Source: an uncultured Aliiroseovarius sp. (lineage in GTDB: Bacteria; Pseudomonadota; Alphaproteobacteria; Rhodobacterales; Rhodobacteraceae). Taken from it: a stretch of DNA of 64,000 nucleotides. Location: positions 62,001 to 126,000 of the forward strand of contig NZ_CANLNB010000005.1 in assembly GCF_947492455.1 (NCBI RefSeq), in the 5' to 3' direction. Numbering within the stretch: position 1 is the stretch's first letter; each line of letters starts with the position of its first letter. Both the position numbers and the translations under genes were made by a program. A model generated the notes under the pieces. The model made no database searches. It worked only from the letters and a program-made list of their open reading frames with translations, and had not been told where the DNA came from. Positions 1 through 64,000 of the stretch are shown piece by piece.

Positions 1-363
1 TTGCCGCGTGCCGGGTTGGTCACCCGTGTCCACGTAAGACACGTAAACCAATCCGTTTTCGGCAAAACCGGGATGTGGCACCACATCGCCTAAACCGCCT
101 TGCCCGCCATCTCTTACCGCGGGCACCCCCGCGACCTGAAAGCGCGCACCATCTTGTCCGACCAGCCATAACCGGCCCGGCCTGGTGGTTACCAGAAGCC
201 GCCCGTCGGGCAGGAACGACATGGCCCACGGGTGATTGAAGCTGGCGATACTCTGGGCCTGCAAGCGTCCACCCTGATCGCCGTCGATCTGAAAAGCGGT
301 CGCGGTAAGGGGCAGCAGAGATAGGCCAAGACAAGCGGCGCAGAGGGCAAGAAGACGTTTCAT
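1..363 (-). CDS. PQQ-dependent soluble sugar dehydrogenase, N-terminal part (cut by window edge)
   Basis: The frame starts at ATG 361-363 and stays open for 121 codons to the left edge, so the C-terminal part lies outside the window. The first 22 or so residues form a signal peptide (MKRLL, hydrophobic core, T-A-T-A before FQ), so the product should be periplasmic. The mature start carries the YliI/Asd-type beta-propeller signature: HPWAMSFLPDGRLLVTTRPG, then GQGGLGDVVPHPGF and NGLVYVSY. Family members are about 370 residues and oxidise aldose sugars with PQQ. The ribosome-binding site is weak (AGGTG six bases before ATG). Family assignment is firm; the substrate is unknown. Confidence 0.82.
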   Translation of the reverse strand, partial: MKRLLALCAACLGLSLLPLTATAFQIDGDQGGRLQAQSIASFNHPWAMSFLPDGRLLVTTRPGRLWLVGQDGARFQVAGVPAVRDGGQGGLGDVVPHPGFAENGLVYVSYVDTGDQPGTRQ

Positions 364-451
364 ATCACACCTAGGGTTTGCGAAAACTGATGGGTGAATG
401 ATGCGCCCTGATGCGCTGTTCGCCCAAGTCAAAAAGACGAGAGCGCACAAA

Positions 452-477
452 AAAAGCCCCCACGACGGGGGGCTTTT
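452..477 (-). terminator. Rho-independent terminator of the scoAB operon
   Basis: Ten-base inverted repeat AAAAGCCCCC (452-461) / GGGGGCTTTT (468-477) with a six-base loop. On the minus strand the stem is followed by a run of seven T, directly after the scoB stop at 495. It also lies upstream of the leftmost minus-strand gene and insulates it. Confidence 0.85.
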
Positions 478-494
478 CAAAGCTGTAAGAGCGC

Positions 495-1124
495 TTAGTC
501 GACGATGGTTGCCTCGGTCGCGGCGCGCAGTTCGTCTTCGGTCACGCCCTCGGCGGTCTCGACGATTTTCAGGCCGCCTTCGACCACATCCAGCACACCC
601 AGGTTGGTGATGATGCGGTCAACGACCGATTTCCCGGTCAGCGGCAGGGTGCATTCTTTCAGCACCTTCGAGTCGCCATGCTTGTTGGTGTGATCCATCA
701 CGACCACCACGCGGCCAACACCGGCCACAAGGTCCATCGCGCCGCCCATGCCTTTAACCAGCTTGCCGGGGATCATCCAGTTGGCGAGGTCGCCGTTTTC
801 CGCCACTTCCATCGCGCCAAGGATCGCCATGGCGATCTTGCCGCCACGGATCATTCCGAAGCTCATCGAGCTGTCGAAATACGCGGTCTGGGGCAGTTCG
901 GTGATGGTCTGCTTGCCTGCGTTGATCAGGTCGGCGTCGATTTCATCCTCGGTCGGGAAGGGGCCCATGCCCAGCATGCCGTTTTCCGACTGAAGCGTCA
1001 CGGTGACGCCCTCGGGGATGTAGTTGGACACCAGCGTCGGGATGCCGATGCCAAGGTTCACATACCAACCGTCTTGCAGTTCCTGTGCCGCGCGGGCGGC
1101 CATTTGATTGCGGTCCCAAGCCAT
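495..1124 (-). CDS. scoB: Succinyl-CoA:3-ketoacid CoA-transferase subunit B
   Basis: This is the B subunit of the two-chain SCOT enzyme, which moves CoA from succinyl-CoA to acetoacetate and so opens ketone bodies and acetoacetate for oxidation in the cytoplasm. At 209 residues it has the usual length. The SENG motif supplies the catalytic glutamate (Glu47 here) that forms the glutamyl-CoA thioester; the glycine-rich [10 protein letters not shown] stretch precedes it at residues 23-32. It lies 3 bases downstream of scoA and is clearly co-transcribed with it. Acetoacetate is also the product of the HMG-CoA lyase encoded at 43179, which links this operon to leucine breakdown. Confidence 0.93.
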
Positions 1125-1127
1125 GTC

Positions 1128-1841
1128 TTATGCCTCCCGGATGGTGCGTTGTTCGATGCGCTTCTCGTGCTCGCCCTGAATGATGCGATGCACGTAGATG
1201 CCGGGCAGATGGATCGCGTCGGGATCCAGCGAACCGGTCGGCACAATCTCTTCCACCTCGACCACGCAGGTCTTGCCGCACATGGCAGCGGGCGGGTTGA
1301 AGTTGCGGGCGGTCTTGCGGAAGACAAGGTTGCCGGTCTCGTCGGCTTTCCAGGCTTTCACGATGGACAGGTCAGCAAAGATGCCTTCTTCCATGATGTA
1401 GGTCTCGGCTTCGCCGTTCGGGCCGGTGGGGAAGTCCTTGTGCTCTTTCCCTTCGGCAATCACGGTGCCCACACCGGTCTTGGTGTAGAAGCCGGGGATG
1501 CCGTGGCCGGCTGCGCGCATGCGTTCTGCCAGAGTGCCCTGCGGGTTAAACTCCAGCTCCAGCTCGCCCGACAGGTACTGGCGCATGAACTCGGCGTTTT
1601 CGCCCACATAGGACGAGATCATTTTGCGGACCTGCTTGGTCTGCAGCAGGATGCCAATGCCGAAATCATCAACGCCAGCGTTGTTCGAAGCAAAGGTCAG
1701 ATCCTTCACACCGCTTTCCTTGATGGCCTCCAGCAGAAGCTCGGGGATGCCGCACAGGCCAAAGCCGCCGGCGGCAATCAGCATGTCGTCCGACAGAAGC
1801 CCGTCCAGAGCTTCGGCGGCGCTGCCATATACCTTGTTCAT
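1128..1841 (-). CDS. scoA: Succinyl-CoA:3-ketoacid CoA-transferase subunit A
   Basis: The A subunit (237 residues) pairs with ScoB to form the active CoA-transferase. The CoA-transferase family I signature is visible near the N-terminus (GGFGLCGIPE, about residues 25-34), followed by the NNAG segment and the GFYTKTGVGT stretch typical of ScoA. It is the first gene of a two-gene minus-strand operon ended by the terminator at 452-477. The 166 bases upstream (1842-2007) should hold its promoter, but I see no convincing -35/-10 pair there. The distinction from AtoDA-type transferases rests on overall resemblance to SCOT and is good but not absolute. Confidence 0.92.
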   Translation of the reverse strand: MNKVYGSAAEALDGLLSDDMLIAAGGFGLCGIPELLLEAIKESGVKDLTFASNNAGVDDFGIGILLQTKQVRKMISSYVGENAEFMRQYLSGELELEFNPQGTLAERMRAAGHGIPGFYTKTGVGTVIAEGKEHKDFPTGPNGEAETYIMEEGIFADLSIVKAWKADETGNLVFRKTARNFNPPAAMCGKTCVVEVEEIVPTGSLDPDAIHLPGIYVHRIIQGEHEKRIEQRTIREA

Positions 1842-2007
1842 GAAAGTTCCCTCTCGTCTATTTCGCTGCTTTTCTGGCGAAGGGGAGGGGCGGAGTCAAC
1901 GAAACAGGCTGGGAAAAGCTTGGAACAAGTATTTCTACCCATGCCGGAAAAACAGAGCAATCAGAGTAGTGGTAAAGCTGATTAGACAGGGTCTTGGTGC
2001 CCTCGGA

Positions 2008-2499
2008 CTATTGATTTGCCATTGCCGCGATCAATATGCCACCGATGATCAGGATGCCAAGTGCGACCTGTACCGGAACTCCCAGCCACGCAGCCAGCCC
2101 GAATACGGCGAGGCCTCCGATAAGCAATAAGGGGAAAACACCTGTCCAAAAGCCGCCAATCATATCCGCCAGTACGGATGCAGGCACATCGCTTTTGGAT
2201 TTCAGCGCGCGATAGAGCACAAAGACCGGGATGGCGAGGGCAAAGAAGACGAACACCCAGTGCACCGAGCTGTCACTGCCGAGTGAGTTGAACGACCAAA
2301 GTGCAAGACCGGCAAAGGCCAAGAAGGGAACGATCGCCATCAATGCCGTTAGAAATAGGCCTTCAAACAGATCTGACCAAGTTGATGTTTCCCTACTGAA
2401 GAAACGCGCAGTTCGGTCAGTTTCGATGTCACGGGCGAGATCGCGCTGTTCCTGCCCGGCCTTGTCTCTGGCCTCGGTGATAAAGTCCCTGCGGTCCAT
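2008..2499 (-). CDS. Membrane protein of unknown function
   Basis: A 163-residue protein I do not recognise. The first 45 residues are charged and soluble (MDRRDFITEARDKAG...), followed by about four hydrophobic segments, roughly residues 48-70, 80-98, 113-135 and 138-160, so it is an inner-membrane protein with a short cytoplasmic or periplasmic head. No Shine-Dalgarno sequence is visible before ATG 2499; the six bases ahead are AT-rich (TATTATAACG), so a leaderless message or a downstream start are both possible. It stands alone between scoA and topA on the same strand, with separate gaps on each side. Coding quality is good (hydrophobic periodicity, G+C-rich third positions). Confidence 0.65.
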   Translation of the reverse strand: MDRRDFITEARDKAGQEQRDLARDIETDRTARFFSRETSTWSDLFEGLFLTALMAIVPFLAFAGLALWSFNSLGSDSSVHWVFVFFALAIPVFVLYRALKSKSDVPASVLADMIGGFWTGVFPLLLIGGLAVFGLAAWLGVPVQVALGILIIGGILIAAMANQ

Positions 2500-2642
2500 C
2501 GTTATAATATTGCCCGTATTGCCCGACTGAATCCGCTAACAATTACGAACCAATTGGGCGAAATTTAGACGTTGTGGTAAACGGCGCGACGAAGATTGCC
2601 CTTTCGAACGCGTGTTCTTGGTCAATTTTGGCAAAGCCTAAG

Positions 2643-5204
2643 TCAGCTTGCCTTCTTCTTGGCAGCAGCTTTCTTCTTAGGGGCGGCTTTCTTGCGGGCA
2701 GGCTTTTTCTTCGCGGCTTTTTCCGCGATCCAGCCCACGGCCATTTCCATGGTGACGTCCGCGGGGGCGACCTCTTTCGGGATGGTGGCGTTTACCTTGC
2801 CCCATTTCACGTAAGGCCCATAGCGCCCGTCCAGCACGTTCACTGGTCCGCCTTCTTCCGGGTGTTCGCCCAGTTCCTTCAGCGGCTTGGCGGCAGCGGC
2901 CCCACGACGGCCCGGGTTGGCCCGCTTGTCGGCCAGCAGTTCGACCGCGTGGTTCATGCCCACGTCGAACATTTCGGTCCATTGCTTGAGGCTCACGTAC
3001 ACGGGTTTTTCATCATCCGGGAACTTGTGCATCAGATAGGGACCAAACCGTCCAAGGTTCGCCGTGATCCGGCCACCTTCCGGGTGGTCGCCCACATGGC
3101 GCGGCAGCGACAAAAGCTGCAGCGCGCGTTCCAGATCGGTTTCCTCTTTCGGCCAGCCGCCATTGCGGGCTTGCGGCAGCGAGGTGCGCTTGGGCCGCTT
3201 GTTTTCGGGCGTGGCTTCGCCGCGCTGGACATAGGGGCCATAGCGGCCATCCTTCAGCCAGATCTCGTCATCGCCATCGGTGCCCAGAAGTTTTTCTTCA
3301 CCTTCAGCACCTTCACCCGCAATGGGGCGGGTATAGTTACACTCCGGGTAGTTCCCGCAACCGACAAACCCACCAGTGCGCGAGGTCTTCAGGTGCAACT
3401 GACCCGTACCGCATTTCGGGCAGATACGCGGATCGGTGCCGTCTTCGCGCGGCGGGTACAGCTGCGGGGCAAGCGCCGCGTCCAACTTGTCCAGGACCTC
3501 GGAAATCCGCAGCTCGGACGTTTCGGCAATCGCGGCCGAGAAATCCCGCCAAAAGCGCGCCAGCACTTCCTTGTAATCCATGTCGCCCGCCGAAATCTCG
3601 TCGAGTTCCTCTTCGAGGTTCGCGGTGAACTCGTACCCCACATATTGGCGGAAGAAGTTCATCAGGAAGATGGTCACGATCCGGCCTTTATCCTCGGGGA
3701 ACAGGCGGTTCTTGTCTTTGCGAACGTACTCGCGGTCTTGGATCGTTGTGATCACCGACGCATAGGTCGAGGGGCGACCGATGCCCAGCTCTTCCATGCG
3801 TTTGACCAGCGTTGCTTCGGTATAGCGGGGCGGCGGCTGGGTGAAGTGCTGCTCGGGCGAAATGGTCTTCTTGTCGGCCTTCTCGCCTTCCATGATCTGC
3901 GGCAGACGCTTGTCGTCATCGTCCACCACCTGATCGTCACGGCCTTCTTCATAGACCTTCAGGAAGCCTTCGAAAACAACGACTTGACCGGTGGCGCGCA
4001 GCACAACCTGGCCGTCGTCCGATCCTACATCCACGCTGGTGCGTTCAAACCGGGCGCTTTCCATCTGGCTCGCCAGTGTGCGCTTCCAAATCAGGTCATA
4101 GAGCTTGCGCTGATCGGGCTCGAGCTTCGCCAGATCGTTCGCCGACACGGTCATATCCGTCGGGCGAATACATTCGTGCGCTTCCTGTGCGTTCTTGGCT
4201 TTGTTCTTGTAAATCCGCGGGTTGGCGGGGATGAAATCCTTGCCGTAGCGATCGGAGATCGCATCACGGGCAGCCGCCACGGCCTCGGGTGCCATGTCGA
4301 TCCCGTCGGTCCGCATATAGGTGATGTACCCGGCCTCGTAGAGGCGCTGGGCGGTCGACATGGTCTGGCGTGCGCCAAAACCGAACTTGCGGCTGGCTTC
4401 CTGTTGCAGGGTCGAGGTCATGAAGGGCGGCGAGGGGTTGCGCGTTGCAGGTTTGGCTTCGACCGACTGCACCGACAGATCGCGCGAGGTGATGGCCTGC
4501 ACGGCCAACTCGGCGGCGGTTTCGTTTTCAAGGTCGTAACGGTCGAGCTTTTGGCCCCCCAGAACCGTCAGACGGGCCTCGAATTCCTGCCCACGCGGTG
4601 TTTGCAACAGCGCCTTCACCGACCAGTATTCACGGGCGTTGAACGCCTCGATCTCTTCTTCGCGCTCAACGATCAGGCGCAGGCAGACCGACTGCACACG
4701 GCCCGCCGACCGCGCGCCGGGCAGTTTGCGCCACAGGACGGGCGACAGGTTGAACCCCACCAGATAGTCCAGCGCACGGCGGGCCAGATAAGCCTCGACC
4801 AGATCGCTGTCCACGTCGCGCGGGTTTTGCATCGCTTCGGTCACGGCGGATTTGGTGATCGCGTTGAAGACCACGCGGCTAACCGGCGTGTCTTTCTTCA
4901 AAGCACGGCGCTTTCGCAAAGCTTCTTCCAAGTGCCACGAAATCGCTTCCCCTTCGCGATCGGGGTCGGTTGCGAGGATCAGGTTGTTGTCGTCTTTCAG
5001 GGCCTCGGCAATGGCGCGCACGTGCTTGGCGCTGTCGCGGCCGACCTCCCATTTCATAGCAAATTCGTTGTCGGTGTCGACCGAGCCATCTTTGGGCGGC
5101 AGGTCACGGACGTGGCCGTAGGACGCCAGCACCGTGTAGTCCGAGCCAAGGTATTTGTTGATGGTCTTGGCTTTGGCCGGGCTTTCAACGACGACAACGG
5201 GCAT
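2643..5204 (-). CDS. topA: DNA topoisomerase I (type IA)
   Basis: TopA relaxes negative supercoils by passing a strand through a transient single-strand break. The 853-residue product has the TOPRIM domain at the start (VVVESPAKAKTI; metal-binding DPDREGE at residues 80-86), the active-site tyrosine in YITYMRTDG (Tyr296), a four-cysteine zinc ribbon beginning at Cys595-Cys598, and then three topo-C repeats of the type GRYGPYV spread over the last 230 residues. It ends in a lysine/alanine-rich tail, typical of alphaproteobacterial enzymes and used for DNA binding. The start is fixed by the TOPRIM strand, which begins two residues after Met1. It diverges from uvrD. In many relatives dprA lies upstream; it does not here. 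Confidence 0.96.
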   Translation of the reverse strand: MPVVVVESPAKAKTINKYLGSDYTVLASYGHVRDLPPKDGSVDTDNEFAMKWEVGRDSAKHVRAIAEALKDDNNLILATDPDREGEAISWHLEEALRKRRALKKDTPVSRVVFNAITKSAVTEAMQNPRDVDSDLVEAYLARRALDYLVGFNLSPVLWRKLPGARSAGRVQSVCLRLIVEREEEIEAFNAREYWSVKALLQTPRGQEFEARLTVLGGQKLDRYDLENETAAELAVQAITSRDLSVQSVEAKPATRNPSPPFMTSTLQQEASRKFGFGARQTMSTAQRLYEAGYITYMRTDGIDMAPEAVAAARDAISDRYGKDFIPANPRIYKNKAKNAQEAHECIRPTDMTVSANDLAKLEPDQRKLYDLIWKRTLASQMESARFERTSVDVGSDDGQVVLRATGQVVVFEGFLKVYEEGRDDQVVDDDDKRLPQIMEGEKADKKTISPEQHFTQPPPRYTEATLVKRMEELGIGRPSTYASVITTIQDREYVRKDKNRLFPEDKGRIVTIFLMNFFRQYVGYEFTANLEEELDEISAGDMDYKEVLARFWRDFSAAIAETSELRISEVLDKLDAALAPQLYPPREDGTDPRICPKCGTGQLHLKTSRTGGFVGCGNYPECNYTRPIAGEGAEGEEKLLGTDGDDEIWLKDGRYGPYVQRGEATPENKRPKRTSLPQARNGGWPKEETDLERALQLLSLPRHVGDHPEGGRITANLGRFGPYLMHKFPDDEKPVYVSLKQWTEMFDVGMNHAVELLADKRANPGRRGAAAAKPLKELGEHPEEGGPVNVLDGRYGPYVKWGKVNATIPKEVAPADVTMEMAVGWIAEKAAKKKPARKKAAPKKKAAAKKKAS

Positions 5205-5260
5205 GAACTTCCTCTCGACTCAGTCAGGCTGCGCAATACCAGCCCTGTTCTTGAGGGCGT

Positions 5261-5311
5261 TAGATGGGTTGGGAAAGGGCGACTTGTCAATGGGCACTCT
5301 TCTTATATAGG
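5261..5311. promoter_or_regulatory. Candidate back-to-back promoters for topA and uvrD
   Basis: TTGTCAA at 5284-5290 reads as a -35 box on both strands. Plus: TTGTCA (5284-5289), 16 bases, TATAGG (5306-5311), pointing to uvrD. Minus: TTGACA (5290-5285), 17 bases, CCATCT (5267-5262), pointing to topA. The -10 boxes are only fair matches, so this is a prediction. A GC hairpin (GCCCCC 5327-5332 / GGGGGC 5336-5341) would sit in the uvrD leader. Confidence 0.35.
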
Positions 5312-5429
5312 GGCACATTTCGCCGCGCCCCCTACGGGGGCGGAAAGTTGCACGGGATTTTAGGGGGCGGTTGGAACAGATGTGGAACATGCTCTTCCCC
5401 TGTGGTGATAGCGTTGCTAAGAAGAGCAC

Positions 5430-7826
5430 ATGAGCAGCATTGAGAATGACGACCTGATTGATGATTCCGATGACGGGATGAACACGCCGAACGTGCCGCT
5501 GTCGCAGCGCGCGATGGGGGCGGCGCTGGGGGCTCGGTCTGCCCCCTATCTGGAGGGTCTGAACCCCGCCCAGCGGGATGCGGTCGAGGCGTTGCATGGT
5601 CCGGTTCTGATGCTGGCAGGCGCGGGGACGGGCAAGACCAAAGCCTTGACCACACGTATCGCGCATCTGCTGACCACCGGGTCGGCGCGGACCAATGAAA
5701 TCCTTGCCGTGACCTTTACCAACAAGGCCGCGCGCGAGATGAAGGAAAGGGTCGCCGGGCTGCTGGGGCAGACGGTCGAAGGCATGCCGTGGATGGGCAC
5801 TTTCCACTCGATTTGCGTGAAGCTCTTGCGCCGTCACGCCGAGCTGGTCGGGCTGAAAACCAACTTCACCATTTTGGACACGGACGACCAAATTCGGCTG
5901 CTGAAACAGTTGATTGTGGCCAACAATATCGACGAAAAACGCTGGCCCGCGCGGCTGTTGTCCGGCGTGATCGACAATTGGAAAAACCGCGCATGGACGC
6001 CGGAAACGCTGCCCGCGTCCGAGGCGCAGGCCTTCAATGACCGAGGGCCGGAACTCTACGCCCAATACCAAGAACGCCTGAAAACACTCAATGCCTGTGA
6101 TTTCGGCGACCTGCTACTCCACATGGTCACAATCTTCCAGCAGCACGACGACATTCTGGCCAAGTATCAAAGCTGGTTTCGCTACATCCTCGTCGACGAA
6201 TACCAGGATACCAACGTCGCCCAATACCTGTGGCTGCGGCTCTTGGCAGCGGGACATAAAAACATCTGCTGCGTAGGTGATGACGACCAGTCGATCTATG
6301 GCTGGCGTGGGGCCGAGGTGGGCAATATCCTGCGGTTTGAAAAGGATTTTCCGGGCGCCAAGGTGGTCCGGTTGGAACAGAACTATCGCTCGACCGCGCA
6401 TATCCTTGCCGCGGCGTCCGGCGTGATTGCGGGCAACGAAGGGCGTCTGGGAAAAGAGCTGTGGACCGAGGCGGAAGGCGGCGAGAAAGTCCGCCTGATT
6501 GGCCATTGGGACGGCGACGAAGAAGCCCGCTGGGTCGGGGAAGAAATCGAGGCGATGCAGTCAGGCACAAGGGGCAGGGCGGGGATGTCTTTGGACGATA
6601 TGGCCATCCTTGTGCGTGCCTCGCACCAGATGCGCGCCTTCGAGGATCGCTTCCTGACCATTGGCTTGCCCTATCGCGTGATCGGCGGCCCGCGCTTCTA
6701 TGAACGGCTCGAAATCCGCGACGCGATGGCCTATTTCCGCTTGGCCGTGTCGCAAGACGACGATCTGGCGTTTGAGCGCATCGTCAATACGCCCCGGCGG
6801 GGGCTTGGCGACAAGGCGGTGCAGACGATCCAGATGCTTGCCCGCACCAATGGCGTTTCGCTGGTCGAAGGCGCGCGGATCGCGGTGGACAGCGGGGCGA
6901 TCAAGGGCAAGGGCGGCAAGGGGCTTGCTGAACTTGTCGGCAACCTCGACCGTTGGTTCAACCAACTGCGCGCCGAGGAAGACACCCATATCGAACTGGC
7001 CGAGATGATCCTTGAGGAATCCGGCTACACCACGATGTGGCTGAACGACAAGACGCCCGAGGCACCCGGTCGGCTTGAGAACCTCAAGGAACTGGTAAAG
7101 GCGCTGGAAAGCTTTGAAAACCTTCAAGGATTCCTAGAGCATGTCAGCCTGATCATGGACAATGATACGGAAGACGCGGAAGAAAAGGTCACCATCATGA
7201 CCCTGCACGCGGCCAAGGGGTTGGAGTATCCCGCCGTGTTCCTGCCGGGTTGGGAAGATGGGCTGTTTCCGTCCCAGCGCTCGATGGATGAAAGCGGGCT
7301 CAAGGGGCTCGAGGAAGAACGACGGCTGGCCTATGTAGGCATCACGCGGGCCGAGGAGGTCTGCACGATTTCCTTCGCCGCCAACCGCCGCGTCTATGGT
7401 CAATGGCAGTCGCAATTGCCTTCGCGTTTCGTCGATGAACTGCCCGAGGCGCATGTCGAGGTGCTGACCGCGCCGGGTCTTTATGGGGGCGGCTATGGCG
7501 GCATGTCAGGCGATTACGGCGGGTCGCGTCTGGAAGAGAAAGCCAGCCGTGCCGACGCCTATAACTCGCCCGGCTGGAAGCGCATGCAGGCGCAAACTGC
7601 GCGTGCTCAATCCAATGGTGGCAAGGCGCGCGGCATTGTGATCGACGCAACCGCCGTGTCGTCGTTCACCCAAGGCGACCGCGTGTTCCACACCAAGTTT
7701 GGCTATGGCACCGTGATGGGCATCGAGGGCGATAAGCTGGATATCGAGTTCGATAAGGCCGGGGCCAAGAAAGTCGTCTCCAAGTTCATCGTGCCAGCCG
7801 CGCAGGCGGGCGACGTACCCTTCTAA
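5430..7826 (+). CDS. uvrD: ATP-dependent DNA helicase UvrD/PcrA
   Basis: A superfamily 1A 3'-5' helicase of 798 residues, acting in nucleotide excision and mismatch repair and in clearing protein from DNA. Visible motifs in order: Q-motif region LNPAQRDAV (44-52), Walker A AGAGTGKT (63-70), TFHSICVKLLR, Walker B VDEYQDTN (about 255-262), GDDDQSIYGWRGA, LEQNYRST, TLHAAKGLEYPAVF and motif VI AYVGITRAEE. The C-terminal 70 residues form the small Tudor-like tail of PcrA/UvrD (GDRVFHTKFGYGTV). A 40-residue acidic N-terminal extension precedes the helicase core. It is monocistronic on the plus strand and runs towards the antisense hairpin array at 7851-8166, whose nearest hairpin can serve as its terminator. 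Confidence 0.94.
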   Translation: MSSIENDDLIDDSDDGMNTPNVPLSQRAMGAALGARSAPYLEGLNPAQRDAVEALHGPVLMLAGAGTGKTKALTTRIAHLLTTGSARTNEILAVTFTNKAAREMKERVAGLLGQTVEGMPWMGTFHSICVKLLRRHAELVGLKTNFTILDTDDQIRLLKQLIVANNIDEKRWPARLLSGVIDNWKNRAWTPETLPASEAQAFNDRGPELYAQYQERLKTLNACDFGDLLLHMVTIFQQHDDILAKYQSWFRYILVDEYQDTNVAQYLWLRLLAAGHKNICCVGDDDQSIYGWRGAEVGNILRFEKDFPGAKVVRLEQNYRSTAHILAAASGVIAGNEGRLGKELWTEAEGGEKVRLIGHWDGDEEARWVGEEIEAMQSGTRGRAGMSLDDMAILVRASHQMRAFEDRFLTIGLPYRVIGGPRFYERLEIRDAMAYFRLAVSQDDDLAFERIVNTPRRGLGDKAVQTIQMLARTNGVSLVEGARIAVDSGAIKGKGGKGLAELVGNLDRWFNQLRAEEDTHIELAEMILEESGYTTMWLNDKTPEAPGRLENLKELVKALESFENLQGFLEHVSLIMDNDTEDAEEKVTIMTLHAAKGLEYPAVFLPGWEDGLFPSQRSMDESGLKGLEEERRLAYVGITRAEEVCTISFAANRRVYGQWQSQLPSRFVDELPEAHVEVLTAPGLYGGGYGGMSGDYGGSRLEEKASRADAYNSPGWKRMQAQTARAQSNGGKARGIVIDATAVSSFTQGDRVFHTKFGYGTVMGIEGDKLDIEFDKAGAKKVVSKFIVPAAQAGDVPF

Positions 7827-7846
7827 ACGCATCAGGCAATCTGAAA

Positions 7847-7888
7847 AGAAAAACGGCGCCGCTCGGGAGGAGGAGAGCGACGCCGTTT
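7847..7888. terminator. Terminal hairpin of the CcsR array, likely terminator for ccaF1-CcsR and uvrD
   Basis: The hairpin nearest uvrD pairs AAACGGCG (7851-7858) with CGCCGTTT (7881-7888) and GCTC with GAGC around the loop motif. On the minus strand it is followed by TTTTTCTTTT, a good intrinsic terminator for the ccaF1-CcsR transcript. On the plus strand, 25 bases after the uvrD stop, it is followed by the weaker TTTCCTATTT. Confidence 0.7.
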
Positions 7889-8168
7889 CCTATTTGGTCG
7901 GACCTCTGGGAGGAGGAGCGAGGTCCGGCGCTGTGACCTGGGTCGGGAGGAGGTGACCCACGTCAAATCGGGTTGTTCCTGGGAGGAGGGTGGAACGCCC
8001 CGAAATTTGGGGGTGCGGTGATGTCAGGGAGGAGGAAGACATCACCGCGGCCCAAGGACTGTCAGGGAGGAGGGCGACAGTCCGAAGATTTTGGGCGGCG
8101 AGATCAGGGAGGAGGAGAGACCTCGCCGCCATTCAGTTCACCGCCGGGAGGAGGAGGGCGGGGAACAG
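7849..8168 (-). ncRNA. CcsR / cuckoo-type sRNA array: eight hairpins with CCUCCUCCC loops
   Basis: On the minus strand, directly behind the DUF1127 gene, eight hairpins each display CCUCCUCCC in the loop. On the plus strand the loop motif GGGAGGAGG starts at 7865, 7908, 7945, 7981, 8027, 8065, 8107 and 8146. The flanking arms differ in every copy but always pair: 8141-8145/8157-8161 with 8136-8139/8163-8166; 8094-8102/8122-8130; 8056-8063/8076-8083; 8015-8025/8038-8048 (11 perfect pairs); 7968-7979/7992-8003; 7934-7944/7955-7965; 7899-7906/7920-7927; 7851-7864/7875-7888. This matches the CcsR1-4 RNAs of Rhodobacter sphaeroides (the cuckoo RNA family), stress-induced sRNAs cut from the 3' end of the ccaF1 transcript; that species has four copies, this locus eight. 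The loop contains the anti-Shine-Dalgarno core CCUCC. Confidence 0.85.
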
Positions 8169-8172
8169 AAAC

Positions 8173-8388
8173 TCAGTTGCCGTAGACGGCCATGCGGGCA
8201 ATCAGGCGGATCGAACCGCGACCGATACCCAAATCGTTCAGCTCACGATCGCTCAGGTTGCTCAGCTCCTTGACGGTCTGGCGATAGGCCTTGCGCGTGG
8301 CGTAGTCGTCTTTCCAACCAGCAATCAAGGAGACGAACCGGTCAGCCAGGCTTGCATGGGCCAGAATGATTTCAGATGCGTGTGCCAT
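8173..8388 (-). CDS. ccaF1: DUF1127 RNA-binding protein, CcaF1-like
   Basis: A 71-residue protein whose C-terminal half is a DUF1127 domain (LSDRELNDLGIGRGSIRLIA, residues 45-64). Length, domain and position directly upstream of CCUCCUCCC hairpins match CcaF1 (RSP_6037) of Rhodobacter sphaeroides, described as an RNA-binding protein that helps mature the CcsR sRNAs and affects RNA turnover. The array starts within ten bases of its stop codon, so protein and sRNAs share one transcript. A heat-shock-type promoter lies about 100 bases upstream. I am confident in the domain and locus identity; that the biochemical role is the same here is inferred from synteny. Confidence 0.88.
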   Translation of the reverse strand: MAHASEIILAHASLADRFVSLIAGWKDDYATRKAYRQTVKELSNLSDRELNDLGIGRGSIRLIARMAVYGN

Positions 8389-8833
8389 TGCACTTACTCA
8401 CTTTTGTTCGCAGATCTCTGCGGGTTGGGTGCCCGTACCGTTGGGCAAAACTCTTCTTGTTAGCGACAACGGTGTCGCTGTGAGGCAAACATGGGGTGTA
8501 TGCTGCAAATGCACAATACCTTGGGAAAACAAACCCGTCATGCGTCTGGTGCATAGGTGGATTCGCTAATAAAATAGGCGCTTAACCGCCCTTGGGCTAT
8601 GTTTCGCTGCTATATGCTGCAGGGCAGAAATTTCACTGTGTTGGGTGCCGTCGCGTCAGTTTGGGGCCTTATGTTCTGGCAGTTGGAATGCGCGCTTTTC
8701 ATCAGAGTAAAGCAGAGTGCTCCGGTGCCAAAAAAGTTGTCCTTGATTCTCATTTTCTTTGGGCTTGTGGATTCGCCTCTTGCGCCTTCCACGAAAGTCG
8801 CCAAGTAAAGAGGTCAGGATTAAGGAGACTCCT
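8389..8833. other. Intergenic region between ccaF1 and mrp
   Basis: Divergent promoter region. The left part holds the ccaF1 promoter and its 5' hairpin. The right part (8580-8830) is less G+C-rich than its surroundings and contains overlapping short open frames on both strands that I do not believe are genes. It ends with the mrp ribosome-binding site (AAGGAG, 8822-8827). I see no convincing promoter for mrp. Confidence 0.6.
8489..8516 (-). promoter_or_regulatory. Candidate RpoH-type promoter of ccaF1-CcsR
   Basis: On the minus strand TTGTGC (8516-8511), 16 bases, CCATGT (8494-8489), within CCCCATGT, resembles the alphaproteobacterial heat-shock sigma consensus (CTTG ... CCCCAT-T). The predicted start, about 8482, would place a perfect 7-base hairpin (AGCGACA 8462-8468 / TGTCGCT 8473-8479) at the very 5' end of the message. 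The R. sphaeroides homologue is transcribed from an RpoHI/RpoHII promoter. Confidence 0.45.
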
Positions 8834-9907
8834 ATGGCGGATATCAAAAACAGGATTATGGGCGCGCTGTCGGCAGTGGCGTTGCCGGATGGCGGCGATC
8901 TTGTGTCGCGCGATATGGTGCGTGCGCTGACGGTTGACGGTGCTGCGGTCCGCTTTGTGATCGAAGCGCAATCGCCCGAGCAGGCCGCCGGGCTTGAGCC
9001 GCAGCGCCGCGCCGCCGAGGCTGCCGTTGCGGATCTGCAGGGGATCGAAACCGTTTCTGTCATTTTGACCGCTCACGGCGCAGCACCTGCGAAGCCCGCG
9101 CCGAATTTGAAAATCGGCGGACACCCCAAACCGCAGGCTGGTCCGATGCAGGTGCCGGGCGTGAAATCGATTGTCGCCATTGCCTCAGGGAAGGGGGGCG
9201 TCGGGAAATCCACACTCAGTTCCAACTTGGCGGTGGCTCTGGCCAAGCAGGGGCGGAAGGTCGGACTTTTGGATGCCGACATCCTTGGTCCGTCCCAGCC
9301 GCGCATGATGGGCACGAACGAGCGCCCCGGCTCCCCCGACGGAGACATGCTGACCCCGGTCATGGCGCACGGGGTCAAGATGATGTCGATTGGTCTGATG
9401 CTGAAATCGGATCGCGAGGCTGTGGTCTGGCGTGGCCCCATGCTGATGGGCGCTCTGCAGCAGATGCTGTTTCAGGTCAACTGGGGCCCGCTTGACGTGC
9501 TGCTGATTGACCTGCCGCCCGGTACCGGGGACGTGCAACTGACGCTGGCGCAGAAATCGCAGATCACCGGGGCGGTCGTGGTCTCGACCCCGCAGGACGT
9601 GGCGCTTTTGGATGCGCGCAAGGCCATCGATATGTTCGAGAAGGTGAAAGTGCCGATCCTTGGTCTTGTTGAAAACATGTCCGCCTATGTCTGCCCGAAT
9701 TGCGGACACGAAGCGCATCTGTTCGGGCATGGTGGCGTAAAGGATGAGGCCGCTGCGATTGGCGCCCCCTTCCTTGGTGAAATCCCACTGTCCTTGGATG
9801 TGCGGCTTGCCGGCGACGGTGGGACGCCGATCGCTGCGGGCGAAGGGCCGGTGGCTGATGCCTATGCCAAGCTGGCACAGGACATGGTGGCGCGCGGGAT
9901 CGCCTAA
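8834..9907 (+). CDS. mrp: Mrp/ApbC iron-sulfur cluster carrier ATPase
   Basis: A cytoplasmic P-loop NTPase of the Mrp/NBP35 family that carries [4Fe-4S] clusters to target enzymes. The start at 8834 is chosen because TAAGGAG sits seven bases ahead and the N-terminal MIP18-like domain begins right after; an in-frame extension to 8759 has no ribosome-binding site. At 357 residues it has an N-terminal DUF59 domain (1-80), a linker rich in Ala/Pro, the deviant Walker [12 protein letters not shown] (about 118-128), and the cluster-binding CxxC pair Cys287-Cys290 (VCPNCG). It is followed by its own hairpin at 9931-9963. Complex I and MoaA, both encoded in this window, are Fe-S proteins, but no functional link is shown. 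Confidence 0.93.
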
Positions 9908-9930
9908 GGCCAACGACGTGCAGTGAGATG

Positions 9931-9963
9931 AACGCCCGGTGCAGTGATTGCGCTGGGCGTTTT
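9931..9963 (+). terminator. Probable terminator of mrp
   Basis: AACGCCC (9931-9937) pairs with GGGCGTT (9955-9961), followed by TTCG; the T-run is four bases including the stem end. It lies 24 bases after the mrp stop and separates mrp from the mraZ leader. Confidence 0.55.
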
Positions 9964-9970
9964 CGTTTGG

Positions 9971-10030
9971 TGGGGGCGTCTGGGAATTCATGGTCAAGGC
10001 GGCTGGGAAATCATGGGCGGAGCTATGGGA
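9971..10030 (+). promoter_or_regulatory. Cluster of TGGGN repeats, candidate MraZ operator A
   Basis: TGGGG (9971), TGGGA (9981) and the partial copy TGGTC (9991) are exactly ten bases apart. TGGGA (10004) and TGGGC (10014) are again ten apart, and TGGGA (10026) follows after twelve. MraZ binds direct TGGGN repeats with five-base spacers upstream of its own operon. This cluster is in the right gene neighbourhood but some 260 bases ahead of the best -10 box. Confidence 0.5.
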
Positions 10031-10273
10031 ATGGATGCAAATCAGCCTGTTCGCCTATGGATTTTCGCGCCAAACGCGGCTGGAACTGTGGTCTGAGCGC
10101 GCCACTCTCTTCAAATCGCAAAAAATATTTGGATTTCATGGGAAAAGTGATGCTGCGACGGCAGCACTATATCTTGTGGATAGATTTTCAACTTCGCCTA
10201 CATTGCGTGAAGATGTGCCAGAAATTCTGCATTTGCACTTGAATCTGGGCGCTTTTTCCAGATTCGCCCTATG

Positions 10274-10313
10274 TATAATCCCGCAAAAAACTATTGCTTC
10301 CCATGAATTCCCA
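10274..10313 (+). promoter_or_regulatory. Candidate dcw promoter (-10 TATAAT) with inverted MraZ boxes
   Basis: A perfect TATAAT lies at 10274-10279 with no clear -35 box at 16-18 bases. At 10299-10303 and 10309-10313 the minus strand reads TGGGA-ATTCA-TGGGA, two MraZ boxes at ten-base spacing just after the predicted start (about 10286). The same TGGGAATTCATGG occurs in forward orientation at 9981-9993. Confidence 0.45.
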
Positions 10314-10533
10314 AGTTATCCATGTATTCAAGATGAGGACGGGACAGAAAGGGGCAACAAGACCCCGCTAGACACTCCCAAGTCAGGTTTCATACAGGCC
10401 CCCGCTTCATCATACGAAAGAGATCCGGCGCGTACGCGAGCAGACATCCCCCCAGGTGGCGCGCGCAGCTGGGCACCCGGAGACGGGACAGGCGGCGGAT
10501 TGGTCAGTGGCAGCAGATCAATTCGCCGTTTTT
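10286..10533 (+). ncRNA. UpsM-like sRNA from the mraZ 5' leader
   Basis: In Rhodobacter sphaeroides the dcw mRNA has an unusually long leader whose first roughly 200 nt accumulate as the sRNA UpsM, ended by a Rho-independent terminator ahead of mraZ. The arrangement here is the same: a TATAAT box at 10274, about 250 nt of non-coding leader, a strong intrinsic terminator at 10493-10533, then 53 nt to mraZ. The 5' end is predicted only from the -10 box. I identify it by architecture and position, not by sequence alignment. Confidence 0.6.
10493..10533 (+). terminator. Intrinsic terminator inside the mraZ leader
   Basis: CGGCGGATTGGTC (10493-10505) and GATCAATTCGCCG (10516-10528) form a 13-pair stem including two G-U pairs, loop of ten, followed by TTTTTA (10529-10534). 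A second hairpin, CCAGCCC (10537-10543) / GGGCTGG (10550-10556), follows without a T-run. Readthrough must occur for the essential genes behind it, so it is a control point rather than an end. Confidence 0.8.
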
Positions 10534-10586
10534 ATTCCAGCCCCCATTTGGGCTGGTGGGACAGATGATTAAAGGGGGCCGCGCAA

Positions 10587-11090
10587 GTGGCACGCAGGTT
10601 CAGAGGTGAAAGCCACCATAAGGTGGATACGAAGGGCAGGGTCTCGATCCCGGCCCTGTTTCGCCGTGTGCTGGAAGCGGGCGACCCCGATTGGACCGAC
10701 GGTCTGAACCCCAATCTTGTCATTGTATATGGCGACCATCGCCGCAACTATCTGGAAGCCTACACGATCGAGGCCATCGATGAGGTCGACGACCAGATCG
10801 CGAAGATGCCGCGCGGCTCGATGGAGCGTCGGATGCTGGAGCGTCTGTTCAACGGGCAATCCTTCCCGACGACTGTGGACGAGACCGGCCGTCTGGTACT
10901 GCCTGCGAAGTTGCGCCAGAAGATCGGGCTGGACAAAGAAGCCTTCTTTATCGCCACCGGCGACACGTTCCAGATTTGGAAGCCCGAGACCTATGAAGAG
11001 GTCGAGGTCGCCAAAACCGAAGAATGGCTGAACGAACAGCCGGACGATTTTGATGTGCTGTCCCTGTTGGGCGGGCAGGGGGAAGGCTAA
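10587..11090 (+). CDS. mraZ: Transcriptional regulator MraZ
   Basis: MraZ is a DNA-binding, ring-forming repressor of the division and cell wall operon it heads; it binds TGGGN repeats in its own promoter. The 167-residue product shows the two tandem MraZ/AbrB-like motifs, [10 protein letters not shown] (residues 13-22) and [10 protein letters not shown] (about 97-106). It is somewhat longer than the 152 residues of E. coli MraZ, with an acidic C-terminal tail. The start is GTG at 10587, eight bases after GGGGG; starting later would remove the first motif. The stop codon is separated from rsmH by a single base, so the two are translated together. Confidence 0.94.
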
Positions 11091-11091
11091 G

Positions 11092-12102
11092 ATGTCTGAC
11101 CCAGCTGCCCCCAACTCCACACCTGATAAACGTCCCCATATTCCTGTTTTGCTTCGGCCGCTTCTGGAAGCGGTCGCACCTGTTTCTGGTGATTGGGCGG
11201 ACGGGACCTTTGGGGCTGGCGGCTATACGCGCGGATTGCTCGATGCCGGGGCCGATTGGGTCTGCGGCATTGATCGCGACCCGATGGTGTTTCAGATGGC
11301 CGCAAGCTGGGCGGGCGATTATGGCGACCGTCTGGCACTGCGCGAAGGCACGTTCTCTGAAATGGATACGCTTGCCGGCAAACTGTTGGACGGGGTCGTG
11401 TTGGATCTGGGCGTCAGCTCGATGCAGTTGGACTTGGCCGAACGTGGCTTTTCCTTCATGAAGGACGGCCCGCTGGACATGCGAATGAGTCAATCCGGTC
11501 CGTCGGCGGCGGATCTGGTGAATGAAGCGGATGAAGGAACGCTCGCAGATATCCTCTATCACTACGGTGAAGAACGCGCCTCGCGCCGGATTGCGCGTGC
11601 GATTGTGAAAGCGCGGGCCGAGGCGCCGTTCGAGACCACCTTGCAACTGGCCGAGGTGATCGAGAAGAACCTGCCGCGTTCCAAGCCGGGTCAAAGCCAC
11701 CCCGCAACGCGCAGCTTTCAGGCGATCCGCATCGCGGTAAATGACGAATTTGGTCAATTGATTGAAGGGCTTGAAGCCGCTGAGCGCGCGTTGAAGCCCG
11801 GTGGGAAACTGGCCGTCGTGACCTTCCATTCGATGGAAGACCGCGTGGTAAAGCGGTTCTTGCAGGCGCGGGCGTCCTCGGGCGGGGGCGGGTCGCGCTA
11901 TGCGCCGGAAGCCGCAGAAGAAACCCCGCGTTTCAAACTGACCCCGCGCAAGGCCATCGGGCCGGACAAAGATGAATTGCAGGACAACCCGCGCGCCCGC
12001 TCGGCCCGTTTGCGCGTGGCCACCCGCACGGATGCGCCCGCGGGCCCCTCGGATCGCAAGAAGCTTGGTTTGCCGCCCTTGGTATTTAAGGACAGATCGT
12101 AA
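11092..12102 (+). CDS. rsmH: 16S rRNA (cytosine-1402-N4) methyltransferase RsmH
   Basis: RsmH (MraW) methylates N4 of C1402 in the ribosomal P site using S-adenosylmethionine. The 336-residue protein begins with [13 protein letters not shown], then the SAM-binding loop [13 protein letters not shown] (about residues 39-51), DRDPM, the [12 protein letters not shown] motif and [17 protein letters not shown] near the C-terminus, all typical of the family. The chosen start (ATG 11092) lies one base after the mraZ stop, and its ribosome-binding site is inside the end of mraZ. Its own stop shares a base with the ftsL start (TAATG). Confidence 0.96.
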
Positions 12103-12446
12103 TGCGTAGTTTTCTTTATATCCTTTCCGCGCTTGCCGTGATGGGGCTGGCCTACTGGGCCTATTCGGAAAACTACAAAACGCAGGCCACCTTGGATCGC
12201 GCTCAAGAGCTGCAAAGCGAAATTGGGCGTATGCAGGAAGAGCTGGCCGTTTTGCGGGCCGAATGGGCGTACCTGAACCGCCCGGATCGATTGCGGGATC
12301 TGGCGCAGCTGAATTATGACAAGCTGGAGCTGAACGTGCTGGAGCCGGGTCAGTTTGGTCGCGTAGATCAGATCGCCTTTGCCGAAGATGACGTTCTGCC
12401 TCAGATCACGGGCACCGTTGAAGTGAGAGGAGAGATCGCACAATGA
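12102..12446 (+). CDS. ftsL: Cell division protein FtsL
   Basis: A 114-residue bitopic membrane protein: short cytoplasmic start, one membrane segment (about residues 4-22), then a periplasmic coiled coil (about 28-65, heptads in AQELQSEIGRMQEELAVLRA). FtsL forms the FtsQLB complex that activates FtsWI at the septum. FtsL sequences are poorly conserved; the call rests on topology, size, the NRPDRLRDLAQ segment common in alphaproteobacterial FtsL, and its place between rsmH and ftsI. It overlaps rsmH by one base and ftsI by four (ATGA). Confidence 0.88.
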   Translation: MRSFLYILSALAVMGLAYWAYSENYKTQATLDRAQELQSEIGRMQEELAVLRAEWAYLNRPDRLRDLAQLNYDKLELNVLEPGQFGRVDQIAFAEDDVLPQITGTVEVRGEIAQ

Positions 12447-14248
12447 CCCGCGTCCCCCTCCGCCCGCTTGCCCGCATTCTGGAAGCCCGCGCCAAGGGTG
12501 AAAACCCTGATGCGATCGAACGCGAGAACTTGCGCCAGCGGCACGACCAGATCCGCAATGAATCGCGCCTGCGTTCGGAAGGACGGTTGTTGGTGCTGGC
12601 GGGCTTCTTTCTCTGCGCCTTCCTGACGGTCGGCGTGCGCATGGCAACCCTTTCGGCCTCCGAGGCGCAAGAGCCCCGCGCACAGGCGCCCGGTGCATCC
12701 ATCGCGACGGCGCGTGCCGACATTCTGGACCGTCAGGGCCGTATTCTGGCGACCAACCTTGTGACCCACGCACTTTATGCCCAGCCGCATCAGATGGTGG
12801 ACCCGAAACGCGCGGCGGACGAGTTGGTGCGCATCTTCCCGGATCTGGATCACGAGCGTCTGGTGAAGGATTTCACTGGGTCTCGTAAGTTCCTGTGGAT
12901 CAAGAAGAAAATCAGTCCAGAGCAAAAACAGGCTGTGTTCGATATTGGCGAGCCGGGTCTGCTCTTTGGCCCACGCGAGATGCGTCTCTACCCCAATGGC
13001 AAGCTGGCGGCCCACGTGTTGGGCGGGGCGAGCTTTGGGCGCGAAGGCGTGTCGGCCGCCGAGGTGATTGGCGTTGCAGGTGTCGAAAAGCAATTCGACG
13101 ACTTCCTGCGCGATCCCGCCAATGGCGGCGCACCGCTTGAGTTGTCCATTGATCTGACCATTCAGGACGCGGTCGAACGCGTGCTCTATGGCGGCATGAA
13201 AATGATGAACGCCAAGGGTGCGGCAGCGATCCTGATGGATGTGCATACGGGCGAGGTGATCTCGGTCGCGTCCTTGCCGGATTTCGACCCGAACAACCGC
13301 CCGCGTCCCTTGACGGTGGCGGACAAGGGGATGGATCAGTCCGACAGTCCGCTTTTTAACCGTGCGGTGCAGGGCGTCTATGAACTTGGCTCGACCTTCA
13401 AGATTTTCACTGCCATTCAGGCAATGGATCTGGGGCTGGTGAATCCGAACACGGTGATCGATACGGGCAAGCCGATGAAAATCTCGGGCTTCCGCATTGG
13501 CGAGTTTCGCAACAAGAACTATGGCGAGCTGTCGGTTTCGGACATCATCGTCAAAAGCTCGAACCGCGGCACGGGCCGCATGGCGCTGCAGATTGGCCCC
13601 GAACGTCAGCAGGAATTCCTGAAGACACTCGGTCTGCTGGATCGCACCCCGTTCGAGATCGTCGAGGCCTCGGGATCGACCCCGCTTTTGCCGCCGAAAT
13701 GGGGCAAGCTCAGCGCGGTGACGATTTCCTATGGGCACGGGATTTCCAACACGCCGATGCATCTGGCCTCGTCCTATGCGGCGATTGCCAATGGCGGCTA
13801 CGCAGTGACGCCCACCGTGTTAAAACAACACCATGTGGAGCGCGGCCCGCGTGTGATGAGCGCCGAGTCGGCGGCTGCAGCGCGCGATATGTTGCGTAAG
13901 GTGGTCACAGAGGGCACCGCCAGCTTTGGCGAGGTTCCGGGCTATCTGGTGGGCGGCAAAACCGGCACAGCGGACAAGCCCAAGCCGCGCGGTGGTTATT
14001 ATGATGACAAGGTGATCAACACCTTCGCCAGCATGTTCCCGGTGGATAATCCGAAATACGTGCTGATCGTGACGCTGGACGAACCGGTCGAGACCTCGGG
14101 CACCAAACCGCGTCGCACCGCCGGTTGGACGGCTGTTCCCGTAGCAGCCACGATCATCGAGCGCGTGGCACCCCTTTTGGGCATGAAACCGCGCGAAACC
14201 CGCGTTGAACCTTTGGATGCATCTGGGGTAACACTCACGTCGAACTGA
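12443..14248 (+). CDS. ftsI: Septal peptidoglycan transpeptidase FtsI (PBP3)
   Basis: This class B penicillin-binding protein crosslinks septal peptidoglycan. The 601-residue product has a 45-residue cytoplasmic tail, one membrane anchor (about 48-68), the pedestal domain beginning RADILDRQGRILATN, and a transpeptidase domain with the three active-site motifs: Ser317-Thr-Phe-Lys320 (GSTFKIF), Ser372-Ser-Asn374 and Lys506-Thr-Gly508. It overlaps ftsL and is followed by murE after 19 bases, as in the standard dcw order. The partner glycosyltransferase gene ftsW is not in the window. Confidence 0.96.
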   Translation: MTRVPLRPLARILEARAKGENPDAIERENLRQRHDQIRNESRLRSEGRLLVLAGFFLCAFLTVGVRMATLSASEAQEPRAQAPGASIATARADILDRQGRILATNLVTHALYAQPHQMVDPKRAADELVRIFPDLDHERLVKDFTGSRKFLWIKKKISPEQKQAVFDIGEPGLLFGPREMRLYPNGKLAAHVLGGASFGREGVSAAEVIGVAGVEKQFDDFLRDPANGGAPLELSIDLTIQDAVERVLYGGMKMMNAKGAAAILMDVHTGEVISVASLPDFDPNNRPRPLTVADKGMDQSDSPLFNRAVQGVYELGSTFKIFTAIQAMDLGLVNPNTVIDTGKPMKISGFRIGEFRNKNYGELSVSDIIVKSSNRGTGRMALQIGPERQQEFLKTLGLLDRTPFEIVEASGSTPLLPPKWGKLSAVTISYGHGISNTPMHLASSYAAIANGGYAVTPTVLKQHHVERGPRVMSAESAAAARDMLRKVVTEGTASFGEVPGYLVGGKTGTADKPKPRGGYYDDKVINTFASMFPVDNPKYVLIVTLDEPVETSGTKPRRTAGWTAVPVAATIIERVAPLLGMKPRETRVEPLDASGVTLTSN

Positions 14249-14267
14249 TAGGGCGGATTACAAACTG

Positions 14268-15758
14268 ATGGGTGCTGAGATGGTAACGAAATCCCTGGGT
14301 GAACTGGGACTCAGCGCCCGGGCAGGGCGTGATGCGCAGGTGACCGGGCTGTCGGTGGACAGCCGGCTGGTTAAGCAGGGCCATCTGTTTGCAGCCCTTC
14401 CGGGGGCCAAGCTGCATGGCGGAGAGTTCATCCAGTACGCCCTTCGCATGGGCGCTGCAGCCATTCTAACTGACCCCGAAGGTGCAAGGATTGCCGAGGT
14501 CGAGCTGGCCGCATCCGATGCCGCGCTGGTCGTGACCGAAGATCCCCGCATGGCGCTGGCCTATGCCGCCGCGCTCTGGTTCGGCACACAGCCCGAGCAT
14601 ATGGTGGCCGCGACGGGCACCAACGGAAAGACCTCGGTCGCCAGCTTCACCCGCCAGATCTGGACGCTTCTGGGCATCAAAGCCGCCAATCTGGGCACAA
14701 CGGGTGTGGAGGGCGCGTTCACCGCGCCTCTGTCACACACAACGCCCGAGCCGATCACCCTGCATAAAACACTGGCCGATATGGCCGGCGCGGGCGTAAC
14801 CCATGCCGCGATGGAGGCGTCTTCCCACGGGCTGGCGCAGCGCCGTCTGGATGGGGTGCGCCTGTCCGCCGCTGCCTTCACAAACTTCACCCAAGACCAC
14901 TTGGACTATCACGAGACGTTCGAGGAGTACTTCGCCGCCAAGGCTGGCCTCTTCGCCCGCGTGTTGCCCGAAGACGGCACCGCCGTAATCAACATGGACG
15001 ACCCGAAGGGCGCAGAGATGGCGACCATTGCTGAAGCGCGCAGTCAGAAGCTGATCCGCGTGGGGCAAATCGAAGGATGCGAGCTGCAACTCAAGGCCCG
15101 CCGCTATGACGCCACGGGCCAAGAGCTGATGTTTACCTGGCTGGGCAAGCCCTACACCGCACGGCTGAATCTGATCGGTGGTTTTCAGGCCGAGAACGTT
15201 TTGGCCGCCGCGGGGCTGGCCATCGGCTGCGGTGCTGAACCGGACCATGTGTTCGAGACGTTCAAGGATCTGGAAACCGTGCGCGGCCGGATGCAACACG
15301 CCGCGACCCGTGAAAATGGGGCAGCGGTGTTCGTGGATTACGCCCACACGCCTGACGCGCTGAAAACCGCGCTGCGGGCCATGCGCCCGCATGTGCTTGG
15401 CCGCCTTGTGGTGGTGTTCGGCGCGGGTGGGGACCGTGATACCTCGAAACGCGTTCTGATGGGACAGGCAGCGGCCGAGAACGCGGATGTGGTGTTTGTC
15501 ACCGACGACAACCCGCGCACCGAAGACCCTGCGGTGATCCGCGCGATGGTGATGCAGGGTTGCCCCGAAGCGATGAATGTCGGCGACCGCGCCGAAGCCA
15601 TCCTGCGCGGCGTTGATGCTCTGGGGCCGGGAGATACTCTGTTGATCGCGGGCAAGGGGCACGAAACCGGCCAGACCGTTGGCAATGATGTGCTGCCCTT
15701 TGATGATGTCGAGCAAGCCTCGGTCGCGGTGGCAGCTTTGGAAGGACGGTTGGCATGA
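14268..15758 (+). CDS. murE: UDP-N-acetylmuramoyl-tripeptide synthetase (meso-DAP adding) MurE
   Basis: MurE adds the third residue of the stem peptide to UDP-MurNAc-Ala-Glu in an ATP-dependent ligation. The 496-residue protein carries the Mur ligase P-loop ATGTNGKTS (about residues 112-120) and Asp414-Asn-Pro-Arg417, the DNPR motif that marks enzymes adding meso-diaminopimelate rather than lysine, as expected for a Gram-negative. Either ATG 14268 or ATG 14280 could be the start; neither has a strong ribosome-binding site, and I keep the first. Its end overlaps murF by four bases. Confidence 0.95.
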   Translation: MGAEMVTKSLGELGLSARAGRDAQVTGLSVDSRLVKQGHLFAALPGAKLHGGEFIQYALRMGAAAILTDPEGARIAEVELAASDAALVVTEDPRMALAYAAALWFGTQPEHMVAATGTNGKTSVASFTRQIWTLLGIKAANLGTTGVEGAFTAPLSHTTPEPITLHKTLADMAGAGVTHAAMEASSHGLAQRRLDGVRLSAAAFTNFTQDHLDYHETFEEYFAAKAGLFARVLPEDGTAVINMDDPKGAEMATIAEARSQKLIRVGQIEGCELQLKARRYDATGQELMFTWLGKPYTARLNLIGGFQAENVLAAAGLAIGCGAEPDHVFETFKDLETVRGRMQHAATRENGAAVFVDYAHTPDALKTALRAMRPHVLGRLVVVFGAGGDRDTSKRVLMGQAAAENADVVFVTDDNPRTEDPAVIRAMVMQGCPEAMNVGDRAEAILRGVDALGPGDTLLIAGKGHETGQTVGNDVLPFDDVEQASVAVAALEGRLA

Positions 15759-17170
15759 GCCTTTGGACAGCAAAAGAGGCCGCAAAGGCCACCGGCGGGG
15801 AAGCGCGCGGCGACTGGGCTGTAACGGGCGTGTCCATCGACACCCGCACCATCGAGGCTGGCGATCTGTTCGTCGCGCTGAAAGCCGCGCGCGACGGGCA
15901 TGACTTCGTGGCGCAGGCGCTGGAAAAGGGCGCAGGGGGCGCGTTGGTCAGCCACGTGCCCGAGGGCGTCGCCGATGACGCGCCGTTGTTGATCGTGGAC
16001 GACGTTCTGAAAGCGCTCGAAGATCTGGGTCGCGCGGCCCGCGCGCGCACCAAGGCACGCGTGGTGGCGGTGACCGGTTCGGTCGGTAAGACCTCGACCA
16101 AGGAAATGCTGCGCACCGTTCTGCAGCGGCAGGGCAAGACCCATGCCGCCGAGGCAAGCTATAACAACCATTGGGGTGTGCCTCTGACCTTGGCACGGAT
16201 GCCAGCGGATGCAGACTTCGCAGTTATCGAGATCGGGATGAGCAATCCCGGCGAGATCGAACCCTTGGCCCGGATGGCCCGCCCGCATGTGGCGCTGGTC
16301 ACCACCGTCGCCCCGGCGCATCTGGAAGCCTTCGACGATTTGGACGGTATCGCCCGTGAAAAGGGTTCTATCTTCAAGGGATTAGAGCCGGGTGGCATTG
16401 CCATCGTCAATGCCGATTTGGACAATACGCAGATCCTCCGCGACGCCGCCAAGGGCTTCGACACCCAAAGCTTCAGCGCTAAACGCAGCGACGATCACCA
16501 TCTGGTCCACGTTGTCCTAAGCCCCGACGCCACAATCTGCAAAGCGAACGTGGCCGGGCAGGAATACTTGTTGAAAATTGCAAGCGTTGGGCGGCATTTC
16601 GCAATGAACGCGCTGGCGGTTCTGGTCGCCACCCGCGCGCTTGGCGGGGATGTTACCTTGGCCGCCCGCGACATCAGCCATTGGTTGCCCCCATCCGGGC
16701 GCGGCACACATGAAGACATCCTACTGGATGCGCCCGAAGGCTTGGCCCTGACGCTGATCGACGACGCGTTCAACGCCAACCCGACCTCAATGGCGGCCTC
16801 GCTTGAGGTTCTGGCAGCGGCCCAACCAGTTGACGGCGTCGGCAGGATCCACAAAGGGCGTCGGATGGCCATTCTGGGCGACATGCTGGAACTGGGGCCG
16901 GATGAGGCCGCGCTGCATGCCCAGATCGCCGATCTGCCCTTCCTGGATCAGATCGACGTGGTCCATTGCTCGGGCCCGCTGATGAAATCCCTGTGGGAGC
17001 GTCTGCCGGGCGGCAAGCAGGGGATCTATACCGAAACCGCCGAGGACATGGCCGCGCAGGTGCACAGCCTGATCGACGCTGGCGATGTCGTGCTGGTCAA
17101 AGGATCCAAAGGGTCGCTGGTCTCCAAAGCTGTTGACGCGATCCGCAAAATGAGCCAAGCGCAAGGCTAA
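15755..17170 (+). CDS. murF: UDP-MurNAc-tripeptide:D-Ala-D-Ala ligase MurF
   Basis: MurF ligates D-Ala-D-Ala to the UDP-MurNAc tripeptide, finishing the cytoplasmic pentapeptide precursor. The 471-residue product has the N-terminal substrate domain ([16 protein letters not shown]), the P-loop [12 protein letters not shown] (about residues 105-116), the [11 protein letters not shown] motif and the C-terminal [11 protein letters not shown] segment typical of MurF. The start ATG overlaps the murE stop (ATGA). mraY follows after 20 bases. Confidence 0.96.
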
Positions 17171-17190
17171 CAAGCAAAAGGGCCCACAAT

Positions 17191-18273
17191 ATGTTGTATT
17201 GGTTGACCGAGTTTTCGGATGGTGGCGATGTCTTCAACCTGTTTCGCTACATCACTTTCCGCTCGGGCGGGGCGTTCTTTACTGCGCTGATTTTCGGCTT
17301 CATGTTCGGCAAACCCCTGATCAACATCCTGCGTCGCAAGCAGGGTAAAGGTCAGCCGATCCGCGAGGATGGCCCGGAAAGCCACAAGGAAAAGCAGGGT
17401 ACTCCCACGATGGGCGGGCTGTTGATCCTGTCGGCGCTTCTGGTGGCCACTTTGATGTGGGCGCGGCTGGATAATCCTTATGTCTGGATCACCCTCTTTG
17501 TGACCTATGGCTTTGGTTTGATTGGCTTTGCGGATGATTTCGCCAAGGTCTCGAAGAACAACACTGCAGGTGTTTCGGGTAAGGTCCGTCTGGCAATCGG
17601 TCTGGCGATTGCAGCCATTGCGGGCTTCTGGGCGTCCAGTGTGCATCCCGAGGGGCTTCAGTACCAACTGGCCTTCCCGGTCTTCAAAGACACGCTTCTG
17701 AACATGGGCTTCTTCTTCATCCCCTTCGTGATGATCGTGATCGTCGGCTCTGCGAATGCGGTGAACCTGACGGACGGTCTGGACGGCTTGGCCATCATGC
17801 CGGTGATGATCGCAGCAGGAACTTTGGGCGTAATCGCTTATGCCGTTGGCCGTGTCGACTTCACCGAATATCTGGACGTGCACTATGTGCCGGGTACGGG
17901 TGAGCTCTTTGTCTTCACATCGGCCCTGATCGGAGGCGGCTTGGGCTTTTTGTGGTACAACGCACCGCCCGCCGCTGTGTTCATGGGCGACACCGGATCT
18001 CTTGCCCTTGGTGGCGCCTTGGGGGCCATCGCGGTTGCCACAAAGCACGAGATCGTGTTGGCCATCGTGGGTGGACTTTTCGTGGTCGAGGCGCTCTCGG
18101 TCATTATCCAAGTGCTGTATTACAAGAAGACCGGAAAGCGTGTCTTCCTGATGGCGCCGATCCACCACCACTTTGAGCACAAAGGCTGGCAAGAGCCCCA
18201 GATCGTCATTCGCTTCTGGATCATCTCGCTGATCCTGGCGCTGATCGGTCTGGCCACACTGAAGGTCCGCTAA
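17191..18273 (+). CDS. mraY: Phospho-MurNAc-pentapeptide translocase MraY
   Basis: An integral membrane enzyme that transfers phospho-MurNAc-pentapeptide to undecaprenyl phosphate, making lipid I. The 360 residues contain about ten membrane segments. Signature motifs: TPTMGG (about residues 71-76), the Asp-rich [33 protein letters not shown] and [11 protein letters not shown] near the C-terminus, all matching MraY. An intrinsic terminator follows 24 bases after the stop, so murD may be attenuated or separately transcribed. Confidence 0.97.
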
Positions 18274-18296
18274 ACGTCATCAAACGTCTTCCAAAC

Positions 18297-18325
18297 GCCC
18301 CGCCCAACCGGCGGGGCTTTTGTTT
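18297..18325 (+). terminator. Intrinsic terminator between mraY and murD
   Basis: GCCCCGCC (18297-18304) pairs with GGCGGGGC (18310-18317), loop of five, followed by TTTTGTTTTT. It is strong and splits the dcw block into mraZ-mraY and murD; murD has its own good ribosome-binding site (AGGAGG) 50 bases further on. Confidence 0.85.
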
Positions 18326-18372
18326 TTGGGCCAAACCCTTTAGCGATATCTCAAGACAGACAGGAGGCACGC

Positions 18373-19779
18373 ATGATCCCGGTGAAAGGTTACGATGGTC
18401 GCAAGGTTGCGGTTCTGGGGCTTGGGCGCTCGGGGCTGGCCACGGCCCATGCGCTGGAAGCTGGCGGGGCCGAGGCGCTGTGCTGGGATGACGGGCAGGA
18501 AGCCCGCGAACGTGCCGAAGGGCAGGGGCTGATCCTGCACGACCTGAACAAGGGCAACGCGTGGGAAGACGTCGCCGCCTTGATCGTCAGTCCGGGCATT
18601 CCACACCTGTACCCTGAACCCAACAAGCTGATCGCTCGCGCGATGGAAGCAGGCGTGCCGGTGGACAACGATATTGGCCTCTTTTTCCGCAGCTTTGCTG
18701 ATCAGGAATGGGACAACTTCGACACCCTGCCGCGCATCGTGGCGGTGACGGGGTCGAATGGGAAGTCCACCACTTCGGCGCTGATCCATCATGTGTTGGA
18801 ACATGCGGGCAAGCCGACCCAGCTGGCGGGCAATATCGGCCGTGGTGTGTTGGACATTGACCCCGCCCATGATGGCGAGGTCGTCGTGCTTGAGCTGTCG
18901 AGCTATCAGACCGATCTGGCCCGTTCCCTGACCCCGGACATTGCGGTCTTCACCAACCTGTCGCCCGATCATCTGGATCGTCACGGCGGCATGGGCGGCT
19001 ATTTTGCGGCCAAGCGGCGTCTGTTCGCCGAGGGTGGCCCAGACCGCGCCGTGATCGGCGTGGACGAGGCCGAAGGCGCTTATCTGGCCGGCCAACTGTC
19101 CGAAGGCGCGGCAGATGACCGCGTGATCCGCATCTCGGTCGATCGCAAGCTGACCGGGCCGGGCTGGCAGGTCTTCGCCCGCAAGGGGTTCCTGTCCGAG
19201 TATCGTAAGGGGCGCCAGATCGCCTCGGTCGATCTGCGGGCTGTGAAGGGGCTGCCCGGTAGCCACAACCACCAGAACGCCTGTGCCGCTTATGCGGTGT
19301 GCCGGTCCATTGGGCTGGCCCCGAAAGTGATCGAGGACGCGTTCCACGCCTTCAAAGGCCTCCCGCATCGCTCGCAGCTGGTGGGTGAGAAAGACGGCGT
19401 GGCCTTCGTGAATGATTCAAAGGCCACCAACGTGGACAGCGCCCGCGCCGCCATTGGTGCCTTCAGCAACATCCGCTGGATTGCGGGCGGTTTGGGCAAG
19501 GATGGCGGGATCGAAAGCCTGTCGGATGCGCTTGGCAATGTGACCAAAGCCTATCTGATCGGCCATTCCGCCCGCGAGTTTGCCCTGCAACTGGGCGACG
19601 TCCCTTATGAGATCTGCGAGACGATGGCAAATGCCGTTGCGGCCGCCGCCAAAGATGCGAAATCCGGTGACACGGTGCTGCTGGCCCCCGCCGCTGCCAG
19701 CTTCGATCAATATCCCGATTTCGAAAAGCGGGGCGAGGACTTCACTCGGCTGGTTCAGGACCGTCTTCAGGATATGTGA
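18373..19779 (+). CDS. murD: UDP-MurNAc-L-alanine:D-glutamate ligase MurD
   Basis: MurD adds D-glutamate to UDP-MurNAc-L-Ala. The 468-residue ligase shows the N-terminal Rossmann-like domain ([14 protein letters not shown]), the P-loop [13 protein letters not shown] (about residues 122-134), [20 protein letters not shown] and the C-terminal [12 protein letters not shown] block, all MurD-specific. In most relatives ftsW and murG follow directly; here the next gene is an unrelated DUF3422 protein, so the dcw cluster breaks at this point. Confidence 0.96.
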
Positions 19780-19887
19780 GCGATACCGGTATTCCGCGGT
19801 ATGCTAAATCTCTCAAAAAACCCTTGTTTTTAAGGGGTTGTAATGTGTCTCGTCTCTGTTACGACTTTGCGCGTAGGAGACACGCGC

Positions 19888-21174
19888 ATGATGAATTTGA
19901 TCGACCATCCGGACCGCTATGACCTTGCGAACGAGCTGCACGCTCGCCCTTCGCCCGCGATCAGCGCGCCGGGGACTGCTGTCTATCTGGCAATCAAACG
20001 TCCGCAAAACGCGGCGAACCGGGATCGCGAGGCGGATCGCCAGCATCTGATTGCACTTCTGGATCGGTTCGGCGCGCCCCATCCCAGCCCCGGGTCGAAC
20101 CACTATTTCGGCGAAATCGGTCGCTACCATCTGAAGTGGGAGCAGCATAACGAGTTCGTCAGCTACACGGTGTTCTCGGATGGGATCTCGTCGCGGGCAT
20201 TTGATCCGGCGGCGTTTGATGTCTTCCCGGATGACTGGCTGGCGGATGCGCCCGGCGCCCGCATCACCTCGGCCCATATCCGGGTGCAGCAGATGCCGCC
20301 TGTCGAAAAGGACATGGACAAGCTAGTGCGCGAATGGTTCGTGTCGGAAAGCATTGCGTCGACCTGGGTGATTGATCGTTCGGCCATGGTTGCAGGGGAT
20401 TTTCGCATCGATCCTGCCGGACATATGCGGTTCGTCGCCTTCGTTTCCGAGGGCACCGGCAAACGCCGGATCGGTCGGATTGTGCAACGCCTATGCGAGA
20501 TTGAAACCTACAAGACCATGTCCATGCTAGGCTTCCCGGTGGCGCGTGACATCCATCGCCAGCTGCGCAATGTGGACGGCGAGCTGACCCATCTGGTCGG
20601 CACGATGAAGCGCGGGGACGAACCCGCCGAGGCGACGCTCAGCGAGCTATTGTCGATTTCAGCCGAACTGGAAGAGCTGATGGCCTCGACTTCGTTCCGG
20701 ATGGGTGCGACGCGGGCTTATGAAGCTATTCTGAACCAGCGCATTGGGGCGCTCAGGGAAGAGCGGTTCCGCGGGCGTCAGACGCTAAGCGAGTTCATGA
20801 TGCGCCGCTATGACCCCGCGATGCGCACCACCAAAAGCGCGGCGACGCAGTTGGAAAACATGGCGGCCCGGGCGGCGCGCGCGGGCGAGCTGTTGCGCAC
20901 CCGTGTTGATGTTGAACGGGCCGAGCAAAACCAGGCACTGCTGGAAAGCATGGATGCCCGCGCCAAAATGCAGCTGCGTTTGCAGGAAACGGTAGAAGGC
21001 CTGTCCGTCGTCGCGATCAGCTATTACGCGGTATCGCTGGCGGGCTATCTGTTCTATCCGCTCGCAGGCGCGCTGAACATGTCTAAGGGAACGCTGACGG
21101 CGATGCTTACGCTGCCTGTGGTGCTTCTGGTGTGGCTGTCGGTGCGTCGAATTCGGAAGTCGCTTGGCCACTGA
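19888..21174 (+). CDS. DUF3422 family membrane-anchored protein
   Basis: A 428-residue protein of the DUF3422 family, function unknown. The start at ATG 19888 (followed by a second ATG) is chosen because TAGGAGA lies seven bases ahead. The N-terminus carries the family hallmark HPDRYDLANELHARPSP. The middle (residues 200-340) is largely helical and charged, probably coiled coil, and two membrane segments sit at the C-terminus (about residues 370-390 and 400-418) before a basic tail, so most of the chain is likely cytoplasmic. Its 3' end overlaps the convergent yeeE-type gene by 68 bases. Nothing nearby suggests a role. Confidence 0.85.
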   Translation: MMNLIDHPDRYDLANELHARPSPAISAPGTAVYLAIKRPQNAANRDREADRQHLIALLDRFGAPHPSPGSNHYFGEIGRYHLKWEQHNEFVSYTVFSDGISSRAFDPAAFDVFPDDWLADAPGARITSAHIRVQQMPPVEKDMDKLVREWFVSESIASTWVIDRSAMVAGDFRIDPAGHMRFVAFVSEGTGKRRIGRIVQRLCEIETYKTMSMLGFPVARDIHRQLRNVDGELTHLVGTMKRGDEPAEATLSELLSISAELEELMASTSFRMGATRAYEAILNQRIGALREERFRGRQTLSEFMMRRYDPAMRTTKSAATQLENMAARAARAGELLRTRVDVERAEQNQALLESMDARAKMQLRLQETVEGLSVVAISYYAVSLAGYLFYPLAGALNMSKGTLTAMLTLPVVLLVWLSVRRIRKSLGH

Positions 21175-22171
21175 CCCGTGCATCGACGCGGGCTGCCAAC
21201 CAAGCGCCCGCGATGATGGCTAGCAGAGCAATCACAGCTGACGTCGACAGCGTTGCGACGCCCGAAAGGCCCGCACCCACGGTGCAGCCCCCGGCCAACA
21301 CGCCGCCCATGCCCATCAGTACTCCGCCTGACAGATAGCGGCCCATCTGGCCTGCGCCGTCAAAGCCCTGCCATGCAAAGCGCCCGGCGATCAGGGCAGA
21401 CAGGGCGGCGCCTGCAATGACGCCTCCGATCAGACCGGTTCCGAAATTGCCACCAACAGCGCTGGCTGCCGCGGTCCAAAAAAGCGTATCGGCCAAAGGT
21501 GCGGTGAAAGACAGGCTTTCCACGGCAATGGGGTCGAATTCGTCCATCAGGACCAATCCGGTTCCCAGCCAGCCCAGAGGCACGAGTGCGCCGAGCAAAA
21601 CCGCCGGTACCAGAACGCGCAACTTGGGACGAGCTTGCGCGATAAAGACAGCGGCCAGAGCGAGGGGCAATAGAGCGCCCAGGGCTGGCAGGGAAGGGGC
21701 GGCGAACTCAACCGCCCCCAGGGAGTTTCGAAGCGGCGCGAGGACGCCTTTCATCGTGGCAAGGGCGGCCAGCGCGGCCATGCCCAGAACGACGATCGCG
21801 CGCAGGTTGCCCGAGGACCCCAAAACGACCAGTCGCGACAGGCAACCGCGGGTCAGGACCATGCCTGCACCGAACATCAGGCCTCCAACGACGAGCGAGA
21901 GGATCGGCAAGGTGGGCGCGTGAAAGCGGTGGTCTGCGAAGTTGATCCAGCCTGCCCAGACCGCGCCTTGCGTGCCGATCACGGCAACGGCCAAAGCAGT
22001 CAGCCAGACGGCCAGCGCCTGACGGCCTTCGATGCCGGACCCGATCACGCCGCGACGCAGGCAGAAGCGCGTGACTTCGGCCAGAATGCCGAAAGCCGCA
22101 CCAAGGCCAAGCCCGAACAGGATCGAGGCTGTGCGTGGGGTCAGGGTCTCAAAACCGAAGGTCTCAAACAT
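21107..22171 (-). CDS. YeeE/YedE family sulfur-compound transporter (TsuA-like)
   Basis: A 354-residue membrane protein with about nine or ten hydrophobic segments and the cysteine motifs of the YeeE/YedE (sulphur transport) family: TRFCLRRG, LTRGCLSR and GGCTVGAG. In characterised TsuA proteins such cysteines line the path for thiosulfate. The start ATG 22171 has GGAGA eight bases ahead and precedes the first membrane segment; an in-frame extension upstream has no coding character. No TusA partner gene is adjacent. The C-terminal end overlaps the DUF3422 gene on the other strand. Substrate could be thiosulfate or another sulfur species. Confidence 0.85.
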   Translation of the reverse strand: MFETFGFETLTPRTASILFGLGLGAAFGILAEVTRFCLRRGVIGSGIEGRQALAVWLTALAVAVIGTQGAVWAGWINFADHRFHAPTLPILSLVVGGLMFGAGMVLTRGCLSRLVVLGSSGNLRAIVVLGMAALAALATMKGVLAPLRNSLGAVEFAAPSLPALGALLPLALAAVFIAQARPKLRVLVPAVLLGALVPLGWLGTGLVLMDEFDPIAVESLSFTAPLADTLFWTAAASAVGGNFGTGLIGGVIAGAALSALIAGRFAWQGFDGAGQMGRYLSGGVLMGMGGVLAGGCTVGAGLSGVATLSTSAVIALLAIIAGAWLAARVDARVSGQATSEFDAPTATPEAPQAA

Positions 22172-22367
22172 CTTCACGTCTCCGCATTTGGGAATATGTT
22201 CCATCTGGCGCGGGAAGTGGTGTTTCGCAACCCTTATAATGGGCGCTTCGTATGACTGGTGTGGGAAAAAGTTCTGACTACGGGGCTGCCTTGGAATAAT
22301 GGACCTCGAGGCGCGATGTGTTCGGATTGGCGGTCTAAAGCAGCGCACGCAGCGCTGACCCTTGTCC

Positions 22368-23267
22368 TTATTTGCGCCCCAAACCGCCACGCGGGTCCAG
22401 CGCATCCCGCAGCCCGTCGCCAAGGTAATTGGCGCACAGTACGGTCAGCGTGATCATCAGCCCCGGCCAGATCGCGCGGGCGGGTGTCAGCGTCAGATAC
22501 TCGGTTCCGTCAAACAGCAGTCGGCCCCATGTGGGGTGATCTGGCGGGAAACCCAGACCAAGGAAGCTCAGCGCGCTTTCGGTGATGATTGCGTTGGCCA
22601 GTCCCAGCGTAGCCGAGACGATGATCACACCCATCACGTTGGGCAGAATATGCCGCCGGATCAGCCCCCATGGCCTCAAGCCAAGGGCGGTAGCGGCGGT
22701 GACGAACTCGCGTTTCTTCAAGGCTAGCACTTCGGCGCGGAGAATGCGGGCGGTTTGCATCCAACTGGTCAGGCCGATCATCGCGACGATCAACAGGAAG
22801 ATCCCGGCCTCGGCCCCGAACAGACCGCGCAGGCTGTCGCGCCATAGCATGATCGTGACCAGAAGCAGGGGCAGGACGGGCAGGGCTAGAAACAGGTCGG
22901 TCAGCCGCATCAAGGGGGCGTCCAGCCAACGGACCATGCCCGCCAGAATGCCGACCGCTGCGCCGATCAGAATTGACAAGCCCATCGCAACAATACCCAC
23001 CAAGATCGTCACACGGCCACCTTGCAGGACGGCAGCGAACAGATCGCGGCCAAGATGGTCTGTGCCCATCGGGTGCGACAAGCTGGGCCCGAGGTTGCGG
23101 GCGGTGACGTTGATCTGTCCCGCTGCGTGCGGCCACAGGATTGGGCCGATCAGGACGGCAAGAAGGATCAGTGCCAGCACACCGCCTCCGATCACAGCGC
23201 CCTTGTGCCGCTGAAACCGCCGCCAGAACCCGGTGGGTGGGGCGTTGAGGGCCAACAGATCAGTCAT
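22368..23267 (-). CDS. ABC peptide transporter permease, DppC type
   Basis: The second inner-membrane subunit of a nickel/peptide/opine ABC importer (299 residues, about six membrane segments). It carries the DppC-type N-terminal OppC segment, the MGTDHLGRDLF motif, and the permease EAA loop (FVTAATALG ... LPNVMGVIIV) through which the ATPases act. The start ATG 23267 overlaps the end of the DppB-type gene by eight bases, showing translational coupling. No ATP-binding subunit follows; the next minus-strand gene is the YeeE-type transporter, so ATPases must come from another locus. Confidence 0.9.
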   Translation of the reverse strand: MTDLLALNAPPTGFWRRFQRHKGAVIGGGVLALILLAVLIGPILWPHAAGQINVTARNLGPSLSHPMGTDHLGRDLFAAVLQGGRVTILVGIVAMGLSILIGAAVGILAGMVRWLDAPLMRLTDLFLALPVLPLLLVTIMLWRDSLRGLFGAEAGIFLLIVAMIGLTSWMQTARILRAEVLALKKREFVTAATALGLRPWGLIRRHILPNVMGVIIVSATLGLANAIITESALSFLGLGFPPDHPTWGRLLFDGTEYLTLTPARAIWPGLMITLTVLCANYLGDGLRDALDPRGGLGRK

Positions 23268-24270
23268 AGCTGATCCTCGGGTCCAGCAGGCCATAGGCGA
23301 TGTCGGCCAGAAGGTTAAAGAGGACGATCAGCACCGCGAACAGGAAGGTCAGGGTCTGCACGACGGGCAGATCGCCGCTTTGGATCGATGAAATCAGAAG
23401 CGCGCCGATCCCGTTGATCTTGAAAATCTGCTCGGTGATGATGGCGCCCGCCAGCACCTGTGGGATGCCCAAGGCGATCACGGTGACAACGGGCAGCATC
23501 GAGTTGCGGGCCACATGGGCCAGCACCACGCGGCGCTCGGACGCGCCTTTCGCACGGGCGGTGCGGACACAATCGTGGTGCAGGTTCTCCAACATAGACG
23601 CGCGCATATAGCGGCTGATTTGGGCGGCGTTGTAGAGCGCAAGGATGGTGACCGGCATGACCATCTGGCGCAATTGGGCCAGAAAGCTCTCCCACCCAGT
23701 GACGGTCAGCGTCGTGTCATAGACCGACGGGAACCAGTTCAGTTTCACCGCGAAGATCACGATCATCACCACGCCCAGAAAGAAGGACGGGACCGAATAG
23801 CCGATCATCGAGATGAAGCTGCCCAGATGATCGAACCACCCGTGTTGGCGGTACGCCGAATAGATGCCAACGGGCAGGGCGATCAGGATGCCGATGACAT
23901 AGGACGAGCCCACGACCCATAAAGTCTGGGGCAGACGCTCGGCAATTAGCTCCACCACGGGCGCACGCGACGCCCAGCTGAGGACGCGCAGACGGTCGGG
24001 GTCTCCGAAGCTAAGGCCGGTCAGATCGGTCAGCCAGTTCAGCGGTTCATGGATGAAAAACTGTTTGCACCACAGAAGATAGCGGGTCACCAGCGGATCC
24101 CCCATGCCCAACGCCTCGCGCAGTTGGGCGCGGGTCTCGGCGGGGATCGACATGGGCAGATTTGCGGTGGGGTCGTTCGGGGCCATATCCATCAAAAGGA
24201 AGATGGCGAAGCTGATGAAAATCAGCACGGGAACCGAGAAAGCAAGCCTGCGCAAACAATAGGTTAACAT
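23260..24270 (-). CDS. ABC peptide transporter permease, DppB type
   Basis: The first permease of the same importer, 336 residues, with an N-terminal membrane segment (LRRLAFSVPVLIFISFAIFL), a periplasmic segment and five further membrane helices. The EAA loop is at VRTARAKGASERRVVLAHVA, and the family's typical end DPRISYD is present. It lies 66 bases downstream of the binding protein gene and overlaps the DppC-type gene. The pair transports substrates delivered by the periplasmic binding protein; specificity cannot be read from the permeases. Confidence 0.91.
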   Translation of the reverse strand: MLTYCLRRLAFSVPVLIFISFAIFLLMDMAPNDPTANLPMSIPAETRAQLREALGMGDPLVTRYLLWCKQFFIHEPLNWLTDLTGLSFGDPDRLRVLSWASRAPVVELIAERLPQTLWVVGSSYVIGILIALPVGIYSAYRQHGWFDHLGSFISMIGYSVPSFFLGVVMIVIFAVKLNWFPSVYDTTLTVTGWESFLAQLRQMVMPVTILALYNAAQISRYMRASMLENLHHDCVRTARAKGASERRVVLAHVARNSMLPVVTVIALGIPQVLAGAIITEQIFKINGIGALLISSIQSGDLPVVQTLTFLFAVLIVLFNLLADIAYGLLDPRISYD

Positions 24271-24336
24271 GGGCGGTCGACGGCCTTTGGTTCCGGGGTG
24301 CGGCCAGACACTAGCCGCACCACCAGTCTAGCGGTC

Positions 24337-26046
24337 TTACTTGTCGCGGGTCCAGTCCGCGATGTTCCAAAGTTCGCTGTCCCAGACATTCATCCGCACG
24401 CCCTCAAGCGAATTGGCATGGGCCGAGACCTCGCCACGGTGCACCAGCGGGATCAGTGCGCCCGCCTGCATCAACATATCGTTTAGCTGTTTCGAAATCG
24501 CGATCCGTTCGTCGATCCCTACCGTGTTGCCAAGCTTGGCCAGCAGCGCGTCATAGTCCGGATCGCAATAGCGCGGCACGTTCATGCCGGACCAGCCGTT
24601 TTCGGGCGTCGGGATCGACGCGCAGGCCCAGTTGTTCAGGTAGGGCTCGGGATCGTTGCCGGGGAAGAAATTGGTGAACATCTCGAGGTCAGCATAGAAT
24701 TTCTGATAGGTGTCCGGGCTGGACTGGTCACCACCGAAGAAGACCGCAGGCGCGATGGCGCGCAGCTCGGTCGCGACGCCGATTTCGGCCCACCACGCTT
24801 TCAAAAGATCTTGCGTGGTCTGGCGCACCGGATTGACCGAGGTCTGATAGAGCATGGTCATCGAGACACCATCCTTATCGCGGATTCCGTCACCGTCCGT
24901 GTCGGTCCAGCCAGCCTCGTCCAGCAGAGCACGGGCGGCGTCCAGATCTTGCGTCAGGCAGGCGTCGTTCGCGCCCGAGGCATAGATGGCCGGGGCGGCA
25001 AGCACATCACAGGTCGGGCGACCGGCATCGCCGTACGCAATGTCGATCAAGGTACTGCGATCAATCGCCAAAGACAGGGCTTTGGTCACGCGCGGATTGG
25101 CAAGGAAGGGGTGTACGCCGCCGTCTCGAGTCGAGCGCGCATCGCCCAAACCAGCCGCCGAGTTGGTCAGGTTGACCTGCAGGCGTTCCACAGCGGTCCC
25201 GAAGGACGACACGACCTGACCTTTACCTGCGGATTTCATTTGGCCCAGCACTTGCGGGTCCAACTGAAGGTTCCACGCATAGTCAAATTCGCCGGTTTCC
25301 AATACTGCGCGGGCCGCGCCCGAGGCATCGCCGCCACCTTTGATGATCACTTTGGTGAAGCCCGGCTTGTCCGCGTCGCGGTAGTGGGGATTGATGTCAT
25401 AGGTGACCACATCGCCCGGTTTGAAATCCGTGATCTGATAGGGGCCAGTGCCAATCGGAGCGAGGTTCTGGGCCGAGCAATTCAACGCATTTGGCCCCAT
25501 ACAATCCGCAAACTGAATAGCCTGCAGAACAGGAACCTCAAGGCCCACGAAAGGCGCATAGGGATAGGGTTTGGGCTTCGAGAAGCTGATTTTCACCGTA
25601 TGGGGATCCAGCGCCTCGACCTTTTCGACGTCGGTGAACTTGGCGGTCATCTGGCAACCGCTCTCGGCATCCATGCAGTAATTCGCAGTAAAGACCACGT
25701 CATCGGCAGTGAATTCACTGCCATCTGACCACATGATCCCGGGCTTTAGAACCCATGTAATCGACTGCAAATCCGCAGCAATGCCACCATTATCCAAGGT
25801 TGGAATCGCCTGAGCCAGCCATGGGACCATTTTTCCGGTTTCATCATGGCGGGCGAGGGGTTCCAGCACCAGCGACGCGGGCTCGGAATCCTTGGGGCCA
25901 GAGGCAAGGTAGGGATTCAATAGCGTCGGCGCCTGCCAATAGATCAGGTTCAGATCACCCTGCGATCCGCGCTCGGCATAGGCGGCGGTGGTCAGGGCGG
26001 AAACACTGAGTGCTGCAAGGGGTATATATTTGAAAACAGAAGGCAT
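24337..26046 (-). CDS. ABC transporter periplasmic substrate-binding protein, peptide family 5
   Basis: The solute-binding protein of the importer, 569 residues, SBP_bac_5 family (DppA/OppA-like). The start at 26046 gives a clean signal peptide (residues 1-23, ending in T-A-A-Y-A) ahead of the mature protein; an in-frame 65-residue extension upstream spoils it. Typical segments are WVLKPGIMWSDGSEFTADDV, the LDPHTVKISF strand, and DYAWNLQ. The chain is long for the family (500-540), consistent with peptide-type cargo. The nearby divergent M20 amidohydrolase (26421) suggests acylated amino acids or small peptides as possible cargo, but this is only context. Confidence 0.9.
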   Translation of the reverse strand: MPSVFKYIPLAALSVSALTTAAYAERGSQGDLNLIYWQAPTLLNPYLASGPKDSEPASLVLEPLARHDETGKMVPWLAQAIPTLDNGGIAADLQSITWVLKPGIMWSDGSEFTADDVVFTANYCMDAESGCQMTAKFTDVEKVEALDPHTVKISFSKPKPYPYAPFVGLEVPVLQAIQFADCMGPNALNCSAQNLAPIGTGPYQITDFKPGDVVTYDINPHYRDADKPGFTKVIIKGGGDASGAARAVLETGEFDYAWNLQLDPQVLGQMKSAGKGQVVSSFGTAVERLQVNLTNSAAGLGDARSTRDGGVHPFLANPRVTKALSLAIDRSTLIDIAYGDAGRPTCDVLAAPAIYASGANDACLTQDLDAARALLDEAGWTDTDGDGIRDKDGVSMTMLYQTSVNPVRQTTQDLLKAWWAEIGVATELRAIAPAVFFGGDQSSPDTYQKFYADLEMFTNFFPGNDPEPYLNNWACASIPTPENGWSGMNVPRYCDPDYDALLAKLGNTVGIDERIAISKQLNDMLMQAGALIPLVHRGEVSAHANSLEGVRMNVWDSELWNIADWTRDK

Positions 26047-26420
26047 TTTTCGTCGCTTCCCTAGGTCATTCCGCAAGCCATCCCTGCTGTACACAGAGAG
26101 ATAGCAGTGCAAGTTCGATTGTTTGTGGCAGAAAACAAACTCAAACACCCATGTCGCGCGCTGCCAAACCTGTGAGCAATATGACACTGTATTGCAGGCC
26201 AGTTGCAAGGGGACGAAGACGGGTTTCGATGAAATCGCCATGCTGTTGCATTTCTAATTTTGGTGGAATTCAAAGGTATTGAAGGTCTCCAAGTTTTGGC
26301 ATTCAGGTGCCCGTGACAGGGGGGATCGCAGAGACGTGTCTTGAGCCGCCGAGGGTTTCTGGGCATTGTCGTCTGCAAGGCGCATCTGCCGCGACCAACC
26401 CCAACGAAAAGGATGATCCT
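26047..26420. other. Divergent intergenic region between the binding protein gene and the M20 amidohydrolase gene
   Basis: This 374-base region must carry promoters for both directions. I find no -35/-10 pair or inverted repeat strong enough to call. Short frames here on either strand lack ribosome-binding sites. The right end holds AAAAGGAT (26407-26414), the site that fixes the TTG start of the amidohydrolase gene. Confidence 0.5.
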
Positions 26421-27584
26421 TTGCCGATCCGAAACCGTTTTGCCGAGCTTCACAAGGACATCACTGCGTGGCGTCAGGATTTCCACGAACATCCCGAGCT
26501 GCTGTTCGATACGCATCGTACGTCCGGCATCGTGGCCGAGAAGCTGCGCGCGTTCGGCTGTGACGAGGTGGTTGAAGGGATCGGGCGCACGGGCGTCGTT
26601 GGCGTGATCCGCGGGCGTGAGACAGAGTCGGGCAAGGTGGTCGGTCTGCGGGCCGATATGGATGCACTGCCGATCCATGAGGAAACCAGGTTGGACTATG
26701 CCTCTAAAACGCCCGGAAAGATGCATGCTTGTGGCCACGATGGACATACCGCGATGCTGTTGGGCGCCGCCCAGTATCTGGCCGAAACCCGCAACTTCGA
26801 CGGTACCTGTGTGGTGATCTTCCAACCCGCCGAAGAAGGTGGGGGCGGTGGCCGTGTCATGTGCGAAGACGGGCTGATGGATCGGTTCGGCGTGCAAGAG
26901 GTGTATGGCATGCACAACTGGCCCGGCCAGCCCTTGGGAGCATTTGCGATCCGCCCCGGTCCGTTCTTTGCGGCGGCCGATCTTCTGGACATCCAGTTCA
27001 TCGGGCGTGGCGGGCATGCGGCGAAACCTCATGACACAATCGACCCCGTGGTGATGGCCGCGCAGGCGGTAACCGCGCTTCAGACCATTGCGTCGCGCAA
27101 TGCGGATCCGACGTTGCAGGTGGTGGTCTCGATCACTTCGGTCGAAACGTCCTCGACCACCTTCAACGTGATCCCGCAATCCGTGCAACTGAAAGGCACC
27201 GTGCGCACCCTGTCGCCCGAGATCCGTGATCTGGCCGAGACGCGCATTGCCGAGATCTGCAATGGGATCGCGGCGACCTTTGGCGGTGAGGCCAAAGTCC
27301 GGTACGAACGGAACTATCCGGTGATGGTGAACCACAGCGACGAGACGGAATTCGCTGCGGAGGCCGCACGCAAGGTGTCGGGGGAGTGCTCTGAGGCCCC
27401 CTTGGTCATGGGCGGCGAAGATTTCGCCTTCATGCTGGAAGAGCGTCCCGGCGCCTATATTCTGATGGGGAACGGGGACACTGCCATGGTCCATCACCCG
27501 GAATACAACTTCAATGACGAAGCGATCCCGCAGGGCTGTTCGTGGTGGGCAGAAATGGCGGAAAGTCGGATGCCGATTGGCTGA
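26421..27584 (+). CDS. M20 family amidohydrolase (hippurate hydrolase-like)
   Basis: A 387-residue metal-dependent amidohydrolase of the M20D/HipO type, which cleaves N-acyl amino acids. The start is TTG 26421, seven bases after AAAAGGAT; it gives the standard family length and N-terminus (IRNRFAELHKDITAWRQDFH), whereas an in-frame ATG-type start 38 codons earlier adds residues without family character. Metal and catalytic motifs: DFHEHPEL, ADMDALP, HACGHDGHT, QPAEEGGGG and MHNWPG, then GGEDFAFML. It is divergent from the ABC importer operon and convergent with moaA. Hippurate specificity is a family label; other N-acyl amino acids are as likely. Confidence 0.87.
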   Translation: MPIRNRFAELHKDITAWRQDFHEHPELLFDTHRTSGIVAEKLRAFGCDEVVEGIGRTGVVGVIRGRETESGKVVGLRADMDALPIHEETRLDYASKTPGKMHACGHDGHTAMLLGAAQYLAETRNFDGTCVVIFQPAEEGGGGGRVMCEDGLMDRFGVQEVYGMHNWPGQPLGAFAIRPGPFFAAADLLDIQFIGRGGHAAKPHDTIDPVVMAAQAVTALQTIASRNADPTLQVVVSITSVETSSTTFNVIPQSVQLKGTVRTLSPEIRDLAETRIAEICNGIAATFGGEAKVRYERNYPVMVNHSDETEFAAEAARKVSGECSEAPLVMGGEDFAFMLEERPGAYILMGNGDTAMVHHPEYNFNDEAIPQGCSWWAEMAESRMPIG

Positions 27585-27593
27585 GGTGAGATT

Positions 27594-27657
27594 GGGGGAG
27601 GGGCGTTGCCCCTCGGCCCGATTGGGCCTCACCCCAGGATACTTGAAACAAGAAAAA
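27594..27657. repeat. Convergent-junction GC element, copy 1
   Basis: Two adjacent hairpins, GAGGGGC (27598-27604) / GCCCCTC (27608-27614) and GGCCC (27615-27619) / GGGCC (27624-27628), followed by ACCCCAGGATACTTGAAAC and CAAGAAAAAGC. The same plan recurs at 30895-30969. The hairpins follow the plus-strand stop, while the A-run forms the T-run of the moaA terminator on the other strand. Confidence 0.65.
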
Positions 27658-27679
27658 GCGGGCCGGAGTCAGCCGCCCG
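27650..27679 (-). terminator. Intrinsic terminator of moaA
   Basis: On the minus strand CGGGC (27679-27675) pairs with GCCCG (27663-27659), followed by CTTTTTCTTG. The stem's first arm lies inside the last codons of moaA, so the terminator starts before the stop codon. Confidence 0.6.
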
Positions 27680-28676
27680 TGTGGTTCATGTGCCGGATGG
27701 TCTGGCCGCGGATTTCCTGACGGCTATAGTCGAAATCATGCCCCTTGGGTTTGCGCCCGATCGCGGCGTGGATCGCGTCGATCAGCACCGCGTCGCTTTC
27801 TGAGGACCGCAGGGGCGCGCGTAGGTCCGACATACCGTCATGACCAAGACAGGTATAAAGCTGGCCGGTGCAGCTCATCCGGACACGGTTGCAGCTTTCG
27901 CAGAAATTATGGGTCATCGGCGTGATGAAGCCGATTTTCTGGCCGGTTTCCTCGACCCGTACATAGCGTGCGGGGCCACCGGTATTGTAATCCAGATCGT
28001 TCAGGGTCAGCTTGCTTTCCAGATGCGCGCGCAGATCGGTCAGGGGCCAGTATTGATCCAGCCGGTTTTCCTCGCCCATGTCGCCCATCGGCATGACCTC
28101 GATAAAGGTCAGGTCCATATCTTTCTGGGCGCACCAGTCGGCAAGGGCGAAGACCTCGTCATCGTTGAAGCCTTTCAGCGCCACGGCGTTGATTTTGACG
28201 CGCAGGCCGGCGTTCTGGGCGGCCTCAATCCCGCGCAGCACTTGCGGCAGGCGACCCCAGCGGGTGATTTCGGCAAACTTATCTTCGTTCAGCGTGTCGA
28301 GCGAGATATTCACCCGCCGCACGCCAGCCTTGAACAGGTCATCGGCAAAGCGGTGTAGTTGCGATCCGTTGGTGGTCAGCGTCAGCTCGTCCAGCGCACC
28401 GCTGTCCAGATGCCGCCCCATCGCGTCGAAGAAACCCATGATGCCCTTACGGACCAGAGGTTCTCCGCCCGTAATGCGTAGCTTGCGCACGCCCAGCCCG
28501 ATGAAGGCCGTGCAAAGGCGATCCAATTCCTCGAGCGTCAGAAGATCCTTTTTGGGCAGGAAGGTCATGTTTTCAGACATGCAATAGGTGCAGCGGAAAT
28601 CACACCGGTCTGTCACGGACAGGCGCAGATAGGTCACCGGGCGGTGAAACGGGTCGACAAGCTTGGGCGTTTCCAT
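27669..28676 (-). CDS. moaA: GTP 3',8-cyclase MoaA
   Basis: This radical-SAM enzyme performs the first step of molybdenum cofactor synthesis, turning GTP into 3',8-cyclo-GTP. The 335-residue protein has the N-terminal radical-SAM cluster ligands Cys25, Cys29 and Cys32 (CDFRCTYC), the SAM-binding GGEPLV segment, and the C-terminal substrate-side cluster motif [12 protein letters not shown] followed by a further cysteine in YTCLG. It ends in the conserved Gly-Gly tail needed for activity. It stands alone, convergent with the amidohydrolase gene; other moa/moe genes are not in the window. Confidence 0.96.
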
Positions 28677-28770
28677 GCGATGAACCTAAGCGTGGGCAAA
28701 GCTGCGCGCAAGTCACGGCCACGTCATTTCAACCGTTGAATGCGTCTGCGAATTGCGCCAGTTTGCCTGT

Positions 28771-29235
28771 ATGAAACAGGTTCTTCTTATCTCTGCCGCC
28801 TGTCTGGCCGTCACGGGGTGTGCCGGCGTGGACGTGAACACTCTTTGGCCGACGCCGCCGCATCTGCGTCAGGCTCCGGCTGGGCCGATCACGAATCCCG
28901 ATGCGCCGCCTGCGGACGCGACGACGGCGGATGAATTCAACACTGCCAGCGCGGGTGACAATGTCGCCGCCCTGTCATCGGCCCCCACACCTACGGGTGC
29001 GTTGGGCACGACGGTGGCCAATCTGGGTGATCCGACCATCCCGGGCTTTTGGGTGGAGACCCCGCTTGTCACCACCGAGACCGAGGGCCGTGTGCAGTCC
29101 AAGGCGACCGGGCGCACGGTGAAAGTGACGCTGAAGCCGACCTCGACCGGTGGGAGCCGGATTTCGATCTCGGCCTTGCAGCTGCTGGATTTGGATTTGT
29201 CCGGTCTGCATGAGCTGGTGGTCTTCGGGTCGTGA
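28771..29235 (+). CDS. Small lipoprotein of unknown function
   Basis: A 154-residue protein with a lipoprotein signal: basic start MKQ, hydrophobic core, and lipobox AVTG-Cys at residues 14-18, so Cys18 would be lipidated. The stretch after it is low-complexity, rich in Ala, Pro and Thr (about residues 25-90). The C-terminal half is more ordered (GFWVETPLV, KATGRTVKVTL, SISALQLLDL). I take ATG 28771 because the alternative six codons upstream would extend the signal with polar residues. The stop codon overlaps the GTG start of the acyl-CoA synthetase (GTGA), so the two are co-translated. I recognise no specific family. Confidence 0.65.
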   Translation: MKQVLLISAACLAVTGCAGVDVNTLWPTPPHLRQAPAGPITNPDAPPADATTADEFNTASAGDNVAALSSAPTPTGALGTTVANLGDPTIPGFWVETPLVTTETEGRVQSKATGRTVKVTLKPTSTGGSRISISALQLLDLDLSGLHELVVFGS

Positions 29236-30893
29236 CGTCCGTGACAGACGCGGCGTGGCTGGCCCATGGCCGCGCCCGCAAGCTTGTTTCGCCTTGGGGA
29301 CCATGGCGGGACATGCAGGACGGGTTTTCATGGGATATTCCCGAACAGTTCAACATTGGCGAGCGCTGCTGCGACAGTTGGGCGGCGTTAGATCCCGACC
29401 GGATCGCGCTGACCCATGTGCGCCAAGACGGCAGTGTCGAGGATTGGAGTTTCGGCCGCTTGAAAGAGGCCTCGGACCGGTTTGCGACGGTTCTGCGCGC
29501 GGCGGGGCTTGAGAAAGGCGACCGCATCGCGGTGTTGCTAGGGCAGGGGCCCGAGGTCCTGATCACCCATTTTGCAGCTTACAAGCTGGGCGCGGTTGTG
29601 TTGCCGTTATTCACGCTTTTTGGTGCGGATGCGTTGGCCTATCGCCTGTCTGATAGCGGCGCCAAACTGGTGGTCACGGACCCCGACAACATGGCGAAAC
29701 TGTCCGAAATCCGCGCCGATTTGCCCACGCTTCAGGCGGTTTTCACGGTGAAGCCCTGCGACGGGGCCACGGATATGTGGCGTGCACTGGACGCTGCCGA
29801 TCCGCTGACCGATCCCGTCAATACGCTGTCGGAAGATCCGGCGGTGATGATCTATACCTCGGGCACCACCGGTCCGCCCAAAGGGGTGCTGCATGCACAT
29901 CGGTTCCTTCTGGGGCATCTGCCTTGCGTCGAAACTTTTAACGAGGACTTTCCGCAGGCGGGAGACAAAGGCTGGACCCCGGCCGATTGGGCATGGATCG
30001 GCGGCTTGATGGATCTGGCGCTGCCGTTTCTGTATTTCGGCGTGCCCATCGTTAGTCACCGGATGCGTAAGTTCGAGGCCGAGGTCGCCTATCGATTGAT
30101 GGCCGACCACAAGCTGCGCAACTTATTCATGCCGCCTACTGCACTGAAGCTGCTTCGACAGTCGAATGCTGTGCCCGAGGGTGTTCGCATTCGATCTATT
30201 GGATCAGGCGGTGAAAGCCTTGGCTCAGGGCTACTCGACTGGGCCGATCAGGTGCTGGGCGTGAAGATTAACGAGTTCTACGGCCAGACCGAATGCAATC
30301 TAGTCCTGTCCTCGGTCGCGGGTGCGATGGACGTGAAACCGGGCAGTATGGGGCAGGCCATTCCCGGCCATGAGGTGACCTTGCTTGGCGAGGATGGAGC
30401 ACCTGTTGCCCCCGGCGAGATGGGCGAGATTTGCGTGAAAGCACCCGATCCAGTGATGTTCCTGCGCTATTGGAACCTGCCCGAGAAAACCCGCAAAAAG
30501 TTTCACGAGGTAGACGGTGTAAAATGGCTGCGCACCGGGGATCTGGCGACCCGCGATGCGGCGGGCTATTTCACCTTTGCCAGCCGGGACGACGACGTGA
30601 TCACCTCGGCCGGGTATCGCATAGGGCCGAGCGAGATCGAGAATTGTCTGATGACCCATCCCGACGTGACAATGGCGGCGGTGATCGGCGTGCCAGACCC
30701 TCTGAGAACCGAGGCGGTGAAGGCTGTGGTGGTTCTGCGCGACGGCTGTGGGTCCGAAGGGATGGAAAAAACGTTGATCCAACTGGTCCGTGATCGGATT
30801 AGTCCCCATGTGGCGCCGCGTATTGTCGAGTTTGCGGATCAACTGCCCATGACCGCCACAGGCAAGATCATGCGGCGCGAGCTGCGGGGATAA
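29232..30893 (+). CDS. Acyl-CoA synthetase, AMP-binding family (ACSM-like)
   Basis: A 553-residue member of the ANL adenylating family; it activates a carboxylic acid with ATP and joins it to CoA. Motifs: the P-loop MIYTSGTTGPPKGVLH (about residues 207-222), FYGQTE, the hinge region WLRTGDLATRD, and the C-terminal lysine in TATGKIMRRELRG. It resembles medium-chain or short-chain acyl-CoA synthetases more than Acs. The start is GTG 29232, overlapping the lipoprotein stop; a second GTG at 29241 is possible. It could feed fatty or aromatic acids into beta-oxidation; the sequence does not fix the substrate. Confidence 0.88.
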   Translation: MTSVTDAAWLAHGRARKLVSPWGPWRDMQDGFSWDIPEQFNIGERCCDSWAALDPDRIALTHVRQDGSVEDWSFGRLKEASDRFATVLRAAGLEKGDRIAVLLGQGPEVLITHFAAYKLGAVVLPLFTLFGADALAYRLSDSGAKLVVTDPDNMAKLSEIRADLPTLQAVFTVKPCDGATDMWRALDAADPLTDPVNTLSEDPAVMIYTSGTTGPPKGVLHAHRFLLGHLPCVETFNEDFPQAGDKGWTPADWAWIGGLMDLALPFLYFGVPIVSHRMRKFEAEVAYRLMADHKLRNLFMPPTALKLLRQSNAVPEGVRIRSIGSGGESLGSGLLDWADQVLGVKINEFYGQTECNLVLSSVAGAMDVKPGSMGQAIPGHEVTLLGEDGAPVAPGEMGEICVKAPDPVMFLRYWNLPEKTRKKFHEVDGVKWLRTGDLATRDAAGYFTFASRDDDVITSAGYRIGPSEIENCLMTHPDVTMAAVIGVPDPLRTEAVKAVVVLRDGCGSEGMEKTLIQLVRDRISPHVAPRIVEFADQLPMTATGKIMRRELRG

Positions 30894-30894
30894 A

Positions 30895-30969
30895 GGGGGC
30901 GCTGCCCCCGTCCGGCCTTTCGGGGAAAGGCCAGACTCCCCCGGGATATTTTGGGCAAGAAAAAGCCCA
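30895..30969. repeat. Convergent-junction GC element, copy 2
   Basis: GGGGGC (30895-30900) / GCCCCC (30904-30909) and GGCCTTT (30914-30920) / AAAGGCC (30926-30932), then CCCCCGGGATATTTTGGG and CAAGAAAAAGC (30956-30966). It follows the plus-strand stop by one base. Order and the CCCC-GGATA-TT ... CAAGAAAAAGC core match copy 1 at 27594. Confidence 0.65.
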
Positions 30970-30984
30970 GAAGAAGGATTGGGC
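30956..30984 (-). terminator. Intrinsic terminator of the glmU-glmS-alkD operon
   Basis: On the minus strand GCCCA (30984-30980) pairs with TGGGC (30969-30965), followed by TTTTTCTTG. It lies five bases after the alkD stop, built the same way as the moaA terminator. Confidence 0.55.
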
Positions 30985-30988
30985 CCGG

Positions 30989-31777
30989 TTAGCTGTCGCG
31001 GTCAGGCGTATCGCGGCGCGCGCGGCCCCATCGCTCTTCGCGCAGTCTACGCTGTTCCGCCTTTCGTTTGTCCTTTGCTTCTTTCTGAAGCTGTGCGGGC
31101 GGGGGCAGATATTTCCGCGCTTCTTTCAGGGCAAACGGCTGCAGGGTTTTGGCATGCGGTTTCAGGAAGGCGCGCGCACGATCCGGGTCGTGCTTGGACA
31201 GATCGCGCACCCACCAAGCCACGGCTTTCTGGATGAACCACTCGGGGTCGCTAACATAGCCGTCCGCCCATCCCAAGACGCGATCCCGAACGGCGATCTC
31301 GTCGTCTTTCGGGTTGTTCTGTTTGGTCCAGGGCAGGGTGATCACAAGAGCCGCGCGGCGGGTCCACATGTGATCTGACGTTGTCCATTTCTCGACGTCA
31401 TCAAGGCGCGACGGATCAGCCACAAGACGTTTCTGCCCCGCCATGCAAACGTGATCGGCAATGGCCCAGCTGTCGAAATCCGAAACCCAGCTTTGGATCA
31501 GATCCCACACCGCGTCGTCCGGACGGATACGGGCCTGCGTCAGCAGCTTAGCGGCGGCGATCCGGGCTTCGAACACATCGGTTTTCCACAGCTGATCGGC
31601 CAGCGCCACGCGCTCGTCCACGGACAGCGACTGACGCCATTCCTTGGTCAGGTCATTCAGCGCCGGATTCGGGATGCCCCACACCTCGCGCGTTTGCTTG
31701 TGATAGGCTTTCTGCCCTTCGGCGCGGCCCGGTTCGATCTGGGCCTTCAGCGCGGCCAGCGCGTCGTCTAGTGTCAT
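30989..31777 (-). CDS. AlkD-like DNA alkylation repair protein
   Basis: A 262-residue all-helical protein of the HEAT-repeat DNA glycosylase family (AlkD/AlkC type), which removes N3- and N7-alkylated purines without flipping the base. Visible family features are EVWGIPNPALNDL near the N-terminus, the SWVSDFDSWAIADHV block, which holds Trp and Asp residues like those contacting the lesion, and WTRRAALV with the conserved Arg. The last 35 residues are strongly basic (KEAKDKRKAEQRR...), longer than usual and perhaps a DNA-binding tail. It overlaps the glmS stop by four bases (ATGA), so it is translated as the last gene of glmU-glmS-alkD. Confidence 0.85.
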   Translation of the reverse strand: MTLDDALAALKAQIEPGRAEGQKAYHKQTREVWGIPNPALNDLTKEWRQSLSVDERVALADQLWKTDVFEARIAAAKLLTQARIRPDDAVWDLIQSWVSDFDSWAIADHVCMAGQKRLVADPSRLDDVEKWTTSDHMWTRRAALVITLPWTKQNNPKDDEIAVRDRVLGWADGYVSDPEWFIQKAVAWWVRDLSKHDPDRARAFLKPHAKTLQPFALKEARKYLPPPAQLQKEAKDKRKAEQRRLREERWGRARRDTPDRDS

Positions 31778-33594
31778 TCTACGGTCACCGATTTGGCAAG
31801 ATTGCGGGGTTGATCCACGTCTGTACCCTTTGCGATCGCCGTGTGATAGGCCAAAAGCTGCGCCGGGATGGCATAAAGGATCGGTTGCACCAATTCAGGG
31901 GCTTCCGGCAGCGCAAGCGACTGCCACACACCATCCCCGGCTTCTTGAGCTGCGCGCGCATCGGAAACCAGAACGACGCGGCCGCCACGGGCCATGACCT
32001 CTTGCATGTTGGAGACAGTCTTGTCGAACAGTGCATCATGCGGCGCCATGACAACCGTCGGAGTAACTTTGTCGACCAGCGCGATCGGGCCATGTTTCAA
32101 CTCGCCAGACGCATAGCCTTCGGCGTGGATATAGCTGATTTCCTTGAGTTTCAGTGCGCCTTCCAAGGCCAGCGGGAACATCTGTCCGCGGCCCAGGAAC
32201 AGGACGTCACGCGCCTCGGCTAACTGGCTGGCGATGTTTTTTGTGGCGGCGTCGATGGTCAAGGCGTGGCTCATCAAGCCAGGCAGCTGGCGCAGCTCGG
32301 TCAGGTGTTTCGCAAGGGCCGCGTCGTCCAGATGCCCGCGATCATGGGCGGCTTTCAGGGCCATGATGGCAAAGCTGGCCAGCTGGCAGGTGAACGCCTT
32401 GGTCGAGGCAACAGACACCTCGACGCCCGCATAGATTTCCACCGCCACATCGCTTTCCCGCGCGATCGAGCTTTCGGGCATGTTGATCAGCGATACGATC
32501 TTGTCGACCTTCCCTGCCGAATAGCGCAGCGCGGCCAAAGTGTCGGCGGTTTCGCCCGACTGGCTGACGAACAGGCCGATGGTCTTGGGCGAGAAGGGCG
32601 CCTCGCGATAGCGGAACTCGGACGCGACGTCGATGTCGACGGGCAGGCGCGCGTAGTGTTCGAACCAGTATTTCGCGACCAGCCCGGCGTAATAGGCCGT
32701 GCCACAGGCAACGATGGACAGGCGATCCACGTCTGCGAAATCGACCCCGCCAAGGTCCATGGTGATCTTGTCGCCCGCCGTATAGGCCTTCAGCACATTG
32801 CCGACCACGGTCGGCTGTTCGGCGATTTCCTTCGCCATATAGTGCTTATAGCCGCCTTTCTCGATCCGGGCGGCGTCCAGCTTGACCTGTTTCACGGGGC
32901 GGTTGGCACGGCGGCCTTCGGCGTCATAGATCTCGGCCCCGTCGCGGGTGATGACGGCCCAGTCGCCTTCTTCCAGATAGGTGATTTTGTCCGTCATCGG
33001 CGCCAGTGCGATGGCGTCCGAACCCACGAACATTTCACCGTCTCCGTGACCGATGGCCAAGGGGCTGCCCTTGCGGGCGGCGATCATCAGATCGTGTTCG
33101 CCGTCAAACAGGAAGCATAGCGCAAAGGCGCCATCCAGCTTCGCCAGCGTGGCCTCGACCGCCTCTTTTGGGGTTTTCCCCTGCGCCACATAGCTTTGCG
33201 CCAGCAGGGCGACGGTTTCAGTGTCTGTTTCGGTCGAGAACTCAAATCCTTCGGCGGCGAGCTGATCGCGCAACTCGCGGAAGTTTTCGATAATGCCGTT
33301 ATGGACAACGGCCACGTCGCCTGCGCGGTGCGGGTGGGCGTTGTCGGTTGTAGGCGCGCCGTGGGTGGCCCAGCGGGTGTGACCGATGCCAGATTTGCCC
33401 GAAAGCGGGTTGTGGACCAGCGTGTCCGACAGGTTCACCAGCTTGCCGACCGCACGACGACGGCCCAACTGGCCTTTCGCGTCGATGGTTGCGATACCCG
33501 CGCTGTCATAGCCGCGGTATTCCAACCGCTTCAGTGCTTCGACAAGGATCGGTGCTGCTTCGTGATCGCCAAGTACCCCTACAATACCACACAT
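31774..33594 (-). CDS. glmS: Glutamine-fructose-6-phosphate aminotransferase GlmS
   Basis: GlmS makes glucosamine-6-phosphate from fructose-6-phosphate and glutamine, the entry to UDP-GlcNAc for peptidoglycan and lipopolysaccharide. The 606-residue protein starts with the class II glutaminase domain (catalytic Cys2 in MCGIVGV, THGAPT, AVVHNGIIENF), followed by two SIS sugar-isomerase domains and the typical end DQPRNLAKSVTVE. It lies two bases downstream of glmU and overlaps alkD. The ribosome-binding site is AAAGGAT. I see no glmS ribozyme in the upstream DNA, which is glmU coding sequence. Confidence 0.97.
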   Translation of the reverse strand: MCGIVGVLGDHEAAPILVEALKRLEYRGYDSAGIATIDAKGQLGRRRAVGKLVNLSDTLVHNPLSGKSGIGHTRWATHGAPTTDNAHPHRAGDVAVVHNGIIENFRELRDQLAAEGFEFSTETDTETVALLAQSYVAQGKTPKEAVEATLAKLDGAFALCFLFDGEHDLMIAARKGSPLAIGHGDGEMFVGSDAIALAPMTDKITYLEEGDWAVITRDGAEIYDAEGRRANRPVKQVKLDAARIEKGGYKHYMAKEIAEQPTVVGNVLKAYTAGDKITMDLGGVDFADVDRLSIVACGTAYYAGLVAKYWFEHYARLPVDIDVASEFRYREAPFSPKTIGLFVSQSGETADTLAALRYSAGKVDKIVSLINMPESSIARESDVAVEIYAGVEVSVASTKAFTCQLASFAIMALKAAHDRGHLDDAALAKHLTELRQLPGLMSHALTIDAATKNIASQLAEARDVLFLGRGQMFPLALEGALKLKEISYIHAEGYASGELKHGPIALVDKVTPTVVMAPHDALFDKTVSNMQEVMARGGRVVLVSDARAAQEAGDGVWQSLALPEAPELVQPILYAIPAQLLAYHTAIAKGTDVDQPRNLAKSVTVE

Positions 33595-33596
33595 GT

Positions 33597-34952
33597 TCAG
33601 GATCCTTTCTGACGACGGGCTTTGGACGCCCTTAACTTTTCAAACAATTTCACGGCAAGGCCCGGTTTGATCTCGAGCTTCGGGCGGGCGACGGCCATCG
33701 CCCCCGCGGGCACGTTTTTCGTGACCACGGTGCCGGTGGCGGTCATTGCCTCGTCCCCGACGGATACGGGGGCAACCAGACAGGTATTCGACCCGATGAA
33801 GCTGCGCGCGCCGATGTCGGTGTGGTGTTTTGAGACGCCGTCGTAGTTGCACGTAATCGTGCCCGCGCCGATGTTGGCACCTTCGCCCACACGTGCATCG
33901 CCCACATAGGAGAGGTGGTTTACCTTCGCGCCTTCCTCGATCTGGGCATTCTTGATCTCGACAAAGTTGCCGATCTTGGCGTGTTCGGCCAATTCTGCGC
34001 CGGGGCGAAGGCGGGCATAGGGGCCGACCACCCCACCGCGCGAGACGTGGCACCCTTCCAGGTGCGAGAACGCGCGGATGCGGGCCTCGCTTTCCACGGT
34101 CACGCCGGGGCCGAAGACCACGTTGGGTTCCACGACCGTGTCGCGGCCAATCACGGTATCATGCGAGAAATAGACCGTGTCGGCGGCGATCAGCGTGACG
34201 CCATCTTCCATCGCGGAGGCGCGGGCGTTCGCTTGGAACACCTCTTCCGCGGCGGCCAGTTCAGCGCGCGAGTTGATGCCCAGCGTCTCGGCCTCGTCGC
34301 AGGTGACAACGCGGGCGGTTAGGCCCTTGGTGCGGGCCACTTCTACGATGTCGGTAAGGTAATACTCGCCCGAGGCATTGTCGTTCCCGACACCGTCGAT
34401 CAACTCGAACAGGGTTTGGGCATTCGCCGCGACAACGCCGCTATTACAGAGTGTTACAGCGCGCTCCTCATCCGATGCGTCTTTGAATTCAACGATGCGG
34501 TCCAGTGCGCCGTCATTCACGATCAAGCGGCCATAACGACCGGGATCGGCGGCCTCGAACCCCAGAACGACGACATCGGCGCCCGCAGCGCGTTCGGCGG
34601 CCATGGCCTCCAGCGTGTCCGGACGGATGAACGGCGTGTCGCCATACAGAACGATCGCATCGCCATCGAACCCGTCCAGCGCGGGGCGGGCTTGGGCGAC
34701 GGCATGACCGGTGCCCAGCTGTTCTTCTTGCACGGCGATGGAGATCTCGGGATCCAGATCAGCGGCAGCTTTGCCGACGGTCTCGGCCCCGTGGCCGACG
34801 ACCAGCACGGCGCGTTCGGGCTCAAGCGCGGCACCAGACGCCAGCGCATGCGCAAACAGCGGCGCGCCTGCGACCTCGTGCATCACCTTGGGAAGGTCCG
34901 AATTCATCCGTGTTCCCTTGCCCGCGGCAAGGACAATCAAGGCTGTTGCCAT
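33597..34952 (-). CDS. glmU: Bifunctional GlcNAc-1-P uridylyltransferase / GlcN-1-P acetyltransferase GlmU
   Basis: GlmU carries out the last two steps of UDP-GlcNAc synthesis. The 451-residue protein has the N-terminal uridylyltransferase domain (LAAGKGTRMNSDLPKV, residues 7-22; GTGHAV; LYGDTPF) and a C-terminal left-handed beta-helix with hexapeptide repeats and the acetyltransferase segments YARLRPGA, NFVEIKNA and NYDGVSKH. I choose ATG 34952; a TTG six codons earlier is in frame but leaves the ribosome-binding site too close. It is the first gene of glmU-glmS-alkD and diverges from gph across a 131-base gap. Confidence 0.96.
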   Translation of the reverse strand: MATALIVLAAGKGTRMNSDLPKVMHEVAGAPLFAHALASGAALEPERAVLVVGHGAETVGKAAADLDPEISIAVQEEQLGTGHAVAQARPALDGFDGDAIVLYGDTPFIRPDTLEAMAAERAAGADVVVLGFEAADPGRYGRLIVNDGALDRIVEFKDASDEERAVTLCNSGVVAANAQTLFELIDGVGNDNASGEYYLTDIVEVARTKGLTARVVTCDEAETLGINSRAELAAAEEVFQANARASAMEDGVTLIAADTVYFSHDTVIGRDTVVEPNVVFGPGVTVESEARIRAFSHLEGCHVSRGGVVGPYARLRPGAELAEHAKIGNFVEIKNAQIEEGAKVNHLSYVGDARVGEGANIGAGTITCNYDGVSKHHTDIGARSFIGSNTCLVAPVSVGDEAMTATGTVVTKNVPAGAMAVARPKLEIKPGLAVKLFEKLRASKARRQKGS

Positions 34953-35083
34953 ATCGATCTGCTCTTTCAATTCCTTTTGGCCCGTTTTACCCCTTGGGGC
35001 GTGGCTCGCAAGTCTAAGACGTTCAATTAACCTTACGCGAGGTTACAGGGTCGGCGGGGATTTGCCAAAGAAGGATCTAAGGA

Positions 35084-35767
35084 ATGACGCAAGGCAACGG
35101 AAAACGCACGGTGATCTTTGATCTGGATGGCACGCTGGCGGACACGTCGGGCGACCTGATTGCCGCTGCAAATGCGTGTTTCGAGGGGCTAGGACATGGA
35201 ACGATGCTGGACCCAGTGGCCGATGCGCTGACTGCGTTTCACGGCGGGCGGGCGATGCTGCGTCTTGGGTTCGAAAGGTTGAACGGTGCGGCGGACGAGG
35301 CCGACGTGGACCGCGAGTTCCCAAACCTGCTGACTGCTTACGAGGCCGACATCGACCGGCACACCGTGATCTATCCCGGCACGATGGAGGCGGTTGAACG
35401 GCTGCATGTGGCGGGCTATGCGGTCGGAATTTGCACCAACAAGCCCGAGGGGCTGGCGCGTCTCTTGTTGACGCGACTGGGCATTCTGGACCGGTTCACG
35501 TCGCTGATCGGAGCGGACACATTGCCAACGCGTAAGCCCGACCCAGCGCCATTTGTGGCTGCGGCTTTGCAGGCCGGGGGCGATCCGGCGCGTGCGCTTC
35601 TGGTGGGCGATACCGTGACAGATCGCGAGACCGCGCGGGCTGCAAACGCGCCCTGTATTCTTGTTGGGTTTGGTCCAGAAGGGCCGGGCGTTGCGCGGCT
35701 TGAGCCCGAGGCGATGCTGAACCACTATGACGATCTGGACGACACCGTCGCGCGGCTGATTGGCTAA
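35084..35767 (+). CDS. gph: Phosphoglycolate phosphatase-like HAD hydrolase
   Basis: A 227-residue HAD superfamily phosphatase. Motif I is DLDGTL (nucleophile Asp about residue 12), motif II CTNKPEG, motif III lysine in TRKPDPAPF, and motif IV GDTVTDRETA. The cap domain between motifs I and II is of the helical type found in Gph, which dephosphorylates 2-phosphoglycolate from DNA repair or oxygenase reactions. The nearness to repair and sugar-nucleotide genes does not decide the substrate; other small phosphate esters are possible. Ribosome-binding site AAGGA lies just ahead. Confidence 0.85.
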   Translation: MTQGNGKRTVIFDLDGTLADTSGDLIAAANACFEGLGHGTMLDPVADALTAFHGGRAMLRLGFERLNGAADEADVDREFPNLLTAYEADIDRHTVIYPGTMEAVERLHVAGYAVGICTNKPEGLARLLLTRLGILDRFTSLIGADTLPTRKPDPAPFVAAALQAGGDPARALLVGDTVTDRETARAANAPCILVGFGPEGPGVARLEPEAMLNHYDDLDDTVARLIG

Positions 35768-35811
35768 GCCACTCCATTGACCTTCCGAGCGGGGCTGCGC
35801 ACTCTGCCGCC

Positions 35812-37014
35812 ATGACTGAACGATTCACCGGCAATTTCACCCAGCAAGAACCCATCCCGGACGAGGGGATCAATGCGGCCTTGGAGGTTCTGCGCCACGG
35901 ACGCCTGCACCGCTATAACGTGGCCGAGGGCGAGACCGCGCATGCGGCTCTTCTGGAACAGGAATTTGCCGCCCAGATGGGATCGAAATACGCGCTCGCC
36001 GTGTCGTCTGGCGGCTATGCCATCGCGACAGCCCTGCGTGCGGTTGGGGTCGAGGCGGGTGACCGCGTTCTGACCAACGCCTTCACGCTGGCCCCGGTGC
36101 CCGGCGCGATTGCGTCCCTTGGTGCAAAGCCTGTGTTTGTTGAAGTGACCGAGGCGCTGACCATCGATCTGAACCATTTGGCGCAGATTGTGGCCGAAAA
36201 GGATGCGCCGCGTGTGCTGCTTCTGTCCCATATGCGTGGGCATATCTGCGACATGGACCGCCTGATGCAGATCTGCGACGGGGCCGGGGTCACGGTGATC
36301 GAGGATTGCGCCCACACGATGGGCGCGCGCTGGAACGGCACCTTGTCCGGGCGGCACGGCGCGATGGCGGCCTATTCGACCCAGACCTATAAGCATGTGA
36401 ATTCGGGCGAGGGCGGGTTGTTGATTTCAGATGATCCCGACCTGATGGCCCGCGCGATCATCTTGTCTGGCAGCTATATGCTGTATGAGCGTCACTTGGC
36501 CGGTCCCCCGCCCGAGGCGTTTGAGAAGGTGAAGTACATCACCCCCAATATCTCGGGGCGGATGGACAATCTGCGGGCGGCGATCCTGCGGCCTCAATTG
36601 GCGAAACTGGATGACCAATGTGCGGCGTGGAATGTGCGCTATCGCGAAGTGGAGGAGGGGCTTCGCAACGTGCCGGGTCTAACCGTGATCGAACGACCGG
36701 CAGCTGAGGACTACGTCATGTCCTCGTTCCAATTCCTTCTGTTAGACTGGTCCGACGCGAACGTGACCGAGGTGGTCCGCCAATGCGCCGACCGTGGCGT
36801 CGAACTGAAATGGTTTGGCGGGGCGGAGCCTGCGGGCTTTACCAGCCGCTATGACAGTTGGCGGTATGCCGACACGCCCAGCCTGCCCAAGACTGACCGG
36901 ATCCTGAAAGGCATTCTGGACCTGCGCCTGCCGCTAACCTTCTCGCTCGACGATTGCGCGCTGATTGCGCGGATCATCCGTGATGTGGTGAGGCGGGTAC
37001 ATCAGGCAGGCTGA
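35812..37014 (+). CDS. DegT/DnrJ/EryC1/StrS family aminotransferase
   Basis: A 400-residue PLP enzyme of the sugar aminotransferase family. The PLP-binding lysine is Lys194 in STQTYKHVNSGEGG; the EDCAHTMGA segment holds the Asp that contacts the PLP pyridine nitrogen, and SGGYAIATALRA binds phosphate. Family members aminate nucleotide-linked keto-sugars for surface polysaccharides or antibiotics. Here no glycosyltransferase, epimerase or dehydratase is next to it, so it is an orphan; it follows gph by 44 bases in the same direction. The substrate may not be a sugar at all. Confidence 0.85.
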   Translation: MTERFTGNFTQQEPIPDEGINAALEVLRHGRLHRYNVAEGETAHAALLEQEFAAQMGSKYALAVSSGGYAIATALRAVGVEAGDRVLTNAFTLAPVPGAIASLGAKPVFVEVTEALTIDLNHLAQIVAEKDAPRVLLLSHMRGHICDMDRLMQICDGAGVTVIEDCAHTMGARWNGTLSGRHGAMAAYSTQTYKHVNSGEGGLLISDDPDLMARAIILSGSYMLYERHLAGPPPEAFEKVKYITPNISGRMDNLRAAILRPQLAKLDDQCAAWNVRYREVEEGLRNVPGLTVIERPAAEDYVMSSFQFLLLDWSDANVTEVVRQCADRGVELKWFGGAEPAGFTSRYDSWRYADTPSLPKTDRILKGILDLRLPLTFSLDDCALIARIIRDVVRRVHQAG

Positions 37015-37082
37015 ATCCTCCGACAGTTCAGGGAAAGTAAAGGCGCCAGCGTTTTGTGACGCTGCGTGAATTTGCGCGGCTG

Positions 37083-37127
37083 TTGACGCGAATCGTGCTT
37101 TCGGCGCATTAACTGAACAAGCGTTCA
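37083..37127 (+). promoter_or_regulatory. Candidate promoter and operator of the leucine degradation operon
   Basis: TTGACG (37083-37088), 18 bases, CATTAA (37107-37112), then directly the inverted repeat TGAAC-AAGC-GTTCA (37114-37127) covering the expected transcription start. The geometry is that of a repressor site, of a kind used by TetR-type regulators. The ivd start follows 40 bases later. No regulator gene is adjacent. Confidence 0.5.
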
Positions 37128-37167
37128 ATAATGCGATCCTGAATACCAGATCCGAAAGGAAGCCGCC

Positions 37168-38328
37168 ATGTTCAATACCTCGATGAACTTCGACCTGGGC
37201 GAAGACGTCAACGCCATCCGCGAGATGGTTCACCGCTTTGCACAAGACCGGATCAAGCCGATCGCTGCCGAAGTTGATCAGAAAAACGCGTTCCCGAATG
37301 AACTGTGGAAAGAGTTCGGCGAGCTGGGCCTCTTGGGCGTCACCACGCCCGAGGAATACGGCGGGTCGGATATGTCCTATCTGGCGCACGTGATCGCGGT
37401 GGAAGAAATCGCCCGCGCCTCGGCCTCGGTGTCGCTGTCCTATGGCGCACACTCGAACCTCTGCGTGAACCAGATCCGCCGCAACGCGACGGATGAGCAG
37501 AAGGCAAAATACCTGCCGAAACTGTGCTCAGGCGAGCATATCGGTGCACTGGCCATGTCGGAAGCGGGCGCAGGCTCGGACGTTGTGGGCATGAAGCTGC
37601 GCGCGGAAAAGCGCAACGGCTACTACGTGCTGAACGGCACCAAGTTCTGGATCACCAACGGCCCGGACGCGGACACGCTGGTGGTTTACGCCAAGACCGA
37701 CCCGGATGCGGGCCCCAAGGGCATCACCACCTTCATCATCGAAAAGGGGATGAAGGGCTTCTCGACCTCGGAACATTTCGACAAGCTGGGCATGCGCGGA
37801 TCGAACACCGCCGAGCTGATCTTTGAAGACGTCGAAGTACCGTTTGAAAACGTGCTGGGCGAAGAAGGCAAAGGCGTTGCCGTTCTGATGTCAGGTCTGG
37901 ACTACGAACGCGTGGTTCTGTCGGGCATCGGCACCGGCATCATGGCCGCCTGTCTGGACGAAATCATGCCTTACATGAAAGAGCGCAAGCAGTTCGGTCG
38001 CCCGATCGGGGACTTCCAGCTGATGCAGGCGAAGATTGCTGACATGTACACCGCGATGAACTCGGCCCGTGCATACGTTTATGAAGTCGCCAAGGCCTGT
38101 GACCGTGGTGAAGTGACCCGTCAGGACGCTGCAGCATGTGTGCTCTACGCCTCTGAAGAAGCGATGAAGCAGGCCCACCAAGCTGTTCAAGCGATGGGTG
38201 GCGCGGGCTTCATGAACGAAACGCCAGTGAGCCGCATTTTCCGTGACGCCAAGCTGATGGAAATCGGCGCAGGCACCTCGGAAATCCGCCGCATGCTGAT
38301 CGGCCGCGAACTGATGGGCGCGCAGTGA
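37168..38328 (+). CDS. ivd: Isovaleryl-CoA dehydrogenase
   Basis: An FAD-dependent acyl-CoA dehydrogenase that oxidises isovaleryl-CoA to 3-methylcrotonyl-CoA in leucine breakdown, passing electrons to ETF. The 386-residue chain shows the FAD-binding [11 protein letters not shown] and [11 protein letters not shown] segments, the C-terminal [19 protein letters not shown] signature, and a glutamate at position 247 in [11 protein letters not shown], the place of the catalytic base in isovaleryl-CoA dehydrogenases as opposed to short-chain enzymes. The downstream mcc genes confirm the substrate. It is the first gene of the operon and shares a base with the next start (TGATG). Confidence 0.95.
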
Positions 38329-38864
38329 TGAAAGCTCTGGTTGGCGCAATGATCTTGTTGAGTGCAGTGGCGCAACCCGCCGCAGCGCAGGACATGGTCT
38401 ATTCTTTCGCGCCGACCACTGATTGCCTTGCAGAAAAAGGTCCCGAAGGCGAAGCACATCAGTGTTTTGGCACTGCTGCCAACGCCTGCATGGAAAACAC
38501 CCCAGGAGGGTGGAGCACTGTTGGCATGTCAACCTGTCTTGGGCTGGAGCTTGAAGACTGGGATCGCCGACTGAACCGCGCCTACGGCCTTTTGATGACG
38601 AAGCTGAAAGCCGAAGATGAAGAGATGGCGGCGCTGGGTTCCTCTGCACCAAAGCAGGCCCCCGCGCTGCGCGAGATGCAAAGGGCATGGATCACGTTCC
38701 GTGACACCTCGTGCGATTATGCGCGCACGAAATGGGGTGGGGGCACTGGCGGCGGTCCGGCTGCCACATCGTGCCACTTGTTTATAACTGCCCGACAAGC
38801 TTGGTCGCTGGAAGCTGACCTGAACGCTTATGGCGCGCAAATCTGCAACCACGAAGGATGCTGA
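38328..38864 (+). CDS. Secreted LprI-like (DUF1311) protein
   Basis: A 178-residue exported protein. Residues 1-20 form a signal peptide ending in A-A-A-Q. The mature part has six or more cysteines and the LprI/DUF1311 pattern: [30 protein letters not shown] and CDYA. The founding LprI is a lysozyme inhibitor, but many family members are uncharacterised. The start ATG 38328 shares its first base with the ivd stop; a GTG one codon earlier is also possible. Its place between ivd and mccB, with overlaps of one base on each side, shows tight co-translation with cytoplasmic leucine enzymes, which its periplasmic location does not explain. Confidence 0.78.
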
Positions 38865-38865
38865 G

Positions 38866-40470
38866 ATGAAACTTCAATCCCAAGCCACGCCCGGGTCCGA
38901 GGCGTATAAAGCAAACCGCGAGGGCCATTTGGAAGCCCTGAAAGTGGTGGCAGATGCTGCCGCGGCCGCCGTTGGCGGTGGTGGGCAGAAATCCCGCGAC
39001 CGTCACCTGTCGCGCGGTAAGATGCTGCCGCGTGATCGCGTGTCGAACTTGCTGGATCCGGGATCCCCGTTCCTCGAGGTCGGCGCGACGGCCGCCCACG
39101 ACATGTATGACAATGCCGCGCCTTGCGCTGGTGTGATCGCCGGGATCGGTCAGGTCCACGGTCAGGAATGCATGATCGTTTGTAACGATGCCACCGTGAA
39201 GGGCGGCACCTATTATCCGATGACCGTGAAGAAGCACCTGCGCGCCCAAGAGATCGCGGAAGAGTGCAATCTGCCCTGTATCTATCTGGTGGACTCGGGT
39301 GGCGCGAACCTGCCGCAGCAGGACGAGGTCTTCCCAGATCGCGACCACTTTGGCCGCATCTTCTATAACCAAGCCCGCATGTCCGCGAAGGGCATCCCGC
39401 AGATCGCGGTTGTGATGGGCTCGTGCACCGCTGGCGGCGCTTATGTGCCGGCCATGTCGGACGTGACCATCATCGTGAAAGAGCAGGGGACGATCTTCCT
39501 TGCTGGCCCGCCCTTGGTTAAGGCCGCAACCGGCGAAGTTGTGTCGGCTGAAGACCTTGGTGGCGGCGACGTCCACACCCGTCTGTCGGGCGTGGCAGAC
39601 TATCTGGCGGAAGACGACGCCCACGCTCTGGCGCTGGCCCGTCGGGCTGTGGAAAGCCTGAACCGTACAAAGCCCGCCACCGTGAAATGGCAGGAACCGG
39701 AAGAGCCGCTTTATGACGCCGAAGAGCTTCTGGGCGTTGTCCCTGCCGACCTGAAAACGCCTTACGACATCCGCGAAGTCATCATGCGCATCGTCGACGG
39801 CTCGCGCTTTGACGAGTTTAAGCCGCGCTTTGGCGAAACGCTGGTCACCGGCTTTGCCCACCTGAAAGGCTGCCCTATCGGGATCATCGCCAACAACGGT
39901 GTGATATTCTCGGAAGCCGCCCAGAAAGGCGCGCATTTCGTGGAACTGTGCAGCCAGCGCAACATCCCGTTGGTCTTCCTGCAAAACATCACCGGCTTCA
40001 TGGTGGGGCGGAAGTATGAAAACGAGGGCATCGCCCGTCACGGCGCCAAGATGGTGACCGCAGTCGCCACCACCAACGTTCCGAAAGTGACGATGGTTGT
40101 CGGTGGCTCGTATGGCGCTGGTAACTACGGCATGGCCGGTCGCGCCTACCAGCCGCGCTTCATGTGGACCTGGCCGAACTCGCGGATTTCCGTGATGGGG
40201 GGCGAACAGGCTGCGGGCGTTCTGGCGACTGTGAAACGCGACGCGATTGAACGGCAGGGCGGCGAATGGTCGGCGGAAGAGGAAGCCGCCTTCAAGCAAC
40301 CCACCATCGACATGTTCGAGGAACAGAGCCACCCGCTCTATGCCTCCGCGCGTTTGTGGGATGACGGCATCATCGACCCGCGCAAATCGCGCGAGGTGCT
40401 GTACCTGTCGCTGCTGGCCGCACTGAACGCGCCGATCGAAGACACTAAATTCGGCGTCTTCCGCATGTAA
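38866..40470 (+). CDS. mccB: Methylcrotonoyl-CoA carboxylase, carboxyltransferase (beta) subunit
   Basis: This biotin-independent subunit transfers CO2 from carboxybiotin to 3-methylcrotonyl-CoA, giving 3-methylglutaconyl-CoA. The 534-residue protein has the crotonase-like N- and C-domains of acyl-CoA carboxylases ([56 protein letters not shown]), in the version seen in MCC rather than PCC beta chains. The start ATG 38866 is one base after the previous stop and eight bases after AAGGA; an in-frame extension to 38830 overlaps the previous gene. The alpha subunit follows after 93 bases. Confidence 0.95.
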
Positions 40471-40476
40471 TCGGAC

Positions 40477-40542
40477 CCGGCCCGTCATTGGGCCGGACAT
40501 ACTCTCGGAGGTCCGCTGGGCACGCAGCCCCCGGAACCTCCG
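40477..40542 (+). other. Two GC hairpins between mccB and mccA
   Basis: CCGGCCC (40477-40483) / GGGCCGG (40490-40496) and CGGAGGT (40506-40512) / ACCTCCG (40536-40542), the second with an inner GGGC/GCCC stem. Neither has a T-run, so they look like mRNA processing or stability structures rather than terminators. They occupy nearly the whole gap between the two subunit genes. Confidence 0.5.
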
Positions 40543-40563
40543 CCCGACAAAAGGAACAGAAAC

Positions 40564-42501
40564 ATGTTCACGAAAATTCTGATTGCAAACCGCGGCGAGA
40601 TTGCCTGCCGCGTCATCGACACCGCCCGAAAGCTGGGTGTGGCCACCGTGGCCGTGTACTCGGATGCCGACGCGAATGCGCGTCACGTGCGGATGGCGGA
40701 TGAAGCCGTCCACATTGGCCCGCCGCAGCCTGCGCAGTCCTACCTTCTGGGCGACCGGATCATTCAGGTGGCGCTGGACACGGGTGCGCAAGGCATTCAC
40801 CCCGGCTATGGCTTCCTGTCGGAAAACCCCGACTTCGTGGACGCGGTTGAAAAGGCTGGCCTGACCTTCATTGGCCCGTCCTCGGATGCGATCCGCAAGA
40901 TGGGTCTGAAAGACGCCGCCAAGAAGTTGATGGAAGAGGCTGGCGTGCCGGTCGTTCCCGGCTATCACGGCGAAAATCAGGACCCGGCGTTCTTGGCAGA
41001 TCAGGCAAAGGACATCGGCTATCCGGTGCTGATTAAGGCCGTTGCTGGCGGCGGCGGCAAGGGGATGCGTCGTGTGGATGATCCCGCAGATTTCGCGGAT
41101 GCTCTGGCCAGTGCACAGGGCGAGGCTCAGACCGCCTTCGGCAACCCCGACGTGCTGATCGAGAAATACATCCTATCGCCCCGTCACATCGAGGTGCAGG
41201 TCTTCGGCGACGGCACCCATGCGGTGCATCTGTTCGAGCGCGACTGCTCTCTGCAGCGCCGCCACCAGAAAGTGATCGAGGAAGCCCCGGCCCCCGGTAT
41301 GACCGAGGAAGTTCGCGAGGCGATGGGCATGGCAGGCGTCCGCGCGGCGGAGGCCATCGGCTACAAGGGCGCAGGCACGGTGGAATTCATCGTGGACGGG
41401 GCCAACGGTCTGCGGACCGACGGGTTCTGGTTCATGGAAATGAACACACGCCTGCAGGTGGAACACCCCGTGACCGAAGAAATCACCGGCGTTGATCTGG
41501 TGGAATGGCAACTGCGTGTTGCCTCAGGTGAAGGTCTTCCCAAGCAACAGGACGAACTGACCATCAACGGTCACGCCTTTGAAGCGCGTCTTTATGCCGA
41601 GGATGTGCCGAAGGGCTTCCTTCCCGCGACTGGCACACTGTCCCACCTGAAGTTCCCCGAAGGTGCGCGCGCCGATACCGGCGTGCGGGCAGGGGACACG
41701 ATCAGCCCCTTCTATGACCCGATGATCGCTAAGCTGACGGTGCATGCGGGCTCGCGCGCTGCAGCGCTGCGGATGCTGTCCTCGGCCCTGTCACACACGG
41801 AAGTGGCGGGATCGGTCACCAACTTGGCCTTCTTGGGCGCCCTGACGCGTCATGAAGGCTTCGCCGCTGGCGACGTGGACACCGGCCTGATCGAACGCGA
41901 CCTTGAGGCGCTGACCGATGAACCGGGCCCCAGCCTCAGCGACATTGGTGCCGCGGCCCTGTGTGCGCTGGACCTGCTGAAGCGCGAAGGTACGGGCTTT
42001 ACCCTGTGGGGTGGTCAGAACCACTTCGTCACGCTGACCCACGCGGACGAGCAGTTCGACGTGGTCGTGACATCCTATGGCGCGGATCGCCACATGATCA
42101 CCGTGGGTGATGACCAGATCGAGGCGCTGTGCTTGAACGGTCAGTGGAAAATGGGCGGCGACCGTGGCCCGCGCGTGGCCAAGGCAGGAAACGTGGTTAC
42201 CGTCTTTGCCCAATCGGGTCTGGAATTCCATGTGGCTGATCCCTTGGATCAGATGGCTGACAGCGGTGCTGGTGCGGGCGTGATCGAAGCGCCGATGCCG
42301 GGCCTTGTGAAAGCCGTCTTTGCCACCGCTGGCCAAGAGGTGAAGGAAGGCGACCGTCTTGCGATCCTTGAAGCGATGAAGATGGAGCATTCGTTGGAAG
42401 CTGCGCGTGATGGTGTGGTGGCCGAGGTGCTTTGTGCCGATGGCGATCAGGTGGAAGCCGGTGCGCCGCTGATCCGTCTGGAAGACGAGGAAGAGGCATG
42501 A
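40564..42501 (+). CDS. mccA: Methylcrotonoyl-CoA carboxylase, biotin-carrying (alpha) subunit
   Basis: The alpha subunit carboxylates its own biotin with ATP and bicarbonate. The 645-residue chain has the biotin carboxylase domain (ILIANRGEIACRVI at the start; GGGGKGMR ATP-grasp loop; ERDCSLQRRHQK; EMNTRLQVEHPVTE) over about 450 residues, a linking domain, and a C-terminal biotinyl domain with the target Lys606 in EAMKMEH. Biotin would be attached by the BirA encoded at 62668. The stop overlaps the next start (ATGA). Confidence 0.96.
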   Translation: MFTKILIANRGEIACRVIDTARKLGVATVAVYSDADANARHVRMADEAVHIGPPQPAQSYLLGDRIIQVALDTGAQGIHPGYGFLSENPDFVDAVEKAGLTFIGPSSDAIRKMGLKDAAKKLMEEAGVPVVPGYHGENQDPAFLADQAKDIGYPVLIKAVAGGGGKGMRRVDDPADFADALASAQGEAQTAFGNPDVLIEKYILSPRHIEVQVFGDGTHAVHLFERDCSLQRRHQKVIEEAPAPGMTEEVREAMGMAGVRAAEAIGYKGAGTVEFIVDGANGLRTDGFWFMEMNTRLQVEHPVTEEITGVDLVEWQLRVASGEGLPKQQDELTINGHAFEARLYAEDVPKGFLPATGTLSHLKFPEGARADTGVRAGDTISPFYDPMIAKLTVHAGSRAAALRMLSSALSHTEVAGSVTNLAFLGALTRHEGFAAGDVDTGLIERDLEALTDEPGPSLSDIGAAALCALDLLKREGTGFTLWGGQNHFVTLTHADEQFDVVVTSYGADRHMITVGDDQIEALCLNGQWKMGGDRGPRVAKAGNVVTVFAQSGLEFHVADPLDQMADSGAGAGVIEAPMPGLVKAVFATAGQEVKEGDRLAILEAMKMEHSLEAARDGVVAEVLCADGDQVEAGAPLIRLEDEEEA

Positions 42502-43175
42502 CATTTCGTCTGCACCATGTGCAATACGGGCGCTCGGTCCGGGTGCTGTGGCTAATCGAAGAGATCGGGTTGGAAGACAAACTCGGCGAGCCGCTTGAGG
42601 TGGTTGAATACAAGATCGGCTCGAAAGAGATGTTCGAAAGCGATCTGCGCAAAGTCTCGCCTGCCACCCGTATTCCGGCGCTGGAAATCGGTGACATCAC
42701 CATGTCGGAAAGTGGTGCCATTATTGAGTACCTGACCGAGACCTATGCGCCCGAACTGGGCGTCGCCCCCGGCCAGCCGGAACGCACGGATTACCTGCAG
42801 TGGATTCACTACACGGAAACCATGGCCAGCCTGATCGAACAGCTGAACATGCAGATGGTGTTCCTGCGTCCGCCTGCAAAGGCCAGCCCGATTGTGCTGA
42901 AGCTGAACGTGGCGCGTCTGCGCCACACGCTGGCGGGGCTTGAGAAACGGCTGGAAGGACGCGACTGGTTGCTGGATCGTGGGTTCTCGGCCGCCGACAT
43001 CATGATGGGGTTCAACATCTTCGCCGCGCCTTACTATGTGAAGCTCGACGAATTCCCGAATGTCACCGCCTATAAAGCGCGGATCGAGGCCTTGCCGTCC
43101 TACCAACGCACCGTCGCCCGTGAAGGTGAACAGCGTTTCTATGCGCAGGATTTCTATCCCGTGCCTGAGGAGTAA
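42498..43175 (+). CDS. Glutathione S-transferase family protein
   Basis: A 225-residue GST-fold protein. The N-terminal thioredoxin-like domain contains SPATRIPALEIGD and the MSESGAIIEYL motif that binds the glutathione gamma-glutamyl group; the C-terminal helical domain ends with the N-capping segment FSAADIMMGF. The likely catalytic residue lies near YGRSVRVLW at the start. It is locked into the leucine operon by a four-base overlap with mccA and precedes the lyase gene by three bases. Many roseobacters have a GST in this place. It may deal with reactive acyl-CoA intermediates, which is conjecture. Confidence 0.87.
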   Translation: MTFRLHHVQYGRSVRVLWLIEEIGLEDKLGEPLEVVEYKIGSKEMFESDLRKVSPATRIPALEIGDITMSESGAIIEYLTETYAPELGVAPGQPERTDYLQWIHYTETMASLIEQLNMQMVFLRPPAKASPIVLKLNVARLRHTLAGLEKRLEGRDWLLDRGFSAADIMMGFNIFAAPYYVKLDEFPNVTAYKARIEALPSYQRTVAREGEQRFYAQDFYPVPEE

Positions 43176-43178
43176 GTC

Positions 43179-44033
43179 ATGGAATATGTTGAAATTTTCG
43201 AAGTCGGTCCACGCGACGGGTTGCAAAACGAAAAGCGCCAGATCCCGACCGAAGAAAAGATCGCTCTGGTCGACCTGCTGTCTGGCGCAGGCTTCAAGCG
43301 GATCGAGATTGCAAGCTTTGTCAGCCCCAAATGGGTGCCGCAAATGGCCGACAGCGCGGATGTTCTGGCAGGCATCACCCGTGCGCCGGGTGTGTCCTAT
43401 GCGGCGCTGACCCCGAACATGCGCGGGTTTGAAGGTGCCGTGGCGGCGAAAGCCGACGAGATCGCTATTTTTGGCTCGGCCTCGGAAGGGTTTTCGAAAG
43501 CCAATATCAACTGCACGATTGCCGAAAGTCTTGAGCGCTTTCAGCCGGTGGCCGAAGCGGCCAAGGCGGCAGGCCTTCCGATGCGTGGCTACATCTCGTG
43601 CGTGACGGACTGCCCCTATGACGGCAAGACCGATCCCGCGCAGGTGGCCTGGGTGGCCAAGGAACTGCTGGCGATGGGCTGCTATGAAATCTCGCTGGGC
43701 GACACGATTGGGCAGGCCACGCCCGAGAGTATCTCGGCCATGCTGGACGCCGTGTTGGGCGAGGGCGACGCGTCGAAGTTTGCGGGGCACTATCACGACA
43801 CCAGCGGTCGGGCTTGCGACAATGTCGAGGCGTCCTTGGCCAAGGGCATTCGCGTGTTTGACGCGGCTGTCGGCGGGTTGGGCGGCTGTCCTTACGCGCC
43901 GGGCGCGCAGGGCAATGTGGCGACCGAGGCCGTGCATGACCGTGTGACTGCGCTGGGCTACACCACCGGGCTGGACCGGGACATTCTTGAAAAAGCCGCC
44001 GTGATGGCGCGGCAAATGCGCGTGGACAGCTGA
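43179..44033 (+). CDS. mvaB: Hydroxymethylglutaryl-CoA lyase
   Basis: This TIM-barrel lyase splits 3-hydroxy-3-methylglutaryl-CoA into acetyl-CoA and acetoacetate, the last step of leucine breakdown. The 284-residue protein has the substrate-binding VGPRDGLQNE at residues 9-18, ISLGDTIGQATP, HYHDTSGRA with metal-ligand histidines, and the active-site signature GLGGCPYAPGAQGN whose Cys is catalytic. It is preceded by a GST gene and followed, across two perfect palindromes, by the hydratase gene. Its acetoacetate product is the substrate of ScoAB. Confidence 0.96.
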   Translation: MEYVEIFEVGPRDGLQNEKRQIPTEEKIALVDLLSGAGFKRIEIASFVSPKWVPQMADSADVLAGITRAPGVSYAALTPNMRGFEGAVAAKADEIAIFGSASEGFSKANINCTIAESLERFQPVAEAAKAAGLPMRGYISCVTDCPYDGKTDPAQVAWVAKELLAMGCYEISLGDTIGQATPESISAMLDAVLGEGDASKFAGHYHDTSGRACDNVEASLAKGIRVFDAAVGGLGGCPYAPGAQGNVATEAVHDRVTALGYTTGLDRDILEKAAVMARQMRVDS

Positions 44034-44038
44034 GTCCA

Positions 44039-44082
44039 CGAATTTTTGCAAAAATTCGGTCCGATCTTTTGCAAAAGATCGG
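44039..44082 (+). repeat. Two adjacent perfect palindromes with TTTTGCAAAA cores
   Basis: CGAATTTTTGCAAAAATTCG (44039-44058) is a perfect 20-base palindrome. Two bases later a 22-base perfect palindrome (44061-44082; arms CCGATCTTTTG and CAAAAGATCGG) follows. Both share TTTTGCAAAA. They fill the 69-base gap between mvaB and the hydratase gene and end just before its ribosome-binding site. Confidence 0.8.
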
Positions 44083-44102
44083 GTCCCCCGAAAGGAAACG
44101 TA

Positions 44103-44882
44103 ATGTACGAAACCATCTCTATTTCCACTGACGAGCGCGGTGTGGCGACGCTGCTTCTGGATCGTGCGGACAAGCACAACGCCATGTCGGCTCAGATGAT
44201 TGAAGAGCTGACGGACGCCGCCCACAAGCTGGGTGCGGATGACGCGGTACGCGTCGTGATTCTGACTGGCGACGGCAAAAGCTTCTGCGCGGGCGGTGAT
44301 CTGCGTTGGATGCAGGACCAGATGGCAGCAGACCCGGTGACCCGTGGGGTCGAAGCCAAGAAGCTGGCTATGATGTTGAACGCATTGAATGAAATGCCCA
44401 AGCCCTTGATTGCACGCGTGCAGGGGCAGGCATTTGGCGGCGGGGTCGGCATGGCCTCGGTGTCCGATGTGTCGATCGGCGTGCAGGGGGCAAAATTCGG
44501 CCTGACCGAAACCCGTCTGGGTCTAATCCCGGCCACCATCGGCCCCTACGTTCTGGCCCGCCTGGGCGAAGCGATGGCCCGTCGTGTCTTCATGTCAGCA
44601 CGTATTTTCGATGCGGACGAGGCCGTCACGCTGGGCCTCTTGGCCAAGGCCGTCGCACCCGAGGATCTGGATGCGGCCGTCGAAGCGGAAGTGAAGCCTT
44701 ACCTGTCTGTGGCTCCGGGCGCTGTGGCCGAAGCCAAAGCCTTGGCCCGCCGTCTTGGTCCGCCCATCACGGAAGAGATCATCGACGAAACCATTGCTGG
44801 TCTGGTCGCGCGCTGGGAAAGCGCCGAGGCGCAGGAAGGCATCGCGGCCTTCTTCGCAAAAGAGAAGCCAAGCTGGGCGTAA
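44103..44882 (+). CDS. liuC: Enoyl-CoA hydratase/isomerase, probably methylglutaconyl-CoA hydratase
   Basis: A 259-residue crotonase-fold enzyme. The oxyanion-hole segments are SFCAGGDLRWM and QGQAFGGGVGMASVSDV, and the ETRLGLIPATIGPY segment carries the catalytic glutamate. In this operon the missing activity is hydration of 3-methylglutaconyl-CoA to HMG-CoA, between mcc and mvaB, so liuC is the natural assignment. The start ATG 44103 has GAAAGGAAA ahead; the in-frame extension upstream runs through the palindromes and is rejected. Confidence 0.88.
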   Translation: MYETISISTDERGVATLLLDRADKHNAMSAQMIEELTDAAHKLGADDAVRVVILTGDGKSFCAGGDLRWMQDQMAADPVTRGVEAKKLAMMLNALNEMPKPLIARVQGQAFGGGVGMASVSDVSIGVQGAKFGLTETRLGLIPATIGPYVLARLGEAMARRVFMSARIFDADEAVTLGLLAKAVAPEDLDAAVEAEVKPYLSVAPGAVAEAKALARRLGPPITEEIIDETIAGLVARWESAEAQEGIAAFFAKEKPSWA

Positions 44883-44899
44883 CCTGCTAGCCTGCGCAA

Positions 44900-45265
44900 A
44901 TGATCTGGGCTGGCTGGGTATATGTCGCGCTGATCGCGATCCTAGTGTGCTTCCAAGCCTGTATGGCGGTGGGGGCACCTTGGGGGCATCTAGCGAATGG
45001 CGGCCGCTGGCGCGGTCGTTTGCCCCCAGCGATGCGGGTGGCGGCAGTCGGGCAGGGGGCTCTGCTTGCTTTCATGGGAATGGCGATGGCGGCACAGGCC
45101 GGCATCGCGCCGGGCTGGCCCAGTTGGACCTTTTGGGCCGCCTTTGCCGTCACAATTGCCACTACCATCGCCAATCTGGCCACTCCGTCACCCGCCGAGC
45201 GTCGACTGTGGGGACCGGTGACTGTTGTCCTGACCCTCTGTGCGCTGCGTCTTGCGTTTGTCTAA
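44900..45265 (+). CDS. Small membrane protein of unknown function
   Basis: A 121-residue hydrophobic protein with four predicted membrane segments (about residues 4-24, 48-66, 73-93 and 102-119) and short loops. It is 17 bases downstream of liuC and probably shares its transcript, but no leucine-related role is evident. No ribosome-binding site stands out before ATG 44900. I recognise no named family. Confidence 0.6.
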   Translation: MIWAGWVYVALIAILVCFQACMAVGAPWGHLANGGRWRGRLPPAMRVAAVGQGALLAFMGMAMAAQAGIAPGWPSWTFWAAFAVTIATTIANLATPSPAERRLWGPVTVVLTLCALRLAFV

Positions 45266-45575
45266 GCCCCTCAAGCGACCGAGTGAGTCTCTTTTCCGAC
45301 CCGATATAGAAGCCGAAATGCTGCAGATGCGCGGATAGACGGAAAGTCGACAAGGAAAATTGATTAACACGTGATGGAAATTTTTGACGAAATCGCGCGG
45401 CAGGTAGCGCTCACGCCCCTTACTTTCAACGCCATTTCGCCTGCTTTTTGAACATCCATGCAGTCAAATTCAAATGGCTGAATGCGATGGCCTGTCGGTT
45501 GACCCTGCACCGGTGCGGCGGTAAACCGCACATAGCTAGCGAAAGGCGGTAATTCCGCTTTAAAAGGAGCCACAC
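45266..45575 (+). other. Leader and promoter region of the nuo operon
   Basis: A 310-base region without a credible gene. It holds the candidate nuo promoter at 45499-45527, an inverted repeat GTGCGG (45513-45518) / CCGCAC (45526-45531) overlapping its -10 box, and the ribosome-binding site AAGGAG (45564-45569). The left half (45266-45490) is plain and less G+C-rich, with several AT-rich patches and no structure I would name. Confidence 0.6.
45499..45527 (+). promoter_or_regulatory. Candidate nuo operon promoter
   Basis: TTGACC (45499-45504), exactly 17 bases, TAAACC (45522-45527). The -35 is good, the -10 fair. An inverted repeat (45513-45531) covers the -10 region, so a regulator could bind there. 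The start codon of nuoA follows 49 bases later. Confidence 0.45.
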
Positions 45576-45941
45576 GTGGAAGATCTTCTCCGGGAATACC
45601 TCCCCATCATCATTTTCCTCGGACTTGCCATTGTTATCGGACTTGTTCTGATCCTCGCAGCCGTTGTGCTGGCAGTCCGCAATCCCGACCCCGAAAAACT
45701 TAGTGCTTACGAATGCGGTTTCAATGCCTTCGACGACGCACGGATGAAGTTTGATAGCCGGTTTTATCTGGTGGCGATCCTGTTCATCATTTTCGATCTG
45801 GAAATCGCCTTCCTGTTCCCTTGGGCCGTGGCCTTCAAGGATGTCGGGTTGGTCGGGTTCTGGTCGATGATGGTGTTCTTGGCCGTTCTGACGATCGGCT
45901 TTGCATATGAATGGAAGAAAGGTGCGCTGGAATGGGAGTGA
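45576..45941 (+). CDS. nuoA: NADH-quinone oxidoreductase subunit A
   Basis: NuoA is a membrane-arm subunit of proton-pumping complex I, at the junction near the quinone site. The 121 residues form three membrane segments; the loop [20 protein letters not shown] with its conserved Cys and [25 protein letters not shown] are diagnostic. The start is GTG 45576, six bases after AAGGAG. It heads the operon and overlaps nuoB by ten bases. Confidence 0.96.
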
Positions 45942-46465
45942 TGACCGGAGCCAACACTGCAGGCGGTGACCGCGAACACGCGACCCGTCTTCTGAATGAT
46001 CAGCTGGCCGATAAGGGCTTTCTGCTGACCACTACCGACGACATCATCAACTGGGCCCGTACCGGGTCGCTGCACTGGATGACCTTTGGTCTGGCCTGTT
46101 GTGCGGTCGAAATGATGCACTCGGCGATGGCGCACTATGACCTCGAGCGTTTCGGGACCGCCCCACGTGCGTCCCCGCGTCAGTCGGACCTGATGATCGT
46201 GGCTGGCACGTTGACCAACAAGATGGCCCCGGCGCTGCGCAAGGTCTATGACCAGATGCCCGATCCGCGCTATGTGATCTCGATGGGATCCTGCGCGAAC
46301 GGTGGTGGCTACTATCACTATTCTTACTCGGTGGTGCGCGGTTGTGACCGCATCGTGCCAGTGGACGTCTATGTTCCTGGCTGCCCCCCGACCGCAGAGG
46401 CGCTGCTTTACGGCATTCTGCAGCTGCAACGCAAAATCCGCCGCACCGGCACGATTGTGAGGTAA
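45932..46465 (+). CDS. nuoB: NADH-quinone oxidoreductase subunit B
   Basis: NuoB carries the terminal [4Fe-4S] cluster N2 that passes electrons to quinone. Ligand cysteines are seen in [19 protein letters not shown] and [12 protein letters not shown]. The start at ATG 45932 (177 residues) is preferred because GAAAGG lies nine bases ahead; an ATG at 45941 overlapping the nuoA stop is the alternative and would remove three residues. nuoC follows after three bases. Confidence 0.96.
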
Positions 46466-46468
46466 GCG

Positions 46469-47080
46469 ATGAGCGAAGCCCTGAACGAACTTGGCGCAAC
46501 CATTGAAGCCAAACGTCCTGACTGTGTTCTCAGCTGGGATGTGGCCTTTGGCGAGCTGTCCGTGAATGTGCCCCTGTCGGGCATCCCGGCCTTTATCGAG
46601 TTCCTGAAGACCGACAACGGCTGCAAGTTCTCGACCCTGGTGGACATCACCGCCGTCGACCATCCCGAGCGTGAAGCCCGTTTTGACGTGGTCTATCACT
46701 TCCTGTCCATGTACACGAACCAGCGCATCCGCGTGAAAGTGGCCGTGCGCGAGGACGAGATGGTGCCCTCGATCACCGAGGTCCACAAATCGGCCAATTG
46801 GTTCGAGCGTGAAGTCTTCGACATGTTTGGCATCCTGTTTACAGGCCACCCGGATCTGCGCCGCATCCTGACCGACTATGGTTTCCGCGGCTTCCCGCTG
46901 CGCAAGGATTTCCCGACCACCGGTTATACCGAAGTGCGGTATGACGAGGTCGAGAAGCGCGTAGTGTATGAACCCGTAACCCTGACCCAGGATTACCGCC
47001 AGTTCGACTTCATGTCCCCGTGGGAAGGTGCGAACTATATCCTGCCCGGCGACGAGAAAACGGAAGAGGCCAAAGGCTGA
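46469..47080 (+). CDS. nuoC: NADH-quinone oxidoreductase subunit C
   Basis: A peripheral-arm subunit of complex I without cofactors (203 residues, the 30 kDa type). The signature [21 protein letters not shown] (split here: [10 protein letters not shown], then [11 protein letters not shown]) and [14 protein letters not shown] are present. It is a separate protein from NuoD, as in other alphaproteobacteria. Unusually, the next gene is a sulfotransferase rather than nuoD. Confidence 0.95.
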
Positions 47081-47085
47081 ACCTG

Positions 47086-47943
47086 ATGAGTGGGCAAACC
47101 TTCATATTCTGCGTTGGGGCGACGAAGTCTGGCACAAGCTGGTTGTACGACTACCTCAACTCGCACCGGGAGTGTCAGCTTCCGGCCGTGAAGGAGCTTC
47201 ACTATTTTGACGCGCTTGAGCATGGCAGCGGCGCATGGCACCGCAAGCAGCTGGAAGAGCGTCTGGACGGCGTGCGTACCCGACTGGCGGCAGAGGACAC
47301 TCCGAAGCCGCATCAGAAGCGCCTGTTGGCGGATGGCGAGGCTTGGCTGGATACGTTTGACGGGGAAACCCGCGACGATGACGCCTATCTGCAGTTTGTT
47401 CAGAAAGCCGCGGGCGATGCCAAGCTGATCGGGGACTTCACGCCGGCCTATGGCATGCTGAAAGAAGCAACCTTCCGTGCGATGGCTGGGCTGACCGACA
47501 AGGTGCGCTTTGTCTATTTGATGCGTGACCCGGTGGAACGCATCTGGTCGAACATCCGCATGGTCGCAGGTCAGGGCGGACGCGCTGCCTTGGACGCCAA
47601 GATCAAAGGCGTTCTGGACGGAACGGCCACGAATATCCTCGAGCGGTCGAACTATCGCCGCACTCTGAACCGTCTCAGCGCGGCTGTGCCGACTGGGATG
47701 TTTCACATTGAATTTTACGAACGGCTGTTCACGCCCGACGCAATCGCGCGCCTTTGTGCGTTTCTGGGGATTACCCATGAACCGGCACAATTTGACCGCG
47801 TGGTGCATCGCAGCGTGTCGGCCGACCTGCCAGCAGCCCAACGGGCCCAGCTGCAAGCAGCCCTTAAACCGCAATACAATTTCGTCGAGAAGTTCATGGG
47901 TGAGCTTCCGTCGGAATGGACCCAGAAGATGGTGAGCGTATGA
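47086..47943 (+). CDS. Sulfotransferase family protein inserted between nuoC and nuoD
   Basis: A 285-residue P-loop sulfotransferase. The PAPS 5'-phosphosulfate loop is [17 protein letters not shown] at the N-terminus (about residues 7-23), the 3'-phosphate-binding region is [16 protein letters not shown] (about residues 144-159), with GDFTPAYG between them. Family members sulfate sugars, lipids or small molecules. It begins five bases after nuoC and its stop overlaps the nuoD start (ATGA), so it is fully built into the nuo transcript and translated with it. Base composition looks like its neighbours, so transfer, if any, is old. No PAPS synthesis gene is nearby and the acceptor is unknown. 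Confidence 0.85.
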
Positions 47944-49163
47944 TGGACGGATCCAACAACTTCGAAGACGCCAAGACCGGCGAACAGAAGATCCGAAACT
48001 TTAACATCAACTTCGGGCCTCAGCACCCGGCGGCACACGGCGTGCTGCGTATGGTGCTTGAGCTGGATGGCGAGATTGTCGAGCGGGCCGACCCGCATAT
48101 CGGCCTTCTGCACCGTGGCACCGAAAAACTGATGGAAAGCCGCACCTATCTGCAGAACCTGCCGTATTTCGACCGTCTGGACTATGTGGCCCCGATGAAC
48201 CAGGAACACGCGTGGTGTCTGGCGATCGAGAAACTGGCCGGTGTCGAAGTGCCGCGCCGTGGTCAGCTGATCCGCGTGCTGTTCTCGGAAATCGGTCGTG
48301 TGCTGAACCACCTCTTGAACGTGACCACGCAGGCGATGGACGTGGGCGCACTGACCCCGCCGCTCTGGGGCTTTGTCGAGCGTGAAGCGCTGATGGGCTT
48401 TTACGAACGTGCCTGTGGCGCGCGTCTGCACGCCAACTATTTCCGTCCCGGTGGTGTCCACCAGGACCTGCCGCCCGAACTGATCGACGATATCGAGACA
48501 TGGGCGCATCATTTCCCGACCCGCATCAAGGATCTGGACGAGCTTCTGACCGAAAACCGCATCTTCAAGCAGCGCAACGCTGACATTGGTGTGGTCGATG
48601 AGCAGGACATTCTGGATTGGGGCTTCTCGGGCGTGATGGTTCGTGGCTCGGGTCTGGCATGGGACCTGCGTCGCGCGCAGCCTTATGAATGCTATGACGA
48701 GTTCGAGTTCCAGATCCCCGTCGGCAAGAACGGCGACTGCTATGACCGCTACCTCGTCCGTATGGAAGAGATGCGCCAGTCGGTTTCGATCATCCTGCAA
48801 TGTGTCGACAAACTGCGTGCCCCCGAAGGGCAGGGCGATGTGCTGGCCCGTGGCAAGCTGACCCCGCCCAAGCGCAGCGATATGAAACAGTCGATGGAAA
48901 GCCTGATCCACCACTTCAAGCTTTACACCGAAGGCTTCAAGCTGCCCGAGGGTGAAGTCTACGCCGCCGTGGAAGCGCCGAAAGGCGAGTTCGGCGTCTA
49001 TTTGGTGTCGGACGGATCGAACAAACCCTACCGCTCGAAAATCCGCGCGCCCGGGTTCCTGCATCTTCAGGCCATGGACTATGTGGCCGGTGGCCACCAA
49101 CTGGCCGACGTTGCCGCCATCATCGGCACCATGGACATCGTGTTTGGGGAGATCGACCGCTAA
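47940..49163 (+). CDS. nuoD: NADH-quinone oxidoreductase subunit D
   Basis: The 49 kDa-type subunit (407 residues) that with NuoB forms the quinone-binding cavity. Diagnostic segments: [14 protein letters not shown] with the quinone-site His, [16 protein letters not shown], the [14 protein letters not shown] block and [17 protein letters not shown]. It starts at ATG 47940, overlapping the sulfotransferase stop; the next codon is also ATG. The last base of its stop is shared with the nuoE start. Confidence 0.96.
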
Positions 49164-50347
49164 TGCTCCGCCGTTTGCATCATGAACAGCCCGAAAGCTT
49201 TGCTTTCACGCCAGCCAACCTTGCGTGGGCGGAAGGGCAGATCACGAAATATCCCGAGGGGCGTCAGGCCTCGGCGGTGATCCCGCTTCTGTGGCGGGCA
49301 CAGGAACAGGAAGGCTGGCTGACCAAGCCCGCGATTGAAGCTGTGGCCGACATGCTGGGCATGGCGTACATTCGCGTGCTGGAAGTGGCCTCATTCTATT
49401 TCATGTTCCAACTGCAGCCGGTTGGCTCGGTTGCGCATATCCAGATTTGTGGCACCACAGGCTGCATGATCTGTGGCGCGGAAGACCTGATCGCTGTCTG
49501 CCGCGAAAAGATCGCCGACAAGCCGCATGTTGTCTCGGACGACGGCAAGCTGAGCTGGGAAGAGGTCGAGTGCTTGGGCTCGTGCACCAACGCGCCGATG
49601 GCCCAAATTGGCAAGGATTACTACGAAGACCTGACCGCCGAGAGCTTCGCCAAGATCGTGGACGAGCTGCGCGCTGGCAATGTGCCCACGCCCGGCCCGC
49701 AAAACGGTCGTTATGCGGCCGAGCCTCTGTCGGGTCTGACCTCATTGACCGAGTATGACAGCGGCAAGACGCAGTATAACGCCTCGGTTCAACTGGCCAC
49801 CGACATTGGTGACACCGTGAAGCGCATCGACGGCACCGAAGTTCCGCTGCTGACGCCGTGGATTGGCAAGGATGGTGTTGTGGCTGGCCGCAACGCCGCC
49901 GCGCCGACCCCGAAAGCGCCTGAGACCGGCAAACCGGCAGCGCAGCAGGCCAAACCGGCTGCTAAGAAAGCAGAGCCGAAGAAGGCCGCGCCGAAGAAAG
50001 CAGCCGCTAAAGCGCCTGCCAAGGCGACCAAGGCCGAAGCTGCCCCCGCGGCGACAGGCAAGGCGAAGAAACCTCGCACCATGAAAGCCCCCCGCAAAGC
50101 GGGCGCCGATGATCTGAAACAGTTGAAGGGTGTTGGTCCGAAGTTGGAGCAGACCCTGAACGAGCTGGGCTTTTGGCATTTCGACCAGATCGCCAAATGG
50201 GGCGCGGACGAGATCGCATGGGTTGACGACAACCTGAAATTCAAAGGCCGGATCGAACGGGACGGCTGGATTGAGCAAGCCAAGATCCTGGCCGAGGGCG
50301 GAGAGACCGAATTCTCGTCCAAGGTCAAAAAGGGCAAGGTTTACTAA
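49163..50347 (+). CDS. nuoE: NADH-quinone oxidoreductase subunit E with C-terminal helix-hairpin-helix extension
   Basis: NuoE is the thioredoxin-like subunit holding [2Fe-2S] cluster N1a; the ligands are Cys96, Cys101, Cys137 and Cys141 (CGTTGC, CLGSC). The core ends near residue 180. It is followed by a moderately conserved stretch, a Lys/Ala/Pro-rich linker (about 245-312), and a compact C-terminal domain (about 316-376) beginning [17 protein letters not shown], a helix-hairpin-helix pattern. The total of 394 residues is twice the E. coli length (166) but similar to NuoE of Rhodobacter capsulatus. The extension's role is unknown; the HhH and basic linker resemble nucleic-acid-binding modules. 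Confidence 0.95.
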
Positions 50348-50356
50348 GGGATAAAC

Positions 50357-50581
50357 ATGGCAACTGACCCGCAAAACAACATCGGACAGCAGGGGCGTTT
50401 GGCGGCACTCGTCATCGCTGCGACCGGTCTGTTGTGGGTTGGCGGCACGTTTGCTGGCAACAGCCTTGGCTGGTCCAACCGGACTATGGCCTTGGTCGAC
50501 ATGCTGGCGCTGGCCGGTTTCGTTTTCGGACTGGTTGTAACGTATCGGATCTGGCGCGCGCGTCAGACGGATGAAGGATAG
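50357..50581 (+). CDS. DUF5337 small membrane protein in nuo operon
   Basis: A 74-residue protein with two membrane segments (about residues 14-33 and 46-65) and a short basic end. It matches the DUF5337 family, which is found in this spot between nuoE and nuoF in Rhodobacterales. It starts nine bases after nuoE and ends six bases before nuoF. It could be an accessory or assembly factor of complex I; this is inferred only from its position. Confidence 0.8.
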   Translation: MATDPQNNIGQQGRLAALVIAATGLLWVGGTFAGNSLGWSNRTMALVDMLALAGFVFGLVVTYRIWRARQTDEG

Positions 50582-50587
50582 AAGCGA

Positions 50588-51883
50588 ATGCTGCAGGATA
50601 AAGACCGGATCTTTACCAACCTCTATGGCATGCACGAACGCACCCTTGCGGGCGCCAAAGCGCGTGGTCACTGGGACGGCACAGCCGGGATCATCAAAAA
50701 GGGTCGCGACTGGATCATCGATCAGATGAAGGCCTCGGGCCTGCGGGGTCGTGGCGGGGCGGGCTTCCCGACCGGTCTGAAATGGTCCTTCATGCCGAAG
50801 GAAAGCGACGGACGTCCGGCCTATCTGGTGATCAACGCCGACGAATCCGAACCCGGCACCTGTAAAGACCGCGAGATCATGCGCCATGATCCGCACACGC
50901 TGATCGAAGGCGCGCTGATCGCATCCTTCGCGATGGGCGCCAACACCGCTTACATCTATATCCGTGGCGAGTTCATCCGCGAGCGTGAAGCGCTGCAGGC
51001 CGCCATCGACGAAGCCTATGACGCAGGCCTGCTGGGCAAGAATGCTGCGAAATCCGGTTGGGATTTCGACCTGTTCCTGCATCACGGGGCAGGCGCCTAT
51101 ATCTGTGGTGAAGAAACCGCGCTGATTGAAAGCCTTGAAGGCAAGAAGGGCATGCCCCGCATGAAGCCGCCATTCCCGGCAGGTGCGGGTCTGTATGGCT
51201 GCCCGACCACGGTGAACAACGTAGAATCGATTGCCGTTGTGCCGACCATCCTGCGTCGCGGCCCCGAGTGGTTTGCGGGCTTCGGCCGCGCCAACAACGC
51301 AGGCACGAAGCTGTTTGGCATCTCGGGTCACGTGAACAACCCGTGTGTGGTGGAAGAGGCGATGTCGATCAGCTTTGAAGAACTGATCGAGAAACATTGC
51401 GGCGGCATTCGCGGCGGCTGGGACAACCTGAAAGCGGTTATTCCGGGCGGCTCCTCGGTGCCCTGTGTCCGCGCCGAGAACATGCGCGACGCGATCATGG
51501 ATTTCGACTATCTGCGCGGCGAACTGGGCTCGGGTCTTGGTACTGCGGCTGTGATCGTCATGGACCAGTCCACCGACATCATCAAAGCCATCTGGCGCTT
51601 GTCGAAATTCTATAAGCACGAAAGCTGCGGCCAGTGTACGCCATGCCGCGAAGGTACTGGCTGGATGATGCGCGTGATGGATCGTCTGGTGAAGGGCGAG
51701 GCCGACGTGGAAGAGATCGACATGCTGTGGGACGTGACCAAGCAGGTTGAAGGCCACACGATCTGTGCGCTGGGTGATGCGGCGGCTTGGCCGATCCAAG
51801 GCCTGATCCGCAACTTCCGCGACGAAATCGAAGACCGCATTCGTGTGAACAAACAGGGCAAGGTCAGCATCGCGGCTGAATAA
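50588..51883 (+). CDS. nuoF: NADH-quinone oxidoreductase subunit F
   Basis: NuoF binds NADH and FMN and holds [4Fe-4S] cluster N3, the entry of electrons to complex I. The 431-residue chain shows the FMN/NADH loop [16 protein letters not shown], the [13 protein letters not shown] segment, the [19 protein letters not shown] motif, and cluster ligands in [12 protein letters not shown] with a later Cys near [17 protein letters not shown] precedes the start. After the stop a 146-base gap contains a leader ORF and hairpins ahead of the DUF5333 gene. Confidence 0.97.
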
Positions 51884-51913
51884 GCCGACGGTTGACCAGG
51901 TAGAGAGCAAACA

Positions 51914-52030
51914 ATGATCAAGCAACGCAACATACTGAAAACAGGCGGTTTCCCGCCCGTTTCGGCGCGTTGTTATTGCATGACAGCGCCGTGCATCACC
52001 ATCTCCTTTCTACGAAAAGGAGATTTGTGA
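51914..52030 (+). CDS. Putative 38-codon leader ORF upstream of the DUF5333 gene
   Basis: ATG 51914 opens 38 codons ending in TGA 52028-52030, whose last base is the first of the DUF5333 start codon (TGATG). Its last codons run through the hairpin (52001-52024) that masks the ribosome-binding site of the next gene, so ribosomes translating it would open that hairpin. A second hairpin, GGCGG (51944-51948) / CCGCC (51953-51957), lies inside it. The peptide begins MIKQRNILKTGG and includes CYC. Codon choice is not typical of the genome and its own ribosome-binding site is weak, so it may be regulatory or chance. Confidence 0.35.
   Translation: MIKQRNILKTGGFPPVSARCYCMTAPCITISFLRKGDL
52001..52024 (+). 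promoter_or_regulatory. Hairpin sequestering the ribosome-binding site of the DUF5333 gene
   Basis: ATCTCCTTT (52001-52009) pairs perfectly with AAAGGAGAT (52016-52024) around a six-base loop. The second arm contains the full Shine-Dalgarno AAGGAG (52017-52022), spaced seven bases from ATG 52030. In the folded RNA the site is closed; heat, a factor, or a ribosome on the upstream ORF would open it. Confidence 0.7.
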
Positions 52031-52449
52031 TGATGCGTATTCGTACTGTTTTTCTGGCCACTGCCCTGACAGCACTTGCTGGCGCTGGGATGGCTTCCGC
52101 CACCGACTATGATCCGCTGCGCAAGGATGCGCGGATGCATAACGAATTGCTGGGCGCTTCGGTCGCCTATCTGATCGACGAAAACTGTGACGCGCTGACC
52201 CTGCGCAAGCTGCGCCTTCTGAACAAGGCGTTTTCACTGCGCAAGCATGCCATGTCGCTGGGCTTTTCGCATGGCGAGGTCATGGCCTATGTGGACAGCG
52301 AAACTGAACAGGACCGTTTCCGTGCCATCGCCGAGCCTCTCTTGGCCAGCAAAGGCGTGGTTGAAGGTCAGGAAGAAACCTATTGCGCGGTAGGCCGCGC
52401 CGAAATTGAAAAACGCTCTTTCGTGGGCTCGTTACTGTACGAGCGCTGA
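52030..52449 (+). CDS. DUF5333 secreted protein in nuo operon
   Basis: A 139-residue exported protein of the DUF5333 family, found in nuo operons of Rhodobacterales. Residues 1-23 form a signal peptide (M-M-R-I-R start, cleavage after A-S-A), so it should act in the periplasm. The mature part has two cysteines (ENCDAL and EETYCAVG) that could form a disulfide. The start ATG 52030 follows AAGGAG by seven bases; an in-frame upstream extension has no signal-peptide logic. The ribosome-binding site is inside a hairpin. A role in complex I assembly is inferred from position only. Confidence 0.8.
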   Translation: MMRIRTVFLATALTALAGAGMASATDYDPLRKDARMHNELLGASVAYLIDENCDALTLRKLRLLNKAFSLRKHAMSLGFSHGEVMAYVDSETEQDRFRAIAEPLLASKGVVEGQEETYCAVGRAEIEKRSFVGSLLYER

Positions 52450-52508
52450 GGGCAAGACACTGTGGGGACGGTGAAAACACCGCCCCATGAAACGAAAAAG
52501 GGACCGTG

Positions 52509-54530
52509 ATGAGCGACCTGAAAAAGATCGTCATTGACGACATGGAAATCGAGGTGGACGGCGCGATGACGCTGATCCAGGCATGTGAAGTGGCCGGGAT
52601 CGAGGTTCCGCGTTTCTGCTATCACGAACGTCTGTCGATTGCGGGCAACTGCCGCATGTGTCTGGTCGAGGTCGTGGGCGGTCCGCCCAAGCCGGCAGCG
52701 TCTTGTGCGATGCAGGTGCGCGATCTGCGCCCCGGTCCGGAAGGTCAGCCTCCGGTCGTGAAAACCAACTCGCCCATGGTCAAGAAGGCCCGCGAAGGCG
52801 TGATGGAATTCATGCTGATCAACCACCCGCTGGATTGCCCGATCTGTGACCAGGGTGGCGAATGCGACCTGCAGGATCAGGCGATGGCTTACGGCATGTC
52901 CGGCACACGCTTTAACGAGATGAAGCGCTCGGTCGATGATCTGGATCTGGGGCCGCTGGTGTCGACCGCGATGACCCGCTGCATTTCCTGCACCCGCTGT
53001 GTACGTTTCACGACCGAGGTCGCAGGCATCAGCCAGATGGGCCAGACCGGTCGCGGCGAAGACGCCGAGATTACCAGCTATCTGAACCAGACGCTGGACT
53101 CGAATATGCAGGGCAACATCATCGACCTTTGCCCGGTTGGTGCTCTGACCTCGAAACCTTATGCGTTCACCGCCCGCCCGTGGGAACTGACCAAGACCGA
53201 GACCATCGACGTGATGGACGCGCTTGGGTCGAACATCCGCGTCGACACCAAGGGCCGCGAAGTCATGCGTGTGCTGCCACGCAACCATGATGGTGTGAAC
53301 GAGGAATGGATTTCGGACAAGACACGCTTCATCTGGGACGGTCTGCGCCGTCAGCGTCTGGACGTGCCTTACATCCGCGAAAACGGCAAATTGCGCAAAG
53401 CCACCTGGGGGGAGGCTTTGTCGAAAGCTGCCGAGGCGCTGAAAGGGGCCAAGAAGGTTGCAGGTCTGATCGGTGATCTGGCCTCGGCCGAGGCGACGTT
53501 CAGCCTGAAGGCCATTGTCGAAGGGCTTGGCGGAAACGTGGAATGCCGCACCGACAACGCGCGCCTGCCGATTGGCAACCGCTCGGGCTATGTGGGCACC
53601 GCGTCGATCGAAGACATCGACAACGCCAAGTTCATCCAGCTCATTGGCACCAACCCGCGTGTTGAAGCGCCGGTTCTGAACGCCCGCATCCGTAAGGCGT
53701 GGCTGAAGGGGGCCGAGGTTGGGCTGGTCGGTGAAGCCGTCGACCTGACCTATGATTACGCGCATGTGGGCAATGACCGCGCCGCGCTGGAAAGCATCGT
53801 GGGCAAGGATTACGGCGCAGTGAAAGACGCGCCGAGCGTCGTGATCGTCGGGCAGGGCGCTCTGCGTGAAGCTGACGGTCTGGCCGTTCTGTCGAATGCG
53901 ATGAAACTGGCCGAGGATACCGGTTCTAAGCTGATGATCCTGCACACCGCGGCTGGCCGTGTGGGCGCAATGGATCTGGGTGCTGTCACCGAAGGTGGCA
54001 TGGAAGCCGCGACCAGCGGTGCGGACGTGATTTTCAACATGGGCGCGGACGAGATCGAAATCGCTGACGGTCCCTTCGTGATCTATCAAGGCAGCCATGG
54101 TGACCGCGGCGCGATGCGCGCCGACGTGATCCTGCCGGGCGCAGCCTACACGGAAGAAAGCGGCCTGTTCGTGAACACCGAGGGCCGCCCGCAGGTCGCC
54201 CTGCGCGCCAACTTCGCGCCGGGCGAGGCCAAGGAAAACTGGGCCATCCTGCGTGCACTGTCGGCTGAACTGGGCGCGACCCTGCCGTGGGACACCCAAG
54301 CCGGCCTGCGCCGCGTGATGATCGAGGCTGCTCCGGTTCTGGGCGGCGTGGATCAGGTGGCTGACAACGAATGGCAGCCGCTGCCGGTCGAGAAGATGGG
54401 CAACGCGTCCTTCCGCTATGTCATTGGCGATTTCTACCTGACCAACCCGATTGCTCGGGCGTCGGAAGTGATGGCTGAACTGTCCGCGCAAGCACGTGCC
54501 CGCACCGGCGCGTCGCTGGCTGCTGAATGA
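52509..54530 (+). CDS. nuoG: NADH-quinone oxidoreductase subunit G
   Basis: The large Fe-S subunit of the peripheral arm, 673 residues. The N-terminal domain carries a [2Fe-2S] cluster ([15 protein letters not shown] and a further Cys), then [17 protein letters not shown] with the N5-type His/Cys ligands, and [10 protein letters not shown] ... LCPVGAL for the next [4Fe-4S] cluster. The rest resembles the molybdopterin oxidoreductase fold without cofactor. I choose ATG 52509; a GTG one codon earlier is possible. The length fits alphaproteobacterial NuoG, shorter than the 900-residue E. coli form. Confidence 0.96.
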
Positions 54531-54574
54531 ATATGGAATACCTACGGTCTGAGGGCATGAAGAGATATGTATGA
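54527..54574 (+). CDS. Putative 15-codon ORF bridging nuoG and nuoH
   Basis: ATG 54527 overlaps the nuoG stop (ATGA) and the frame ends at TGA 54572-54574, just past the nuoH start at 54567. The peptide would begin [10 protein letters not shown]. It may only carry ribosomes from nuoG to nuoH. Coding value is uncertain. Confidence 0.25.
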
Positions 54575-55604
54575 ATTCTTCACCACAACAAACTTAGGCA
54601 TCGCGCTTTTGATCATCGGTCAGTGTCTGCTGATCGTGGTCCCGCTTCTGGTGGCGCTGGCCTTTCTGCTCTACTTCGACCGCAAGGTCTGGGCAGCCGT
54701 TCAGCTGCGCAAAGGCCCCAACGTGGTTGGTGCTTTCGGCGTGCTGCAATCCTTTGCGGACTTCCTGAAATACGTCTTGAAGGAAATCGTAGTGCCTGCG
54801 GGCGCGGACCGGTTTGTCTTCATGCTGGCCCCGATGCTGAGCTTCGTTTTGGCAATGGTTGCGTGGTCGGTAATCCCGTTCAACGACGGCTGGGTTCTGG
54901 CGGATGTGAACGTGGCGATCCTGTTCGTCTTCGCGGTCTCCTCGCTTGAGGTGTACGGCGTGATCATGGGCGGCTGGGCCTCGAACTCGAAATACCCGTT
55001 CCTCGGCTCGCTGCGCTCGGCGGCACAGATGATTTCCTACGAAGTTTCGATCGGTCTGATCATCATCGGTGTGATTATCTCGACCGGCTCGATGAACTTT
55101 GGAGACATCGTGAACGCACAAGACGGGGCGGGCCTCTTTAGCTGGTACTGGCTGCCGCACTTCCCGATGGTCTTCCTGTTCCTGATCTCGGCACTGGCAG
55201 AGACCAACCGCCCGCCCTTCGACCTTCCCGAAGCGGAATCGGAACTGGTGGCTGGCTATCAGGTTGAATACTCGTCGACGCCCTTCCTGCTGTTCATGAT
55301 CGGTGAATATGTGGCCATCGTTCTGATGTGTACGCTGATTTCGATCCTGTTCTTCGGTGGCTGGCTGTCGCCGGTCGAGGGTCTGCCGGATGGCATCCTG
55401 TGGCTGTTTGCGAAGATCTTCTTCTTCTTCTTCGTGTTCTCGATGGTGAAAGCCATCACGCCGCGCTACCGCTATGATCAACTGATGCGCATTGGCTGGA
55501 AAGTGTTCCTGCCGTTGTCGCTGGCTTGGGTCGTGCTGGTCGCATTCTTCGCCCAATACGGGGCATTCTGGGGCGCTTATGCCCGCTGGACTGTGGGGGG
55601 CTAA
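54567..55604 (+). CDS. nuoH: NADH-quinone oxidoreductase subunit H
   Basis: A membrane subunit of complex I (345 residues, about eight or nine membrane segments) forming the quinone channel with NuoB and NuoD. Diagnostic segments: [16 protein letters not shown] (about 31-46), the loop around [20 protein letters not shown] with SYEVS, and the acidic loop [20 protein letters not shown]. The start ATG 54567 lies 36 bases after nuoG. nuoI follows after three bases. Confidence 0.97.
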
Positions 55605-55607
55605 TCA

Positions 55608-56099
55608 ATGGCTTTTGATTACGCACGCGCAACGAAGTACTTCCTGCTGACGGACTTCATCAAAGGGTTCCAGCTGGGCCTGAAGTACTTCTTCGCCAAG
55701 AAGGCAACGATCAACTACCCGTTCGAGAAGGGCCCGCTGTCGCCGCGTTTCCGCGGGGAACACGCGCTGCGCCGCTATCCCAACGGGGAAGAGCGCTGCA
55801 TCGCCTGTAAACTGTGCGAGGCGATCTGCCCCGCGCAAGCGATCACCATCGACGCGGAACCCCGCGACGACGGCTCGCGCCGCACCACGCGCTATGACAT
55901 CGATATGACCAAATGCATCTATTGCGGCTTCTGTCAGGAAGCCTGCCCGGTAGATGCGATTGTCGAAGGTCCGAATTTCGAGTTCGCGACGGAAACCCGC
56001 GAAGAGCTGTTCTATGACAAGGCAAAACTGCTTGAGAACGGCGAACGCTGGGAAGCCGAGATCGCGCGCAACATCGAACTCGACGCGCCTTACCGCTAA
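55608..56099 (+). CDS. nuoI: NADH-quinone oxidoreductase subunit I
   Basis: NuoI (163 residues) holds two [4Fe-4S] clusters, N6a and N6b, between NuoG and NuoB. Both ferredoxin motifs are complete: [16 protein letters not shown] and [16 protein letters not shown]. The N-terminal amphipathic helix anchors it to the membrane arm. nuoJ does not follow directly; a carboxymuconolactone decarboxylase-like gene starts nine bases later. Confidence 0.97.
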
Positions 56100-56108
56100 G
56101 GAAATCCC

Positions 56109-56516
56109 ATGGACGAACTATCAAAAAAATACGCTGAAATGCTGGAGCAGGGCACCTTGATGCTCCGCGCCTTCAATCCTGCGCTCGAGAAGTTCGTTCC
56201 CGAGGGTTTGGACAAGCTGATGCCCACCATGCCGAAAGACATGATGGACATGATGTTTGGAAATACCTTCAACAAGGATGGTCTGGACGCGAAAACCCGC
56301 ATGCTGGTGGCCCTTGCCGGGCTGGTGGCCGCGGGTGCGCATGCCGGACCTCAGCTGAAAGTGACCGTGCGCCACGCCATCGAGGCCGGCGCCACCGAAA
56401 AAGAGATCTCGGAAGTGATCTATCAAATGTCCATGTTGGGCGGCCTGCCGGCGATGAACCGGGCGCTGGAAGAAGCGCAAGCCGTCTTTGACGAAAACGA
56501 GGAGGGGGACGCATGA
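56109..56516 (+). CDS. Carboxymuconolactone decarboxylase (AhpD-like) family protein in nuo operon
   Basis: A 135-residue all-helical protein of the CMD/AhpD family. The core segment [22 protein letters not shown] (in two parts: [13 protein letters not shown], then [21 protein letters not shown]) and [19 protein letters not shown] match the family. The AhpD CxxC redox pair is absent, so peroxidase-type disulfide chemistry is unlikely. It ends with an acidic tail and overlaps the nuoJ start by four bases (ATGA). Its role in this operon is unknown; similar genes occur in other Rhodobacterales nuo operons as I recall, unverified here. Confidence 0.82.
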
Positions 56517-57127
56517 GCGTTGCCGATTTCGCCTTTTACCTCTTTGCCCTGACCACCGTGGTCGGCGGGTTCTTTACCGTGATGGCAAGAAACCCCGTGC
56601 ACTCGGTGCTGTGGCTGATCACCGCCTTCATCGGCGCCACCGGCCTGTTCGTCCTCTTGGGCGCCGAGTTCGTGGCGATGCTTCTGATGATCGTCTATGT
56701 GGGCGCGGTTGCGGTGCTGTTCCTGTTCGTCGTCATGATGCTGGACGTGGATTTCGCGGCCCTGAAGGCCGAGATGTCGAAATCTTTGCCGCTGGCACTG
56801 CTGATCGGGGTCATCCTTCTGATGGAACTGGGCACCATCTTCGGCGTCTGGCAATTCGCTGATGGGGCCGAGGCCGCACGCGTTGCTGTCACCCCCGCGC
56901 TGGATGTAGCCCACAACACCGAGGCTCTGGGTCAGATCCTCTACACCCAATACATCCTGCTCTTCCAGCTGGCAGGTCTGATCCTGCTGGTCGCCATGAT
57001 CGGCGCTATCGTCCTGACCCTGCGCCACCGCACAAACGTGAAGCGCCAGAACGTGATGGCCCAGATGCACCGTGACCCGGCCAAAGCGATGGAGATCATC
57101 GACGTGAAACCGGGGCAGGGGCTTTAA
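56513..57127 (+). CDS. nuoJ: NADH-quinone oxidoreductase subunit J
   Basis: A membrane-arm subunit of complex I (204 residues, five membrane segments) containing the pi-bulge helix linked to quinone reduction. Diagnostic segments: [10 protein letters not shown] near the start and the third helix [22 protein letters not shown]. The C-terminal 50 residues are soluble and basic. It overlaps the CMD-like gene, and a 69-base gap with a mini-ORF leads to nuoK. Confidence 0.95.
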
Positions 57128-57136
57128 GAGGCTGAG

Positions 57137-57202
57137 ATGAACAAGAATAAAACGATGTGGGCGCTAGACGATGCGCCCGGAATGGAAGGGACAAAATGGT
57201 AG
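57137..57202 (+). CDS. Putative 21-codon ORF overlapping the nuoK start
   Basis: ATG 57137, five bases after GAGG, opens 21 codons ([18 protein letters not shown]...) ending in TAG 57200-57202, inside the second codon region of nuoK, whose ATG is at 57196. It fills almost the whole gap between nuoJ and nuoK and would couple translation of the two. It has a better ribosome-binding site than the other mini-ORFs here. Whether the peptide has a role is unknown. Confidence 0.35.
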
Positions 57203-57501
57203 GTCTTGAACATTATCTCGCAGTTGGTGCGGCGCTGTTCGTCATCGGCATTTTCGGGCTCTTCCTGAACCGTAAGAACGTCATCATCCTTTTGATGTCG
57301 ATCGAACTGATGCTTCTTTCCGTGAACATCAACCTTGTCGCGTTCTCGTCCTATCTGGGCGATCTGACAGGGCAGGTCTTCACGCTCTTTGTTTTGACTG
57401 TGGCCGCTGCTGAAGCTGCCATTGGTCTGGCGATCCTTGTCAGCTTCTTCCGCAACCGCGGCACGATTGCTGTCGAAGATGTCAACGTGATGAAAGGCTA
57501 A
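57196..57501 (+). CDS. nuoK: NADH-quinone oxidoreductase subunit K
   Basis: A small membrane subunit (101 residues, three membrane segments) related to MrpC of cation antiporters. It has the conserved helix [21 protein letters not shown] with the two glutamates used in proton transfer (one here in SIELML, one in [10 protein letters not shown]). The start ATG 57196 gives the standard length; an in-frame extension to 57157 overlaps the mini-ORF and is rejected. GGAAGGG lies ahead. Confidence 0.96.
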
Positions 57502-57507
57502 CCAAAA

Positions 57508-59688
57508 ATGGTACAGTTCATCCTTTTTGCCCCGCTTTTTGGCGCGTTGGTCGCTGGCTTCGGTCACCGGTTCATCGGAGACAAAGGTGCGCAGATCCTG
57601 ACGACAGCCCTGCTGTTCTGGTCGGCGTTCCTGTCGTGGATCACCTTCTTCGGCCTCGGCTCCGAGACGCAGATCATCCACCTGATGGATTGGGTGCAGT
57701 CGGGCAGCCTATCGGTTGACTGGTCGATCCGTCTGGACCGTCTAACCGCGATCATGCTGGTCGTTGTGACCTCGGTCTCGTCGCTGGTTCATCTGTATTC
57801 CATGGGCTACATGGCCCATGATCCGCAGTTCGAGGGCGAAAGCTATCGCCCCCGTTTCTTCGCCTATCTGTCCTTCTTCACCTTCACCATGTTGATGCTG
57901 GTGACCTCGGACAACCTGCTGCAGATGTTCTTTGGCTGGGAAGGCGTGGGTGTGGCCTCGTACCTGCTGATCGGCTTTTATTATAAGAAACCCTCGGCCA
58001 ACGCGGCGGCGATCAAAGCCTTCGTAGTGAACCGTGTGGGGGACTTTGGTTTTGCTCTGGGTATCTTCGGTCTGTTCTACATGACCGACAGCATCCGCTT
58101 TGACGATGTGTTCGCAGCGGCACCTGCGCTGGCAGAGACCAACATCCACTTCCTGTGGACCGATTGGAACGCAGCGAACTTGCTGGCCTTCCTGCTGTTC
58201 GTCGGTGCGATGGGTAAATCGGCACAGCTGATCCTGCACACCTGGCTTCCCGACGCGATGGAAGGCCCGACCCCGGTGTCGGCGCTGATCCACGCGGCAA
58301 CCATGGTGACCGCCGGTGTCTTCCTGGTCTGCCGCATGTCGCCGCTGATGGAATACGCGCCCGAGGCCACCAACTTCATCGTCTTCCTTGGCGCCACCAC
58401 CGCGTTCTTCGCGGCGACTGTGGGCCTTGTGCAGAACGACATCAAACGCGTGATCGCGTATTCGACCTGTTCGCAGCTGGGCTATATGTTCGTGGCCGCT
58501 GGCGTCGGCGTCTACTCGGTCGCCATGTTCCACCTGTTCACACACGCCTTCTTCAAGGCGATGCTGTTCCTTGGGGCCGGTTCGGTCATCCACGGGATGC
58601 ATCACGAGCAGGACATGCGCAACTACGGCAACCTGCGGAAAAAGCTGCCCATCACCTTCTGGGCGATGATGATCGGCACGCTGGCCATCACCGGTGTCGG
58701 CATCCCGTTGACCACCATTGGATTTGCAGGCTTCCTGTCGAAAGACGCTGTGATCGAAAGCGCGTTTGCTGGCACCAATGGCGGTTACGCTTTCTGGATG
58801 CTGGTCATCGCGGCGCTGTTCACCAGCTTCTACAGCTGGCGCCTGATGTTCATGACCTTCTACGGCAAGCAGCGCGGCGACAAGCATACGCATGAGCACG
58901 CACATGAAAGCCCGCTGGTTATGACCATTCCGCTAGGTGTTCTCGCCATCGGTGCGATCTTTGCTGGTATGATCTGGTACGGCCCGTTCTTCGGCAAAGA
59001 AGAGAAAGTAAATCAGTTCTTCGGCATCGAAGCCCATGCAAGCGCGCATCATGACGATCACGGTGCAGCCGCTGACGGTCACGGAGATGATCATGGCGAC
59101 GATCACGCGGCAGATACGCATTCGGACGATCACAGCCACGACGATGCGGCCCACGCCACGGATGAAGCACATGCCGAGACCATGGCCGACCCGGCTCATG
59201 CACCGGTCGCGGCTGCCCATCACGGCGAAGCCCCGAAAGGTGCGATCTTCATGCACCCGGACAACCACGTCCTGCATGACGCGCACTATGTACCGAAATG
59301 GGTCAAAATCTCGCCCTTCATAGCGATGATCATCGGCTTCGCGACGGCGTTCTGGTTCTACATCTTGAACCCGACCCTGCCCAAGCGTCTGGCCGAGACC
59401 TTCCCGCATATCTACCAGTTCCTTCTGAACAAATGGTACTTCGACGAGATCTACGACATCCTTTTCGTCAAACCTGCGTTCATTGTCGGACGGTTCCTGT
59501 GGAAACGCGGTGACGGCAACGTGATTGACGGCTTCCTGAATGGCTTGGCGATGGGCATCGTGCCTTGGTTCACCAAACAGGCTGGCCGCGCACAGACCGG
59601 TTACGTCTTCTCTTATGCCTTCGCGATGGTCCTTGGCATCGTCGCCCTGGTGACAATCATGATTATCTTCAGCGGTGGAGCGCACTAA
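57508..59688 (+). CDS. nuoL: NADH-quinone oxidoreductase subunit L with a His/Asp-rich loop
   Basis: The distal proton-pumping antiporter-like subunit, 726 residues, about 16 membrane segments and a long lateral helix at the C-terminal end. Diagnostic segments: [22 protein letters not shown] (in two parts: [28 protein letters not shown]) and [17 protein letters not shown]. Between the last antiporter helices and the lateral helix, residues 508-573 form a low-complexity loop with about 15 His and 14 Asp. E. coli NuoL is 613 residues; the loop explains most of the excess. nuoM starts on the last base of the stop codon. Confidence 0.96.
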
Positions 59689-61229
59689 TGAACAACCTGC
59701 TTTCCATCATCACCTTCCTGCCGCTGGTCGCGGCGGTGATCCTCGCGCTGTTCTTGCGCGGCGATGACGAAGCGGCCGCGCGCAACGCGAAATATCTTGC
59801 GCTGGCAGCAACGGTTGCAACTTTCCTTTTCTCGCTTCTGGTGCTTGTCGGGTTTGATCCTGCCGACACCGGCTTCCAGTTCGTGGAAGAGGGCGAGTGG
59901 ATCATGGGTCTGAAGTACAAGATGGGCGTCGACGGGATCTCGGTCCTGTTCGTGATGCTCACCACCTTCATGATGCCCTTGACCATCTGGGCCAGCTGGG
60001 GCGTGAAAACCCGCGTGAAGGAATACATGATCGCCTTCCTGCTGCTTGAGACCCTGATGCTGGGTGTCTTCATGGCGCTGGATCTGGTGCTGTTCTACCT
60101 GTTCTTCGAGGCAGGCCTGATCCCGATGTTCCTGATCATCGGCATCTGGGGCGGCAAGGACCGCATCTATGCATCGTTCAAGTTCTTCCTCTATACGTTC
60201 CTTGGCTCGGTCCTGATGCTGGTCGCGATGATCTATATGTTCGTCGATGCGGGCACGACGGATATCCCGACGCTGATGAACCACAGCTTTGGTTCTGAAG
60301 ACTTCAGCCTCTTGGGCATTCAGATTGTCGGCGGTGCACAGACGCTTCTGTTCCTCGCCTTCTTCGCCAGCTTCGCGGTGAAAATGCCGATGTGGCCGGT
60401 CCACACCTGGCTTCCCGACGCACACGTTCAGGCGCCGACTGCCGGTTCGGTTGTTCTGGCGGCGATCCTTCTGAAAATGGGCGGCTATGGCTTCCTGCGG
60501 TTCTCGCTTCCGATGTTCCCCATTGGCGCAGACACAATGGCCTGCTTCGTTCTGTGGATGTCGGCGATTGCGATCGTCTATACCTCGCTGGTCGCACTGG
60601 TGCAGGAAGACATGAAAAAGCTGATCGCGTATTCGTCGGTTGCCCACATGGGCTATGTGACCGCCGGTATCTTCGCGCTGAACCAGCAAGGTCTGGACGG
60701 GGCGATCTTCCAGATGATCAGCCACGGCTTCATCTCGGGCGCGCTCTTCTTGTGTGTAGGTGTCATCTATGACCGCATGCACACCCGCGAGATCGACGCT
60801 TACGGAGGTCTGGTGAACCGCATGCCAGCTTACGCGCTGATCTTCATGTTCTTCACGATGGCAAACGTGGGCCTGCCGGGCACCTCGGGTTTCGTCGGTG
60901 AATTCCTGACGCTGGTCGGCATGTTCAAAGCCAACACCTGGGTGGCTCTGGTTGCGACCTCGGGCGTGATCTTCTCGGCCGCGTATGCGCTGTACCTCTA
61001 TCGCCGCGTCGTCTTTGGCGACCTGATCAAGGAAAGCCTGAAGTCGATCACCGAGATGAACAGCCGCGAGAAAGCGATCTTTGCACCGCTCGTCTTCATG
61101 ACCCTGCTTCTGGGTGTCTACCCGTCGCTGGTCACGGACATCATTGGCCCCTCGGTCGAGGCACTTCTGACCAACTTCCACGCCGCTATCCCTGCTGATG
61201 CAGAGATGGCTCAGGCCGCAGCGCATTAA
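59688..61229 (+). CDS. nuoM: NADH-quinone oxidoreductase subunit M
   Basis: The second antiporter-like proton-pumping subunit (513 residues, about 14 membrane segments). Diagnostic segments: [15 protein letters not shown], the [10 protein letters not shown] glutamate helix, the [20 protein letters not shown] lysine/His region and [17 protein letters not shown]. The start ATG 59688 overlaps the nuoL stop (TAATG). nuoN follows after 12 bases. Confidence 0.96.
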
Positions 61230-61241
61230 GGAGAGCGAAAG

Positions 61242-62678
61242 ATGAGCTCTGTTGATATTCAAACGGTTCTGCCTGAGCTGATCCTGGCGGTCTATGCGAT
61301 GGTGGCGCTTCTGGGCGCGGTCTATACGTCGAAGGACGGTTTGGCCAAGCCGATCACCTGGATTACCGGCGCTGTGATGGTGCTTGTGGCCCTGATGGTT
61401 GCAGGCGGAGACGGCAACACGGCGGCCTTCGGCGGGATGTTCTTGGACGATGCGTACGCGCGTTTCGCCAAGGTTGCGATCCTGCTGGCCGCTGCTGCGG
61501 TTCTTGTCATGGGCGAGGCGACCATGTCGCGTCGTGGTCTGCTGAAATTCGAGTATCCCATTCTTGTGACGCTTGGCACTGTCGGCATGATGGTCATGGT
61601 CTCGGCGGGCGATCTGATGACGCTTTATATGGGCCTCGAGTTGCAATCGCTGTCGCTCTACGTCGTTGCCTCGCTGAACCGCGATAGCGTGAAGTCGACC
61701 GAAGCCGGTCTGAAATACTTCGTATTGGGTGCACTGTCCTCAGGTCTGCTGCTCTACGGTTCGTCGCTGGTCTATGGCTATTCGGGTACGACCCTGTTCT
61801 CGGGCATCATCGAGGCCGCGAACCACGGTCAGGTTGGCCTTGGTCTGCTGATTGGTCTGGTCTTCGTGACCGCTGGTCTGGCCTTCAAGGTCTCGGCGGT
61901 TCCGTTCCACATGTGGACGCCGGACGTATACGAGGGCGCACCGACCCCGGTTACCGCCTTCTTCGCCACCGCGCCGAAATTGGCCGCAATGGGTCTGTTT
62001 GCTCGCGTTCTGTTTGACGCTTTCGGTCAGGCCGTTGGCGACTGGCAGCAGATCATCGCGCTTTTGGCTGTGCTGTCCATGTTCCTTGGGGCCTTCGCAG
62101 CGATCGGTCAAACCAACATCAAGCGTCTGATGGCGTATTCGTCCATCGCCCATATGGGCTTTGCTTTGCTGGGTCTGGCCGCAGGCAGCGAATATGGCGT
62201 GCAGGCGATGCTGCTGTACATGGCCGTGTACCTGACAATGAATATCGGCACCTTTGCCTTCATCATGTCGATGGAGCGCGATGGCCGGCCGGTTACCGAC
62301 ATCTCTGCCCTGAACCAGTTTGCCGTAAACGACAAGCTGAAGGGTCTGGCGATGCTGATCCTGCTCTTCTCGCTGGCTGGCGTGCCGCCGATGCTGGGCT
62401 TCTTTGCCAAGTATGGTGTGCTGATCGCTGCTGTTCAGGCCGGAATGGCGTGGCTGGCGGTGGCGGGTGTGATCGCCTCGGTCATCGGTGCCTTCTACTA
62501 CCTGCGCATCGTCTACTACATGTATTTCGGTGAAGAAGGTGAGGGCGTCGAGCTGAACATGTCGCCTGCCGCATGGGCCGCCCTGATGGGATCGGCTGCG
62601 ATCATCCTGCTGGGTGTCGTGAACTTCTTCGGCATCGAAGGCGCCGCTGCTGCGGCTGCTGAAGCCCTTGTCAAATAA
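61242..62678 (+). CDS. nuoN: NADH-quinone oxidoreductase subunit N
   Basis: The third antiporter-like subunit (478 residues, 14 membrane segments), last of the fourteen complex I genes. Diagnostic segments: [50 protein letters not shown] and [22 protein letters not shown] lies 13 to 8 bases before the start. Its 3' end overlaps the birA start by eleven bases. Confidence 0.96.
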
Positions 62679-63435
62679 AGCTCTGCCCAAATGGCCCGAA
62701 GGTGTTGAGAAACGCGTTCTGGCCAGTGTGGACAGCACCAATGAAGAGGCCCGGCGTATTGCGCCGGGCCTTTTGGGCCCCACATGGGTGCTTGCACATC
62801 AGCAAACCGCCGGGCGCGGACGTCGGGGCAGGCCGTGGGCCGCGCCACGCGGCCACTTCTCGGCCACGCTGGTCATGCGCCCCAATGAAACCCCGGATCA
62901 GGTTGCCCTGCGCAGTTTTGTGGCGTCCTTGGCGCTTTACGATGCGTTTGCCACGGCCACCGGGCGCACCAGTGGGTTGTCGCTGAAATGGCCCAATGAC
63001 GTGCTTTTGAATGGCGGGAAGGTCGCTGGCATCCTTTTGGAAAGCGCTGGCCTTGCAGGTGGGCAGGTCAGCCACATCGCCATCGGCATTGGCGTCAACC
63101 TGATCGACGCGCCGCAGACCGAGCAAGTTGAAACTACTGCCGTGGCTCCCGTTAGTTTGGCAGGCGAGACCGGCGTACAACTCACGCCCGCAGAGTTTCT
63201 GGGCTTTCTGGCCCCGGCCTATCAACACTATGAAACCCAGTTCACAACCTACGGGTTCGAGCCAATTCGCGAAGCGTGGCTGGCCCGTGCCGCCCGTCTG
63301 GGTGAGGTCATTACCGCCCGCACCACCCGCGACGAATACGTGGGACGATTTGAAACAGTGGACGCGCAGGGCAACCTTGTCCTATCAACAGCAAAATCCC
63401 GCGAGGTCATCCCCGCGGCCGAGATCTTTTTCTGA
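62668..63435 (+). CDS. birA: Biotin-[acetyl-CoA-carboxylase] ligase
   Basis: BirA joins biotin to carrier lysines of carboxylases through biotinyl-AMP. The 255-residue protein is the short type, with the catalytic domain only ([11 protein letters not shown], the biotin-binding [30 protein letters not shown] and the IGIGVNL segment) and a C-terminal SH3-like domain; it lacks the DNA-binding head of E. coli BirA and so cannot be a repressor itself. The start appears to be TTG 62668, inside the end of nuoN, since no ATG or GTG lies between it and the conserved core. Its substrates should include the MccA encoded at 40564. Confidence 0.92.
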
Positions 63436-63446
63436 AGGAGTGGCCC

Positions 63447-64000
63447 ATGCTTCTGGCCATTGACTGCGGCAATACGAACACCGTTTTCTCGATCTGGGAT
63501 GGCGAAAAATTCCTGTGCACGCTCAGAACGTCTACCCACCATTCGCGGACGGCGGATGCCTATTTCACATGGTTCTCGACGCTGATCAATCACTACAAGA
63601 TTGATCCCGAGATTACCGGCGTGGTGATCAGCTCGACTGTTCCGCGCGTGGTCTGGAACTTGCGCGTTTTCGCAGACCGTTTCTTTGGCTTGCGCCCGCT
63701 GGTTGTGGGCAAACCTGACTGCCTGCTGCCCGTCGCTCCCCGCGTGGATCAAGGGACCACGCCCGGCCCCGACCGTCTGGCCAATGCCGTAGCCGGGTTT
63801 GAACGTTATGGCGGCGATTGCATGGTTGTCGATTTCGGCACCGCGACCAATATCGACGTTGTGGCCCATGATGGGGCTTACATCGGCGGCGTGATTGCCC
63901 CGGGCGTAAACCTGTCGCTGGAAGCGTTGCACCAAGGGGCCGCCGCTTTGCCGCATGTGGACGTTACCCAACCTGACAAGGTTATCGGCACCAACACCGT
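63447..64000 (+). CDS. coaX: Type III pantothenate kinase, N-terminal part (cut by window edge)
   Basis: CoaX phosphorylates pantothenate in the first step of coenzyme A synthesis. The frame starts at ATG 63447, seven bases after AAGGAG and 11 bases after birA, and runs open to the right edge (184 codons seen of about 255). The phosphate-binding motif DCGNTNTVFS at residues 5-14, SSTVPRV, GPDRLANAVAG and DFGTATNIDVV are those of the type III enzyme of the ASKHA fold. The birA-coaX pair behind nuo probably shares the operon's transcript. Confidence 0.95.
   Translation, partial: MLLAIDCGNTNTVFSIWDGEKFLCTLRTSTHHSRTADAYFTWFSTLINHYKIDPEITGVVISSTVPRVVWNLRVFADRFFGLRPLVVGKPDCLLPVAPRVDQGTTPGPDRLANAVAGFERYGGDCMVVDFGTATNIDVVAHDGAYIGGVIAPGVNLSLEALHQGAAALPHVDVTQPDKVIGTNT

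Follow-up and report, generated by a model that had tools for sequence, protein, structure and literature searches.

A compact ccaF1-CcsR operon with eight anti-Shine-Dalgarno hairpins in Aliiroseovarius, a typical member of its family

The window (the whole 64-kb stretch of DNA analysed here) carries on its minus strand a ccaF1-like gene, whose 71-aa product matches the DUF1127 family PF06568 with 42.8 bits against a cut-off of 23.3 (E 4.4e-11), and, 3' of this gene, between 7849 and 8170, a row of eight hairpins, each with the identical loop CCUCCUCCC (Table 1). CcaF1 of Rhodobacter sphaeroides is likewise given as a protein of 71 aa in a passage of PMC10253847. The stop codon of the ccaF1-like gene lies 18 nt from the first loop nonamer. 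The exact nonamer CCTCCTCCC occurs in eight copies on the minus strand of the array and nowhere else in the 64 kb; the whole genome (3.09 Mb) contains 14 exact copies, eight of them inside 290 nt of the array, compared with 10 copies of the reversed control pattern.

Table 1. Features of the ccaF1-CcsR-type locus, in the order of the minus strand (coordinates are those of the window).
Feature	Coordinates	Strand	Remarks
RpoH-like candidate element TTGTGC-N14-CCCCATGT	8489..8516	-	about 100 nt upstream of the start codon
ccaF1-like gene, 71-aa DUF1127 protein	8173..8388	-	PF06568
Whole array	7849..8174	-	two Rfam ar14 (RF02344) matches
Hairpin 1	8132..8170	-	loop nonamer 8146-8154
Hairpin 2	8094..8130	-	loop nonamer 8107-8115
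Hairpin 3	8056..8083	-	loop nonamer 8065-8073
Hairpin 4	8007..8055	-	loop nonamer 8027-8035; outermost pairs weakly conserved
Hairpin 5	7968..8003	-	loop nonamer 7981-7989
Hairpin 6	7934..7965	-	loop nonamer 7945-7953; outer four pairs weakly conserved
Hairpin 7	7899..7927	-	loop nonamer 7908-7916
Hairpin 8	7849..7890	-	loop nonamer 7865-7873; stem enters T-rich tract (to 7844)

All eight nonamers lie in hairpin loops of the RNAfold structure, with an unpaired probability of 1.00, and the 331-nt array folds at -154.9 kcal/mol, compared with -98.1 +/- 4.9 kcal/mol for 100 dinucleotide shuffles (z = -11.6). The 5' arms pair with their own 3' arms at a mean of -18.2 kcal/mol and with foreign arms at a mean of -6.1 kcal/mol, the two ranges touching at their ends (strongest foreign pair -13.8, weakest own pair -13.4 kcal/mol); thus the stems differ from one another, yet each is complementary to itself. 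The initial annotation of this DNA had described eight minus-strand hairpins that expose one nonamer on stems individual in sequence but complementary, and both parts of this description are borne out, positions included.

Among the 21 genomes of the same genus, the window's own included, 20 contain at least three spaced nonamers, the exception being 87% complete. These 20 arrays are collinear in their alignment (A2); eight exact nonamers are kept in 16 of them, and eight hairpins are called in 19 when one mismatch is allowed. Covariation was counted on A2 using the structure taken from the window's own fold. In this count 90.6% of the alignment cells are paired, compared with 37-49% after sliding of the 3' partners. 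Changes on both sides are seen in 44 of the 93 pairs, compared with 25.9 +/- 2.6 in shuffles, none of the 500 shuffles being as high. Such covarying stems uphold the earlier claim of a selected RNA structure. Pairing is poorly preserved in helices 4 and 7 of the count (77.8% and 54.5%), which form the outer portions of hairpins 4 and 6, and some pairs in these portions are therefore probably not real.

A covariance-model search, one of the checks suggested with the initial annotation, found the Rfam family ar14 (RF02344) twice in the array, at 7849-7971 with 76.7 bits and at 8051-8174 with 63.6 bits (gathering score 58.8), and no other ar14 match at E <= 0.001 in the genome. In a sample of the family with one genome per genus, 87 of the 295 genomes have at least three exact, closely spaced nonamers, a pattern biased to exact loops and short gaps; a CcaF1-like ORF lies upstream of 82 of these 87 arrays, with a median of 21.5 nt from its stop codon to the first loop. 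The ar14 scores above the gathering score, the DUF1127 partner and the recurrence of this layout agree with the proposed match to the ccaF1-CcsR family. Among 60 pattern-negative genomes, 52 have an ar14 match at E <= 0.001, three of them above the gathering score, so that many arrays escape the exact pattern and such RNAs may be present in most of the family. A class-wide search of 385 genomes, five of them in the family, found the exact nonamer triple in none of the 380 outside it, which says little about other families, since three exact nonamers at a set spacing were required.

In its elements the locus resembles the ccaF1-CcsR1-4 operon (CIN1) of R. sphaeroides: a gene for a 71-aa DUF1127 protein, then same-strand hairpins with anti-Shine-Dalgarno (anti-SD) loops and a terminator, and, as a candidate, an RpoH-like promoter motif. 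For that operon, passages of PMC10253847 give the layout, the RpoHI/RpoHII promoter, the terminator and processing by RNase E, and describe CcaF1 as an RNA-binding protein that influences CcsR maturation. According to passages of PMC10253847 and PMC8625941, cleavage of the ccaF1 transcript in its 3' part yields four CcsR RNAs, and passages of PMC7866481 and PMC8307010 describe the CcsR RNAs as cut by RNase E from a longer transcript and bound by Hfq.

The array can also be compared with the Rfam ar14 RNAs NfeR1 and SmelA075/SmelA099 of Sinorhizobium, which belong to the cuckoo family and have the same loop nonamer in each hairpin on variable stems. The AbcR (alpha-r15) sRNAs are another family with fewer hairpins and are not known to have a DUF1127 partner. 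Like the window array, AbcR RNAs have anti-SD motifs in unpaired regions; passages of PMC7143759 describe these motifs and the regulation of transporter mRNAs by AbcR, and NfeR1 of S. meliloti as silencing mRNAs in trans via redundant anti-SD loops. NfeR1 has its own RpoD promoter, according to a passage of PMC10746234, whereas the window array sits behind a ccaF1-like gene. The ar14/NfeR1 RNAs are described with two to four hairpins in passages of PMC4504443 and PMC3927594, whereas the window has eight, placed 3' of the coding sequence within one operon; a longer array was not found in the published passages on cuckoo RNAs.

With both strands of the window counted, only the RpoH-like candidate element matches TTG.{15,19}CCCCAT.T. 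The pattern TTG.{15,19}CCCAT.T is kept in 15 of the 17 aligned upstream regions of the genus, genomes G295, G299 and G307, in which the gene was not located, being left out of this alignment. The element resembles the RpoH2 site CTTGCC-N15-16-CCTATCT given in a passage of PMC4843759; compared with the RpoHI/RpoHII sites of R. sphaeroides, for which a passage of PMC10673084 gives TTG and TAT, it has the TTG, but CAT in place of TAT. The NfeR1-type RpoD promoter CTTAGAC-N17-CTATAT, a criterion that concerns the NfeR1 gene and not the hairpin fold, was not found with up to three mismatches between 8572 and the array. Its nearest match, with three mismatches, lies upstream of ccaF1 (8601-8572, minus strand), and seven such weak matches occur in the window, compared with 2.5 expected. 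Two further sequences were noted on the minus strand of the upstream region. The 17 aligned regions share a palindrome-like TATGC-N7-GCAT (8540-8555), possibly a regulator site, at a distance of 23 nt upstream of the -35-like element; AGCGAC-N6-GTCGCT (8462-8479), just 3' of the presumed transcription start, where the different bases of the relatives look paired too, is possibly a 5' protective hairpin.

At the other end of the locus the stem of hairpin 8 runs into the T-rich tract and, judged by its sequence, therefore looks like a Rho-independent terminator too. At least four T stand close behind the last hairpin in all 20 same-genus arrays and in 65 of the 87 family arrays, but behind inner hairpins in 32 of 658 cases, so that the last hairpin usually resembles a terminator as well. 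On the plus strand, an ORF of 798 aa (5430-7844, UvrD/PcrA-like by eye) stops 17 nt from the T tract of the array; its read-through would yield an RNA that carries GGGAGGAGG eight times, in complement to every loop of the array.

Two close relatives of R. sphaeroides, Cereibacter johrii and C. azotoformans (the latter under the title Luteovulum azotoformans), each have eight loop-bearing hairpins in four pairs (spacing 39,66,37,76,39,74,39 and 39,66,38,76,40,73,40, respectively). Their clear pairs are separated by gaps of 66-76 nt, whereas the gaps of the window array are almost even (39,42,38,46,36,37,43, i.e., 36-46 nt); in both relatives the terminator-like hairpin lies further down and lacks the nonamer, whereas that of the window bears it. 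Two further hairpin-like stretches without the nonamer were noted by eye in C. johrii (L169, 3120-3200), the last at the terminator position, and are perhaps a fifth pair with decayed loops. Among other named loci, C. ovatus and Rhodobacter capsulatus have 8 hairpins and C. changlensis 13. The initial annotation had taken the eight hairpins for twice the four known in R. sphaeroides. That 'four', however, counts RNAs, one of which, RS0680a, has two stem loops, each with an anti-SD motif, as described in a passage of PMC3927594. Hairpins were very probably mistaken for RNAs in the claimed doubling, a judgement drawn from this passage and the Cereibacter relatives rather than from the R. sphaeroides 2.4.1 locus.

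A comparison of copy numbers, also suggested with the initial annotation, does not set the window array apart. Array size in the family sample ranges from 3 to 26 hairpins, with eight as the most frequent number (23/87). A scan of named genomes, biased to relatives of the query proteins, with a few species represented twice and R. sphaeroides absent, gave 79 CcaF1 loci with 4-17 hairpins, where eight (23 loci) comes second after ten (31 loci) and seven is found in 8. Since eight is an ordinary size in the family, neither of the two explanations offered for extra copies is needed; dosage becomes superfluous, and different targets set by the differing stems find no support, the loop being conserved while the stems covary freely.

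The way in which such arrays grow can be read from their spacing and stems, in raw counts uncorrected for shared ancestry. Even-numbered gaps are longer on average than odd-numbered ones in 70 of the 79 named arrays (median difference 21.8 nt) and, with a median of 10, in 51 of the 69 family-sample arrays that have the gene nearby. Averaged within arrays, stem similarity is 0.474 and 0.472 at lags 2 and 4, 0.404, 0.426 and 0.401 at lags 1, 3 and 5, and 0.437 at lag 6. Longer even gaps and higher similarity at lags 2 and 4 indicate that a two-hairpin unit is the usual module. Giant CcsR-type arrays have 26 (L138, genome G165), 17 (L141, G050), 14 (L139, G272) and 17 hairpins (L140, G107), and those of G165, G050 and G272 are tandem repeats of a three-hairpin unit, with a lag-3 similarity of 0.70-0.82. 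Stems at least 85% identical within the array occur in 34 of the 87 family arrays. Within a distance of six hairpins, no pair of stems in the window array reaches 85%, and the mean similarity is 0.26-0.38 per lag tested; together with the even gaps this points to an old, compacted array, in which the two-hairpin spacing is so blurred that cutting sites cannot be read off. The A/U content of hairpins versus linkers proved unusable as a marker of RNase E sites, as the minimum-energy stems absorb most linkers. Between genera the hairpin number varies over the whole range of the sample, the DUF1127 partner and the terminator mostly staying put. CcsR/cuckoo arrays may tentatively be considered adjustable rows of identical anti-SD loops, built by duplication of a two- (sometimes three-) hairpin module, in which loop number and not stem identity is selected, although we would put this reading somewhat below an even chance.

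With the anatomy, homology, covariation, promoter-like motif, terminator-like end and candidate sites observed here, the window locus can with considerable confidence be considered a ccaF1-CcsR operon of the CIN1/cuckoo, Rfam ar14 type, working through pairing of its loops with Shine-Dalgarno (SD) regions; for transcription, cutting and target repression the models are R. sphaeroides and S. meliloti. By analogy with these, a promoter of the RpoH stress-sigma-factor type would give one transcript encoding the DUF1127 RNA-binding protein and carrying the eight hairpins in its 3' part, with hairpin 8 doubling as terminator. RNase E, aided by CcaF1, would cut the single-stranded linkers and release small RNAs of at least one hairpin, whose loops exposing CCUCCUCCC would pair with purine-rich SD regions (GGAGGAG and longer) and reduce the translation of selected mRNAs, of which many serve transport and central carbon metabolism. 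All eight loops would be interchangeable copies, and the stems would only hold the loop open, their sequence drifting freely provided that pairing is maintained; such drift would also prevent mispairing between neighbours. This loop-SD mechanism is likely by homology and plausible by sequence.

The earlier suggestion that the loops could compete for ribosome-binding sites agrees with the distribution of extended SD candidates: GGAGGAG-N3..11-ATG has 32 matches in the genome (31 distinct sites), compared with 5 for the reversed pattern. Proteins were scanned for 30 of the 32 matches (29 distinct sites), and the candidate sites include those of pyruvate dehydrogenase E1 alpha (pdhA), dihydrolipoyl dehydrogenase, the succinate/malate-CoA ligase beta subunit, four TRAP subunits, an oligopeptide ABC ATPase and SoxA; others have no family match, and some lie within genes. 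Strong ribosome binding by itself may account for the GGAGGAG sites. In R. sphaeroides, flhR is a reported target. The sites of pdhA and dihydrolipoyl dehydrogenase fit the effect of CcsR1-4 on the pyruvate dehydrogenase complex reported in passages of PMC8625941 and PMC8307010. Within the genus, 15 of 20 genomes have a pdhA site with at least 7 nt of complementarity to the loop, compared with 0 of 20 for the next gene of the operon. Across the family, where 27 of 30 pattern-positive and 29 of 30 pattern-negative genomes had pdhA (the positive L291 being counted despite a wrong start codon), at least 7 nt were found in 12 of 27 and 6 of 29, respectively, and pairing energies gave a Mann-Whitney p = 0.23; this contrast is weak because 52 of the 60 pattern-negative genomes still have an ar14 match. 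The idea that pdhA is kept as a target because of the array is thus unsupported by the family contrast.

Runs of three hairpins with CCTCCTCCC are also present in 57 viral contigs of IMG/VR (L368-L424), e.g., at 251-371 of L407. The ar14 gathering score is reached by 17 of 19 viral loci chosen from the 57, mostly on contigs of 57-65 kb. In 40 of the 57 loci one homologous helicase-like ORF ('helicase' by eye) lies 32-183 nt from the array; among the other 17, several resemble plain low-complexity repeats. One viral query of 321 nt gave no match among GenBank phages.

Of the other readings of the locus, the one deserving most attention holds that the array acts in cis, as a 3' UTR by which the ccaF1 mRNA is stabilised or controlled, or as a site of autoregulation bound by CcaF1, the loops being protein-binding sites and not antisense elements. 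It draws on the closeness of the arrays to the gene (the median of 21.5 nt) and on the RNA binding of CcaF1 and its effect on CcsR maturation in R. sphaeroides (PMC10253847, in passages). The same loop, however, serves trans-acting NfeR1 of S. meliloti, an ar14 RNA, through redundant anti-SD motifs, as passages of PMC7143759 describe, and it adjoins a helicase gene in viral contigs; it is also perfectly complementary to extended SD sites over-represented before ATG (32 vs 5). A purely cis role is accordingly improbable, although not negligible.

Still less credit can be given to a recent amplification to eight copies for higher dosage in the lineage of the window, which we regard as very unlikely. 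Tandem duplication does take place elsewhere, as the highly similar stems in 34 of the 87 arrays and the repeated three-hairpin unit of the 26-hairpin array of G165 attest, but the window stems up to six apart are all below 85% identity (mean similarity 0.26-0.38), eight hairpins in 19 of 20 same-genus arrays make the number old, and eight is an ordinary size in the family. That the array is a chance or low-complexity repeat, a CRISPR-like array or a coding repeat is practically dismissed: the short nonamer is regularly spaced and an 80-aa open frame crosses the array (7890-8132, minus strand), but the folding energy (z -11.6), the preference of arms for their own partners and the covariation oppose this, and indels between species in A2 are not in threes. 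CRISPR arrays have identical direct repeats longer than about 20 nt and non-palindromic spacers; here the units are palindromic and the repeat, of only 9 nt, lies inside the palindromes, and this candidate was rejected.

The window array is thus a well-conserved, typical, compact and old member of the ccaF1-CcsR operons. The comparison suggests that the 'four' of the literature on CcsR counts RNAs, not hairpins, and shows eight loop-bearing hairpins to be a standard layout in the family. The alignment of 20 species offers well-supported structures for the mapping of cutting sites, and the genera with 3 to 26 otherwise similar loops allow a direct test of repeat number against the strength of the sRNA. 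If the reading of these arrays as adjustable rows of loops is true, loop number would be a built-in gene-dosage dial for one small RNA.
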